Assembly: GCA_029834535.1 (NCBI GenBank) | Contig: JAQMWT010000521.1 | Span: forward strand, 62,001 to 126,000 | From: Chrysophaeum taylorii | Taxonomy: Eukaryota > Sar > Pelagophyceae > Pelagomonadales > Pelagomonadaceae | DNA length: 64,000 nucleotides | Reading direction: 5' to 3' | Shown: positions 1 to 64,000 of the stretch, piece after piece | Layout of the letters: each line of letters starts with the position of its first letter | Numbering within the stretch: position 1 is the stretch's first letter | Notes under the pieces: model-generated | Databases searched by the model: none | What the model was told of the DNA's origin: nothing | Seen by the model: only the letters and a program-made list of their open reading frames with translations | Made by a program: the position numbers and the translations under genes

Positions 1-3000
1 GTTCAGGTCATCTCAAATTCAGGTCACCATCCATTTGACGTTCCATATCGGAAATTTTGTGTTGACTGCACTCTCCACAAGAAAAAGTTCCCGCACCCCC
101 GCAATTTAACGAAACAGCCATCCTTCGAAAAGACTTTCCAACCTGGGCATGTGATGGTGGATACATATCTATACTCTCCGAGTGGGGTCAATTCCGTCAC
201 ATTTTGGTCTTCAGGTGTCTTACTTCGAAGTTTTTGTTAGTGTACTTCTGTCGCACTACGAATGCTAGCGAATCCTGTAAAGCACTCGAGCTTGTTCGCA
301 ATTTCTGTGCTACCTATGTCCATGTGAAATTGAAACAAATCTACTGTGACTATTTTAAACCCTGTGTCCTATTTGTCCCAGTATGTTACAACTCCTTATC
401 GTGTTGAACTTGGCATTTATATGTCTGCTTCCCCGCCTTATTTACATGACTTTAATCATGAGGTAGAAGCCGCTGTTAGTCATATAGCAACTGCTGCGCC
501 CACTAGACTTAGGAGCCTACTGAATGTGTCATACAAGGGTCACCCTATAAAAGACCCTGCTCCACATTTTCCGTGGGCTGTAATTCATGCTGTTCAATCG
601 TATAATCTCCTTCCTAATGTCTCTCTCGAACGTATTTATAATAAAGTGTTAAGTACCCAACAAATGTTGTTGGACCAGTGTAATGTCCCCCAATAAGACT
701 ATCTAAAACCATTCGGTTCTGTATGTTATTTGCATTTGGAATCTAATGAGTTTCATAAATACGAACCTCGCTGTCGTCCCTACATCTACTTATGTGGCGC
801 TAATGTCATTAACCCGCTGGTTACACCCCATGTTAACCACTTAGCTGATGTTGTTCTCAATCCCGAGAACGGCCAAGTCCGTGTCTCTTCAAAACTTACC
901 TTTTTCCATACTTCACTTCTAAATCTCCTCCCGATTATGAACAATCCCCACCACCTGCACCTTCTCCTGAAATACCCTTTTATGTTCAAGGCAGTCCCAG
1001 TGATGCGTTGCAGAGGGGAATTGCTGTGTCACCCGACACTGAACACGAGAGGAGGGCTACCTCTACTCCAGCTCCAGCTCCAGCTTCAGTTCCTGCACCC
1101 GCCCCAGCTGCTCCAGTCGCAACACCTACGACACATGAGTTAGCACCAAATGCATTGCCTATCTTGCAAACATTTCGTGAGCTCTTTTCACAAGATGACC
1201 TTCGTCTCACTCGAGGTCCTAATCAACCTCAACCTCGCCTTAAAACCAATCTTCAAGCTGTACAAGCTCGCATTACCCCGCCGACGATGGAAGCGTATAA
1301 GCAAGCTGGTGGTACGCTCGTCGATTTCAAATATGATTTGTCCAAGCAATACATCACTGTCTTCGACCCCACCCTCCACTCCCTGCATGCTGCTAATGGC
1401 ATCCACTGGCTGGCTATGCCTCCAGAGGGGGAATTTACACAAGCCCTTCATCGTCACGTTCACCAAGCGCCATCGCAATCTCCTTCACGCTCATCTTCTG
1501 GTGTGTGTCAAGGCAGTCACATCCATCCGTCGGGTGCCACACCAGTTCTCCCTCTTGATGACCCTAGCCTCTCGGATTTCCACTTACCTCGTGCTCTTGT
1601 TCATTTAATCACTGAACACGCCCAAGCATTTCAAGTTCCTCCCGCTCAATACGCGTACGCTCTGCTAACGCCCCCATAATGGCACACAATGAAGCCCCCT
1701 ATGGAGCTTCAGAGCCCCACCTCTCCGACATCGAGGACTACATCAGCGAGCAGGCTCACTATATTGAGGCTCACCTCCACGCTGATCCTCTACTTGTAGT
1801 TCAACTAGTCGAAATTCCCGAACATACTACCGCTCACTCAGATGCTGATTCTTACGAGATCACCTATTTAACCCAAGATCAAGATCCTAGCACGGTCGGC
1901 TCTGATGAGTACAAGATCCAAGCTAAAGACATCAAGATCGATGAGTATGAGGTGACCTGCCTAAAAGGTCTTTCAGACGCTGATCGCAAGGCCTACATCT
2001 CCGCGATTTCCTAGGAGATCTTCGACATTGCTAAGTTCGGCTGCTTCAGGTTATCGCTGCCGATGGCCAACTCCAAGCCCATTGATACCCGGCTGGTGTT
2101 ACGTATAAAGACCAACGCCGCCGGCGAGTATCTCAAGCACAAGGCAAGATTGGTGCTAAGGGGGTTTCTCGCTTCCCTCGGTACCGACTTCTTCAACACG
2201 TTCAGCCCGATGGCGCAACTCACCGGCATCCGTCGTGTCCTAGCTCTAGCTGCACATCTTCGGCTTCCCGTCTATTATATAGACGTGGCCAACACGTTCG
2301 TCCAAGCCCCCATCGATTCTCATGTCTATGTTGAGTTACCGCAAGGCACTCACTTCATGGATCCTGAATATGCTAAGTACCAAGGACGTCGTCTTCCCAA
2401 GCTGCTCAAGTCGCTTTATGGACTACGACAGAGCCCTGCGCTCGGGAATCAAACAATTAGTGGTTTCTTTGACGCGCTAGGCTATCATCGCTTTCGGACG
2501 GACACACGTATTTATGCGAAAATCCGAGATGACGCTACTTTCTTGTTATGCACTCTATCCGTGGATGATGTTGTTGTCATTTGCACTTCAGAAGTCCTCC
2601 GTCTCGAGTTTCAACAAGCTATGAAAAAGAAATATTCCGTCGAAGAGTTCGAAAAAGTTCACGCGCTCTTGGGTATGCGAGTAACGCGCACTACAGATGG
2701 TTCTATTTCACTGGATTGTCAAGCTAAACTTGATGCCATTTTTGAGGAGCACTCTATTTTTAAAAATTACGACCATCTTCGACCCCCATGTCTCCTTCAA
2801 CTGTTTATAAAACTGAAGAGCCGTCCACAGAGACGGAAGAGTTCATCCTCCACACTTTCTCGACACTTCTGGGTAAATTAACTTTTGTACAGCTAGCCTG
2901 CCGACCAGGTCTTTCTCAAAGTCTAAGTCGCTGTTCCCGTGGAATGCATGGTCCTTCCTACCTGCACGTCCAGATACTAGCTGGAGTGTTTCGCTATCTC

Positions 3001-3735
3001 CGTAAGCCAGAAAATCGCAATCTTCGCCTATGGTATTACTCACAGTCCTCCGCGCTAATGGAGCACTTACGTACTATTGTTGGCAATCGCTCAGATATGG
3101 CAACCATGCTAGATTACACTGATGAACAAGTGGATTCCGGTAATTTTGATCCACTGGTTGCATTTGTGAATGCTGATAATGCGCCTTCTTATGAACATGA
3201 CCGTAAAAGTACAACTGGTTGCGCCATTTTCGTATTTGGTTCCCTGATAACTTGGAAGTCTAAGCTACAGCCCATAACAGCCACGTCCACTCGTGAGAGT
3301 GAACTAATTGCTGTCAGTACTTGCGCTGATGACGTGGTTTGGTTACGTAAACTGCTAACGGAAATGGCTTTCGCTATAAATCCCCGATACTATCTTCGCC
3401 AACCTTCAGGAAATGATTCGTTACTAGATTATGATGCCCATGACAATCCTCTACCATCGGATATGTCATTCATTCGCAACAGTCCCATCCTTGGAGACTC
3501 GGCTTCTGCTATCCATTTGTCAAATAACCCCGACAGTGCGACCAAAGCTAAAGCCATCAGCACGCGCTGGTTTCGTATTCGCGACTATGTCCAGCTAAAA
3601 CGAATTCGGCTGCACCACATTTCTGGTACCCAAAACGTTGCCGACGGATTCATTCAGCCCTTCGGCGCTCCTCTTTTCTCCACGTTTCGTACGTTACTTG
3701 GTTTACAACAACCCATCGTCCAGCAAGACGATTAA
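1..3735 (+). mobile_element. Ty1/copia pol fossil (integrase, reverse transcriptase, RNase H)
   Basis: This is the pol region of a Ty1/copia LTR retrotransposon, entered from the left edge of the window, so its 5' end is not visible. Parts in order: integrase-like sequence about 1-700; a Pro/Ala-rich linker about 1000-1680; reverse transcriptase of the copia (RVT_2) type about 2063-2780, with the family signatures KARLVLRGF, FSPMAQLTGIR, VYVELPQG, LYGLRQSP and a DD-containing active-site strand (LSVDDVVVIC); and copia-type RNase H about 3100-3700, with DRKSTTGCAIFV, TSTRESELIAVSTC and the terminal HISGTQNVADG. The order IN-RT-RH is diagnostic of copia rather than gypsy. The element is broken, with several interruptions. 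No LTR was found in the window. Its base composition is more AT-rich than the flanking DNA downstream of 5740. Confidence 0.9.
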
Positions 3736-3737
3736 GC

Positions 3738-5740
3738 CTTACCCTCATCTTTATGTCCGCAATGACATTAAACTAGACCTCGCAGCAACGGAATTGCTAA
3801 AAGTTGTTTCATGATGCGGCTCGCTCTGATAACAATATTTCATCATCTTACACATAAATCCCTGATTGCTGAAGATGAATGCTTCAAAGAATAACGCCGA
3901 CGCCAAGCGTCGCCATACTTTGCTTTCCCGTGGACGTGGTGGTATTTCCACCTTAAATTCGTTAACTCCTACATTCTTTGGTGCTGGCTCCCCAATCGCC
4001 AGTTCTTATTGCAGGAGACCGTATTATCTTTCGGTCGCGATGGCTGCTCCACCAGTCACTCCGACGGCAGAAACAGTCCTAAAGACTGTGGATAAAATTC
4101 CTTCTATTTTGGACGCTTACGTTTTGGCGAAACATGCTATAAGTTCGAGTTGACAGCTATGTTGGCCGGAAATGTGTTCTTTAATAATAATCAATTAACC
4201 AATTTCTTCTTACCGCCCCCTGATGATAAAGAATGTTGGTCGCAGCAATCTGTCCAACAAATTATTACAGGAGCGCATGACTCTGGCGACGCGAGCAACC
4301 TTTGTTATCTCAGTTCGCTGATGTGTATCAGGTCCAAAAGGATCAAGAACGCACCTAATGTACCTGCCAGCAATGGCATACGAATTCTCAAGTTTCCTCC
4401 TATAAAGGGAGTTGTCAAGACGCACATTCTCTGTACTAAGTGCCTTGCTAAAACTGAAGCACCTGGTACGCCACTCATTCTCTCGACACTGGTTCTGAGG
4501 ATGCGTTTAAGTCAAAGGATATTGATAAAATAATTGACGACCACCTGCAATCAGATGAACACATCGCGCACTGTTTTGATGTACCCCGTCCAGTCTATCT
4601 CGATGTCTGCGCAATATGCAACTTGTCCAAGCAATGCATTCCCAAAATGAGGTGCTGCTTTGATAAACCCAACTTGTCTTGTGCGGATGAGCAACCTGCT
4701 CATATCCGTGCTGCAATTTTGCGCTTTGGGAAGTCTATTCCAATCAACAAACAACTTAAAGAAGCTACCTTACACCACTTGTCAGCTAGGAATGTTAATA
4801 ATTCCGACTTCTTAGTAAATCCTGACGACGATAAAGGTGATTTACTCTTTCAACTCCCTATATTACCGATCGTAAGTATCGAGGTCCTCATTGTCTGCTG
4901 GTCTCTGCTACATTCTATGGAGGACAAATGCCCTGTCGTCAGTAACCCGGGCGAGTTACTCGAGGTTCTCATCGAATCTTTCGTCTCTGGTGTTCTACGA
5001 CAACTGGAGCTAAAAGGATCCTCTAAACATATTGCACTGCCCTCGTTACTGGATTATTTCTCAGAGCTTGTGCCTGATCATCAGACAGCATTCAAAAATG
5101 TTCTTGTTCAAGTTGGATACCCTTCAACGATTGTTGACGCGTTTTCTACTTCAAAACCGACTGAAGATGAACAGGTACTCGCTAAATTCAGTACCTCTTC
5201 TGTGGACGAATCCTCCGACAGTACCTCTGATGCAATAGAGGCACTCGAAACTAAAGTCAATGATTTATCACAAACTGCCATCAACCTACAGGATAAACTA
5301 TCAACAATGCAAGGGTCTAATGACCAACGTACTGCTAGAATGAAACAGTTTAACAAACTTACTGCTAAAGTGGAAGAGTTTAATGCACAGCTCACCGACA
5401 ATACCAAGAATTTGAAGCTCTTAAACGGTCGTCTATACGATCAACAGGTTGAATTGGAGTCGCAGCTCACCGATAATACCAAGAATCAGACGCTCTTAAA
5501 TGATCGTTTGTCGGATCAGCAGGTGCACCCGTATGCAACCTTAACGCAGCTATTGGCCTGCATGAAGCCATGTCCGATGCAACTAATAATTTAACATCTG
5601 GTTCTAATCTTCGTGTCGTGCAACCTGCTGCTGCTCTCTCTTATGTATCATCTGCTGAAGATGAGGAGGAGGAGGACAGCGACGCCGAATTCGAGCGCGA
5701 GATCGGCCATGGTCGTCGCCGCCGTCGGCGACCCAGTAGA
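3738..5740 (+). other. coiled-coil and acidic/Arg-rich coding stretch downstream of the copia pol
   Basis: Three open stretches follow the copia RNase H on the same strand with similar base composition: about 3866-4153, 4150-4533 and 4623-5594. The last encodes about 320 residues: a possible hydrophobic patch (VSIEVLIVCW), a Ser-rich linker and then a coiled coil. The coiled coil contains a short internal duplication around SQLTDNTKN, encoded near 5390 and 5460. Beyond it the DNA still reads as an acidic run (DEEEEDSD) followed by an Arg-rich, RGG-like tail near 5660-5740. Coiled coil plus basic tail suggests a gag/nucleocapsid-like part of a neighbouring element. An extra ORF downstream of pol, as in Sirevirus-type copia elements, is the alternative. 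No domain is recognised. A CTTACCCTCATC motif lies at 3738-3749, just after the pol end. Confidence 0.4.
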
Positions 5741-7830
5741 GGTGGATAATTTCATTTTCGCCATGACCCCCACCACACCCGCCCTCTCTATATCGCTAAC
5801 ACACTACATACACGCCTGTCAAGTGCTGTCCCTGCGTCGAAGGAGACAGGACGCAGAGAGGACAAGCACTTCTACCACTGCGACAAGGACTCCGCCCAGG
5901 TGACAACAAATTTTGTGTAACCAAAAACCAACCAGCTCCCCAAAGCAGCTCCCAGGGACCCCACCGACACTCCGGGAGCTACAGTCATGCTTATTTCGAC
6001 ACCTAGTCTGGCTCGCCATCCTCTCCTTGCTCATCGCTGGTACTTTTTTGTGTCGGGTACTGCTAGACATTACCCCACACCATACCACGGTCACGTTAAA
6101 CTGGGGTATGGCGTGCCCCAGGTCCGAAAGGAGAGTGGTCGGGATTGCGCCTGAGCGTCTCACATCGCTCGTTGGTCGAGTTCGGTCCATGGTGCGGCCC
6201 TGGCAACAAAAGTGTAATTTTTAGTGTCGGTCCGCCTGTACTTTTCAATATATGAGGACACCGGACACTAACCAATAGCGTCTTTGTGTGGGTACTCAAA
6301 GGCCCTGCTGCGCCGCCTACTAATCTGCTAAGCACATCTCGCTCGCAAGTGGTGACGACGACGAGCGGAAGAGGAGGCTCGGGCGGAAGAAGAGGCTGGA
6401 AGACGTCTTACACGTTGTTAAACGTCGTCGCGTCATTGCGCTCGTGGATTGCGACGAGCGGGGCGCCGCGGCACGCCGCGGGCCCACGCCGCTTCCTTTT
6501 GTCCGCCTTAACCTTGTGTGTCCGCCTAAACGTGCGAGCGCATAGCTTTAAGATACATTATTCTTTTGGCTCGGAAACGGGAGTTCAGAGGGGCGCAGAG
6601 GTCAAGCGGGCGCATATAGGCACGCAGGTCGGCAAACTATTTTTTGACCGTGGTGGTGCTGGCGACAAGGCCAGGGCTGGGGAACGGGGTGAGATTGGTG
6701 AGATCCTCGGGGTACCGTCCTTGCTACGGAAGAGGTTCGCGTCGAGCTCGGGGTCGTCGGGCGTGTTGAAGGTAGCGGTCGCCTTTTCCCAGAACTAGTT
6801 GGTGTCCTCAACGTCTAGCTCAGCCCACGTTGCCGTCTGGTCCCGTATGAGAAAGTCTGCCCCCAGCTTGACAAAGACGCTGACCATCCGCGGGCGGCCG
6901 TGCCGGCGAGTCCAGTGCTGAGTCGCACGAGGTGGCGGCGAATTCGGGCCAATATGAGTGTGCGACGGCTGCGTCCGTACCGGCGCCGCAGCAACACCGA
7001 GCGCAGCTGGTCCCGGTATGACCGTGTACACGGTGCCCGCGCCGGTCTCGTTCCAGTCGTCGTCCTCATCGTTCGGTGATTCATGCCTCGCAAGCCAGTC
7101 AGTCATTGCCTGCCAGTTCCAATTCGAGGCGCGCGTCGCTTTCTTTCCAGAATTTGAGCCCCTCGCGCTACCTCCGTCTTCAAGGAAGTGCTGTCAGGGC
7201 ACGTAGCAGGCGGATATATCAGGCCTGCTTGGTCATTGGGGTCCACCCAGGCGCGATCGACCGCAACGCCAACCGCTTCTGCTCTCGCGACACCCCCCGA
7301 GCCATCAACTTGGCTTTTGAAACAACTTCGATCGACATTGAGGGTTGCCTCGCTTGGGCTCGAAAATAAGGGCCTGAAAATCAAAGATGACCAAATCGAA
7401 CTTGGCAAATCCTGCAACTTCGATGATTTGAAGCGTGTAGAGAACGGCCTTAGCTTTCTAGTAGTTCGGATATATCCATGTTTTTCTTTCAACACCTCTT
7501 AGACAACGAGCCACATATCTTCCACGACCACTGCCGCCACTTCGCGGTCATCCAGCGCCGCCAACCCGACCACGACTACGCCGCCACCACTTCTCTGTCA
7601 TTCGTCATAATATCCGAGGACTACGATCAATTTGAGTCGCGACGGCCGCCACCACAGCCATATGCTCGATGATCCAGATACCTTTGATGGCGGCTTTTTG
7701 CAGCAAACTGTAGCCAAACCGATATATTGTATGAGCAACATAAAAAACTATGCACCTATGCGCAATGCGGGGGCGGTGAGCGACCAACGATCTCGGCCAT
7801 GTCGAGCGAACGGTTAAGCTGTGCGCCCAC
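5741..7830. other. intergenic region without a recognised gene
   Basis: About 2.1 kb that yields only short, mutually overlapping open frames. The best coding-like signal is on the minus strand between about 7495 and 6600. Several stretches there have ordinary amino-acid composition, for example MVSVFVKLGADFLIRDQ and, further on, ATATFNTPDDPELDANLF. They are interrupted and match no family I recognise, so a degraded element is possible. No RNA gene or long repeat was seen. Confidence 0.3.
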
Positions 7831-7835
7831 AGCCA

Positions 7836-10800
7836 CTACCAAGTGCAGCCGCAAAAAGTACAACGTTGTATGTCCAGATCACATCTTTCGGTGACTGTGC
7901 GCCAGTCACCGTGCAGTACGTATGGTGCCCAAAAGTACGGCGACTTGAAGTTGCGATTTTTACGCAATTGAAGCATGGCATGTTGCAGAGCGCGCGCTTT
8001 ATCCATCGGACACCGCTCGCTCAAGATGAGCGAATAAAAGCAGCTCATGACATCTGCAGTAGCCGCCTCATCCGATTTCCACAGGGTTGCCAAGATCGCG
8101 CTGGCACCAGCAAAGTGGAAGGAAGGAATCAACCCTAGTGGTTCGTCTCCTATATTGATTTCATTTGCTCCACTTTCGCAAGCAGCTAGCGTTACGAGTT
8201 CTGCATCGATTCCTCGCAGGTCGAACACCTCACTCGCAGTCAACACTTCCATCCCGTACAATTTCAGGTGCGATTGCATAGGGTTTTGCGGTGAGAATAT
8301 AGCATGGCCATTAAAGTGGATGTGGCTTGCACCTTTGCTGTGGTCTGCAAATGATTGAAGATTGACACCCTCACCAATAAGAGAATGAAAGCCAAATTCC
8401 GAAGCAAGCCGCTCGACGCTCTCAAGAGCTTTGCGGCGATCTCTTGAAGGATCACCAAAGGCAACAAGACGGCGTCGCTTACTTGCGCCACCTTTGTCCT
8501 GGCGCAGTCGGGCATAGCGCAAGAGACTCAAGCTCATCGTATACACAACGGGATTGCGCTCGATCAACAGTCGACCTGAAAGCTCAAGTGCATGGAATGG
8601 GACTCTGTGCAGACAGTCTGATGGAGAGAGTACAAGAAGGTCGCCCTCGCGGGTTGCATGCTCGAGTGGGCGAATGAGTTCATTGAGCCTTTGCCATCGT
8701 TCAGGCTCGTATATCAACGCTTCATCGTCCATCGCATCTTTGATTGTTTCTCGTGCAATTCTTCGTGTCATTTGTAAGCGTTCTACAAAAACAGGTGAGC
8801 GCGAGCTTTTGATGAGAACAAATATGCCCTCATCAAATACTGTCCAGTCGATTGCAGTCCACGTACTGCCGTCTGCCATCTGCATGTCCTGCAATGAAGA
8901 TCCGTCAATCGTAGACCCAGAACAAGCCTCGATGTATTGCTTTAGATATGCATCCTCATTCATCTTCTGGTAGACCGCACGCAGTTCATCTAAAAGGGGT
9001 CCGCGCTCTTCCAGTTGCCTTCTTGAAACACGCGCAGCGAGGTCTCGTTCCTGTTGCAGCACACCGCGCGCTTCACTCGTGGCAGCTTCCAGAAAGCGAG
9101 TGAAGACCCGACGGCCAAGTCCAACGATGTCAGTCAGACTCCGAGCCTTGGCATGCTGCACCACACTCCAAACGTCGTCGGCACGCTTGTAAGAGAATAG
9201 AATTGTAAACTTCAAACAGTATACTCGCCGACTCTCTGCGACGAAGTTCTGCTTTGCTCGCTGCGTTTGTCGAACGTCATCGTGAATGCCGAACTCTCGT
9301 CGAATGTCGTCGTAAGTTTCAGCCGCATGGTCAAGGAATTTGAGGGCATCCCAGTCGTAGCAGGGTTTGGACAGTTTAATCGATGCTTTGTAAAAAAGCA
9401 GGGCCAGCATGTAGTGAGTATTCCCCAATTCTCGGCGCATGGCCGTTCCCTGGTAAAATCGCGCGGCATCTAGCAAGAGTGCACGCGCATTGTTGAGTGC
9501 ATGTAGGAGCTTGCCAAGTGGTGTTGTATTGACGGCATTGAGCGCCATGACCCCAAGAATATAGCAACAGTTAGCTGCATGGTACTGCATGTTCTGAGCT
9601 CGACAGAGAGAATGAGCCTCATACCAGGAGCTGCGGGTCAAATCATGCTCACCCTGCATTTCAAAAACGACTGCTCGTAGTTGAAGCAACTCGGCACGCT
9701 TACTCACTTTCTTTTTGGTATCCAAGAGACTCGGAAGTTCTGCCTCGGCCTGCTCGTAATCTGCAAGTGCAGATTGGAGAAAGTCGCGCCGTTGCCTACT
9801 ACCAAGCTCTGCGCGACGTGCCTGATTCACAAATATGTGTCCTCTCAGCAAAAGCTTCCCAATCGCGTCATCACGACGGTCCGCAGAGACGTCTTTCTCG
9901 ATCCATACCGCCAGCATGTTACGTGCGCACTCGCAGTTGCGTTCAGATGACATCGACCCGAGTTGGTTTGCCATTACAACAATCACGTTGGATGTCTGCT
10001 CAATCGCTCCACACGCCTCAAACTCAAGCCAGGCCGTGACTCCATAAAGCAAGGTCATTTGTGTATCATTGACAGATGCATAGGCGGATGCGGTCAATAG
10101 TTTGAATTGCGCCTGGTTAACGCTTTGGATTCCTGGAAGACGGGCGGTATGTGATGCCAAGAAGCCGAATTCGGGTAATTGATTGTCTTCTTTTGTTTGT
10201 TTGTCAAGAAGTTTCCGGCAGTAAGACACAATTAGTTTGTTGTGCATTGACTCTCTGCAAACCCTGATCGCCTCTGAGAACATAGCGCTACGTTGGTAGA
10301 GAGAGGCGATCGTCAGCCGGTGGAGACTTCGGGCAACGCCCATCCCACACGTTTCTGCGAGAGCTATGGACCTTTCAAGGAACTGCTTTGCAACGTTATT
10401 CTCGCCATTTGTATGGGCAAAAGTCGATGCATCACGAAGTGCACCTAACATGCCGCTGTAATAAGAGATGGCCTCGTACGCAGAGATGACGCCGTTCAGC
10501 GTAGTCACTGAGCTTCCAAGTCTCTCCATAGTCACGAGCGCAAGTTGCCGATCGGCGTCTATTCTTCCGTGACCGTGACCAGCGGCATCGAACAATTGGC
10601 GAGCACGCTTGAGCGGCTGCTCTATCTCCTCTCTGCTACACGATGTTTGTCGACGTTTTTCGCCGAGGGCAAGCAAAGCGCGCGCAGCAAGCACAGGCGA
10701 GTCAGCTTGGAGAAATTCGCGAGAAAGGGCATGAAGTCGGTTACAGCTTGCTTCAACAGGCTCAGACATCGCCAGAAGCAGTTGCGCTTCCATCGCGAGA

Positions 10801-11420
10801 TATCGCCGTGCAGATGATTCTTCCCCAAGCCCGCTAATCGCCTCTTTCATGCGATCAGCGTACTGTCGCTTTGCTCTCGCGTAGCACCTATCTCCGACGC
10901 GAAGAAAGGCAACGGAAGCAGTTAGTTGCATCCGCGCCAACATGTACTGCGCCTCAACCCAGTCTCCCTTCTCAACGCATGTCACATCAACAAAAGCAAC
11001 GAATGTCTCGGCGACAGAGACCAAACTCAATTGGTCGTCAAAGCGAAGGATTTCGATTCGTAAGCGTTCGAGCACGTGTAACAAAACGTCGCCCGCCGTG
11101 CCGCTTGTCCGCCAGTCGACTCGACCCGCCGTCGTGCTCGCTTCGTGATACCGACCTTGAGCTTGCAACGCTCTCGTGAGAATCAAATTCGTGGATGGAC
11201 TCGCTAAGATGGGAGAGTCAAGCGGGATTTTTTCTCCGATGACCTGGTAGTGGCCGAGATGCAGGAGCTGCAATAGTTCCTCATTCGAGAGCGTAGGGAC
11301 TATTTTGTGCGGGCGGCACGTCATGGTCGCGCAGTGGCAAGGGCACCAGAGACGATGCACTCCTGTAGCCTTCCAGTCCGAACCACTGATAAGGAAAACA
11401 AGCACACGCGCATGCTGCAC
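7836..11420 (-). CDS. TPR-CHAT protein (caspase-like CHAT protease domain)
   Basis: A single 1194-codon frame without introns. The N-terminal two thirds is almost entirely helical, TPR-like sequence with recurrent Ala/Leu/Tyr patterns (about residues 90-800). The C-terminal ~300 residues form a CHAT domain, a caspase/separase-clan fold. The expected catalytic pair is present: His1039 in HIHFNGHA (codon near 8305) and Cys1081 in LAACESGA (codon near 8179), 42 residues apart as usual for CHAT. It is followed by the conserved GASAILATLWKSDE strand and ends with a typical HGDWR tail. Met1 may not be the start: Met33 (near 11324), just before the helical region, is equally plausible. In bacteria and fungi TPR-CHAT proteins act as regulated proteases, often in defence or cell-death pathways. 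Substrate and role here are unknown, and the neighbours (repeats) give no clue. Family assignment is strong; function is open. Confidence 0.93.
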   Translation of the reverse strand: MQHARVLVFLISGSDWKATGVHRLWCPCHCATMTCRPHKIVPTLSNEELLQLLHLGHYQVIGEKIPLDSPILASPSTNLILTRALQAQGRYHEASTTAGRVDWRTSGTAGDVLLHVLERLRIEILRFDDQLSLVSVAETFVAFVDVTCVEKGDWVEAQYMLARMQLTASVAFLRVGDRCYARAKRQYADRMKEAISGLGEESSARRYLAMEAQLLLAMSEPVEASCNRLHALSREFLQADSPVLAARALLALGEKRRQTSCSREEIEQPLKRARQLFDAAGHGHGRIDADRQLALVTMERLGSSVTTLNGVISAYEAISYYSGMLGALRDASTFAHTNGENNVAKQFLERSIALAETCGMGVARSLHRLTIASLYQRSAMFSEAIRVCRESMHNKLIVSYCRKLLDKQTKEDNQLPEFGFLASHTARLPGIQSVNQAQFKLLTASAYASVNDTQMTLLYGVTAWLEFEACGAIEQTSNVIVVMANQLGSMSSERNCECARNMLAVWIEKDVSADRRDDAIGKLLLRGHIFVNQARRAELGSRQRRDFLQSALADYEQAEAELPSLLDTKKKVSKRAELLQLRAVVFEMQGEHDLTRSSWYEAHSLCRAQNMQYHAANCCYILGVMALNAVNTTPLGKLLHALNNARALLLDAARFYQGTAMRRELGNTHYMLALLFYKASIKLSKPCYDWDALKFLDHAAETYDDIRREFGIHDDVRQTQRAKQNFVAESRRVYCLKFTILFSYKRADDVWSVVQHAKARSLTDIVGLGRRVFTRFLEAATSEARGVLQQERDLAARVSRRQLEERGPLLDELRAVYQKMNEDAYLKQYIEACSGSTIDGSSLQDMQMADGSTWTAIDWTVFDEGIFVLIKSSRSPVFVERLQMTRRIARETIKDAMDDEALIYEPERWQRLNELIRPLEHATREGDLLVLSPSDCLHRVPFHALELSGRLLIERNPVVYTMSLSLLRYARLRQDKGGASKRRRLVAFGDPSRDRRKALESVERLASEFGFHSLIGEGVNLQSFADHSKGASHIHFNGHAIFSPQNPMQSHLKLYGMEVLTASEVFDLRGIDAELVTLAACESGANEINIGDEPLGLIPSFHFAGASAILATLWKSDEAATADVMSCFYSLILSERCPMDKARALQHAMLQLRKNRNFKSPYFWAPYVLHGDWRTVTERCDLDIQRCTFCGCTW

Positions 11421-11446
11421 ATGCCAGTCCTATAGTCGTCTCTAGG

Positions 11447-11640
11447 CGACCCCTAGGTCTGAAAAACTCGGCCCTAATCTGAGTCTCGCGGCTGGGCAGA
11501 ACTTTTCTAGCTAAAAGCTTTTGCGTGTCGGTTCTGTGGGACCCCTAGGTCTGAAACTAGGCCCTAATCTGAGTCACGCTGAGTCGTCACCTTGGCATGC
11601 TAATCTTTGCGTGTCGGCTCCCCGTATCTTTGTGTGGGGA
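11447..11640. repeat. imperfect direct duplication of about 95 bp
   Basis: The sequence around CCCCTAGGTCTGAAA and GCCCTAATCTGAGTC occurs twice, near 11450-11490 and 11541-11575. Each copy is followed after a spacer by a GCGTGTCGG stretch. The block lies between the 5' end of the TPR-CHAT gene and the (CTAA)n tract. Confidence 0.6.
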
Positions 11641-11642
11641 AA

Positions 11643-12020
11643 TCTAACTAACTAACTAACTAACTAACTAGTTAACTAACTAACTAACTTCAGACCTCTC
11701 CCGAGTCGAGTGACCCTAGGCATGGGAGCCAGAACATGGGAGCCAGGCCGCACCGGCAGGAGCCGGTGCGGGCGCACCGGCAGGAGCCGGTGCGGGATCT
11801 CAGAGGAAACAAATCGCGCAGTTGGGGCAGAGGCGAGGGACGAGGACGGACATGTTGATGGCGGACCCCCACTGCGCGCGGTCTTGTGCGAGGTCGTGCA
11901 AAAGCGTCCCAGGCCGCGAACGTGTCGGTACACGAACAATCAACCTGTCCGTCGCGTTCTGTCCAACCGAGTGAACCCTATCCCAGCGCGGACTTTCCGG
12001 GTGCTATCCGGCCAGCCCGT
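11643..12020 (-). repeat. dispersed repeat copy A, with outward (CTAA)n tract
   Basis: Read on the minus strand this is the same element as 16437-16762, with strong similarity over about 330 bp, ending in GGGAGAGGTCTGAAG followed by (TTAG)n. On the plus strand it therefore begins with (CTAA)n at 11643-11690. Copy A also has an internal duplication of a GCACCGGCAGGAGCCGGTGC palindrome near 11750-11795. Its inner end abuts the Ty3/gypsy fragment at about 12020. Short frames inside it appear in several phases and do not look like a gene. Confidence 0.75.
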
Positions 12021-13620
12021 GTGGGGAAATCAGCGAAGATACCGGTGGTTGCGCACACGCTCCGCGGACGATATGACTCGACCCTCCGATTGATCAAGGC
12101 TTATTTGCCTGAAGCAGAATGGTCATCGTCGATGTGTATAGCGTCTCCACCCTGCGTTCATTCCGCACTCTGCAACTTGACATCCAGAGATGTTGCAAGG
12201 GTGTTATGGCCACTAACTGGTCGATGAAGCTGTGCAAAATGGCTGGCTTCATTATGTGGCTGATCGAACAGGAGGCGTCCATTATTTCTTATATAGCGCG
12301 CTTACACCCTTACGTGTACGTCGTCAATTTTCATGATACCACGCCCACTCTGATGAGCTCTCGCGTGCGATTGTTGGTTTCCAGTCACCCACTGCACTTG
12401 CAAGAGGCTCCGAAGACATGTGTGAACATGCAACAAAAATTTGCTGCAGCTTTAGGTTATGCTCATGAACGCCACCTGCTCCAGCTGAATAATCTTGGCT
12501 CCTCCCGAGAAGCAACAGATACAGCCTACACCGTTACGCGGGTTCCTCTTCGTTTGGGACCGCATCGCTCGGACACTCAGCCTTTGACTCTCGAGATGAC
12601 GGCCGAGTTGCCTACGATGCCGGTGGACCATGATTGGGCTAGCTTGTCTAAGACAGACTCGTTCAAACATTTCGCGTCTGTCGTCCCTCCAGACACTCTT
12701 GCGATTTTAGCAGTCGATCTGCACAACTCCGTGACCAGAGGTTTCCGCCAAAGTGCCGAAGTCCTGCGGACCGCGTTGGGCCCGACAGATCGATCCTTTG
12801 AGCAGTATTTGCGAATCTCCGACACCACCTTTCGTCACGTACAGATTCCGCTGTTAAATACGCGTACTCGTGTCGTTAAGTGGGTGTCAAAGGATGATCT
12901 CCAGGATCCCACTAAATGGGAACCGCCAGAAGTCCCTATGCTTCCGCTTCCAACAGATGCGCCGGGGACGGCTCATGCTTTTTCTGCTGGGCCACCCCGA
13001 CAATCAAAAGTGGACGTTCCGCCGGATCCTGAACCTGAACAGGAGCCGAAAGTAAGGAGCGAGCCGAATGTGCGCGTCAAAGGTGAAAAGATCAATAAGA
13101 GCCACCATGAGGTGAGGTTCAAATACGAAGAAAAGTTCGATGTGCCATGGAAGGATGCGCCGCGCGATGCGGACGGTGTACCGTTACCGCAGACTCCCGA
13201 GCACGTCAAGGACAATGATGCGATGAAAGTCGTAATTCCGACGAAGGAATATGTCGAAAAGGTTGTTCGAGATCGGGGAATTCCCGACAACCCGCATCTG
13301 GACGATGATGCGAAGATGATGTTGAGCCACTGCGTGCAATACGCGTGGGCTTTCTTTGATCCGATTATGAGACCCGTGGACTCGCCACCAGTTTCTCTAC
13401 GATTTAAAGACGCAAACCCACGACCGATCAAGATGACGCCTTATACGTTGACGCCAGCAAAGCTCGAGTGTCTCAGAAAGCAGATCACTGAGTGGTGTCG
13501 CGATGGAGTCATCCGACCGGCGAACTCTCCGTGGGGATTCCCTGTACTGATGCTGCCTAAGAAGGGAGCAGAGGCCGGGACGTCGAATGCTTTTCGTGCC
13601 GCAGTTGACTTGCGTCAGTC
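12021..13620 (+). mobile_element. Ty3/gypsy fossil, partial copy carrying a methyltransferase-like part
   Basis: A partial pol region of the same family as the element at 42408-53277, recognised by collinear similarity. The methyltransferase-like part comes first. It has an SPPC motif at about 12144-12155 and an SRVR motif near 12360, matching TPPC and TRRR of the other copy. A linker follows. Then comes the start of reverse transcriptase about 13430-13610 (LRKQITEWCRDGVIRPANSP, FPVLMLPKKG, AAVDLR). The two copies share the block FKYEE.FDVPWK.APRD.DG in the linker. The copy is broken and only part of an element remains; no LTR was found next to it. Repeat copy A lies against its left edge. 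Divergence from the other copy is high at protein level, implying old separation of two sublineages. Confidence 0.85.
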
Positions 13621-14220
13621 ACGCAGTTGACACTGTATAGACATTCTAGGGGGTCTGTCTATCGGTGTCTATGTACACTCATGCGTCATCGATGGGAAAA
13701 TGTCTATTTGACAACTGTGCAAGCTGTGAGTCCAGAGTAGTGCCGCTAAGCGTGGTCACTCATGGCAGCTGGTTATTTTGGTGCTCTCAAGGAGCTTGGT
13801 AGGTGCATTGCCATGGAATGTACGAGTGGACGTACCCAAAATATTCCATAACACGTGTGCAAGAGTACAGGTTAGGCAACTTACACACACATCAACATTA
13901 ACATGACAATACGATACTATGAACAGGTGCAGACAAGGTTACACGATCACGTGTGCAAAATATGCTATATACAGCCCAATGGTAATGGCGTTATATTAAC
14001 AAGCGTGTTTGCGTGGCGAGGCTGGACCGGCGCGGTAACAGTCCAAAACCCATAGGTTACGTGCACGCGTTGACACATGGCTTCTCAGGGACCCGCCTGT
14101 GCCCATAACCTGCAGAGCATTTGGCATGCAGTGGTAAGTCACCTGGGAAACCATCCCGTCTCATCATGAGCGTCTGGAAGTATTTAATTCGGGGAATAAA
14201 AGGTTATGTAGGTTGCGGCG
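13621..14220. other. no gene seen
   Basis: About 600 bp with no frame of note. It contains scattered GTGTGCAA and CTATGTACAC-like words near 13670-13960 but no clean repeat or terminal structure that I can define. It may be unrelated sequence joined to the gypsy fragment. Confidence 0.4.
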
Positions 14221-14224
14221 TAGG

Positions 14225-14508
14225 TTGGCACCCATTCGCCTCCCGGACGGGCCGGTTGGCAGCCGGAACGTTCGCAGTGGGACGGGGTATGGCCGGGGGG
14301 CGCAGACGGAAGGTTATCGACGAGTTGGTTGTCAGTCACATCGCGGTCTCCTCGTCGCATGGCGACAAGCTTGATGATCACTCTCCGCCGACCCACCTTT
14401 CGGCGCCCCTCGTCTACAGGCCCGTGATTCCGGACTGGCTCCTGTCGGTCCGGCCTGGCTCCCATGCTCGGGAGAGGTCTGAAGTTAGTTAGTTAGTTAG
14501 TTATGAAA
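14225..14508 (+). repeat. dispersed repeat copy C (diverged interior, conserved ends)
   Basis: The last ~75 bp closely match copies A and B, including TCCGGCCTGGCTCCCA, CTCGGGAGAGGTCTGAAG and the (TTAG)n tail. The first ~50 bp (GGGCCGGTTGGCAGCCGGAACG) resemble the inner end of B. The middle shows little similarity to A or B. Conserved ends with a variable middle suggest a non-autonomous element family. Confidence 0.6.
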
Positions 14509-15248
14509 GGTTATGTTCCCTGTATCCTCAGAACACGACAGGCGGCATCTAGAACTAAACGAGAAAGGTTAAGTGTATAGTGCTACATACCTCGGGACGC
14601 GCTAGACCATGATGATGAGCTTGAGCACAAATCAGAGGACTAATTGACTGTGTAGAAAGGAAGAAGAAGGGTAAGGAAGAGATCACGTTCTCAACGGACG
14701 GATAAGGGTAAGAGGCAGCAGATTTCCCTGCAAACCGATTTGGTTAAACGGTCATATCTCTTCGTGGGATAACGCTGCCGCTCAGTCACATCGTCGCACT
14801 CTTACTAGCCCAACTTTAGTCACCATAGAATCTCATTCCTATGGCCACTCTCACTATTCGCCTTTCGATCAATCATTGGTCTGCTGTACAATTCACGACT
14901 GCCTGACCCATGATCCCTACTACTGTTATCAGTTAGACCACCCGTTCTACTACGAGGATCCCTCAGCCACTTAGGATATATCCACCCGCACGCACCGTCG
15001 TCCTATGTCACGGAAGACCCACGACTTAATGGATGCGACTCTCGACTTCAACGATGACACTAGTACACTCGCTTATTCTTCACGGTGCTTTCATTACATC
15101 CTTCTTTCATCAGTCACTGAACAAGATGATGATCTGCTATCTAGTACTGAATTCGCCATATTTCACCATTAGCCCGCCTAGCATCTTCTTCCGCGTTCCC
15201 TCTTCTATACGATCGATGCTTTCCCCCTTTTCGATTGTGCGCCTCTTC
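14509..15248. other. no gene seen
   Basis: About 740 bp between repeat C and the Helitron fragment. It holds only short frames, and GGGTAAG words at about 14670 and 14705. No RNA gene or repeat boundary was recognised. Confidence 0.4.
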
Positions 15249-16305
15249 CTAACTACTAATCGACAGATGTTTGTCTGTCTGTCTGTTTGTTTGTTTGTCT
15301 GTCTGTTTGTCCCTCGATTTAGGGTAAGGATCAGGTAGGCGCGAGAGTAAGGATCAGGTAGAAGCGAGAGCCAGACAGTGATCCTCCAAGCCGTCTACGG
15401 CGACCTCGCAGACTATTTCCACGACCCGCGGCGGCTCTTTCAGCGCGCCATTCTCACGCCCCGTCGAAACGATGTTGTCGATGCTGACAACGCGCGCATG
15501 ACCGCGGCCTTTTTTTCCCGAAGACGAGGCGTCGGAGTTCTTTTCGGCCGACTAGGTTGGGTCGGAAGCCGACGCCTCGCTCTTTACAGTCGAGTTTTGA
15601 ACTCCCTGACAACCAACGGCATGCTGACTTTGATCGCGAGCTTAAAGTCTTCGCAACCTCGACCCGTCGCACGGCCACTGCAACGGTACCAGATACATGA
15701 TCGATCGTGTCGTTGTCACCGAGGCTCCTCCAACCTGTATCCCGTAAGGCCCGCCGACGCCAAACGATCACCAAGAGCCAGGGCCAGACGCCCCGCGAGG
15801 TCGGCGTCCTCTTGCCCACAAGCCCGTCTTCTGTCACGTCCAGCTCTACGTGGCTCTCTGTCGATCGGCAACCCCGAGAATATGCTCTTCTGAGTCGACG
15901 ACTCCACCCTACCTCACACGTGCTCCGCAATACCGATAAGCCCCCTCCCGGCGTCTACACGCGCACTGTAGGTGAACTTACTGGGACCAGGTGAACTAAC
16001 TGGGGTTTGAGATTGGGATAGGTGAATATAGTGACCAGGTGAACTTACTGGGACCAGGTGAACATACTGGGGTTTTAGAGCAAATAGAGCAAAGGGTTTT
16101 TAGAGTAAACTCACTCAAAGGTAGGCGGCGCGTGCGGATCGAAGCAGCTTAGATTGGCGGAGGCGAGAGCGACGAGCTCAAAGGAGTTGGTGTGAGCTAG
16201 GTGAACTTACTGACCAGGTGAACTTATATGAAACTTACTGGGAACCAGGTGAACTTACTGGGGTTAGAGATTGGGACTAGGTGAACTTACTGGCCTGCAC
16301 TTGTC
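15249..16305 (+). mobile_element. Helitron fragment, copy 1 (helicase C-terminus and 3' repeats)
   Basis: Homologous along about 1 kb to 53357-54405. The coding part carries C-terminal Helitron (PIF1-like) helicase signatures: YGDLADYFHDPRRLFQRAIL with TPRRNDVVDADN (15390-15490), LNSLTTNGM near 15600, and KSQGQTPREVGVLL near 15775-15815, where functional Helitrons read TINKSQGQT...VGVYL. The frame shifts between these blocks and QLYVALSR is degraded, so it is a pseudogene. Upstream is a TGTC/TTTG microsatellite (15268-15310). Downstream, 15970-16300 holds many degenerate copies of AGGTGAACTTACTGG. No intact 5' TC or 3' CTRR end with hairpin could be fixed. Confidence 0.8.
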
Positions 16306-16436
16306 TTGCATTATCCTTTTCATTTTGTTTCCCCTAACCCTGAAATCGCTAACCGTTGGTTGCGATGGAGGGCGGCGCCTAACACGCTTGCTCCCTGCGG
16401 CGGCCCCGGCCGTCCCGGAGTGAGACGGTGCCTGCT

Positions 16437-16762
16437 CTCCTCTCGGGCTGGCCGGTTAGCACCCGGAAAGTCCGCGCTGGGATGGGGTTCGCTCGATTGG
16501 GCAGAACGCGACGGACAGGTCGATTGTTCGTGGACGAACACGTCCGCGGCCTGCGTCGCTTTTGCACGACCTCGCACAAGACCGCGCGCAGTGGCGGTCC
16601 ACCATCAACAAGTCCATCCTCGTCCCTCTGCCCCAACTGCGTGATTTCCCTCTTGGATTCCGTACCGGCTCCTGCCGGTCCGGCCTGGCTCCCAATCTCG
16701 GGAGAGGTCTGAAGTTAGTTAGTTAGTTAGTTAGTTATTTAGTTAGTTAGTTAGTTAGTTAG
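16437..16762 (+). repeat. dispersed repeat copy B, with (TTAG)n tail
   Basis: The inverted partner of copy A. It runs from GGCTGGCCGGTTAGCACCC to GGGAGAGGTCTGAAG and then (TTAG)n through about 16762. Copies A and B face outwards, so that 11643-16762 is bracketed by inverted copies with the microsatellite at both outer edges. Independent insertions of a (TTAG)-tailed element explain this as well as one composite element does. Confidence 0.75.
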
Positions 16763-17440
16763 TTCCCCTTTCAACCTATTCCACGTTCTACTTTGCGCTC
16801 TGTCTCCTTTCTCACTCACACTCACCTGTAACTCCGCTCTCCTCAATCTCTTTCGTGTACTTCGCACACTTCTCATTCAACGCCTCCTCACAACTCAACG
16901 TTTATTTGTCTTTGGCCAGACATTTGTTTTGTTTGTTCCAGATTTCGCTCATCACCGAGTTCTTCAATCGGCGAGGTCGTAGAGATAGGATGTTTGATTT
17001 AGGGTTAGAACCCCCCCTCCCCCACCCCACTCACACTTACACCCAATAAATAACCAATAAAATCACTGTGTCGAACACCGTGCCGCTCTTTGTGCCGGTA
17101 GAGACAGGGCGTTAAAGACGGCACTACCACTTCCATCATTCTCTACCAGTAACAGCACAGTGATTTTTCCTGTCTATAATAACGGAACGAAGGCATCGAG
17201 CAACTTAAAAAATCCACCCCTCGTGAGTGATCTGCCAGCCCTAGGTGGAGGAGGACTCAAAAACAGCACGGTCGCGGATCGCCGGATACATCTTCTTGTC
17301 ATTCTCCTAGTTAAAACTCCCGGAAGGAAGATTCTTCTTCTTCAAAGACGTCAACACTCCAAGCCTTTCGTGCGTAGCTCCCTATTATTCGAGAGAAAAA
17401 AAAGCTTCGTCGTCGTAGAGACACCGACCTACCTACCTTC
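16763..17440. other. no gene seen
   Basis: About 680 bp, pyrimidine-rich at first, with short frames only. It ends in the 3' flank of the U-box/LRR gene. Confidence 0.4.
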
Positions 17441-17442
17441 CT

Positions 17443-18297
17443 CTACGTGTAGATTTTAAGACGGCGAAGCTTACGGAGATCGGCCCTGAGAGCGGGGCCG
17501 ATGCGGTTGAAGCCGAGGCGGAGCGTCGAAAGTGTATGGTTGGTCTCGAGGGCCACCTTGAGGTGGATCGCGCCCTCGTCGCCGATGTTGTTCCACATGA
17601 GTCCGAGGGTCTGGAGTGCGCAGTTTGTCCCGAGAGCGGCGGAAATTACCCTCGCGCCACGGTCGCCGATATTGTTGAGGCTCAGGTTGAGATTGGTGAG
17701 ATTTCCGAGATTTGCCGCGATCCTCGCTGCACCCACGTCGCCGACGCGATTCCCTCTGAGGTCCAGACTTGTGATCTTGGACTTTCCCAAGCAAGCGGCG
17801 AGTACCGAAACGCCTTCGTCGCCAACGTCGTTGCCTTCGAGCGACAGCGACGTGAGCGCTGTCTCGCGCGTCCCGAGCGTCGACGCGAGTCTCCCCACAT
17901 CCTTAACGCCGTCCAGCTTGAGCTCGGTAGTCTCGTCGTCGAGGACCGGCGCGTCGACCGGCACTCGGCTTTCGTCGATCGGCTCCGGCGGCGTCTTCTC
18001 TGGCAGCGCCTCAAGATGACGTGAATGACCTGCCGAGCGCCAGCGGTCGATCGCGGATTTGAGAGGCCGGTTCGGCGCGAACCGCAGCGGCTCGCAGTGC
18101 TCGATGTTGGATATGGGGTCTCTTTTCGGGTATCGCGCTAGCCATCGTTCCAATTCGGACCGTTCGAAGCACCGACCAGTTTCCGTGAAAAGGGTCACGG
18201 GGTCCTCCATCACTTCCAGAGTCAGCGGACACTTGAACTCGTCCGGTGGAATCTCCTCCTCCTCCTTGATTTCACCCAAAGTCGTCGAGACCATCAT
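17443..18297 (-). CDS. U-box domain protein with leucine-rich repeats (probable E3 ubiquitin ligase)
   Basis: An intact 284-residue intronless frame. Residues about 18-86 form a U-box, the RING-like E2-binding fold without zinc ligands: PDEFKCPLTLEVMEDPV, then CFERSELERWL and NRPLKSAIDRW. Residues about 125-280 are ribonuclease-inhibitor/NLRC-type leucine-rich repeats of ~28 residues (LTSLSLEGNDVGDEGVSVLA, ITSLDLRGNRVGDVGAARIA, LTNLNLSLNNIGDRGARVIS, LQTLGLMWNNIGDEGAIHL). U-box proteins transfer ubiquitin from E2 to targets, and the LRRs probably select the substrate. Two adjacent ATGs exist. The frame opens only five bases after a CTTACCCTAATCC element, so a very short 5' UTR or a slightly internal start is implied. 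Target unknown. Confidence 0.93.
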   Translation of the reverse strand: MMVSTTLGEIKEEEEIPPDEFKCPLTLEVMEDPVTLFTETGRCFERSELERWLARYPKRDPISNIEHCEPLRFAPNRPLKSAIDRWRSAGHSRHLEALPEKTPPEPIDESRVPVDAPVLDDETTELKLDGVKDVGRLASTLGTRETALTSLSLEGNDVGDEGVSVLAACLGKSKITSLDLRGNRVGDVGAARIAANLGNLTNLNLSLNNIGDRGARVISAALGTNCALQTLGLMWNNIGDEGAIHLKVALETNHTLSTLRLGFNRIGPALRADLRKLRRLKIYT

Positions 18298-18302
18298 TCC
18301 TA

Positions 18303-18318
18303 TAGGATTAGGGTAAGG
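18303..18318 (-). promoter_or_regulatory. CTTACCCT-type upstream element (U-box/LRR gene)
   Basis: On the minus strand the sequence CCTTACCCTAATCCTA lies 5 nt before the first ATG of the U-box/LRR gene. Similar words precede the YCII, arylsulfotransferase-like and coiled-coil genes. Whether it is an initiator or a 5' UTR element is inference. Confidence 0.45.
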
Positions 18319-20090
18319 CTCAATGTCGTCGTCCCTTCATTCAGAACACCCTGGATTTTTTTTTGTTTAATTTTTGGCGCAGTACATCATCAAGGTCACA
18401 CTTGTCATTCTTCTCTTAGGCAAGGCGAAGTTCCTCGCTTGCCAGCGCGCGTTGCGAGTAGCGCACGCTCACGAGGAGGCTAAGTTGTTGTATAGCGCGA
18501 AGCAAGATGAAAGATGATTTGGCGAAGGTACTACTCGTGAAGAGGCTCAAGTCTGAAAACCCAAGTCGGACGGAACAAGAGCTCATGCATGGCTGCGAAC
18601 ACGAGCCGGCGGTACAAGAGCTTCGACATCGATAACTACGAGATCCCTAGAGGGCTGCAGTCCCCCGCGTTTGTTTGCTGATAGGAACTTCTTCTTCTTC
18701 TTCTTGGGCTAAGTCGTCTAGTGTCCAGACCGCCGCATGATCAAGGCGGGCATCCTGCGCCGGCAGGCCTTTATTGACGGCGCTCACTGCATCGAAAACA
18801 AACAGGTGATGATTTCAGTGACCGGCCGTTATGCCAACAACCACCTGATGATGATATCCACTTCGCCGTGGACCACGACCGAGTCCGCGGAATCGATCGG
18901 CAACGTCATCCATCATCAAACTGACCGTCGCGAGCATCCCGCAGATATATAAATAAATAAGTAAAACACTCCGGGATTCGTCATACTACAGGAAATCAAA
19001 AGGGAGGCCTCACTCATAGCGCACGTAAAACCGTGAGTGACTTCGCCAGCATCCTTTGATTCCTCGTCTAATTCCGATTCCTGCGCAGCAGCATACGCCC
19101 GAGGCCGACGCCTTCTCGTGCAGTCAGTCTTCGATGAGCTGTTTAGTCACGTACTACTCTTCATGAATACGCCCTATTTATTCACAGTGAATCACGGCAG
19201 CAGGAAGTTACATCGCAAAACTCGCGGAATCCGGGGACGCCAAAATAATATTCCGTCGCTTTGTTGAGGGAGGCGCCTTCGAAGACGGCTAGCGACGCTT
19301 TGCATGTCCAGCTTTCTGCTAAAGGCCAGCGTTGGGCGAGTCATAATCTCCTCGTGGCATTGAGGTTTTTGGCGCTTGCCATTCGGCGCGCATATGCGCG
19401 AAGAAATGTCAACGGCCAAGAAGCGGACACCCTCACACTGTTAGACGGGCCACTCCTTGCCGCGAGTACAGACCCGGCAGAGGCCTTCAACAAGAAGCAC
19501 ATCAACGCTCGGTTACGCAACGGGGTCATGTCCCTCTAGACCTTGTTCGCCGAGGAGGTAAAGAGTTTTACGCGGATAAGAGCGCAGAGGCCGTCCGGTG
19601 CTCAAAATCCGGCGAGAGGCTCGCGCGAGTGTTCCTCGTGTTCGGACGTGCATCTTGTTGCGTCATTAATTTCGTCTTGTCTTCGATCAAAGTTGTGTAG
19701 TATTTCCCCGCAGACAAGCTCATCAACCCTCTCAAATAATACGTAATACGGACCTTCGTCTTTTCGGATCAAACTTCTTCCGTTGTTATGTTCAAACTTA
19801 TCGGGTTGTAATAACCAAACATAATCGTGAACCGTAGGCCCCAATTCAAGAATGATGCCCAAGTCAAGATTGGAAAATCCAGACTCACATAATCAGAGTT
19901 CAGTCTTAAGGCGGCGGCGCTGGGGCCAATAAGGGGACGTTCTTGGTGTATGTCAAAGGTGACGACAAGCGGCAACTTACGTCCATCGTTGTTCTCGGAC
20001 AGAAGGGATACGCGAATTTTGAAGATTGTGAGCAACTCGACGACACACTTTCTTGTAGCTGTGGCAACTACGCGCTCTCTCGCTTACCGT
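18319..20090. other. no firmly supported gene
   Basis: About 1.8 kb of short frames on both strands, with a small TTC run near 18691-18705. A plus frame at 19261-19539 (93 codons, MLREAPSKTASDALHVQLSA at its start) has normal composition but matches nothing I recognise. Confidence 0.35.
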
Positions 20091-20094
20091 CTGC

Positions 20095-21071
20095 ATGATT
20101 GGAGCTCAGCTAGCTCGCGGTGAGCCTGTTGAGGATCTCCATCCACTTTGGACCACGACGCAGCGTTGGGAAAATCAGTGTCGGGTCGGGGGGCCGTTTC
20201 CGATTACAAACGCGATGGAGATTGAATCGGCACAAGAAGCAATTGAAGCCGAATGCAAAGAAGGGGATGAGGAGTTCGAGCCCTGGCTGCCTTCCACGAT
20301 CGGGCCCCGACGGACGGGCAGGTCAAAGAACGACCAACGCCAAGAATCCTCGCTGCGGAAGAATACGGTTCGAAAAAGGACCGGACGCGTGGTCGAAAAG
20401 AAATAGGCCAAGAGGCTCGCCGGGTTGTACCCAGAAGGAGCTGCTACCCGGGCCGCCAGTAAAAAGCGGAAGAAAGGAGCCGGCAAACCCACCCCCAAAC
20501 AAACGACAACTACAGCGGCACCTCCATCGTTCAGTGCATCAGAAGAAGAAGAAGAAGAAGAAGAAGAAGAAGCACCAGCCGCGGCAGTAGGATCGTTGGA
20601 TAATGCCGCCAGTGCTGACGGCGCCGTTAGCCTTATAAGTAACGTCACAAGCGACAACCTACGGAGCTATCCGCGCTTACCGAGCCTCCCGCTCTTACCG
20701 AGCCCCCGAGCAAGCGGCAGAAAGAGTCGTCTACAAGCTCGTTTCCTCCGTGGTGGCGAACAGACAAAGAAGCGTGCGACCGTGCGCGCGCTGAGCTCAC
20801 CGCTGCCCTCGTTAAGCTTATGGCGCGCGGAAGGAGTGGCATATCAGTCCGGGTGATGGCTTCTGACGTGCCGTATTCTGCTGCGCAGCCTAAACACTAC
20901 GTTCCAGAAACAGTCACCTACTACAAAAATAACTTCACCGTCACGCACGACAACGGGGACGATACGGAGCAGTTTGATGCGAATGACGAAGACAAGGGAA
21001 TTCTTGCCGAGCTGAGTAGTAGTGGGCTACTTCTTACCTTTCGAGGACGATTCGGTGCGATATGTGTATAG
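20095..21071 (+). other. possible decayed hypothetical gene
   Basis: Coding-like frames follow each other on the plus strand: 20095-20406 (104 codons), 20425-20856 with a Lys-rich and then poly-Glu segment from a (GAA)n run near 20540-20572, and 20820-21071 (PKHYVPETVTYYKNNF). They change phase, so either short introns or decay is present. No family recognised. Confidence 0.3.
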
Positions 21072-21329
21072 CCTGTGTTCAAATAATGTGTGTTTTTAAG
21101 GGAGTGTCCAAGAGTGTTTGCAGCAGCCAGATCGTGTGACCCACGGTCCTATCGAGCATGTACACCCAACACACTCGACACGGAAACAACAGGCTTAGCG
21201 CAGGAATCCTCTCAATCAGGACGTCCTACGCGCGCTCAACCGGCCAGAAAGCCTCGCTCCAAGAAAAGGAGCCAGTGCGCCATGTTCTCCACTTGTTCAA
21301 CAACAATGCACACAGGTGACTTGTTTATT

Positions 21330-21560
21330 TCCAAGCTCCCGCGTCAACTTCAAATCCATGGTTCATTTACGCCCGGGGGGCACTTCGACATAGCTATGTG
21401 GTTGCCTCGACGAGACCGCCAACGACAACCTCCACAACACTACCCTCCTTAGAACGAACATGTGATGCGCGCTCTCGACCCTGAATCGATTCGCAAAGAC
21501 GCTCTCCCTCTCGGATTTAGGGATCCAGAATGGGGTGATCCGTCTCTATACCTTTGTCAT
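21330..21560 (+). repeat. diverged repeat shared with 57385-57590
   Basis: Shared blocks include GGGCACTTCGACAT-like sequence, ACATGTGATG, TCGATTCGCAAAG, TCTCGGATT and GGTGATCCG. I judge the identity roughly three quarters by eye. The two copies lie 36 kb apart in the same orientation, so this is a dispersed element or gene relic. Confidence 0.55.
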
Positions 21561-21833
21561 TTGACGCCCGCCTGTGTGCCTAAGAATATCGGACGACCAC
21601 GGCAACAGCACCATGGTGAGTCGCTGTTTGGGATGCTCCTACGATGGAAGGTGCGAGAATGGGCCCAGCTTAACCGCGCCAAGCCGTGGGAAACTGCTGG
21701 TGAGGCCGCGTGTCGCTGCCCTCAATACGCGAAGCTCCTCGCGTATCGCCGCGCTGTCTTAGGATCTCCTTCTAAGGCGGTCATGGGTGGATGCCCATGC
21801 CGTGCGTGCAACGCCACGGTAGTAGAATCGTAG
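21462..21833 (+). CDS. hypothetical protein, Cys-containing, partly within a repeat
   Basis: A 123-codon frame beginning MMRALDPESIRKDALPLGFR. Its first third lies in the repeat shared with 57385-57590, where no equivalent long frame is kept. The C-terminus has closely spaced cysteines (CRCPQY, GGCPCRACNA) that could bind metal. No recognised domain. It may be a relic of a mobile element rather than a host gene. Confidence 0.25.
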   Translation: MMRALDPESIRKDALPLGFRDPEWGDPSLYLCHLTPACVPKNIGRPRQQHHGESLFGMLLRWKVREWAQLNRAKPWETAGEAACRCPQYAKLLAYRRAVLGSPSKAVMGGCPCRACNATVVES

Positions 21834-21899
21834 CTGCAGCACCTAGCTCTCGTACTTAACGCATTTTCTTACCAATCACACGCCCTCTTAAAGTGCCTC

Positions 21900-22560
21900 A
21901 TTAAGCTTGATTGTAAAGTTTTTGATCAATACTATGGAAGTTTGAGTAGAGATCAAACTTGTTGACCAAACTTTGGGTAATGAATAACCAAACTTACATG
22001 GTCATTAATCACACTCGAATGCTCGATTGATCAAACAACTTAATGCAACTTCGGAGTGACCAAACTTAACTGATAAAACTTTAGCGAATGTGATCTAATT
22101 TATAAAATTTCCACCACAAACAACCACTATATTGATGATCAAACTTCGAAGAAATTGACCAAACTTTCTGATCAAACTTGACCGATCGTTTTTATTAACA
22201 AAGAGTGACGACACTTAAAACAATTTACAAAATGCGTCGTGACATATAAAATTTAAATGCAAGAGCGGTGACATTTATGATAATTAAACATCAAAAAATG
22301 ATACATATAAAAATTACGAATGAAATTGACATTTATAGCATTTAATTATATTTTTTGACACACATTACACAATTTACGAAAAAAAGTAGTGACACTTATA
22401 ACTTTTTTTTTGTACGAAAAATGACACTTATAACCACCACCACCACCACCAGCAAATATACTAAAATTTTACTTACGACAAATGTGATATGACATGTATA
22501 GACACCGCACCCATTTTTTTCCCGGACGCTCACTCACTTCTGACGTTTTTTTTCAACCAA
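21900..22560. repeat. AT-rich island with two families of short repeated words
   Basis: About 660 bp that is sharply more AT-rich than its surroundings. In 21900-22195 the word GAYCAAACTT recurs about eight times. In 22200-22440 words like TGACACTTATAA or TGACATTTATA recur about six times, then a short CCA run near 22435-22452. No frame of note. The rest, to about 22870, also shows no clear gene. Confidence 0.65.
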
Positions 22561-23287
22561 GTTTGAACAAGCGCGAGGCTTAAATTCGCTTCGGTCCCAT
22601 CCTCTTCGTGATTCACCATCTCAGCCAGCTACCAATTTCAAATTCCCCGCTCGCTCACTGACACTCGGTGACCATACTGCTTTCAACCAACCAACCAAGC
22701 TTGGTGTTAGCAACAACTGGTCCTCTTTTTATCGCAAGTGCATATTATCCAGAGGGAATTTACTTATTTATGCGGAGCTTTTGGCAGGAAAAGGGAGACA
22801 GAGCTTGTTATTGGAATTCTTTAATTATGACTTTTTTTGGTGTAGCAAACTTCAAGTAAGGTAAGGGTCTTGTTCTCGCCCGCCGTCGAGAGCGTCCCAC
22901 TCAAAGCACGAAATATGGGCAACGTCCCAGCCAAGCCGCCGCAACAGCCGGGACTTGAAGCGCGTAGCGCCGTTCTCGGTCCTCGTTTGTTTGAGATAGT
23001 GGGTTTTCCCCGTCGACTTCGACCGCGCGCTTCGTGTCAGGTTGAGCCGTGTCGAGCGACAATCCCTCTTCTGTCAACACGTGCTCGAAGACGTGCGGCG
23101 TCCACCCAACTCGGTCTAGCGCGGTCGCAACGTCGCGTTGGAGTTGGGATGGTGATGGGTCCTGACGTTGACACGCTCCTGGAGCATCTGCTGGTGTGTT
23201 GACAGCGAAAAGTTCCGGCGTTCGGGTCAGTCTTGAAAGTGAAGCGAAGCTAGGAAAGTGAAGCGAAGCTAGAAAAGTGAAGCGAAG

Positions 23288-24231
23288 CTAGGTCGAGTCG
23301 TGACAGTTCACACGATCATCATCAAGGGCATCGACATCCGTGACGGCGACGCATTCGAGCTCGGCGAAAAACTCGGGGTCATCTTTCCAGTCGACGCAGG
23401 CAAATGCCCACGCTGTGGTGGCGAGGGCCTGCGGATTGAACTCGCGCAGCTGCGACCGGGCCGCCATAGCAATAGCGTCGAAGAGTTCGGGTGACTCGAT
23501 GCCTGTCGTCGCGAAGGCATACGCCGTGTTGGCGAGGTTCTGGGGATTGAACTCGCCAAACCGCGATGAAGCCTCGCGGGCGATCACAGCGAAGAGCTCG
23601 AGAGCCTCGATACGCGCCGTCGCGAAGGCCCGCGCCGTGGTGGCGAGGTCCTGGGGATTGAACTTGCCAAGCCGCGACGAAGCCACGCCAGCGATCGCCG
23701 CGAAGAGAACTTAGATGCCTCGATGCCCGTCGTCGCGAAGGCCCGTGCTGTGTTGGCGAGGTTCTGGGGTTTGTTTGAACTCGCCAAGCCGTGATCAAGC
23801 CGCGCCAGCAATCCTGTCGAAGAGCTCGGGTGCCTCGATACGCGATCCTCTGCGAAGGCCCACGCCGTGTTGGCGAGGTTCTGGGGATTGAACTCGCCCA
23901 ACCGCGACGAAGCCGCGCGGGCGATCGTCACGAATGCCTCGATGCGATTCCCTCTGCGAAGGCCCACGCGGTATTGGCGAGCGCCCGCGGATTGAACTCG
24001 CCAAGCCGAGATGTAGCCGCGCCGGCGATCGCCGCGAAGAGAACTTAGGTGCGTCAATGCGCGATCCGCTGCGAAGGCCCACGCCGTGCTGGCGAGGTTC
24101 CGGGGATTGAATAATTTTATGCAGGGCCGACAAGCGTCCGCGAGGGCCACATCGCGCGACAATCGCGCTGGACAGACAACATGGTTTCGGACTCCAGACT
24201 CCTCGGCGACGCGGTGCGCAGCAGTCGACAA
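23288..24231 (-). pseudogene. octotricopeptide-repeat-like (OPR) gene, frameshifted
   Basis: Seven tandem ~36-residue repeats with the pattern FNPQ.LA.TA.AFA(T/A)..I.....LF..IA..A..RL.E are encoded on the minus strand. Plus-strand signatures (GGATTGAACTCGCCAA-like) lie near 23432, 23545, 23653, 23765, 23884, 23989 and 24100. The intact unit is 108 bp (36 codons), but several spacings are not multiples of three (113, 112, 119), and the repeats are spread over all three frames. The upstream part opens at about 24231; the last frame ends at 23288. Repeats of this kind occur in large algal families of organelle RNA-binding factors related to Tbc2. This copy looks broken unless very short introns restore phase. 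Confidence 0.7.
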
Positions 24232-24873
24232 GTTGCGAGCGCTGAATTTATCGCCCTGAGCCGCAAAGAGAGTGAGAGAATCGTCGCACCGCGGTCCGTC
24301 GTCTGCTTCCCCCGTTCTATTCGTTGCCGTCGCGGTACCTTACTGCTGGGCGGCGAGGGAGTCTCGGCGTCGCGCAGCGGGCACCACGACGGCGCTGCGT
24401 CTCACCCTCTTGTCGTCGCACCGGCGACTGAGAACGGCGCCAAATTTTGACCACCGTCGCGCCGCCGGTGGTCGCGCGCGAGAATTGATCTTCGCCTCGG
24501 CGATGTTGAACGGTGCTGCGAGTCTCGACCGTAACGGTTCTTTGCTGCGCGGTCGGGGATGCGTCGTCGCATCGGCGAACGGTCTCGATCTGCGGTCGTC
24601 GTGACGTCGTTTTTGCTAAGACCCTTCCACGTTGTGATCATATCCGACGAGTTGTCGCGTTGGCTCCCCTCCTCTGTCCTCATAACTGCTGCGCCGCGGG
24701 TTTTGGCCATCTGTCGACGGCGAGGCGTCACTTCTGATCGTCTTCGTTGCGTCTTTCTTTTTCGTAGCGATCCATCGTTTTCACACGACCTGCTGCGACT
24801 CCGACTCTAGGACACGACGTATTTTTGGTCGCGGAGGCTGGGATTTTTTTGTAGGGAGTAACTCACAACCATC
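24232..24873. other. no gene seen
   Basis: About 640 bp between the OPR relic and the coiled-coil gene. Overlapping short frames on both strands, none convincing. It probably holds the promoter of the coiled-coil gene. Confidence 0.4.
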
Positions 24874-24925
24874 CTTACCCTCTCCGGATTGTACGCCGAA
24901 ACCCTCAGAGAGAGAGAGAGAGAGA
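24874..24925 (+). promoter_or_regulatory. CTTACCCT element and (AG)n tract before the coiled-coil gene
   Basis: CTTACCCTCTCC begins at 24874, 75 nt before the ATG. An (AG)n tract lies at 24907-24925, just before the start codon at 24949. The first resembles elements upstream of other genes in this window. Confidence 0.4.
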
Positions 24926-24948
24926 TGATGAGGCCGTAAGCGGTTACG

Positions 24949-27900
24949 ATGGAGGAAGCGCTTCGCGCGGAGGTTTCGCGACTGAAGACGGAGTTGCTAG
25001 GGGCGCGGGAGCGGGAGAGAGAGGCGCGGGACGCCGAGGCTGTGTTGCGGCAGAAGCTCGCGCGGTCCAAGGCGCAGTCGGTTGTGGACGTCGCGTCGCG
25101 AACCTGCGAGATGGCCGAGATCGCAGAGGGCGCGGTCTCGCGGCGCGAACGGTTCGAGGGACGGTGCGCCGAGCTGCTGGACCTCGTGACAGAACCCGGG
25201 AAGCCGGTTCCCGACCGGCTGCGGGGGCTGGTGCTGCGCGTGTTGGAGGAGAGGAGAGAGTTGGGGGAAACGAGGAGCGATCTGGAGAAATCTCACAAAG
25301 ACGCGTCAGCTCTGAACGACGCGCTCCAAGGCGCGACCATCGAAATCGACGAGCTCCGGGGCGAGCGCGAGTCGGCGGTGGAGGCGGCGCGGGTCGAGAG
25401 AGACGCCGCGCTGACGGCGCACGCGGCGCGCGTCGACGAGCTGAGATGCTCCGAGTCGGCGAACCAAGCTCTGAGAGCGCACAACGACGAGCTGAAACGA
25501 CAGGTTGAGGAACTGGCGAGGGTGGGTACCAAGGCTGTGGAGGATAGGAGGACCCTGCAGGAAACGGCACGGCAGCTGGAGGCGTCGAACGCAGCGCTTA
25601 AATTGTGTCACGAAAGGAATACTGATCTCGAAGCTAAGGATACGGACGCTCGAATCGAAATCGCGGATCTAACGCGTCGCGTGGGCGGCGCCGAGGCGCG
25701 CCTCGAGGCGAGGAACGCGGAGTGCGAGAGAGCCGAACGGGAGACGAGGCGACTCGAGGAAGCCCTCGCCGCGAGCGAGGGACGAGCGCGAAGAAACGCG
25801 GACGAGCTTATTGCCGCGCGACGCCAACTCGAGGAAGCCGCGGCTTATCGCCGAAATTCTCTCGTCCAAGAAGAAAGGGCGAATTCAGATCTCGCGTTGC
25901 GGGTTGCCGAGCTCGCGGGCGTCGAAACGCAGCTCAAGGCGCGCGTCGAGGACACCCAAGCGCAGCTCAAAGATACGACCACGCGACTAGATTCCTCGAC
26001 CGATTCTCTCCTCGAATCTCGAGCCCAAAATGTCGAACTCGCCCGTCGCGCGGCTGCCCTCGAAGCGAAACTCTCCGAGTCGTTGACCACGGAATCCCGG
26101 TGTGAAGCGAGATTCGAAGACTTGACGGTCAAATTGGACCAAACGACCGGCGAGCTCAGCATAACTCAAGTTCAGAACGCAGACCTCTCCCGCCAGCTCG
26201 AGGACGCCGACCGGCGCGTTCGAGACACCAAACAGAACCTCCTGGATTCGCGAGCTCGAAACCTCGACCTTTCGCGCCAACTGACGGAGATGGCGAAGGA
26301 ACGAGACGAGGCGACGAAAGAGCTTGCGGCGGCACGGAGCGAGACGCTCCGACAGTCGCAGTCGCACGATCTAGAACTTTCGCGCAGCGTAGCGGACCTG
26401 GCTGGTGTCGCGACCAAGCTTGCTGAGGTCGAGAGAGAGCGAGACGAGGCGCAAAAAGAGCGAGACGAGGCGACGAGAGAGCTCGGGCTTTCGAACGACG
26501 CGCTGAGTGCGACGCAAGCGCACAACTCAGAACTGTTGCGCCAGGTTGAGGTGTTGAGAAGCGTCGAGGCGCAGCTAGACGAGGCGACGAGAGAGCTTAC
26601 GGCTGCACGGAGCGAGACGCTCCGACGGTCACAGTCGCACGATCTAGAACTTTCACGGAGGGTCGGTGAGCTGACCGGTGTCACGACCAAGCTTGCTGAG
26701 GTCGAGAGAGAGCGCGATGAGGCGCAAAAAGAGCGAGATGAGACGGCCAAAGAGCTCGCGCTTTCGAACGACGCTCTGAGTGCGACGCAAGCGCACAACG
26801 TCGAGCTAATGCGCCAGGTTGAGGTGTTGAGAAGCGTCGAGGCGCAGCTAGACGAGGCGACGAGAGAGCTTACGGCGGCACGGAGCGAGACGCTCCGGCA
26901 GTCGCAGTCGCACGATCTAGAACTTTCACGGAGGGTCGGTGAGCTGACCGGTGTCACGACCAAGCTTGCTGAGGTCGAGAGAGAGCGCGATGAGGCGCAA
27001 AAAGAGCGAGATGAGACGGCCAAAGAGCTCGGGCTTTCGAACGACGCGCTGAGTGCGACGCAAGCGCACAACTCAGAACTGTTGCGCCAGGTTGAGGTGT
27101 TGAGAAGCGTCGAGGCGCAGCTAGACGAGGCGACGAGAGAGCTTACGGCGGCACGGAGCGAGACGCTCCGGCAGTCGCAGTCGCACGATCTAGAACTTTC
27201 ACGGAGGGTCGGTGAGCTGACCGGTGTCACGACCAAGCTTGCTGAGGTCGAGAGAGAGCGCGATGAGGCGCAAAAAGAGCGAGATGAGACGGCCAAAGAG
27301 CTCGCGCTTTCGAACGACGCTCTGAGTGCGACGCAAGCGCACAACGTCGAGCTAATGCGCCAGGTTGAGGTGTTGAGAAGCGTCGAGGCGCAGCTAGACG
27401 AGGCGACGAGAGAGCTTACGGCGGCACGGAGCGAGACGCTCCGACGGTCACAGTCGCACGATCAAGAACTTTCACGGCGGGTCGCGGAGCTGTCAGATGC
27501 CAGAACGAAGCTCGTTGAGGTTGAGAGAGAGCGAGACGAGGCGAGGAGCGAGTTCGCGCTTTCGAACGACGCTCTCAGTGCGACGCAAGCGCACAATGTC
27601 GAGCTAATGCGCCAGGTTGAGGTGTTGAGAAGCGTCGAGGCGCAGCGAGAAGAGGCCACGAGAGAGCTTACGGCGGCACGGAGCGAGACGCTCCGGCAGT
27701 CGCAGTCGCACAATCTAGAACTTTCACGGAGGGTCGGTGAGCTGACCGGTGTCACGACCAAGCTTGCTGAGGTCGAGAGAGAGCGCGATGAGGCGACAAA
27801 AGAGCTCGGGCTTTCGAACGACGCGCTGAGTGCGACGCAAGCGCACAACTCAGAACTGTTGCGCCAGGTTGAGGAGCTCGAGGACATCAAGGCGCAGCGA

Positions 27901-30690
27901 GACGAGGCGACGAGAGAGCTTACGGCGGCACGGAGCGAGACGGTCCGACGGTCACAGTCGCACAATCTAGAACTTTCACGCAGGGTCACCGAGCTCACCG
28001 GTGTCACGACCAAGCTTACGGAGGTTGAGGCACAACGAGACGAGAGGACCAAAGAGCTCGCGCTTTCGAACGACGCTCTGAGTGCGACGCAAGCGCACAA
28101 CTCAGAACTGTTGCGCCAGGTTGAGGAGCTCGAGGACATCAAGGCGCAGCGAGACGAGGCGACGAGACAGCTTACGGCGGCACGGAGCGAGACGGTCCGA
28201 CGGTCACAGTCGCACAATCTAGAACTTTCACGCAGGGTCACCGAGCTCACCGGTGTCACGACCAAGCTTACGGAGGTTGAGGCACAACGAGACGAGAGGA
28301 CCAAAGAGCTCGCGCTTTCGAACGACGCTCTCAGTGCGACGCAAGCGCACAACTCAGAACTGTTGCGCCAGGTTGAGGAGCTCGAGGACATCAAGGCGCA
28401 GCGAGACGAGGCGACGAGAGAGCTTACGGCGGCACGGAACGAGACGCTCCGGCAGTCGCATTCGCACAATCTAGAACTTACACGCAGGATCACCGAGCTC
28501 ACCGGTGTCACGACCAAGCTTACGGAGGTTGAGGCACAACGAGACGAGAGGACCAAAGAGCTCGCGCTTTCGAACGACGCTCTCAGTGCGACGCAAGCGC
28601 GCAACGCAGAACTGTTGCGCCAGGTTGAGGAGCTCGAGGACATCAAGGCGCAGCGAGACGAGGCGACGAGAGAGCTTACGGCGGCACGGAGCGAGACGGT
28701 CCGACGGTCGCAGTCGCACAATCTAGAACTTTCACGCAGGGTCACCGAGCTTTCAGACGCCAGAACGAAGCTCGCCGAGGTCGAGAGAGAGCGAGACGAG
28801 GCGACGAGCGGACTCGCGATGTCGAACGACACTCTGAGCAGTAGCCAAGCCCAGCTGATGCGCCAAGTCGAGGAGGTCGAAGACATCAAGGCGCAGCTCG
28901 GAGAAACAACGCGCCAGCTCGAGGCGGCGAGCCAGGCGCTCGAGCAGAAACGATCGCACAACCTAGAACTGACGCGGCGCGTGACAGAACTATCGAAGGC
29001 GACAACGAAGCTTACGGAGGTCGAGGCGCAACTGGACGAGACGACGGGCGAGCTGAGCATAAGCGAAGTCCAAAACTCCGAGCTTTCCCGACAAGTCGAA
29101 GATACCGAGGCGCGGCTGAAAGAGACAATGCAGCGGCTGGAAGCATCGCGCGAGGCATTCCGACAGACGCAGTCGCACAATATCGAACTAACTCGGCGCG
29201 TTACCGAGCTGACGGGCGTCGCGACGAAGCTGAACGAGGTGAAGGGTCAATTAGACGCGGCCATGGGCGAGCTGCGGTTGAGCCGAGCGCAGACGACCGA
29301 GCTCTCCTGCCAGGTAGAAGACGGGGAGGCGGAGCTCGTAGAAACAAGACAAAAGCTCGCGGCGTCGAGCGAGACTCTGCGGCAGACGGAGGCGCACAAC
29401 CTCGAGCTCACTCGGCAGGTGACGGGCGTCGCGAGAAAGGTGGACGACGTAGAATCGCAACGAGACGAGGCGACGAAGGAGCTGAGGCGTTGCCAAGTCG
29501 AAAAGGCGGAGCTGTCGCGGCTGGTCCGAGGGTCGGACGAGGCGCTCCGGGCGACGCGAGGCGAGCTCGAAGCTTACGAGTCCAAGCTCTCGGAGAGTCG
29601 CGCGGAGGAAAGGAGATTGAGCGCGGCGCTGGGCGCGAGCGAGGTGGTGTACGAGGCGCGGGTCTCCGACGAGTTGAGCGAGAGCGCGCGAGCGGCGCAC
29701 GCCGTGGACGTCGAGCGCGCGAAGTCCGAGCGGTTCGAGTCGCGGGCGTTGGAGGCGGAAAAGGCGTGCCGCGACGCGGAGGTGCGGTGGCGCGACGCCG
29801 AGGGCGAGCGCGCGCGCGCCGAGCTGCGCGCCTCGGCGGCCGAGGAGCGGCTGGACCTCGCCGAGCGACGGCTCGCGGCGGTGCGCGAGTCGAGACGCGC
29901 GGACCGGCGGCGGCTCGCGGCGGCCATCGAGGTCGTTCCGGTCCCTAAAGTGTCCGTGCTGTCCACCCCGTTCCGGGCGAACTTCGAGAACATCCTCGTC
30001 CCGAAGAAGAAAAAAAACGAGGTGGTGCCCGTCGTCGGCGGCGTAATAAAGGTGTGCGAGGACGACGACGTCGACGTCGAGAAAGAGATAGTAAGAGAAG
30101 CCGTGGACGCGGCGGCGCTCGCGGTCGCCGAACACCTGAGCCGCGAGTTTGTCGGGTGGCACTGCGAGGCGCTGGAGCGCATAGCCGCCGTCGCGCGCAA
30201 AGGTCGTAGCAGGAGTAGCGCGAAAGAATTGAACTTGCTCGCGACAAAAATTTCTGCATCGTACGCCTACAAGAGGCACCTCGAGCAGGAGCTCGAGGCG
30301 GCCAGGGACGCGCTGGCCGCGACGCGCGCCGAAAACGAAGCTCGGCTCGCTGTCCTTCGACGAAAATTTGAGTTGGATCTTTTTGACTACGAGACGCAAC
30401 TAAAAAAAGCGTTAGCGCTCTCGAAATCCGAGGCAGACGCGGCCCGCGACGAGGTCGTCGAGGCGCGGGCGCAGAACGCGCGATTCGCCGCGGACCTCAA
30501 CGACAAAACCCGCGAGTGCAAGCGCCTCCAAAACGAGCTCGCCGCCGTCGTCGAGGCGGCCCACCAGTCCCTCGCCGCCCCTACAAAAAAATCCCCGAGG
30601 GAGCGGGACCTCGAGTCGAACCTCGCGACGCTCGCCAAGCTCAACGCGGACCTCGTTAAAAAGTGCGAAAGGCTTATGCTTCTTCACTAA
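24949..30690 (+). CDS. giant coiled-coil protein with internal tandem repeats
   Basis: A single 1913-codon frame without introns. Nearly the whole protein is Glu/Arg/Leu/Ala-rich heptad sequence, i.e. one long coiled coil, with no head or enzymatic domain recognised. The centre (about residues 457-1240) is built of tandem repeats. A C-terminal non-repeat region has a short break (VVPVPKVSVLSTPFRANF, about residue 1660) before more coiled coil near residues 1770-1913. Such proteins serve as structural tethers or filaments (golgin-, centrosome- or basal-body-like), but nothing here decides between them. The start is the first ATG after an (AG)n tract. The gene ends 11 bp from the stop of the convergent AMPK beta gene. 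Intactness over 5.7 kb argues for selection. Confidence 0.9.
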   Translation: MEEALRAEVSRLKTELLGAREREREARDAEAVLRQKLARSKAQSVVDVASRTCEMAEIAEGAVSRRERFEGRCAELLDLVTEPGKPVPDRLRGLVLRVLEERRELGETRSDLEKSHKDASALNDALQGATIEIDELRGERESAVEAARVERDAALTAHAARVDELRCSESANQALRAHNDELKRQVEELARVGTKAVEDRRTLQETARQLEASNAALKLCHERNTDLEAKDTDARIEIADLTRRVGGAEARLEARNAECERAERETRRLEEALAASEGRARRNADELIAARRQLEEAAAYRRNSLVQEERANSDLALRVAELAGVETQLKARVEDTQAQLKDTTTRLDSSTDSLLESRAQNVELARRAAALEAKLSESLTTESRCEARFEDLTVKLDQTTGELSITQVQNADLSRQLEDADRRVRDTKQNLLDSRARNLDLSRQLTEMAKERDEATKELAAARSETLRQSQSHDLELSRSVADLAGVATKLAEVERERDEAQKERDEATRELGLSNDALSATQAHNSELLRQVEVLRSVEAQLDEATRELTAARSETLRRSQSHDLELSRRVGELTGVTTKLAEVERERDEAQKERDETAKELALSNDALSATQAHNVELMRQVEVLRSVEAQLDEATRELTAARSETLRQSQSHDLELSRRVGELTGVTTKLAEVERERDEAQKERDETAKELGLSNDALSATQAHNSELLRQVEVLRSVEAQLDEATRELTAARSETLRQSQSHDLELSRRVGELTGVTTKLAEVERERDEAQKERDETAKELALSNDALSATQAHNVELMRQVEVLRSVEAQLDEATRELTAARSETLRRSQSHDQELSRRVAELSDARTKLVEVERERDEARSEFALSNDALSATQAHNVELMRQVEVLRSVEAQREEATRELTAARSETLRQSQSHNLELSRRVGELTGVTTKLAEVERERDEATKELGLSNDALSATQAHNSELLRQVEELEDIKAQRDEATRELTAARSETVRRSQSHNLELSRRVTELTGVTTKLTEVEAQRDERTKELALSNDALSATQAHNSELLRQVEELEDIKAQRDEATRQLTAARSETVRRSQSHNLELSRRVTELTGVTTKLTEVEAQRDERTKELALSNDALSATQAHNSELLRQVEELEDIKAQRDEATRELTAARNETLRQSHSHNLELTRRITELTGVTTKLTEVEAQRDERTKELALSNDALSATQARNAELLRQVEELEDIKAQRDEATRELTAARSETVRRSQSHNLELSRRVTELSDARTKLAEVERERDEATSGLAMSNDTLSSSQAQLMRQVEEVEDIKAQLGETTRQLEAASQALEQKRSHNLELTRRVTELSKATTKLTEVEAQLDETTGELSISEVQNSELSRQVEDTEARLKETMQRLEASREAFRQTQSHNIELTRRVTELTGVATKLNEVKGQLDAAMGELRLSRAQTTELSCQVEDGEAELVETRQKLAASSETLRQTEAHNLELTRQVTGVARKVDDVESQRDEATKELRRCQVEKAELSRLVRGSDEALRATRGELEAYESKLSESRAEERRLSAALGASEVVYEARVSDELSESARAAHAVDVERAKSERFESRALEAEKACRDAEVRWRDAEGERARAELRASAAEERLDLAERRLAAVRESRRADRRRLAAAIEVVPVPKVSVLSTPFRANFENILVPKKKKNEVVPVVGGVIKVCEDDDVDVEKEIVREAVDAAALAVAEHLSREFVGWHCEALERIAAVARKGRSRSSAKELNLLATKISASYAYKRHLEQELEAARDALAATRAENEARLAVLRRKFELDLFDYETQLKKALALSKSEADAARDEVVEARAQNARFAADLNDKTRECKRLQNELAAVVEAAHQSLAAPTKKSPRERDLESNLATLAKLNADLVKKCERLMLLH
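26318..28669 (+). repeat. in-frame tandem repeats: four of 273 bp, then five of 252 bp
   Basis: Using the GAGAGCTTACGGCGGCACG anchor, unit starts lie at 26318, 26591, 26864, 27137, 27410, 27662, 27914, 28166, 28418 and 28670 (partial). The first four units are 273 bp (91 codons, 13 heptads) and the next five 252 bp (84 codons, 12 heptads). Units are nearly identical over long stretches, implying recent expansion by unequal exchange that kept the coiled-coil register. Confidence 0.92.
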
Positions 30691-30701
30691 AATTTTTTTT
30701 T

Positions 30702-31437
30702 TCAAGAAGAGCAGGAGTAGTAGACGGTGGTGCAGGCCTTTTGGCGGTAGCGGAGTGTCACGCCGAGAACCATCATCCCGTCTTTGATCGCGGTGCAGTA
30801 GAGGTGGTTTAGGGCGACGTGCTGGGGGAGAGGGAGCGCGTTCGGATCGTTCGCCGGCGGAGGTTTATTAAGAATGATGTGCCGGAGGTGCGGCGGCAGG
30901 GGCGGCGGGTCTTTCGTGTATTCGTCGAGATCGGGAATTTCCCGAGCGTACAGATCCGCGACGGATTTGTCCCGACGCAATAAAAAATTCTCGTCGCCAG
31001 TATACCCCTCGAAGCCTGGGATTTTGAGATAAGCCTCTTGCCACAACAATAGACACCAGCTGCTGAGACAGGACTCACTGCTAACGTCGATGTAATTGTT
31101 GATCCTGCCCTCGACGTCAGCGACGGTCGGCTGGTCCGGCGCGAAGCGCCACTCGTCGTCGACAACAAACTTGAAGGCGTGTTTCCCTTTTTTCAGGTTG
31201 TGGATGTACGTAAAGTCGTTGCCGCTCCGGTGCATCGGAATCTGAACATAATATCATCACGAACAAACAACAATGCCTTCTCGCCTGCTTCTGCCAGTCG
31301 TTGAAGGTCCCCGTCAGATACACCTGCCGCCCGCCATGCTCCCACCGGAACACGGTCGGCACCTCCTCCTCGTCCTCCATTTTTATCACACCAGGAGGAC
31401 TCGATGCTTCAGCCTCACGACTAGGCGCCGCGCCCAT
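30702..31437 (-). CDS. AMP-activated protein kinase beta subunit (SNF1 beta), three exons
   Basis: Scaffold and glycogen-sensing subunit of the AMPK/SNF1 energy-sensing kinase. Exons on the minus strand: 31437-31285, 31241-31079 and 31015-30702, together 209 codons in phase. A carbohydrate-binding module 48 spans exons 1 and 2 (PTVFRWEHGGRQVYLTGTFN, DW, then KGKHAFKFVVDDEW and INNYIDV). The C-terminal AMPKBI domain contains PPPLPPHLRHIILNK, HVALNHLYCTAIKDG, MMVLGVTLRYR and TTVYY, which bind alpha and gamma subunits. Intron 1 (31242-31284) is 43 nt with GC-AG ends. Intron 2 (31016-31078) is 63 nt, GTGAGT...CAG, and carries no stop if retained. Three Met codons open the frame; the third gives MGAAPS, an N-myristoylation consensus as in other beta subunits, so I chose it. 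Exon limits are inferred from family alignment. Confidence 0.93.
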
Positions 31438-31443
31438 CATCAT

Positions 31444-31879
31444 CAGGATGCAACGGCATCGCCAACGGATCGCCTACGTCCTGACGCACGCACACACACA
31501 CCAGGATGGGATGGATACCACCAATAATAATTCCTTTTTTTTTGCCGTCAGAGGGAGGGTGCTGCTGCTGTGGTGTAAGCGGCGCGCGCTCACACCACCA
31601 CGTAAGCGCTCACAGCTCTCCAGGCCAGCGACGCCGCCGACGCGACCATAGATGCCCCCCCCGACCTTCCCGAGGCACACCTAATGCTCTGGTCTCTACG
31701 CAATTTATTAGAGCACGGCGGACGCGCCACTAGGCCGAGAGAGGTGTGGTGGGGGAGTAAGGAAGGAAGTCGACGCGCCAAAATCGAGGTGCTCGACCTA
31801 ATATCGTCGGCACCAGTGGGCCCGTCGTCGCCGCCGTCATCGTCATCATCAGCAGCGCCACCATCTGCCGCGGTCGCCT
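31444..31879. other. no gene seen
   Basis: Short spacer holding the AMPK beta promoter region and low-complexity sequence. Frames on both strands are antisense shadows of each other. Confidence 0.35.
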
Positions 31880-33800
31880 CCTTCACGCGCTTCGCGTCTT
31901 CATTTTGCGGGGTCGCTTCTTCAGATACCAGGCGGCGAGGAGACGCGCGTAGAGTTGGTCCCTCGCTTTTGGGAGAGAGCGCTCCTCCTCCGCGCTCTGG
32001 CGCTTGGCCTCGGTCTCCTGAGCTGCTCGGGCAGCCAGCCTCCTGGGCTCTGCGCTTCCCCAGAATGTTCGACAGCTTAGCCGAACCGTGGCCGTCGGTG
32101 ACCTTGATCCTGGACACGTCGGTCTTGTGCGACTCGGCTTCTTCACTGGCAGGATGCCGGCCTCCTTGGGGTCGAGGACTGGTACTCGATGATGATGGCC
32201 TGGGCTTTCTCGAACTTGAAGTAATCGGCGGAGTTCTTCGCAACGCCCGCGGGCGACACGATTTTTTTCATGTCGAAAAAAAAAATCTCGGGCTTCTTGC
32301 CGACCGGTGGCGGTGAGTGCATCGCGAAGTTGGACCGATCGACGTTCTGCGGCACAAATCCGGCTCGATGCCCACCTTGCTGAAAGCGTGGATGCGATCC
32401 GACGGTGTGCTCCAAAACTTGCGAAAAGATTATCGGATACTCCTCCATTGCACTTTAAATATGATGACGGACGGCCAAATTATGGAGAGGATTTTGAGCT
32501 AGTGTAGTGTCCTGGGCGCGGTCGCCAACTTTCTTCTTGTAGAGGTTCTTCTCACTGCTGAAGAACGCCTCGTGGAACTTCTCATTGTACTGGTCCAGGG
32601 CCCGGAGGAAGCCGGACGCATTCGACGGCTCGAAGAAGAGGCGGATGCCGCGCTCGAAGCACCACTCGAAGCATTTTGCACCCTTGGTTGTCGGACGTGA
32701 AGACAACAGGCCGAGGTACTCCCTCCCTCCGCGGGCTGAGAGCTCCTCGTCCAGCATCTTTATCCGCTCGAAGAAGGACTCCGCGGTCTGGACGCCGCAC
32801 TCGGCGTTCGAGATCATGCCGAAGGAGCTGTGCTTGAAGTGCTCGAAAATCGTGAAGAAGTCGGAGATCTCATCGGGGGCCAGGCTCTCGGTAATGGTCT
32901 TGCGCGCGACAACGAACCGCAGACCATAGTTGAAGCCGTCGAAGCCTCTTGGATCATCATCACGGTGTTGCACTCACGGTTGGAATAGGCCGCCCTGATG
33001 CAAATGTCGCGGATACCGGCCGCGGACTTTTTTTTGGCGTCGCCCTTATTGTCCGCGTAGTCCACGAACTGAGGCGTCTCGTCGTCGTCGAGGGTCGGTG
33101 ATTTTACCTTCCCCATCCATGATGCCCGCGTCCTTGAGCTCGGTGCGCAAGCCGTGGATGCCCTCGAAGTGCTCCTCAACCATCTCGTCGCAACTCACCG
33201 CGGCGCGCTTGGCGTCCATCTTCTGCAGGACTTTCTTGGTTAGCCGGTGGTTTGAGCGTCGCGAATAAAACCCGACGAAGAACCAGGTCGAGGGCACTTG
33301 CCGCAGAGAGTATCGTAGGCGGGACGGTTGAAGGGCACATGCTTGCGGCCGCACTTTTTCAGTTCTGGTGGCGCCGCGCCAGCAAGATGTGGCGCACCTT
33401 TATGCCCAGGTCGTGGTCGCTGACCGCGTCATGCGCCCGATTCTTCGCGAAATATCGCCCACTCCACCAGTGAGCTCTCCTCGACCTCCGTCAGCAGCGA
33501 CTGGTCCCGACGCAGGTGCACCTCGACATTCTCGTCGAACGACACTTTCCCTCTGAGCCGATCATCGAGCTGCCGCCAATTGATCCATTCATTCCACTCA
33601 GGGTTCTTCGACGAGCACTTTCTCGCTCCGACGCTTTCCTCCCTCCCGGCAGCATTTTTTTCAAGGCCTTCAAAAAAGTCTGTTGCTGCTTCCGCTTCTT
33701 GGCAGCAACGCCGTCGCCTTGTCGTATGACCGCCGATTTTTGGGTGCGTCGTCCTTCGGCGCCCGGCGCATCTCCCGCGCCGACTTGGGTTTGGGGCCCT
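31880..33800 (-). pseudogene. pogo/CENP-B-like DDE transposase, decayed
   Basis: Successive minus-strand blocks match DDE_1 (Tc1/mariner superfamily, pogo-like) transposases in the right order. There is a basic N-terminal region near 33700-33540 and an LVEW helix-turn-helix-like segment near 33470. FYSRRSNHRLTKKVLQKMDA (~33270-33210) corresponds to the W..F..RH..L segment. LDDDETPQFVDY (~33100-33060) holds the first catalytic Asp and SDNQG (~32690) the second. RLFFEPSNASGFLRALDQYN (~32640-32585) is the LPPN.S..LQPLD block with the third Asp. A C-terminal region runs 32448 to ~31900. The blocks fall in different frames with stops between them, so the gene is dead unless short introns account for some shifts. 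No terminal inverted repeats were identified. Confidence 0.65.
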
Positions 33801-34380
33801 GTTTTTTCGTCATCGCGCCTCGAGGACGGCGGCCGCGTGTCGCCCCACTGACATCGAATGAGGCAGCGATTATTGGTGTCCAATTATTTTTGGTATCCAG
33901 CCGCCTGTACCTGTTAATCTCAAGTTTTTGAAGAGGAAAATCTCTCCGCAGCGCAGCGCGACAACAAGATAGGCAACCCGTTAACGGGCCGAAACAACGG
34001 CCCATGGTCTTGTCTTGAAGCCCTGACGAGCTGGGGTCGAGCGGCGGGGTCGGTCGTCCGATTTGACCGGTCCGAAGTTGGTCACTTTCAGGTGGCTTCC
34101 GGGGGGGGTGGCTTCCGGGTTTTTGAAGGATAGTCACCACGTACTCCCACGCCCCCCCCCCCCCGACACCGGAACTTCTGTGGAGCTCTGCCATGCTTCC
34201 GGGTGGACGACCTGCACAAACAACTTAGTTTAGGTGAGGTGGTTGAGTGCCATAACTCTCACAGGCTTGAGGTAGTCTTCAGAGCTTGAATGAGGGAAAG
34301 CGGCCTTGTCCGCCTGTGAATACGATTACATCGTCGGCTTTCTTCTTCTTCTTCTTCTTGGGTGGTGGCTGCGTGCGGGC
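33801..34380. other. no supported gene; homopolymer runs
   Basis: Contains C/G homopolymer runs near 34106 and 34153-34163 and a TTC run near 34338-34358. An open minus frame (33670-34194) is low-complexity and unrecognised, overlapping the transposase N-terminus. Confidence 0.3.
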
Positions 34381-34382
34381 GT

Positions 34383-34413
34383 TCTCATCTCATCTCATCT
34401 CATCTCATCTCAT
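34383..34413. repeat. (TCTCA)n microsatellite
   Basis: About six perfect pentanucleotide units. Confidence 0.9.
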
Positions 34414-34454
34414 CACCGGGTGCAAGCTTAAGGCCCTCGGGGAGCCAGGCGAGT

Positions 34455-34690
34455 CGGATCTAGATGTCGTACTGTGTTTCGAGGTGGCGAATGATGGCGA
34501 TCTTTCCGGCGTCCTGGGTGGTGTACGGTCCGAGGTTGTGGGTCTCGAGCATCTGCTTGATCTTCTTGACTGAGTAGCCCTTGACGTTGCTGGCTGCCTG
34601 CTTGAGTTACGAAGTATTGCGCTTCCTCTCGGCGTATGCCTGACCGACTTTCACACCCACTTCGCGTCAGAGCTTGTTGCGATCGTCCAT
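34455..34690 (-). pseudogene. decayed small gene with a SAP-like C-terminus
   Basis: The minus strand reads in one frame REVGVKVGQAYAERKRNTS, a stop, then ASNVKGYSVKKIKQMLET and PYTTQDAGKIAIIRHLETQYDI before a terminal stop. The end resembles a SAP/HeH-type DNA-binding helix pair, though weakly. Two internal stops are present. A (GATTT)n microsatellite at about 34713-34742 separates it from an upstream 81-codon frame (34942-34697) that starts MDVSYTAVAKKSG and could be an earlier exon. The relationship is uncertain. Confidence 0.35.
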
Positions 34691-34712
34691 GATCTTCTAA
34701 AGGCCCCGATTC

Positions 34713-34742
34713 GATTTGATTTGATTTGATTTGATTTGATTT
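34713..34742. repeat. (GATTT)n microsatellite
   Basis: About six pentanucleotide units, second perfect pentamer array within 350 bp. Confidence 0.9.
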
Positions 34743-35142
34743 CCCCCGGCAGCAAAGACTGACGCCCACCCCGCGCTCGCTTTGTTGATCCACAGGCTCC
34801 GGCGCTCCACGAGCGGCAACTCCGGCGGCGGTCTTGGCGGCGGCGGCGGCGCGTGCGCCTTGATCATCTCCTCGGCCCCGGTACCCTTCAGCTTCCTCAC
34901 CGACCCGCTTTTTTTTGCGACTGCTGTGTAGCTGACGTCCAATTACACGCCGCGTTTTCGTTTCCAAAAGCGCGCTCTCCACCATTCCTCCACCACGCGG
35001 TATGAGTCGGATGGCGGCATCATCGCGGAGGAGCCGAGACTTGGGTATAAGCGCGCTGTCCGTCTCTGGCGCCTCAACCAGCGCTTTTTTGCCGCACCAC
35101 GATCCTGCAGCCTTCAAAAACGTGACACACAGGTATCCTTCT

Positions 35143-35895
35143 CTACAGGAGGGTGGTGGCTGTGGTGGTGGGTCTGGCTGTAGGGACTGGCGAGGTCGCC
35201 GCGAGGAGCTGGAGGATTTCATCCTGGGAGAGAGAGACGTTGTAGATGACCAAGTCGGCCATCGTGCCAGTGAACCAGACATTCACGATGAATTGGGCGT
35301 CGATGTCGGCGTAGCCAATGTAAAAGTCCGTTGGGTCCCCGCCGCCCGTGTCGAGCTCGACATAGCCCGACGCCATAACGACGCCGTCGACGTAGCTCGT
35401 CGAGATGTTGTTCTGGTCGTAAGTGGAACAATAGAAATGCCATTCTCCGGTCACCGGAAATGGCGTCTGCCCGTCGATGTCGCAGACTTCCCAGAACTGG
35501 AGGCGGAAGATTTCCGTGCCATTGAGCGTCCTGAGTCCGTACTGTTCGCACACCGCTCGATTCCCGTAAGTGTGGAGAGCGCCGTCGTCGAAGGCTTCAA
35601 CATTCGCATGTACGCAAATGCTTCTCTCCGCGCCCCCCGATATGCTGGCGGTCACTTCGGGGGGACACACGAAATAGTCGCCATCGCCGTCGAAATATGT
35701 CGCGCCGCCGTCGACGCCGTTGTAGTCGACTGCAGCGGAAGGATCGTTCGTCGAATTGTCGCCAAAAGTAGGTCCGAGGTCGCAGTCAAAACCGCCGAGG
35801 ACGTCGATCCCGTTGCCGTCCAGCGGATAGTACGCGAGCGGCACCTGCGCGACGACCGCCACCAAAGCCCCCGCCGCAAAGAACAGAAATCGCAT
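35143..35895 (-). CDS. secreted LamG / concanavalin-like lectin-fold protein
   Basis: A 250-residue intact frame. Residues 1-16 form a signal peptide (MRFLFFAAGALVAVVAQ), so the product enters the secretory pathway. Residues about 20-230 match the LamG-type jelly roll (Laminin_G_3): PLAYYPLDGNGIDVLGG at the start, FDGDGDYFVCPP, GEWHFYCSTYDQNNISTSYV DGVV with the characteristic W-H-x-x-x-T/Y block, and the closing FTGTMADLVIYNVSLSQDEI. Ligand is unknown; such domains commonly bind glycans or calcium. The C-terminus is Pro/Thr-rich (SPVPTARPTTTATT), possibly a short glycosylated tail. Potential N-glycosylation sequons include NST, NGT and NVS. The first ATG gives the signal peptide and is the natural start. 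Confidence 0.88.
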   Translation of the reverse strand: MRFLFFAAGALVAVVAQVPLAYYPLDGNGIDVLGGFDCDLGPTFGDNSTNDPSAAVDYNGVDGGATYFDGDGDYFVCPPEVTASISGGAERSICVHANVEAFDDGALHTYGNRAVCEQYGLRTLNGTEIFRLQFWEVCDIDGQTPFPVTGEWHFYCSTYDQNNISTSYVDGVVMASGYVELDTGGGDPTDFYIGYADIDAQFIVNVWFTGTMADLVIYNVSLSQDEILQLLAATSPVPTARPTTTATTLL

Positions 35896-35944
35896 TTCTT
35901 ATTCCAAAATTTCAACTCAATTTTTCGTACTGCTGCTGCTGTAC

Positions 35945-37416
35945 TCACACAAATCTGTTTTTAATACATAATAGTAGCAGTTTTTTTTTCTTCTTTAGCA
36001 CTATTGTTGTTGTTGTTGCTACTGAAGAAAACGGCGCGCAGTTATCGGACGACAGGCAGAATTTCCAGGGCCTCGTGACGTCATATATCCATATCTTTGC
36101 AGAAAACTCGAAAACTATGTGGTGGTGGTGACGTGCATCATCATCCTTTCTAGGTCCCGACGACGCCGCGGAAGTTTTTTTGTCTCGCGTCGACGACCCT
36201 GTTCTTGCTGCAGTCCTTCGCACGCCCACCGGCCGACGCGCCTGGTCCGATAGTCTTTTTGAAAGAGACCCTCGAGCAGAGCAAAACGCGGGCTTGTTGG
36301 CGTCGCCGAACTCTCGTACAATCGAGATCCTCAGCATCAACCGCGGACACCCAGAGATCCTCCAAGCTTTCGGCCCGCGCTCGACGCCATTTAATAAGCC
36401 TTCGTCGTCGTTCGTGAAACAGTTCACCATCGCCGCCTTTGAGAAAGGCGAGGTCGACGAGCACGTGCCGCGCGTCGACAAGGTTAAGCTGTCGGGGGCG
36501 TCTCGGGCTTCGTCAAGAATAATTTCGAGCAGGCGCCTCGCCAGTTCAGAGTGGCCCAAGGACGACTACCAAGGTACGCGACGAGGCGCAGCAGAAGAAG
36601 GACGAAATCGCGCGCGCGCGCGCGCTAGAAGAGCTGAAGCAACACACCTACACTACTCGCTTCGCCAGCTCACCACCATAGAACTGTACACGTACCCGGA
36701 TCGACTTCAAAGGCCGCAGCAAGCTCGCGTTCAAGGCCCAACCTTTAACGCGCCGTGCGACAGCCTCGAGCTCTGCCCGCCACCGGCCGAGGAGTCCACG
36801 ACGGCTCTGAACAACCTTTGCGTGTCCAGTCATACGAAAATTAGCACAACAACGAAACAACATCTGTATAATGCTAATTAGTATGTATCTTTTGACGGTC
36901 CAGTATGTATCTACGACATTGTGTGACGTGGTAGAGGAGGCGGAATAAACACCTGCCCAAATCTGATGCACCTATATTATAATAGTCTGCACGAAGCCAG
37001 CCCTCGCGACTGTCATCACAGCCAGCCAGGAGTAGGAGGGGGCAACCAAAAAGGAGTGGCGCGCTACTAGAAGGTTGTTTAAAAGAAACGAAGCAGAGAG
37101 AGTAGCGGCGGGCGTGTTTATGAAGACGATGAGACGACGCTAGGAGACTGAGGTCGCAGCATGATGCCAGACACGCCCCAAATGGTCGGTCTTTCAGGCC
37201 GCTACAATTTCGTCGTCCGGGCGAGGCGATGACAAGCACAAAGGGTGATATAATTAGAAGATCCGCCGGCAAAGAAAAATGACCGCGCACTCCGAATTTA
37301 AATTATTATAAGCAGTGCAGCATGAAGATGCACGAGCGTAGCCACATCAAAGGCTCTGTCTCAGCGGCTCGGAAGAAAGAACCGCGGTGACACGAGGGAC
37401 AACATCAAAACCCCCA

Positions 37417-37457
<41 letters not shown>

Positions 37458-37880
37458 GCTGCCGGGTAACTCGTAATGGCACACGACTTTTGGCCGCGCT
37501 CGAGCAAACCCCATGGCCGCTGGAAGAAGGTGCGGAGAACGTAGCCGGGGGTGTGTCGCGACAGTCGTGGTCCGGGGGTATGGAAAGAAAGTTCAATCAA
37601 GAATCGCATTTTAGAGCGGCACTTTCCGCGAAGATAAAAAAGACTCGGGGGGGGGGGTCGAAAACAGTAATAAGCCAAAAAATAGGATGGCCCGCGAATA
37701 CCCTTCGGAGTATTTCACCTGGATGATGTCTCACCACACCTCTTGCGCAGCAAGTGGTGACAATTCTTAAACCCGGAGCAGAATATGATTGTTTGGAAAG
37801 CGCAGACTACTACTACTACTACTACTACGACTACATTTTCTCGTTTCGGCAGTGCGTCGTCGCAGTTAATAAGTAGAGAT
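35945..37880. other. no firmly supported gene
   Basis: Two long frames overlap antisense at 35945-36559 (minus, 204 codons) and 36180-36881 (plus, 233 codons). Neither has a recognised domain, and at most one can be real. The minus frame begins MGHSELARRLLEIILDEARD, ankyrin-like but too short to call. The remainder to 37880 holds microsatellites and A/T runs. Confidence 0.3.
37418..37454. repeat. (CAG)n microsatellite, about 12 units
   Basis: Perfect trinucleotide run. Frames through it give poly-Ala or poly-Cys in dubious ORFs, so it is taken as non-coding. Confidence 0.9.
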
Positions 37881-37888
37881 AACGTCCC

Positions 37889-38878
37889 TCATTCCGGATG
37901 CGTGTGTTTCGCGCAGGGCAAGGGAAGCGTGCAGGTAGGACACCTCGGCGTCGGCATGACGACGTCGTGGATGTCGAGCGGATGGCGGAGCGAGCAGCGC
38001 CCGAAGGCGTTGAAGACGGGACAGGCGCCGGTCCTCAGGAAGGTCGCGCAGACGAGAGAACCGTTATTGTTGTTGGGAAGTTGTTGGCGCCTGCGAAGGC
38101 CGCGGATTGCGAGTTGAGTTTCGTCGAAGTGACGGCAGGGCGGAAAGAGCGTACACTTGTCGCAGCGGCGCAGATCGAGCGCCGCCCTGGCATGGACCTT
38201 TGGTTTCGACGAACCCCCAAATTCCTTGCAGGCGTTTTCGAACGAGACAAAGGCGTGTTTCTGAAAAATTTGTTGTAAGTTTCGAACGACGTTGCCCTCT
38301 CGAAACAAAACCCTTACACCTTCTCTCTCGAAGCCGACGCGCTCTGCCACCGCCACCCGCAGCACGAGTTCGAGCTTTTCCTCGTCGGCGAGTGGTTCGA
38401 GAGAGATGACGTTTTGTGAGAGATCTTCGACGACGGGGCCGCTCGCTACGAGGACCGCGTCCGAAACGTCGAGATTTAGTTGCTCTCGAGCAGCAAGACC
38501 GTCGAGATCAATGACGCGGCGACCAGACGCCCTGGCCGTCGCCATCTTACCGCTTCCCGGGGGCCCGCGGACGAGGACGGTTTTGTCGGGGGGCAATTCG
38601 CATCTCGGATACATGTAACGGTCGTACCAATCATCTTCAACCCCCGGCAACCGCGGCTTAACCGTCCGATACTTGCGCCAAACAGGATGTCGCCGCGAAA
38701 ACAGCCTCGGCTTGATGCATACCACTTCTTCTTCTTCTCTCTCCTCCTCCTCCTCCTTCTCCTCCTCGAAGACGTCGGCGTAAGCTTCGATCCCATCAAA
38801 CATCCAAGAGGAGTGTATATTGACGTGGAATGACGTGGAAGAATATATCTTGTCTTTGGCACGCAAACGTATGGTCAC
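37889..38878 (-). CDS. P-loop NTPase with CCCH finger and two flanking zinc-binding-like clusters
   Basis: A 329-residue intact frame. Met26 (MFDGIEAY), before an acidic stretch at 37-51, is an alternative start. Residues 101-111 form a Walker A strand and loop (VLVRGPPGSGK), but the residue after the lysine is Met112, not Ser/Thr. VIDLDGL follows at 122-128. Residues ~158-206 (ISLEPLADEEKLELVLRVAV to GNVVRNLQQIF) resemble the lid of clamp-loader AAA+ proteins; a P-loop kinase is the alternative. The C-terminus holds three clusters: C239-x2-C242-x5-C248-x-H250, a CCCH finger C277-x8-C286-x8-C295-x3-H299, and C313-x2-C316-x5-C322-x2-H325. CCCH fingers usually bind RNA, so RNA processing is a reasonable but unproven guess. 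I do not recognise this architecture as a named family. Confidence 0.8.
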   Translation of the reverse strand: MTIRLRAKDKIYSSTSFHVNIHSSWMFDGIEAYADVFEEEKEEEEEREEEEVVCIKPRLFSRRHPVWRKYRTVKPRLPGVEDDWYDRYMYPRCELPPDKTVLVRGPPGSGKMATARASGRRVIDLDGLAAREQLNLDVSDAVLVASGPVVEDLSQNVISLEPLADEEKLELVLRVAVAERVGFEREGVRVLFREGNVVRNLQQIFQKHAFVSFENACKEFGGSSKPKVHARAALDLRRCDKCTLFPPCRHFDETQLAIRGLRRRQQLPNNNNGSLVCATFLRTGACPVFNAFGRCSLRHPLDIHDVVMPTPRCPTCTLPLPCAKHTHPE

Positions 38879-38879
38879 A

Positions 38880-41800
38880 GATCGCGCTACAACTTTGCGT
38901 TGGTCAGACCTGTTGCGCGAGAAGCCCGTGCGGCGTTTGAGAGCACTTCGCTCCTACCGCTTCGTCGTGCATCTCTCGTCGGAGCTTACCAGCTGCGTCC
39001 TCCGCATCGAGCGTTTCGGGTCTCGAGCGACTGGCGATCCACTTTCTTCAACCGAAAAATTATACCTCGACCGATGTCCAAGAGTCGAACTCGACGTAGA
39101 ACTCCTGTTCGATCCCAGGCACAGGCTGGCCGCCACCTTGCTGGAACGAGGGCGGGTCCGCAAGATGCGGTCGTTGTCTCCCTAAGCCACCAACGCTGCT
39201 CGGTTTGAACAGAAGCGCCACGACGTCAACGAAAAAGAGGCTGCTCTTTAAGTTGGCACAGAGCGAAGCCGCTGCCGCCAGGTCATGGACCGACACTGCG
39301 CACGAAGATTGCCGCTGGGTGCCGACTCGAGCGACAACATAGAGGTTCGGGAGGAGGAGGTTAACGCCACCTTCGCGGCAGACATCCGCTGACTTTGTTT
39401 GGTCGACGAGCCGTCAAACAGAAGACAAGCTAGCGTCTTTGGGGTCCAGAACTCGCCCTCCCGCGGTCACACAGGGCGCGGCTACTCCACCAAGGACCGC
39501 TGGGGCTCCTACGACTCTGAGCGCGCCTCAAGAACGCCGCCCAACAACTGCATCATCGACCACTCCGGTGTATGTATGATGTCCAGAATGACGTCGCTGG
39601 CTGCTGGCGCTACTGGGGGGGGGGGGCGATGCGAGCACGGCACTCGTGGTCAGAAGGCTTTGGGAGTGAGTGAGTCCCCGGGAGGATGATCCGCAGGGCC
39701 ATGTCTTCCCGTGCATGCCGATTCGCGTAGCTTGGGCCCGCGGAGGACCTGTTTGAGCGTCAGGGTCGCGCGCCACGGGGTCCCCAATTTTTTTCAGGCC
39801 GAGTGCAGCACACGGTCGACCCGGAGAGAGGCACGTGTGCCGTCCCCGAAAGCGCGAGACCACCAGTACCTCTTCTTTTTTTGAGGACACACGAAACTCC
39901 GGTCCCAGTCTCCCCGCGGAATGAAATGGTCGAATGTATAAACGTAGACTTCCGGGATAAGAGTTGCACTACGCACGGTGTGAATGGGATAGGTCAAAGG
40001 TACCCAGTGTTGCGCCCGCGGTGCCTGGAAGCTTCTTTCATCGGGATCGAGTCGCGGGGCCCCGATCGCTAGTCGTGCGCGTTCTGGCATACGTGCGACG
40101 GAGTATGACAGACATCCACCCCTCTGGGGGTTTCAGGACTGCCCGAGGCGGCGGTTGGTGGCTAAGGGCGGTGGGGGCGCAACGTGCCCGGCCCAACAAG
40201 ACCGAATCGCGGTCGATAGATGCGGCGAACTCGTAGGACTTCCTCAACCTTAAAGTATGCACAGCCACTGGACTTTCACCCGAGTTATTAAAGGTTTAAG
40301 AACCGCGAGTCGCCGCCGCGCGGAGACTTTTGTGTGAGGCGCCCAACAAGCGCCGCGATGGTACGAGATTGTTGTTGAACGTAGGCGCCGTGGACACGAG
40401 GATATATATCCCCGATGCACGTTTTGCCTTTATTAGCCGTAGATGCGCGAACAAAGACCCGAGGACAGAGCGGGGATTGCGGCCCAGCAAGTCGCCAGCT
40501 GGCCTCTTGCTAGTCCGCATAGATTTTTGAGGAAGATCCGGCCGCGAGCATCGAAAACCAGTGCCCAGATCTAATGCTCGAGCCGGAGAAGGACAGCCAG
40601 CGCACACCTCGGTGGTATCTCGCGACGCGTTCAAAGACGCCGCCGCGACCCGACAAGCATCGATGATCGAAAGAGTGTCGCTCCCGAGACGCTTCGCTCT
40701 GAGAAGTTAGAGCACGCTGAAGCTCGGGTACGAGCGCGGTAGGTCAACGAGAGACAAACTCGGACATCGGCGTCGTCAAAGCGGGGAGTCCACGCGCGCC
40801 GATGGAGTAGCGGACCAATATGCGTTGTTGGGAGACGTTATGGAGCTTCGAATAGTATAGCTATCGTCAACCTCGTAGAGACGATACAGACGTCCGTCCC
40901 CGCGATAGGCACGCCGTAGAGAACGCGGCCGTCGGCGACAAAAATGGGGATGCCGGCAAGTGCCGTACGTGGTGTTCCTGGCGGCGATCAAGGAGACTCG
41001 TGCTAAGCACTGCACTTATTTGTCGAGGCGGAGCTTGGAGATCACGCGAGGAGACAACCAGGACCTCGCGACAACCACGAGAACGAGAGACGACGCCGTC
41101 GTCCACACAAAAGCGTGCGTAGCCGCCACGCGGGCGTCAAGGGCGTCGCAGAGCAATAGGCAGGCGGGGTGACAAGTTCATGAGAGTCGAAGGGGGCAAT
41201 CGGGCGATAAACCGCCGCCGCCGCCAACTGAAGTTACGAAATAGCCCCAAAGGCTCGCAGCTTGGTGTGTCCGTCCACATCGGTCCGCCTTTCGAGCTCG
41301 CCGCAGGCGATGCAGTTGTCGAGCACTGTAAATTTTTTGGTGCGTAGGCGATTGCCAGGAAGCTATTCAGCGAATGTCAACAAGCGTGCCCGACCGACCG
41401 AACGCGGAGAAACATTGGTCGGGCGATGGTATGGAAACCGCGCTTTATTTTTATTCGAGCAGTACGTCGTCGCCTGATCGGAGGTCGTGTTGACAAAAAA
41501 GTGAAGTGGCCTATCGTCCGGTTCGGCGACGCAGTAAAAACTGGCGATATCGTACCCGCTTGAGGTCCGGAGTTTACGACGCGACCATCATATTTGTGCC
41601 GAGAGTTCTCTTGGCGATGATAACGAAGAGCGCTAAGCGGGGGCATGCATATTTTTCGAGAGGAGGTGAATGCAATTGGCAAGGAGCTGCTGGAAGTCAC
41701 CTTCTTATTTATTTATGTGAAGGCAGGAAAGTAGTAACGCGAAATGTGTTAAGGCCAGGGCGCTTTCCAAATTTTCGCGGCGGATCGCGTTAAAGACTAG

Positions 41801-42400
41801 CTTTAGTTGATGTGGCCAAGACCTGTGCCGTCGTTCTTTGGCAGAGAGCCGGCGGGAGAAGGATCTCCTAGACCGCCGAGTCCAAACAGCGGCTGTACAT
41901 CGATATGGCGGAGACACGAGGGATGTCCAATTGCAGAGTCCAAAGGAGGGGGGTGATTTTACATCCTGTAACGAGAGTTATAAGAAAAGCCCTAAAGGGT
42001 CTGGGCGGCAATCGATTTTGTCTCGACGACGACGACCCGCGGTCGTTCCTTCAGATCCTGCCACCGATGAGTAGCTTCTTCAAATCTATCGGAAAGATTT
42101 CCTCCTCGGTGATGTATCACGTGATAGGCAGCGGCGGCGGCTGATAAAATAATCTTGAGCGTCGTAGTCGTGGCTCGAGATCGCTCGGGCATTTGGCGCT
42201 TCTGGTGTCGATTCTGTCTTCCACTTCTGGGTCGTCCGCATATTCTGGCTTGCCGCTGGAAGGCAGCTTGCCGTAGTCATCGCGATGGTTGCTCAAGGAG
42301 GAGGAGGAGGAGGAGGTGGCCTTTGACGTAGGCAGGGGCCCTCGAACCGTAATGTATGTGGTAAATGCGTTCGGAGGAGTAGCTCCGTGCTTTCGATGCG
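38880..42400. other. 3.5 kb without a supported gene
   Basis: Only short frames, alternating strands, none with a recognised domain. Minus-strand segments such as TALAGIPIFVADGRVLYGVP near 40970-40900 look coding-like but are isolated. Low-complexity runs include a G run near 39617 and GGA repeats near 42296-42314. It may contain old degraded elements. Confidence 0.35.
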
Positions 42401-42407
42401 AAATGAC

Positions 42408-42719
42408 TGTGGCGGTAACCCTTACTTACACCGCCATCCTTACCCCTAGTTCTATCGAGTTCTCTACCCCACTTCTACTTCCAACCCCTGACGCACGTAT
42501 TGCAACGCTACCAGGCGCCTCCCTCTTTCTTTCAAATCGACTAATCTCAACCATAAATCATCATTTCACGAGTCTTCGGATTGAAGCTCGTGGGCAGTTT
42601 GAAGAAGTTTGATCGACAGGAAGGAAGCGCTCCTCAACCCGCTCGGCACCCTCGAGACGTCGAGGACACGGTCGAAGCAGGGTAAGAAGTCAGCGCGCAT
42701 AATCCTCTTTCCTGCCGCA
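42408..42719 (+). repeat. 5' LTR of the Ty3/gypsy element
   Basis: Begins TGTGGCGGTAACCCTTACTT and ends CCTGCCGCA, about 312 bp. It matches 52952-53277. The typical TG...CA termini are present. A sequence starting TGGTGGAGGAGG at 42722 is in the position of a primer-binding site; the tRNA is not identified. Confidence 0.92.
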
Positions 42720-45700
42720 GGTGGTGGAGGAGGATACGAGAAATTGCTACATCGGCGAGATCTCCTCCGAACCTGCAACCGCAAGTCAAGCGTTGGGAAC
42801 AACACAAGCACCGCCGGTAGTTGCCGCGGGGAAAGGGTCACCCCCGAAGCTCTTCAAGGCGCTCGAGAGAAGACTAGCACACGTAACGTGCTCCGTACGA
42901 TCGTCGACGACGAGATCGTACGCCCGCGCGAAGACACGCACAACAACAAAAGAAGGGTACCCAGCCGAGACAACATCTCTCGGTATCACCACCAGTTTGG
43001 GAACTGAGTGGCAAAGAAGCTCCCCGACGTGGTCCTGAGCGGAGCGTCGAACGCGGCATACGTGTGAAAAACGTATATTTTGCGCGGAATTTGGAGACGA
43101 GCATCGACTCGCCCGAGGACAACCAAAGAGCCGACCACCGGAAAAGAGTGAGCGGAGTCCGAGAAGACGGGCCAAGCCAAACAGAGGCACTGAAAGAGAC
43201 AGCGTCAGCAGCAATGCCGAAGCGGCGCATCATACGAGAGAAAGACGTCCCCCGCGACGCCGGGAGAGAAGGGGCGGAAGAAAAAGAGACCCCGCCGACG
43301 CAGCCACCCGCGCCGGCGCCGGCCGCCGCACACGAGCCAGGCCGAGAAACCGAAAGACCGGCAGAAGCCGAAGAGAGAAAAGACGAAGAGTCGACGGGCG
43401 AGCAGCCGAGCGCCCCGGCCACGACTCGAACCGAACCCGCCGATGAGCGCGCCGTCGAAGGCTCCCGAGCAGTTCGCGAGCTGCGGGCGATGGTATCGTT
43501 GCTCCAAGACCAGATGCAGCAGCGCAATCGGCAAGATGAAGAAGTGCGAAGCCTGCTGCGAGAGCGGATCCGAATACAAGATGAGGAGAGTCGAAAGCAA
43601 GCGCAAGAGCGCGAGGAGGAGCGCGATCGGTTTGCAAACCGAGAGATACAGAAGCAGGCGCAAGAGCGCGACGAAGAACGCAGCTTGATCGCCCAAGAAA
43701 TCGCGGCGCAGATCGAAGAGGCGGCGACGGCTCGACTCGAAACCGCGACCCGTGAGGAGAAGGAGGCCCTTCAGAACGAGCTCCGACGCGCTCGCGAGGA
43801 CGCGCAGCACGCTCGCGAAGCTGCAGCGACCGAAATCCAACATCTTCGGGAGGAGATGCGCTCGCTCAAGACGCGTCGAGAGCAGCGAGCGCAACCACCG
43901 CGACCCGAATCACCTCGCCCGACTCGAACCACGACGAATCCGACTCCGAGCCGCCGAGCAGCGAACCGCCGGTCCGACGCGCGGAGCAAGCGAATCGTCC
44001 GCGAGCCCACGAGGAAGAGAAGGAACCCACGGAAGCCGACAAGATCGTCGCCGCACTGGTGAGAGCCGCCACGGGCCGAGGGCTATCCACCGCCGCCCTG
44101 GCCTCCCGAAGATACGAGGACGCGGCTGCCCCGAGGCACCGACGTCTCAAGCTGGAGATGATCAAGCTGGACATCGAGGGCAAAGACCAGCGGCAGTTCG
44201 ATCACGAGGCCGCCCTCATCGTCGGAGAGTTGTCGAAGGACCACTATTCTATTAGCTCGCTGTCGTTTGGCGTCGCGGACGACGTGCGCCAGGCCGTGCT
44301 ACCTACTACGTTGGAGGAAGGGCGAATGGCGGCCGAGGCACTGTGTACCTCGTTCGGCCACCCCGAGTCGTTCTATCTGCAATTCCACGCCGACAGCCAG
44401 ACGCCGTACAAGGAACAGATCCGACAGCTTCGCGACACGAACCTCTCCCACGTCCAGCGGATCCTCCGGCAGCTCCGCCAAGCCTGCCGAACCGCGCCTC
44501 GACCGGAGGAAGCCTTCCACAAGGTCCGGAACATCACGCAGGCCACCACGCCGAAGAAGGAGGGCGAATCTTGGGTCCTGACCTACCTCAAGTCGCTGCA
44601 GAAGGAGGCTACGGCCTATACAGCGTTGACGGGAACGTCGATGGATAGCATCGAGATGATTCACTCACCAAATGAATGACCGCCGGACTGGCATCGACGA
44701 AGCTGCAACAAAAGATTCATATGGGGCGGTGCGATCAGCCTAGATTACAGTACAACACCTTCGCAGATGTACAAAGTCTAATCCTCCGGCACGAGATCCA
44801 GCTTTTCAACGCGTGGCAGAAGGCACACCCCGGCAAGACCACCAACCCGCCGCCATGCGACCCGCGCGACCGCAAGAAACCCGGCGCCTACGCGACGCAA
44901 CAGGAAGAGCCAGAGGTAGACGATGATCCGAGGCCCAGTATGCGAAACAAGGACACATGGACGCAGAAGATGAGCAACCGCGGAAACTACAAGATCGACC
45001 ATACGCGAAACGCGGATGGTTCCCTCCGATGCCCGCGCCCGAACGCGTACAAGCAAGCGATGAAAGCGCGGCGACGGCAGGGACAAGAACCCATCCTTTA
45101 CGGAGCCTGGAAGAGAGAACAGAAAGTAGCACGACCCAACGGCGACCGACGACCGCCCGCGAATGCGAACGCCACCGCCTCGCCGGGTACTGGCATGGTG
45201 CAGGTCAACCAGGTCGAAGCGATCGTCGAGCGCATGCTCGCAGCGCGAAACTCCTCGAGCTCGAGTACGCAATCCTCGATGGACTACGCGGGGTCTTTCT
45301 TTGGGCTTCAATCGAGGGACGGAACCGCCGGATGCTCCCTCGCCGACGCCACGCCCCTCGGGTCGGCCAGCAGCACCGACGGAGAGTTTTTTGGAGCCCT
45401 GCGGCCGGTCTCCGTGCCCCCGGTGACACCACCGAAAATGCCGGGCCCCCCGAAGCGGACGTCGATTTGGAGCAAACGGTCGACCCGCGCTCGCTCGCCC
45501 CCCAGGTGCCCGATGCCGATCAGCCAGATCCCGGGGAGAACGCGCGATCGCTTCTAGTTGAGTCGACCCTCCGAAACGCCGCCGACCTCGAGCGGAAACT
45601 GTGCGAGTCGAAATATCCTCGGTCGCCAGCGACACCTCCGAAACTTCGAGTTCGCACGCCCGAGAGGATGTTGCCAGTCGAATCAGCGGCGCCACCACGC

Positions 45701-47959
45701 ACGTCCCGCACGAATCGGACACGGACGTCTCCGGCCTCATCGAGGACACGTCCGACAGCGACGACGACTCCGACTCGAGCACGGACGCGACCAATGAGCA
45801 CTCGTGCGACTCCGACAGTGATAGTAGTGACCGCGACAAAGACTCCGACCCCGACGCGAACCGAACGGGATCACCGGAGGCAAATTCGCGCGACGATGAA
45901 GAACTCCCCGACCTCATCGACGATGACACCGATTTGGACAGCGACAGTTCGGACGAACGCGAAAGTCAACCCGGAGAGTTGTTCCAAGCCTTAGTCAGTC
46001 ATCCGCACGGACCCAAAACCGCCAAGGCAATAACAGATGCCCTTCTCCAAGCTTCTGCGAACCCGCGCCGACAAAAAAAAACCTGCGGATGCGGTCGGCT
46101 ACGTGCCCGACCGAAACGACCACGACGCCACCGGCAGCACAACCGACAACGATATCATCCCCGATTCAACGTCGACGGCGACGCCGCACTCTCCCCCAAG
46201 GGGGTACCCGCCGCGGACACGGCCGCGATATTGGCAGCGGAAACAGCGAGTCGCCACCAGTCGGAAACAGCGAGTCGCCACCAGTTGAGGAACCGATCAC
46301 GCCGGAAGAACCTGAAGGATCGGACAAAGCAGCCGAAACCGACAGGGATCCCTCGCGCGGAGCTCGAGAAGAGACAAGCCTCGAGGAAGTTCCCGGCTCG
46401 AGAACACCCCGCGTGCGGCAAAGGAGGAGCGCCAGATTGAGAACTCCGCGCCGAGTGTTGGGGATACGGACGAGAATCCAGCAACTCTGGAACAAAAAGA
46501 GTCCAGAGCGCACCCGAATCCCTGATTCGAGAGCGCGAAGAAAGAGGCCGGGGATTGCAGCGAGGAGAATCCAGGAGCTACCCGCCGACCCGCGAACGCA
46601 CCGACAGAACTGGTGGTCGAGAGCCCGCCGTCTCGTCGCGGGACGCGCGCACGTATCGATGCCGATGGCAGGGACAGAGGACGACGCGATGTGCATGCAC
46701 TCATCGTTCAACGCCGAAACGATCGACAGAGACCTGCGCGTCCTCAACTGCTTGGAAGCCGGCTTCCTAACGTTCGTGCCCATCCATATATTCGACAAAA
46801 CGGGCAAATCATCGTCTGCCACGGTGATTGGGGTGGACGGAATGGCCGACGTCACCTACATCTGTCGCGACCTCGCCCGCCTAATGAGGAAGCGAGGCAT
46901 GTTACTGGACAGCGGCAAGCTGCCTTTCGAGCGCACGCTCTTCGGATCGGGAAAGAACGCGTCCTCGATTTCTGAGTGGATCGCCCTGCGAATATCCGTA
47001 TCGGACGAAATGGCCGTGCCGGTCGTCGCCATCGTGGTACACACACTTTCTGCTGGGAGCCCGCGACATTCGAGCCTTGGGCGCCGTTGTCGATTACCCC
47101 CGAGACCGAATTTCCTTTTTGCGAACCCAAACACAGTCTTCCAGATGATGAAGCTACCGCACGCAGGGAAGATTGTTCGGTCACCCGCCATTCTCTTTCG
47201 GGCAGCCTACGAAGCACACCCCGTCGTAGCGCCAATTTACGGGTTCCGGGGGCAAGCGCTGCGCAGAGTCGGAGTCAAGGTGGCGAGAGAGCTCTTCCAC
47301 CCCTACTCACGGCAGAGGAACTCCTCTCGCCGCCTCCTCAGCGGGCGTCGGCCGCCATCACCTTATAGCCGAGGACCCATCTATGCCGAGCAACGACCCG
47401 AAAACGTCCGCGCCCGAGATCCGAGCGTTCGCAACCGGCTCCCTGCGCATCGACCCCGGTCGAACCCACAACATCCCGGTCAAGCGCTGAGCCAAGCGCT
47501 CAAGCCCGGAGAAGCCTTCGTCGCCACCGCGCCAAGCGTGGAGCACCTCGGCGTCGTCGCCGGAACCTGCTCGACACATGACCGCTCCGACCCGGCCGCG
47601 GTGGCCATGTCGTCGATGGACGACACGCCGATGTCGATCCTCCCAGGTCAAGAGCTTGCACGAGGGGAAATCGTCAACTGCCAAGAAGAAGTTCAGGTGA
47701 CAACCCCGCGGCCAAGCGCCGACCCTGGAAACTCACATGAAAGCGAGCACGAGGGCACGGCCTCCTTCACGGTCTCGGTCACCAGTGATCCAACTCCAGA
47801 CCCCGGAGAAACAGACGGCCAAGCATTTCGAACGTCTTCAGTCAAGCCGCGCCTGCAAGGCTCGCAGGCGCAAGAACCGCCGAAGTCCCGGCCTGCCGAA
47901 CAAGCGATCATCGACAAGCACCAGGCGCTCTATTGGATCCCGGAGAACGTGACGCCCGT

Positions 47960-48480
47960 CGTGATGTTCTTCGGCGGGATTGGAGGGGGCACCCAGGGTA
48001 TCTACCGGAGCAATGAATGGTTCGGAACCGCGTATAAATAAGGTCGTGCTCGTCATCGACGCATCCGACACACCGCCAAATAAATCAATGAGAGAAATTT
48101 TCCAGAAATACCCGTCGTCCAGCACACCCTCGGCGGTCGGTACGACAGGGTCCTTTCTCTGGTCAAAGGTTACCTGCATGAAAGCCTATGGCCCACGGCA
48201 CTTTTCGTTGGCACGCCCCCATGCGTCGATTCCGCCTTGTGCAACCTTACGGCCCGCGACGCCGGGAAAGGAGTCTCCGCGACCAATTGGACCATCAAGC
48301 TCTTCCAGCTCTCCGGAGTAGGACGCTGGATCATCGAGCACGCACCTTCCATCCGCTCGAAAATCACGCTGAGGCAAGGTTTCATCACCGTCGTCGACTT
48401 ATGGACGACGACGACGCCGGACCTCATGAGCACCCGTCGGCGCATGATCATCACGAGCTGGCATCTTCAGCTCATCCGAC
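47960..48480 (+). other. DNA cytosine-5 methyltransferase-like part of the gypsy element
   Basis: Motifs appear in the order of C5-methyltransferases. Motif I: FGGIGGGTQG at ~47970-47999. Motif II: VVLVIDAS at ~48043-48066. Motif IV: GTPPC at ~48210-48224; the Cys of PPC is the catalytic nucleophile in the family. Motif VI: WIIEHAP at ~48327-48347, with IE in place of EN. Motif VIII: TRRR at ~48432-48443. The stretch CVDSALCNLT.RD after motif IV also occurs in the copy at 12021-13620. The part lies between the protease-like and reverse-transcriptase parts. A Dam-type adenine methyltransferase (as in DIRS elements) would show D/N-PP-Y/F instead. A substrate-recognition region, if any, should lie in the linker downstream. 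Confidence 0.78.
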
Positions 48481-51400
48481 GTCCCAAAACGTGCGGCACT
48501 ATTCAAGATACCTTCGCCGCCAAACTCGGACTCGACCCTGCGCAGCCTATCATCCAGCGCAGCAACTATGGATGGATGCACGCGAGAGGCCACGGTACCG
48601 ATAATACACCATCACGCGGAACGGGGTACGAACGGGGCGCCTTCGGACACCAAAGCACTCAAACTAGAGGTGCTTGCGGAGGCTCTCACAATGCCGAGCG
48701 ATCTCGCATGGGGTAACCTCGCAGTCACGGACCGAATGAAGCATCTAGCTGCCGTGATACCCCCGTCTTCCATGGCGTACATAGTCCTCGACGCACACAA
48801 CGCGCTCCCGCCCACGCTCCGCAACATCGGAATGGCGCGCCCGAACGTAGTCGTACCCACCGACAAACCCTCCGAAACATACATCATCGAGCGCGCCCGC
48901 TCCGACCGCGCCCGCGTTGGAGCCACCGCACCCGAGCCCCGAAGCGCCCTTGTGAACGTTTCGACTCGCGCAATTCACTGGGTGCCGAACCGCGACCTCC
49001 AGGATAAAGCGAAATGGCAACCGCCGGACCTTCCTTTAACCCCTCCGAAGCCCGTTGCATCAGGGACGACGCACTCATCTTCCCAAGGGGGTACCCGCGC
49101 GAGCAAAAACGATGCAACCTCGAAAGGCGAACCAAGGGACGGAAAACTAACCAAGGAACCAACGAGCGACAAGACCAAAGAGCCCGCCGCCCGGTTCAAA
49201 TACGAGGAATGGTTTGACGTGCCATGGAAAAACGCACCCCGGGACGACGACGGCGCACCGCTACCGCAACAGCCCAACCATCTGAAAGGGAACGAGGCCA
49301 TGGTTCACCCCACGAAAGAAGAGGTGGACAAGGCCGTCGACGAGCTAGGGGCATCCCGAACAACCCGCACCTGGACGAAGATGCCAAACTCATGTTGGCG
49401 CACCGCGTTCGATACTCCCGGGCGTTCTTCGATCCCGTCATGAGACCTGTGGATTCTGACCGGTATCCCTCCGATTCAAAGACGCGGACCCAAAACCCAT
49501 CAAGATGTCGCCGTACCGCCTCGCTCCAGCCAAGATCGAATGCCTTCGACAGCAGATCGCCGAATGGCGCCGAGACGGAGTCGTAAGACCTGCCAACTCC
49601 CCTCGGGGGTTCCCGATCTTCATGCTTCCGAAGAAAGGGGCAGAGCTCGGGACATCTAACGCTCCCCGCGCGGCCGTCGACTTACGTCCGCTCAACGATC
49701 AGTTGGTTGCAGACAGAGGGCCGAACCCGCCGCAAGAGGACGCCCTAGCGTTCCTGGTCGGACGAAGGTTTCCGGACCTCGATCGACATTCGGTGGGGGT
49801 ACCACAACCTTCGACTGGACCCGCAGGCACAGGACGCCGTGACGATGGACAGCCCGCTCGGAGCCCACAGCTTTCTCCGAGACTGCCCTTGGGAGTGAAG
49901 ACCGCGGGAGCCCTCTTCTGCAGGCAGATGACAGCCGACCTCGCGAAATGGACGTACCGCGACCTGGTCAGCTTCATCGACGACATCATCATAGGAACGA
50001 ATAACGTCCACGATCATTTGCAGTGCCTGATCGAAGTCCTCTCCCACTTGGCCTCCAAAGGATACAGTGGCCAGACAGCCAAATTCCACTTGCTCCAAGA
50101 CGAAATCGAGTTCCTTGGTCATATCTCAACCCCCGACGGATTGAAGCCTAACCCCAAAATGTCGGAAGCACCACGAAAGATGCCGATTCCTGGGACGCTG
50201 AAGAAAACCTCCCCGAAGACGCAAATCCGTTCGTTCATCGGGATGAGCAACTACGGCCGGAGATACATCAAGGACTATTCAAAGATCGCGGACCCCTTGC
50301 GACGCCTGACGTTGGAGGAAGTGCCGTTCAAATGGACGCCAGAGTGTGCCAATAGGCGTGGGACACCATCATCGACGCACTAGCGGATTCCCGCGGAGTG
50401 TACCATCCGGATTACGACCTCCCCTTCCACATCAGGACCGATGCCTCCAAAGACGGTCTCGGAACTTATCTCTTCCGAATCGTCGAAGTCCAGGACGACA
50501 AGGGTCACACCGGTCGCGAAGAACGAGTTATCGAGTACTGGAGCCGAGCGGTGCCCAAAGAGATGCGTAATTACGAGCCGCGCCGTCTGGAGCTCCTGGG
50601 AGTGATCCTGTCCCTCGAACACTTCCGCCCGTTCATCGAAGGCCGCCGAACCGTCCTCGAAACCGACCACCGGAATCTGACATTCCTCCAGAACACGACC
50701 CACTCCACCGGACAGCTCGCCCGATGGGCAATGCGGCTGGCCAATTTCGACCCCGAACTCGGTTATAAGCCCGGCAAGTCCCCGAGGATGAGCATCCCCG
50801 ACTGCCTCTCGAGGAATGGGATCGACCATATCATCGAGACCGACGAATTCGGAGACCCGCTCAATCACGCGTACTTGGTCGTGCAAGAGCTGCCGCTCCC
50901 CGACGGCGAAGCCTGATGTCACGTCATCCTCAACTTGATGCAGACCGAGATACCCGAGGACCTCGAAGACCCTCCGGATGATCCGATGGGTTACGCCGCA
51001 TCGCACGCCGCGCAACATCGCAAGAAAGTGGCCCTGCGGTCGCGCAAGCCACCGTTTCAAACCGACGTCGGGCTACAGAAGGAATTCATCGACAAAATCC
51101 CTGACAACATCTCACTGGAAGAGATTGCTGAAGCCCAAAAGGATGACCCTCTACGGGATAGTATCCGCACCGGGGATGAACCAAAGCGATGCTCGCCGCC
51201 GATTCGGAGCCAACGTCCGATATGATGTATGGAAGGGAGTTTTGTACCGGTACGACATCGACCTCCGCCCTCTGATCGTCGCGCCCGCAACCTTGCGAGA
51301 GAGGATCATGCGCATCCACCACAGTTCGCCCCTGGGAGGACATCTCGGACGCGATAGCACCGTCAACGCGATCGCCGAACGGTTCTGGTGGCCGCGCATG

Positions 51401-52937
51401 TCCCACCAGGCTGGAGTCTTCGCCAACGAATGCCTAGTTTGCCAAAAATCGCGACGAACCCCGGAGCCAAAGCGAAAAGGGATGCTCCAGCAGCCGATAT
51501 ACGACGGAGACGGCGCCGTTCTGTGCACGGACCTTTTCGGACCTCTGCCGAGCGCCGGCAAGTCCACGTACATCCTCGTGATGTTCGACCCGTTCTCGCA
51601 CTACTATCTGGTCTTGGACGTCATAAGCACCAAGTACGCCGAAGCCATCTTAGAATCCTTCGTGCGAAACATCCTCCTTCAGGGATTTATTTCTCCCGCG
51701 TATGATCCTCACCGACAATGGTCGCGAGTTCGTCAACCGGTTGCTACGGGCCTTCCTCGTAGAGTTCGACGTCCGGTACAGAACGACGATACCGTACCAC
51801 GCCCAAGCGAACCCCGCGGAGCGAGTCAATCGGTTCCTCAAGGCATTCCTCCGAGCCTGCCTCGAAGGTCGCAGCGTCACCGACTGGCCGGCCTTCGTCC
51901 GGTACGTGTCGTTCTGCTACAACCGAAAGTTCATCCCCGGCACGCAAATCTCCCCGTTCGTGTTGCGTCTGAACCGGCAGCCGATGTTGCCCACGGACTA
52001 CACCTTGTTGGTTCAGCCCGATCCTGTTCTGCCGCGACACCGATCCGACGCCCTCCTGGAGATCAAGCAAAACTTCCAGTATTACTCGAAAGGTCGTCGC
52101 GGAAGCACACGAGCAGGCCAAGAAGACGCACAAGCTCGCGTACGACGCCGATAACATCGATGTCGAATACAACGTCGAATCGCGCGTGCTGCTGTACATT
52201 CCGCAGTCCCAAAACCAATTTCGGACCGGAGTGGCGCGGTCCCTTTCTCATAACCGAGCGCCTTTCGCCCGTCTCGTACAAGATCCGATCTGTTTACGGA
52301 GCCGCCGAGGAGCGAATCGTATCGGTCCAACAGATCACCCCAGTATCGATGCCTCCCGCACTCGACGCCACGATTCGTCGTCCGAGCCCCGGATTCCGCG
52401 ACGAGTACGAGCGCGGCAAGCTCGTCATTTTCCGAATCCCGTCGGCCCGAGACCCCGATTGGCGCAAGAAGCTCTACGTCGCCGAGGTTTTCGAAGACTA
52501 TGATGATCTTCAAGACCGAGTCGCCCTCCACTTTTACTCCGACCTGGGCTCGCGCGACGACCCATCGTATTTCGACCCGACCTCCCTCAGCTTGAGTGTG
52601 TCGCACGCCGAGCCCGGAATTCAAGACGGCACTCGGTCGCGGCTTCACTCGCACCGAGAAACTAACACCTCAGTGCACTCCTTGCGTAACCGACTTCGCC
52701 CCGGACGAGATCGACGTCCTGGTTCCCCGGTTCAAGCTCCAGGGTAAATCAGTTCCTCCCCCGATCGTCCAGCGAGTCAAAGATATTCTCGCGCATCGCG
52801 CGCGCCAAGAACAAGAACAACTCCAAGCTCAACAACGCGATAATCAGACGCGCACTCAAGTCCCGTCCACCGACGGTCCGCGCCGAAACTCTCGTCAGTC
52901 GCACCACCGCCGTCGCTGAGGACAGCAGCTCCCATCA

Positions 52938-52949
52938 AAGCAGGGGGGT
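52938..52949 (+). other. polypurine tract of the gypsy element
   Basis: AAGCAGGGGGG-type purine run ending just before the 3' LTR at 52952, the usual site for plus-strand priming in LTR retrotransposons. Confidence 0.7.
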
Positions 52950-52951
52950 CC

Positions 52952-53277
52952 TGTGGCGGTAACCCTTACTTACACCGCCATCCTTACCCCTAGTTCTCTC
53001 AAGTTCTCTACCCCACTTCCCGTTTACTGGACTCTACTTCAACCCCTGACGCACGTATTGCAACGCCACCAGGCGCTTCCCTCTTTCTTTCAAATCGACT
53101 AATCTCAACCACAAATAATCATTTCACGAGTCTTCGGATTGAAGCTCGTGGGCAGTTTGAAGAAGTTTGATCGACAGGAAGGAAGCGCTCCTCAACCCGC
53201 TCGGCACCCTCGAGACGTCGAGGACACAGTCGAAGCAGGGTAAGAAGTCAGCGCGCATAATCCTCTTTCCTGCCGCA
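52952..53277 (+). repeat. 3' LTR of the Ty3/gypsy element
   Basis: About 326 bp, matching 42408-42719 with few substitutions and one longer indel. Followed about 80 bp later by the second Helitron fragment. Confidence 0.92.
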
Positions 53278-53356
53278 GTGGAGCGTAAATGTGTGTCGAA
53301 AAGCCGCCGGGCTTCGTACGCGTTAGATTGGCGACGTGGGAGGTTAGGGTTAAGTC

Positions 53357-54405
53357 TTAACTACTAATCGACAGATCCTAACTACTAATCGACAGATGTT
53401 TGTCTGTCTGTTTGTCTCTTTGTCTGTTTGTCCCTCGATTTAGGGTAAGGATCAGGTAGGCGCGAGAGTAAGGATCAGGTAGGCGCGAGAGCCAGACAGT
53501 GATCCTCCAAGCCGTCTACGGCGACCTCGCAGACTATTTCCACGACCCGCGGCGGCTCTTTCAGCGCGCCATTCTCACGCCCCGTCGAAACGATGTTGTC
53601 GATGCTGACAACGCGCGCATGACCGCGGCCTTTTTTTCCCGGAGACGAGGCGTCGGAGTTCTTTTCGGCCGACTAGGTTGGGTCGGAAGCCGACGCCTCG
53701 CTCTTTACAGTCGAGTTCGACTCCCTGACAACCAACGGCATGCTGACTTTGATCGCGAGCTTAAAGTCTTCGCAACCTCGACCCGTCGCACGGCCACTGC
53801 AACGGTACCAGATACATGATTGATCGTGTCGTTGTCACCGAGGCTCCTCCAACCTGTATCCCGTAAGGCCCGCCGACGCCAAACGATCGACAAGAGCCAG
53901 GGCCAGACGCCCCGCGAGGTCGGCGTCCTCTTGGCGAAGCCCGTCTTCTGCCACGTCCAGCTCTACGTGGCTCTCTGTCGATCGGCAACCCCGAGGATAT
54001 CCTCTTCTGAGTCGACGACTCCACCCTACCCCACACGTGCTGCGCGATACCGATAAGCCCCCTCCCGGCGTCTACACGCGCACTATAAGTGAACTTACTG
54101 GGACCACGTGAACTTACTGGGGTTTGAGATTGGGACTAGGTGAACTGAGTGACCAGGTGAAACTGGGACCAGGTGAACATACTGGGGTCTTTAGAGTAAA
54201 GGGTTTTAGAGTAAACTCAAAGGTTGGCGGCGCGTGCGGATCAAAGCAACTGAGATTGGCGGAGGCGAGAGCGACGAGCTCAAAGGAGTTGGTGTGAGCT
54301 AGGTGAACTTACTGACCAGGTGAACTTATATGAAACTTACTGGGACCAGGTGAACTTACTGGGGTTAGAGATTGGGACTAGGTGAACTTACTGACCTGCA
54401 CTTGT
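53357..54405 (+). mobile_element. Helitron fragment, copy 2
   Basis: Collinear with 15249-16305, very similar over about 1 kb. It starts with a small duplication of TAACTACTAATCGACAGAT and a TGTC/TTTG microsatellite. The coding relics include HDPRRLFQRAILTPRRND (53540-53590) and DKSQGQTPREVGVLLAKPVF (~53886-53945), followed by QLYVALCR. This is closer to the functional Helitron helicase end (KSQGQT...VGVYLP.PVFSHGQLYVALSR) than copy 1. The frame is interrupted, so it is a pseudogene. The 3' part, 54080-54400, again consists of degenerate AGGTGAACTTACTGG repeats. Its right end lies only about 16 bp before the upstream element of the YCII gene. Confidence 0.82.
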
Positions 54406-54420
54406 ATTAAAAAAATAACA

Positions 54421-54436
54421 CTTACCCTCATCCTAA
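54421..54436 (+). promoter_or_regulatory. CTTACCCT-type element before the YCII gene
   Basis: CTTACCCTCATCCTAA ends 16 nt before the ATG at 54453. It is close to the elements before the U-box/LRR gene (minus strand, 18303-18318) and the arylsulfotransferase-like gene (minus, 63697-63711). Confidence 0.45.
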
Positions 54437-54452
54437 GTTCTTCAACCCGAAT

Positions 54453-54785
54453 ATGCGTCGCGCGCTCTTGCTCCTCGCCTCGGCGAAATCGCTCGCGCCG
54501 ACGAGATACTGGGCGCTCCGGTATACGTACGTCGAAGGCATGCTCGAGAAGCGAGCGCCCTATCGCGCCGCACATCTCGAAGGCCTCCAGCGCCTTGGCG
54601 AGATGTGCGCGCTCGGCGGCGCCTTCAACGACCCCTGCGACGGCGCCGTCGTCCTTTTCCAGAATTGCACCAAGGACGAGGTCATTGCCTTCGCCGAGGC
54701 CGACCCCTACGTCATCAACGGCCTCGTTCCGACCTGGTCGGTGTCGGAGTATGTCGCAGTCGTCGGTGCGCTCAAACCCGAGTAG
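54453..54785 (+). CDS. YCII-domain (YciI-like) protein
   Basis: A 110-residue intact frame, a normal length for the family. Residues ~18-105 fit the YCII fold, a ferredoxin-like alpha+beta barrel. RAPYRAAHLEGLQRLGEMCA has the conserved histidine (His41), then GGAFNDPCDGAVVLF, and FAEADPYVINGLVPTWSVSEY has the conserved Asp-Pro (Asp84). The His/Asp pair is thought to form an active site, but substrates are mostly unknown. The N-terminus is Arg/Ala/Leu/Ser-rich (MRRALLLLASAKSLAPTRYW) with no acidic residue, which could be a mitochondrial or plastid presequence. The next gene's ATG lies only 42 nt after the stop on the same strand. Confidence 0.9.
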   Translation: MRRALLLLASAKSLAPTRYWALRYTYVEGMLEKRAPYRAAHLEGLQRLGEMCALGGAFNDPCDGAVVLFQNCTKDEVIAFAEADPYVINGLVPTWSVSEYVAVVGALKPE

Positions 54786-54827
54786 TAGAAACCCTAATCC
54801 TCAAACCCTTACAACCGTTAGACGTCG

Positions 54828-56372
54828 ATGCGACGATACGCCAACTGGTCTCCGGCGGCTATCTTCGGCGAGGGAAAAAGGAAGCGATGGGCAGCGCGGG
54901 TTGTGCAGCTGTGGTGGGTTTCGCGGCGGGAGGCGAAAGCGCGTCGGCGGGCAAGGGAAATGCAGCGTCGTCTGCGGATAATGGCTGCAACGGCCCTCGC
55001 AACCGCGTGGCGGGCGCGCGCCGGGAGACTCAACCTGGCTGAGAGGGAGAGACGGGCGCTCGTCATCGACCGTCTAGCCCGCGGCCATCTTAGCCGACGA
55101 CGAGCTCGAGAATCACGGCACGCAGCGGTGTGCATTCAGCGTTTGGGCCGCGGGCGTATTGCCCGACAACGCGCCGAGCGTCAGCTAGAAGCTGCGTTAA
55201 GAATTAGTCGGGTAGCCAAAGGACATCTCGGCCGAGCCAAGCACGAGAGACACAGGCAGCGCGCGGCGCTCGTCATCGACCGTCTGGCCCGCGGCCATCT
55301 TAGCCGACGACGAGCTCGAGAATCACGGCACGCAGCTGTGTGCATTCAGCGTTTGGGCCGCGGGCGTATTGCCCGGCAACGCGCCAAGCGTCAGCTAGAA
55401 GCTGCGTTAAGAATTAGTCGGGTAGCCAAAGGACATCTCGGCCGAGCCAAGCACGAGAGACACAGGCAGCGCGCGGCGCTCGTCATCGACCGTCTGGCCC
55501 GCGGCCATCTCTGCCGACGACGAGCTCGAGAATCACGGCACGCAGCGGTGTGCATTCAGGGTTTGGGCCGCGGGCGTATTGCTCGGCAACGCGCCGAGCG
55601 TCAGCTAGAAGCTGCGTTAAAAATTAGTCGGGTAGCCAAAGGACATCTCGGCCGAGCCAAGCACGAGAGACACAGGCAGCGCGCGGCGCTCGTCATCGAC
55701 CGTCTGGCCCGCGGCCATCTCTGCCGACGACGAGCTTTCATGGCTCGACGAAACGAGCATGCAGCGTTGGTCATCGACCGTCTGGCCCGCGGCCATCTCT
55801 GCCGACAACAAAAGGCCCAGAGAGAACGAGCGGCGTTGGTCATCGACCGCGTGAGCCGAGGGCACGCTCGCCGACGACGAGCGCGCGTCGAAGTTAGGGC
55901 AACGGTGGTTATCCAAGGGCTCGCGCGCGGGCGGCGTTGCCGACGGGCGGCAGTAGAGGCGCGCGTCGCGGCGATGGTCCTCGGGCGCGTGGGTCGCGGC
56001 GCCCTCGGGCGCAGCGTCGCGCGCACCGCGCGACACTTGGCTCGGATGCGGTTCCGATGTCGGAACTGTGGCGCCGTCGAACCGACGGGCGAGTACTGCA
56101 AACGGTGTGGCTACCGCCGTCCGCCGCGAGAAGATGCCGACCTCTATCTCCCGGGACCCCCCAGACTCCCGAGGCGACGCCTCTCGTTGCCAACCCCCGA
56201 ATTGGTTTCGCCGTCGGGCCGCGACCACCCGACGGGCACGCTGTTAAATCGGGGACTAAAAGTGGCGGCTAAGACCGCCCTCCGCGCGCAGCAGCTCGAA
56301 CACCCGACCCGGCTCCTTCGACCAGCATACCGACGGTCGAGCTTCGACGCCAACAGCCGCCCCTTGTTGTGA
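54828..56372 (+). CDS. IQ-motif array protein with C-terminal zinc ribbon
   Basis: A 514-residue intact frame. Residues ~70-400 contain about 14 consecutive ~23-residue IQ-like motifs: AAVCIQRLGRGRIARQRAER, AALRISRVAKGHLGRAKHER, AALVIDRLARGHLSRRRARE. Three motifs make a 70-residue (210-bp) unit repeated with near identity from 55056, 55266 and 55476, then partial units. Only one motif in three keeps Gln after the Ile; the others have Asp or Ser. IQ motifs bind calmodulin or myosin-type light chains, so a calcium-linked scaffold is likely. C-terminal C411-x2-C414-x9-C424-x2-C427 (CRNCG...CKRCG) is a zinc ribbon. The tail is Pro/Arg-rich. Words ACCCTAATCC and ACCCTTACAA lie 13-37 nt before the ATG. 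Confidence 0.85.
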   Translation: MRRYANWSPAAIFGEGKRKRWAARVVQLWWVSRREAKARRRAREMQRRLRIMAATALATAWRARAGRLNLAERERRALVIDRLARGHLSRRRARESRHAAVCIQRLGRGRIARQRAERQLEAALRISRVAKGHLGRAKHERHRQRAALVIDRLARGHLSRRRARESRHAAVCIQRLGRGRIARQRAKRQLEAALRISRVAKGHLGRAKHERHRQRAALVIDRLARGHLCRRRARESRHAAVCIQGLGRGRIARQRAERQLEAALKISRVAKGHLGRAKHERHRQRAALVIDRLARGHLCRRRAFMARRNEHAALVIDRLARGHLCRQQKAQRERAALVIDRVSRGHARRRRARVEVRATVVIQGLARGRRCRRAAVEARVAAMVLGRVGRGALGRSVARTARHLARMRFRCRNCGAVEPTGEYCKRCGYRRPPREDADLYLPGPPRLPRRRLSLPTPELVSPSGRDHPTGTLLNRGLKVAAKTALRAQQLEHPTRLLRPAYRRSSFDANSRPLL

Positions 56373-57384
56373 TCTTCAAACGCCGTCGTAAGAGTAGTTC
56401 GCGGCCTCGGAGTTGGCCATCGAGCTGCCGTCTGGACACGCGGCAAGCGGCATCTCTTGAAAACTGTCACGACGCTCCATAGACCGCGCCCCGCCGTGCG
56501 AACATATCGCCAAAAACAACGTGTCGTCGGAAAATTTGAACCGCGCTCCCTCGAGGAGGAGGAGGAGGAGGAGGAGGTCAAATCCATTTCGACGTAACGT
56601 CTCAAACTGGCGACGGACGCGACAATTGGTCGTCAACACCGTTCCTGGACGATCCGTGCGTGATCCCCTGCGCAGTTGCTCACAACGCGCGACGACCGCC
56701 GCGCCATCATCCGAGCCAAATCCTTGGACAGTATCGCAGACGCTCATCCCGATCTCGTCGCAGCTTGCCTCGATACGAGCGACGATCCATGATCCGTCGA
56801 CGAAGCAATACGAGTCGCTACTGTTGTCAACTGGGGGGTGGTCCCAACATCACAAACGAAAAACTCTCGCAACGCCGAACGCAACGCCTCCAGCACATGC
56901 CAGCAACCTGAAGCAGGCCCGTACGCCAGCTTCCTCTAGCGAGCGTACGCGCGGGCGGCAAAAAAAAAAAAACGGCCAAGTTTTTACATATCTGAGGAGA
57001 AGCTGCATCGGACCCCCTACGCACTGAATGATTGAGAGATAAATTCATACCTTTTGATCTCATCTACAGCGCGAAGGGCACCGAGATGGTGGAACAGGTG
57101 GTTGTACTCGTCAAATGCCGGGCGCACCGCGCGTCAATCATCCAACTTGTACTCGAGTCCAAAGGATCCCGCAATAGACGATCACGTGCAACACTCTTCC
57201 AAGGCTGTGTAAGAATAGTCACCTGTTTTTTTTGAGGTCAGCAAATTAACCGCAATCAGGAGGACTTGCGATCCCAGCTCGAAGACACAGATGTCAGTCG
57301 AGTGGATGAGGTGCTACTCGCGCGTGGTTCGTTGTCCCAGCAACAACAACAACGGTCCCGACATTTAAGAAGAGACTGGTTGGT
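56373..57384. other. no firmly supported gene
   Basis: Contains a GGA run near 56559-56577. On the plus strand, 56700-56930 reads with normal composition (RAIIRAKSLDSIADAHPDLV, VATVVNWGVVPTSQTKN) but has an internal stop and no recognised family. A decayed element or gene is likely. Confidence 0.3.
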
Positions 57385-57590
57385 GACACACAGGCTTTGT
57401 GCACCTGATGGCCGATTCTCGAGTTGGAGGGCACTTGACATTTCTACGTGGTTGTTGCCTCTTCAAGACGCTCTAATATCAACAGCCACCCTCCCTGGAA
57501 CATGTGATGCCCTCGACCCCTCTAGTCGATTCGCAAAGTCTCTCTCTCTCTCGGATTCTGGGATCCCGAATGCGGTGATCCGCAGGAAAA
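57385..57590 (+). repeat. diverged repeat shared with 21330-21560
   Basis: Same orientation as the first copy. Here the corresponding coding frame differs, so the shared unit is best seen as a DNA repeat or gene relic. Confidence 0.55.
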
Positions 57591-57659
57591 AAACAATGCG
57601 GGGTTTGTACACACACCTGGTGGTTACTTAATGAACGAACAACCTGGGGAAATTTCATT

Positions 57660-58010
57660 TAATCCTGTTGATATGGAAGGGAGTTCCATGAACAGCCACG
57701 AATCGAATCCTGTTGATGGAACGGAGTTCCATCATTAACCAAAACGACCGGCCAAGTATCTTTGCGGGCGACCGTCCTGACCGTTAAATGGAATGTTTGA
57801 GCAAGTTTCCAACAACGAAAGGTCCAAAAATTCCGAAGAAATGATGGCGACGCCTTAGGATTTCTCGGACCAGCGACGGCGTCTCGTGTTTAAAGAGCGG
57901 CGCGATCGCGAGAGAACACACCACACCAAAGATGCCGACGCCTCAGGAACTCGCGCACCGACGACGGCGTCTCCTCGAAAATGACCGACGCATTAATCGC
58001 ATTCGACTCC
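57660..58010 (+). repeat. two small local duplications
   Basis: AATCCTGTTGATGGAACGGAGTTCCAT-type sequence occurs twice near 57660-57735. A GATGGCGACGCC...GCGACGGCGTCTC block at 57843-57890 recurs at 57929-57975. Both second blocks would encode M.TP-x-x-L..RRRL, but only the second is open. Confidence 0.5.
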
Positions 58011-59126
58011 CTCGAAAAAGAGCGAAGCGAGAGACACGCGCGGCTCGCGCGGCACCGCCAGAGCGAAGCTGAGAAGCAGCAGAAACGCCGCAACCTCGAC
58101 GCCGACCAGAAACGCCAGCGTCGTGCTGGCGCGCTGCCTGACGAGAGCGCCGTGCTAGCGGGCGCGGGAGAAGGAAACGGAACGCGAGCGGGCGCGAGAG
58201 CGTCGGGCGGCAGACAAGCACGAGGATCCCGCGAAGAAAGCGGCGCGGTGTCGTCGTGGTCGCGACGAGCAACGGGCGGAGCGACACAAAGAGCTTCGAG
58301 ATGATGATCCCGTGGGCTTGGAGCATCTTTGCGACTGCGATGCCAGCGCCGCTCTTCGCTTGGCTCGAATAATCGCCGATTGACTTTGAAGAAGAAGACG
58401 ACGACGACGACGACGACAAAACGGAGGACGACGAGGAGAGCGCCGTGCCCGTCGTCGACGAGCCGACGCGCAACAAGGACGTGTTCGGAAGACGACGCGC
58501 AGCTGCGCGACGTACGAGTTAGTCTGGCGAGGGAGCGCGGACGAATACGAGATCACTGCCGCCAAGCCCGAGGGCGGCGCCTACGAGAACGGGCAACGAC
58601 CGGAAGGCTTGACGACGGTGCTCCTCGACGAGCACAGCTTTCGCCACAGTCGCTGGGACTTGGTTCGGAGGCCCGCCCTGAACGAGAAGAGGGACGAGGT
58701 GACGCGGCGTACCCGGGGTTGCGAGTTCCGGCAAATGCAACCCGGGGTGCGGCGCCAAGGCACGAAGATCGCGAAAAAAAAAGGCGTCGAACTCGTCGTC
58801 GGCGGCGCGCACTCGAACCACGACCAGACCAGCACCACCAAGAGAGGAGTCCCGCGTCGCGTAAGCGGGCCCGTCGAGCCCTACTTCTCGGGAAAATCAA
58901 AAAAATCCGCGTTCTCGCGAAATCCGCGACTCTCTTATCGAGCAAGGCTGGCTTCATCTCGGAAACTGAGTTCGCGCTGGACAAAAACAACAACAACAAC
59001 CGCCAGATTTTCGTGGCCTTCCTCCGCCGCCGCCGCCGCCGGAAGCGCCTGAAAAATCTCAAGAACGCCAAGAATTCTAGCAGCGGCGGCGGCTCCGACG
59101 AATCCACCGACGAGATGATCGACTGA
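57930..59126 (+). other. possible hypothetical gene(s), Arg-rich
   Basis: Overlapping plus frames are open at 57981-58304, 58329-59126 (265 codons) and 58609-59052. The stretch around 58525-58850 in the last phase (EYEITAAKPEGGAYENGQRP, TTVLLDEHSFRHSRWDLVRR) has the most protein-like composition. None matches a family I know; the frames could be exons of one gene with short introns. The minus-strand frames opposite are Ser/Arg shadows. Confidence 0.3.
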
Positions 59127-62048
59127 CTGATGATTGAAAGGCGCGAGAAGAAAAAAATTGGGTCGCGTCAACCACCCGACGTGGAAAAGTAAGCGCATTG
59201 CTGTGCCTCAAACCTTTAACGTCCCTAAAGGTTTCGCCCTTGGTTCCTTCCTTCCTTAAGAGCAGGCGACGGGAGCCTACTTCGGGTGCGAAGATTCTTG
59301 AGGCGACGGGAGCCTCAAGAAAGCGTTGCTGCTGACACGTGCAGAATTGGACGTTCCCCGAGCATGCGGAGAAAATGCTGCGCGTCTTTCGAACTTGGGG
59401 ACGACGACTGCGGACGTCGGTGGAGCTCCGCGCTTCTCGTCTTACGGTGGCGCCGAGCGAGGAACACGTGTCGCTGCTGCGGTTGTCGGCCCAGTGCCTA
59501 TCGAGAGACATACCTTCGAATCGCTTCGTTCGCGGTCTTGAGATGCGATTCCTCCACGAGGTCCTTGCCGCTCTCGAAGAGCTCGTCGCCGCCGAAGTGG
59601 ATACCTCTCGCCCCTCGCAATGCTGTGTCAATCGCGCGGCTGGGCGATGGCCGACCGGTTCCTGGGGATACGAGCTGGTGCGGAGAATCATCGAGGACCG
59701 TCGTGGAGCGAGCCGCCGCCGCCGCCAAGGCCCTCCCGGCTGCCGGTAGGGCATCCAGAATCTCGCCAGCCGTGACCCCTCCAGCAGCTCGTCGAGGTGG
59801 CGGTAGGCAACGAAGTCGGCGAAGAACAGTGGGAGTCGCTGTCGACCGTTGAGCGCGCCAACCTCGTCAAGGTCTATCACGCGAAGTTCTCGGTCTCGCG
59901 CGTCGTCGTGTTCGAAGCCAAGCTCCTCGAGGATCTGCTTAAAGACTCGCTCGAGCACCACCTCCTCGCTGAACGAGATAATCCGTGTACACTGCATCCA
60001 GGGGATTCGGCCACGAGCTTCGGCTCGTCGCCATCAACCAAGGCCGTCGAAGTTTTAAGGAGGTGTACTCGAGCGGAAAATATCGCCGCAGATCCTTCGA
60101 CGCCGTCCTCAAACAGAATCCCAGCAATGTCGCACGGTGCGCCAGATCTTTCTGACGATGCCGCCGGTGGCGAAACGCCGCGAGCTTCAACCAAGGTGTA
60201 GTGCCCTCAAGAAAGTTCTTCGTCTCGGAATATTCTCACAAATAAGGTCCAGCAGACGATGGAAGGCGGTAAAACAACTGCGGCGGAGGAGCCTGCCAGC
60301 TGGTCTATGCAGGCAGCACCAAGGCGGAACCATCACCCCGGCGCATCCCGAATCTCGAGACGAGACGCCCTAGTCCGTTGCCTTGCCTGGAGAGAGCAAG
60401 ATCTGCGCGGAACTCAAGTTCAGCCGTCGAACCAGACAGCCGCGTCCTTCCTCGACCAGACGAGGGTGCTGGAGCTCACGCAGGTCCCCTCGGACAACCA
60501 CGTCAGCCGCAACGAGTCAACGTGGTGCCGCCTGGACCGGGGCATCTTCTTTGAACCATCTAATTCTGGCCGTGCGTTCTATGGGATCCGCCTCGGTTAA
60601 ATCCACCACCGCTGGTATTGGAGCACTCCAAACCGTTCGCATCAGCTCCTTCTCCAAGGTTGTTGGGACCAAGCAGACGCCGGGCAATCGGCCCACGTTC
60701 GTCCTGCACTCGCTGCCGGCGGTCGGCGAGAAGGACCTGCTGACCATCAAGGACGCGGTCTTTAAGTCAAAGCTGTCGTGCGTCATCATCATCGCGAGGT
60801 AAAGCCGAAGAGGAGGAAGAGTGACGCGCCACGCGTTCGGATCACTGACGGGTATGAATCGCCCGATGACCTCCTGGGCAGGAGTCCTGACGAGCGCAGG
60901 AGCGCCGAGAACCCAGTTATCGCCAAGCAGGACGCGGAGCTTTTGGGAACGGCTAAGTCGTCGGCGAGGAAATCTTCGCGGAGGAGGCCAGGCCAGGCCA
61001 GGCCAGGCCAGGCCAGGCCAGGCCAGCCAGCCGCCTCGTCGGATGCGACTTGAAGAAGAAGAAGAAGAAGCAATGCGGGAAGATGATGTGCGCGAGGCGG
61101 CCGCCCCTACGAGAAAGTCGGAACAACAACAACGTTGAAGTTCTTTCTTCGGTGGTTGACATTGCAGGAAAAAAATCTGATAAGCGAAACTGTCAGCAAA
61201 AAATCGAGGTAACAATAGCGACAAAAGTGCCTGGGAAGAGTTGCGTTAGGCGATTGTTGCCACCGAGAATCATCGCAGCGGGGCAAAGATAGCGGGAATA
61301 CAGGCTGGGGTGGTATACATGATGGCGGTGTACCAGACGTCTGATGATGATGAGAACGTGGCCTCTGGGCCACCAAAGATATGGTGCACGACGATGGTCG
61401 GAGTCGACAGAATCAAAAACAGTCGTGAAGAGGTTTGATGATGCGAACGTGGGTGTTTGGTTGTTGTGGCGCGAGCAAGTTGCCATGATGGGCACGACCG
61501 CGTCCTGTACGCGAAGATGGAAGACTTCTTACGCGCCAGCGTTTGTAAGGAAGGAACGAACGAACACGGGGAGACCAGGCTGCTGTATGCCAGCCTGCTG
61601 TGGCAGATAAGAAAGTGGCCCTTCCCAAGAACGAAGTTGCCATCCATGTGGGCCAACTTTTTTTGAGGAGCAAGCGGCGATATCGCCATCCTCGAAATAA
61701 AGCAGAAGTTGACGATAGTGACAAAACAGTGGTGGCACGTCGTAAGAACGTTGCAGATAGCGTCGTCGCAGCGACACGTAATAAGAACAGTGCAGCAAAA
61801 AAGTCTTTTTTTCGATTGTCTCCAATCATCATCCAAGTCTTCGCCGACCACGTAATAATTATCGCGACTTTCGCACTACCCGGCTTTCAGAAGACGCCCG
61901 CTGCTGGACCTATGCTCCCTCCTCGTGGCTGGCGAGCACTATCTGTAGATTCGCTTCGCTTCTCACACAACTTTTGTTGTTGTTGTTGTTGTTGTTGGTG
62001 TCCTGGACTCGAGGCCTCGTTCCTATCTACAAGCTATTATATTTTTTT
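59127..62048. other. 2.9 kb without a firmly supported gene
   Basis: Minus-strand pieces such as MQCTRIISFSEEVVLERVFK (near 59997) and GIHFGGDELFESGKDLVEES (near 59600) look coding but sit in different frames with no recognised domain. This may be an unrecognised spliced gene. A minus frame of 235 codons at 60517-61224 is also unassigned. Short TTG runs near 61975 and GAA runs near 61055 are present. Confidence 0.3.
60986..61025. repeat. (GGCCA)8 microsatellite
   Basis: Eight perfect pentanucleotide units. Confidence 0.92.
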
Positions 62049-63682
62049 TCAAATACAGGTGAATTCAACTTCCCGGAATTGGCGGAACTGGTTTGTGATT
62101 GCGAGGGTCGCTTTTAGACCAGCGACGAAACTAGGGTCGACGACTTGAACATCCGTGCGCTGCCAGTGCGGAAGCCACTCGAACGTGCCCGTTACGGCGT
62201 TCGCGACGTAAGAGCCGGCGTGCTTCTCGTTTTGCTTGAAAATGTTTTGCGTCGCGAAGGAGAGACGACTATTCGCACACTTTACGTCGTAGACGAGCGG
62301 ACGAACGTAAAATCTCTCGGCGCTGTACATTTTCCACCCGTCCAAGACACTTCTGGTGCAGACGTCCTCGTCGCAGCCGTCGCCGAAAATTTCCAATTGC
62401 CACGCGACCGCGCGGGTTTTCGTAATCTCCATCACCCGAACGTCAGCGCTTCCGGTTTCGTTCGTCAATTTCGTCGGCCACCAGTTGGTCAACGCGTTCC
62501 CCGACGGGAGGCGGTCGTTATCGCCGAAAACTTCGGAATACCCAGGAAATTCGTATTCCCAGACGACACGAGCTTCGGAGTTTTCCCACTTCAAAACGAC
62601 AGCTTTGGAATTGTTGTTGGTTTCGTAATTGTTGTCGAAGAGGTAGAAGTAGCCGTCGCCGAAGTATTCGGCGTTGTGCTGTCCGTAGAACAGACTCGAA
62701 CGACGGTTGCCTTCTTTGTCAAAAAGTTTCACGCTCCCGCCTTCGCCGATGATCGTTTTTTCGGCAGTGCTCCTGTCGTACCAGACGATGTTGCTCGCCG
62801 ACCGGTCGCTCAACACGATCGCGTCGTCTAATACTTGCGCGTGGTTGATGTCGCCAGAAGTGATGTCGTAGGTCGCTTCTTCTTTTTCGCCGCCGTATAG
62901 TAGAACGCCTTCGTAGGTCGGGACCCAGATCGAGCCGTCGTCCCACTGCGCGTCGTGCGAATTCACTTTTTGATCGGAAAATTTCTCCAATTTTCCTCCT
63001 GCCTCCCAGTGCCACAGGTAATTGTGACCAAATTCGTCGTAATCTTCGTTGCTGCTCACAAGAAACGTTTTCGGGTTCACGGGCTTGAACCTACACCCAC
63101 CAGGATTCGATTCGATTCACAACAACAACAACAGTCGGCCACGACGACCAACCAACACGCGGGCTTTTGATTATTCCTCGATTGATTCGCGAGCAGCAGC
63201 AGCAGCAGCAGCAGCAGCAGGCTCGATTCCTTCACAAGAGGCGGCCTCCTCGACAAACACTTGGCTCGATTGCTTGATTCGCAACTCGCACAACAACTAC
63301 TCACGCGTCAAAGTGCGTTCGCGTGAGGCCAGGATCGAGGACCGAAACGAGTTCCCCGGTCAACGAAACGACGCAGAGATAACAAACTTCTTCGGAATAC
63401 AACGCAAACCCGACGTAGCCCTCGGCGGCTTGCGGCCCGATCTCTCCGTGGGTCAGATCGCTCACCGTGAACTTGAGTTCGCGCGGCGCCTAATCGCGAC
63501 GCTTTAGCGCGTCTCACTACTACATTGCGCACCTTTTTGTGCGTCCCCGCGGCCCTGATGAACTCGCGCCTGTCCACGACCACCTCGCGCAGCAGGGGCG
63601 CCGACCTCTTGTTAGAAACAACCAACGCCACCAACACGGCCCCGCCGACGCACGCAATCAGACGCACGCGAAACCCAACCAT
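62049..63682 (-). CDS. arylsulfotransferase (ASST)-like membrane-anchored or secreted protein, three exons
   Basis: Exons on the minus strand: 63682-63533, 63489-63305 and 63090-62049, giving 458 residues in phase. Exon 1 starts MVGFRVRLIACVGGAVLVAL, a signal anchor or signal peptide. Exon 3 carries the ASST-type beta-propeller: SHDAQWDDGSIWVPTYEGV, DINHAQVLDDAIVLSDR, FYGQHNAEYFGDGYFYLFDN, EYEFPGYSEVFGDNDRLPSG. Conserved histidines in HDAQ, NHAQ and QHNAE are the sort of residues that act in the family, which moves sulfate between phenolic donors and acceptors; substrate here is unknown. Intron 1 (63490-63532) is 43 nt (GTGCGC...TTAG). Intron 2 (63091-63304) is 214 nt (GTGAGT...TAG) and joins to HFDAFKPVNPKTF. 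Exon limits rest on splice sites plus restored phase, not on transcripts. A CTTACCCT element lies 14 nt upstream. Confidence 0.85.
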
Positions 63683-63696
63683 AACAATCTTGCCAC

Positions 63697-63711
63697 TAAG
63701 TGAAGGGTAAG
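63697..63711 (-). promoter_or_regulatory. CTTACCCT-type element before the arylsulfotransferase-like gene
   Basis: On the minus strand CTTACCCTTCACTTA ends 14 nt before the ATG at 63682. Confidence 0.45.
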
Positions 63712-63824
63712 CGAGTCTTCATATTCCTTCCGCCCCTCCTCTATACAGCCGCATGGGGGTAAGGAGGGCCTGCGGGGGCAAAAGCAGAGAGGCTGTGCGA
63801 GAGAGGGAGGGTGAGCGAGGGGCA

Positions 63825-63849
63825 CTCTCTCTTTCTCTCTCTCTCTCTC
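63825..63849. repeat. (CT)n tract
   Basis: Near-perfect dinucleotide run. The last 150 bp of the window show no gene. Confidence 0.85.
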
Positions 63850-64000
63850 GGCATCAGAGTGCGCGGAGCGGCTGCGGCGCTTACTGCGCTGAGTAAGCAG
63901 CGCTTCAAATTCCGGTTAGTAACGGAGCCGCCATGTCCCGCCTCGCCGGCCTGGCATATCCTCGCAGCTCCCTCGCTTCCGCGGAGGCGGCGCATCGAGT

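Follow-up and report, generated by a model that had tools for sequence, protein, structure and literature searches.

In this study, we identified a copy of a Ty3/gypsy LTR retrotransposon in a stretch of the Chrysophaeum taylorii genome (64,000 nucleotides, referred to here as the window). Sequence comparison confirmed that the copy is broken and carries, in its pol region, a domain that appears related to cytosine-C5 methyltransferases. The reading that we favor, that working copies of this element would use the domain to methylate their own fresh DNA copies, is given an even chance. The same genome contains a second retrotransposon family, of the Ty1/copia type, with a methyltransferase of its own.

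Architecture of the window element and state of the copy

The element and one related fragment consist of the following parts.

42408..42720, + strand: 5′ LTR, a direct repeat of the 3′ LTR (97% and 98% identity in two blocks)
42887..45557, + strand: gag-like region, assigned by position only, with open stretches in several frames
46635..46907, + strand: putative protease-like stretch, assigned from its position and a VDGMAD motif found by eye
47925..48800, + strand: methyltransferase-like domain, broken, with an end placed by eye after motif X
49460..50380, + strand: reverse transcriptase (RT) part (RVT_1, 42.1 bits)
50356..50913, + strand: RNase H (RT_RNaseH, 88.5 bits)
51173..52091, + strand: integrase (Integrase_H2C2, 61.3 bits, and alignment to P0001 and to the open relative P0002)
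52952..53278, + strand: 3′ LTR, direct repeat, with a G-rich tract just before it
12036..13618, + strand: piece of a related element that spans part of the methyltransferase, the linker and the beginning of the RT, assigned by identity to P0001

The domain order is protease-like, methyltransferase-like, RT, RNase H and integrase. We assign the element to Ty3/gypsy because an RVT_1-type RT is followed by RNase H and then integrase. The two repeat blocks of the LTRs are separated by a 14-base gap, and no obvious target-site duplication was present at the window element. Two pieces of the gag-like region gave no match when scanned against Pfam. The protease-like stretch shares 40% identity with residues 164-258 of P0001, and no Pfam protease match was obtained in the window element or in the long ORFs of its relatives. 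In the integrase of this broken copy, the Pfam rve profile reached only 14 bits, which is below its cut-off.

The preliminary description, made from the sequence letters, had placed a cytosine-C5 methyltransferase-like domain at 47960..48480 and had read motifs I, II, IV, VI-like and VIII in it. The motifs are located as follows.

47967..47999, + strand: motif I, FFGGIGGGTQG, AdoMet binding by homology, read from the sequence
48043..48066, + strand: motif II, VVLVIDAS, in the neighbouring frame, read from the sequence
48210..48224, + strand: motif IV, GTPPC, with the putative catalytic Cys codon at 48222-48224 (the PPC of relatives is aligned on PCQ)
48327..48347, + strand: motif VI-like, WIIEHAP (IEQE in relatives), by inspection
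48429..48443, + strand: motif VIII-like, STRRR, by inspection
48739..48765, + strand: motif X-like, KHLAAVIPP, in a later frame, by inspection, the profile match not being significant

All five motifs of the preliminary description were found in the order it gave, within 47967-48443, but they do not share a single frame, since motif II reads in the neighbouring frame of the broken copy. The domain does lie in the proposed interval, but it does not end there; it continues beyond 48480 to the motif X-like sequence at 48739-48765. Stops interrupt frame 0 at 48039 and 48081. Motifs IV, VI and VIII are back in frame 0 up to approximately 48573, near which a second frame change occurs, and the other frame is followed thereafter to motif X near 48765. 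Because of these stops and frame changes the copy is broken, and it is dead.

The stretch 46584-50213 of the window is identical to contig C25 (L021) over 3630 bases and has the same frame breaks. Therefore, C25 and C521 represent either a recent duplication or two assembly versions of one region. The fragment at 12036..13618 shows 64% and 79% identity to residues 341-407 and 395-868 of P0001, respectively, in two frames. Two ORFs with near-identical starts (15351-15893 and 53472-53819) each lie some way downstream of a methyltransferase-bearing gypsy piece. Elsewhere in the window, a 1197-aa ORF on the minus strand (7836-11429) has a CHAT domain (148.5 bits), and an Arg-rich ORF (54822-56372), for which no Pfam match was found, includes three overlapping 273-base copies with 210-base spacing at 55044-55736.

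Relationship of the gypsy domain to C5-methyltransferases

The Pfam DNA_methylase profile (PF00145), which the preliminary description had named as the means of checking the domain, gave no match at E ≤ 10 on the window's own pieces. NCBIfam did not find a methyltransferase in these pieces either. The sole Pfam match in a methyltransferase piece of the window was GT_PLOD (E 0.17), and the predicted structure of one window piece had a pLDDT of 32. The identity of the domain was instead approached through open relatives. The methyltransferase part of one of them, P0002, is 88% identical to the window over 216 aa and 80% identical over a further 144 aa (E 5e-171).

We searched the genome (70.8 Mb, 697 contigs) with a 210-aa piece of the domain (window 48084-48713). 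The search gave 688 first-look candidates, and all 150 that were scored match the domain, the window and its C25 twin included. The survey of the host genome proposed in the preliminary description thus finds the domain in at least 150 places, and all genome counts given here are lower bounds. The matched stretch is free of stops in 137 of the 150 candidates, and in 38 it lies in an open frame of at least 1000 aa. Subfamily A1, to which the window copy belongs, accounts for 23 of the 150 (78-100% identity to the query). The remaining 127 are 40-49% identical to the query, and those copies that were read split into subfamilies A2 and A3. Across the whole domain, A1 shares 44-51% identity with A2 and A3. 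In a subfamily A3 member (L053), a 1914-aa ORF encodes DNA_methylase, RVT_1, RNase H, H2C2 and rve in one frame. Since this single ORF spans the methyltransferase to the integrase, the domain belongs to the polyprotein and not to a neighbouring gene. DNA_methylase scores 20.7 bits in this full-length ORF, just below the 22-bit cut-off. A 1560-aa ORF of subfamily A1 (L051) contains RT, RNase H and integrase, and PF00145 gave no match to it at E ≤ 1.

Among eight aligned relatives trimmed to the domain only, five reached PF00145 with 26.1-26.7 bits (cut-off 22), over motifs I and II only. By subfamily, these were the one A3 member, all four A2 members and none of the three A1 members; A1 is linked to the matching subfamilies by its 44-51% identity to them over the domain. 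The PHROGs DNA methyltransferase model matched with E values of 5.9e-8 (A2), 1.1e-6 (A3) and 0.03-0.06 (A1). NCBIfam dcm gave E values of 1.4e-3 and 6e-4 for the A2 and A3 members, respectively, far under its cut-off, and none for A1. The best solved-structure matches were Dnmt2 chains, at a marginal E of 0.01, and unrelated chains came next at E 0.5. No DNMT3 chain was present among the solved structures at E ≤ 1.

A profile of the gypsy family was compared with a profile of nine C5-methyltransferases, consisting of eight phage enzymes and the host Dnmt2. The two matched with a probability of 95% (E 3.8e-8) over columns 19-114, which cover motifs I-IV, and the alignment placed the PPC of motif IV in the relatives on the PCQ of the known enzymes. 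Against the host Dnmt2 alone, the gypsy profile gave E 6.2e-5, and against the host DNMT5 part it gave no match. As hhalign controls, two comparisons were made with one unrelated window protein, and the gypsy profile matched it with a probability of 0.15%. Two phage proteins matched the gypsy domain weakly (E 0.03 and 0.1), and both are annotated as DNA methyltransferases. Taken alone, the region from motif IV onward gave no significant profile match, and the assignment of motifs VI-X therefore rests on inspection and conservation.

The gypsy domain very probably descends from C5-methyltransferases, as judged from these profile matches. The L053 ORF, the PF00145 matches and the profile alignment, all obtained from open relatives, support the earlier proposal of a C5-methyltransferase-like domain inside a Ty3/gypsy pol. 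Chance likeness, or membership of another Rossmann-fold family, would fit the silence of PF00145 and the lone GT_PLOD match (E 0.17) on the window pieces, but we reject it as extremely unlikely because the domain-only relatives matched C5-methyltransferase models and no competing family at E ≤ 1 in Pfam, NCBIfam and PHROGs, and because of the profile E of 3.8e-8.

Residue conservation was scored over 43 distinct copies with a readable domain. F25, G27, G30 and both aligned Arg residues of motif VIII are kept in all 43 copies, Cys107 (motif IV) and Glu145 (motif VI) in 42, and Pro106, G29 and D53 in 41. All six tested residues are kept in 32 of 36 full-length open copies. Most C5-methyltransferases have ENV at motif VI, as do the known enzymes that we aligned. 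The gypsy family has EQE at this motif, in which the Glu is kept, and the profile does not align it.

The dN/dS ratios were estimated from Nei-Gojobori counts. Between A2 and A3, the ratio is 0.057 for the methyltransferase, at a dS of 1.9 that is near saturation, and 0.017 for the RT. Within A2, three pairs have ratios of 0.06-0.07 and two further pairs are without amino-acid change; within A1, six pairs have ratios of 0.11-0.32. Saturation affects the comparisons between A1 and either A2 or A3. When A2 and A3 were compared in 80-codon windows, the domain had ratios of 0.07-0.16 in those three of its five windows for which dS could be computed. The region upstream of the domain reaches 0.94, in a doubtfully aligned part with 20% identity. 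The gypsy methyltransferase domain is clearly under purifying selection, and its constraint is weaker than that of the RT. Some gypsy copies differ by just 1.5% at synonymous sites.

A copia family and the host methyltransferases

A genome search with PF00145 gave 474 candidates, of which 123 were scored; 57 of these matched, and all 57 were compared. One further element family accounts for 55 of them (at least 66% identity to its methyltransferase), and the other two are one Dnmt2 and one DNMT5-like gene. In an ORF of the element family (L054, G000:C96:60500-68500), RVT_2 matches residues 1686-1794 (64.7 bits) and rve matches residues 1016-1110 (17.4 bits, cut-off 32.6). We assign this family to Ty1/copia because, in the one ORF examined, an RVT_2-type RT follows the weak integrase match. 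A fragment at 1916-2347 of the window is 40% identical to copia ORF P0003 in its RT region.

The copia methyltransferase has PCQ and ENV motifs, reaches PF00145 with 36.3 bits and matches the C5-methyltransferase profile from motif II to motif VIII with E 1.1e-8. Its AGGLHQEGF is a degenerate motif I. Beyond motif VIII, a long insert precedes a motif IX-X-like end, which is in register and weakly matched (P 0.023; two of the three alignment rows are the same place). An HxD found by eye suggested a 2-oxoglutarate oxygenase in this insert, a candidate that neither Pfam nor solved structures supported. Six pairs of copies have methyltransferase dN/dS ratios of 0.08-0.135.

Neither profile comparison nor tblastn (0 of 57) detected similarity between the gypsy and copia methyltransferases. 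This absence of detectable similarity suggests that the two are likely to be independent captures and makes a common origin, followed by extreme divergence, less likely. In both families the methyltransferase follows a protease-like part, which in copia was recognized from a DGGASF motif by eye.

The host Dnmt2 matched a solved human-type Dnmt2 with E 3.9e-39. The DNMT5-like host gene (L083:468-6725, G000:C621) encodes 2086 aa without a stop and combines a C5-methyltransferase domain (DNA_methylase, 61.9 bits) with an SNF2 domain (SNF2-rel_dom, 49.8 bits). Neither DNMT1 nor DNMT3 was found among the 123 scored PF00145 candidates, searched exon by exon.

Possible function and comparison with known elements

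We consider self-methylation the likeliest role of the gypsy domain, with a probability that we place just short of even. The methyltransferase would be translated within Pol and would thereby be present alongside the RT at the site of cDNA synthesis. There it is predicted to methylate cytosine in the cDNA or in the fresh insert, and the copy would benefit either through protection or through the chromatin state that is set. The mark may then be copied by the host DNMT5. According to PMC9246332, DNMT5 of Cryptococcus neoformans maintains methylation and does not start it. By analogy, the DNMT5-like gene of the host would offer a route to propagate marks made by the element.

A CpG footprint of self-methylation was sought in two ways, and neither gave a clear signal. 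The CpG o/e of the window gypsy element is 1.29, against 1.22 and 1.32 in its flanks; four other gypsy loci have values of 1.16-1.28, and the copia loci have lower values of 1.03-1.08. In four copy groups summed, C-to-T singletons were found at 168 of 1432 CpG sites and at 286 of 2994 other sites, a small excess at CpG. The idea in the preliminary description that self-methylation may help the element persist thus receives no clear support from these data. The methylation may be transient, rare or non-CG, or the substrate may be RNA.

An active methyltransferase that acts on RNA, either the element transcript or the primer tRNA, instead of DNA is rather unlikely. The lack of clear CpG decay would fit such an enzyme, as would the nearest solved structures, those of Dnmt2, a tRNA methyltransferase (E 0.01), and the match of the host Dnmt2 to the gypsy profile (E 6.2e-5). 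This likeness is mostly confined to motifs I-II, which all C5 enzymes share, and motif IV (PPCV) bears no clear Dnmt2 signature; the sequence itself does not reveal the substrate. RNA methylation has also been suggested for the SymbioLINE enzyme (PMC5890265). The domain might alternatively be a non-catalytic module of Pol that binds nucleic acid or AdoMet and is kept by selection. The divergent motifs (PPC and EQE), a second half that profiles do not recognize and a constraint weaker than that of the RT would all suit a binding module, but the Cys, the Glu and the Arg pair of motif VIII are among the best kept residues (42, 42 and 43 of 43 copies, respectively), and we regard this alternative as unlikely. 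It is very unlikely that the enzyme acts in trans, methylating and silencing rival elements or host genes and not its own element; the presence of two unlike methyltransferase-carrying families in one genome would fit such competition.

With self-methylation as the preferred reading, a broader role can be considered. Through the enzymes that each has captured, the gypsy and copia elements could be the de novo DNA methyltransferases of this genome, with DNMT5 maintaining their marks. We think this distinctly unlikely. If it were true, mobile elements would own the starting step of the host epigenome and the host would be left with DNMT5 and Dnmt2 only. A single 70.8 Mb genome combines two families, dissimilar enzymes, many copies and purifying selection, and the only other PF00145 matches among its 123 scored candidates are DNMT5 and Dnmt2. 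The probable repeated capture in one host, both times beside the protease-like part, points to a selective reason common to both families. Why retrotransposons keep cytosine methyltransferases is a question that this genome could address; because it is small, a methylome together with an enzyme assay could test both self-methylation and the supply of new methylation to the host.

The preliminary description had left two origins side by side, another capture or kinship with the published elements. A further capture fits the gypsy domain better, given its marginal Dnmt2 matches among solved structures and the absence of a DNMT3 chain there at E ≤ 1, and kinship fits less well. We also take motifs I (LFSGxGG) and IV (PPC) of the gypsy family to be unlike those of DNMT3. 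A viral or prokaryotic donor was considered and set aside: the gypsy domain was absent from the viral_contigs and genome_contigs collections and the copia domain from viral_contigs, in scans of low sensitivity because each used two short peptide patterns. The host Dnmt2, used as bait in the same contig collections, found nothing. In the open-licence literature, we recognized no report of two LTR superfamilies with cytosine methyltransferases in one genome, nor of a non-DNMT3 cytosine methyltransferase in an LTR element.

The statement in the preliminary description that retrotransposon-borne cytosine methyltransferases occur in a charophyte alga and in dinoflagellates agrees with De Mendoza et al. 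2018 (PMC5890265). That paper describes a Gypsy-Dnmt3 element in Klebsormidium; in Symbiodinium, the carriers are LINE and DIRS elements and the enzymes belong to an orphan class or to Dnmt3. In yeast, CG methylation is reported there for the DIRS enzymes only; the KnitGypsy-Dnmt3 domain showed no activity, in a test regarded as inconclusive. As carriers of DNMT3, PMC12344493 names LTR Copia and DIRS elements and cites De Mendoza et al. 2018, which itself reports Gypsy.

Compared with the descriptions in PMC5890265 and PMC12344493, the elements found here resemble several known systems and differ from each. The orphan and giant-virus-derived eukaryotic DNMTs (PMC12344493) are likewise C5-methyltransferases outside DNMT1-6 that were acquired via mobile elements or viruses. 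For the gypsy domain, a low-sensitivity search of viral_contigs found no relative. The Dam-like adenine methyltransferases of some DIRS elements (PMC5890265) are also accessory domains of a retrotransposon, but they are structurally unrelated and modify another base. Within the present genome, the copia family is like the gypsy family in that its methyltransferase adjoins the protease-like part of an LTR polyprotein and is under purifying selection, whereas it belongs to another LTR superfamily and its enzyme has no detectable similarity. SymbioLINE-Dnmt and SymbioDIRS-Dnmt3 of Symbiodinium (PMC5890265) offer a parallel at the level of the genome, with many retrotransposon C5-methyltransferases (hundreds), Dnmt5 and Dnmt2, and without Dnmt1. 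The carriers in Symbiodinium are LINE and DIRS elements with orphan-class and Dnmt3 enzymes, whereas those described here are LTR gypsy and copia elements. KnitGypsy-Dnmt3 of Klebsormidium nitens (PMC5890265) likewise has a methyltransferase inside an LTR Gypsy Pol, multiple copies and purifying selection. Its enzyme is of the Dnmt3 class and its repeats are DIRS-like, whereas no DNMT3 likeness was found for the gypsy domain among solved structures at E ≤ 1, its element has ordinary direct LTRs and its copy number is far higher. Retrotransposon-borne cytosine methyltransferases are already known, and this case adds to that kind.
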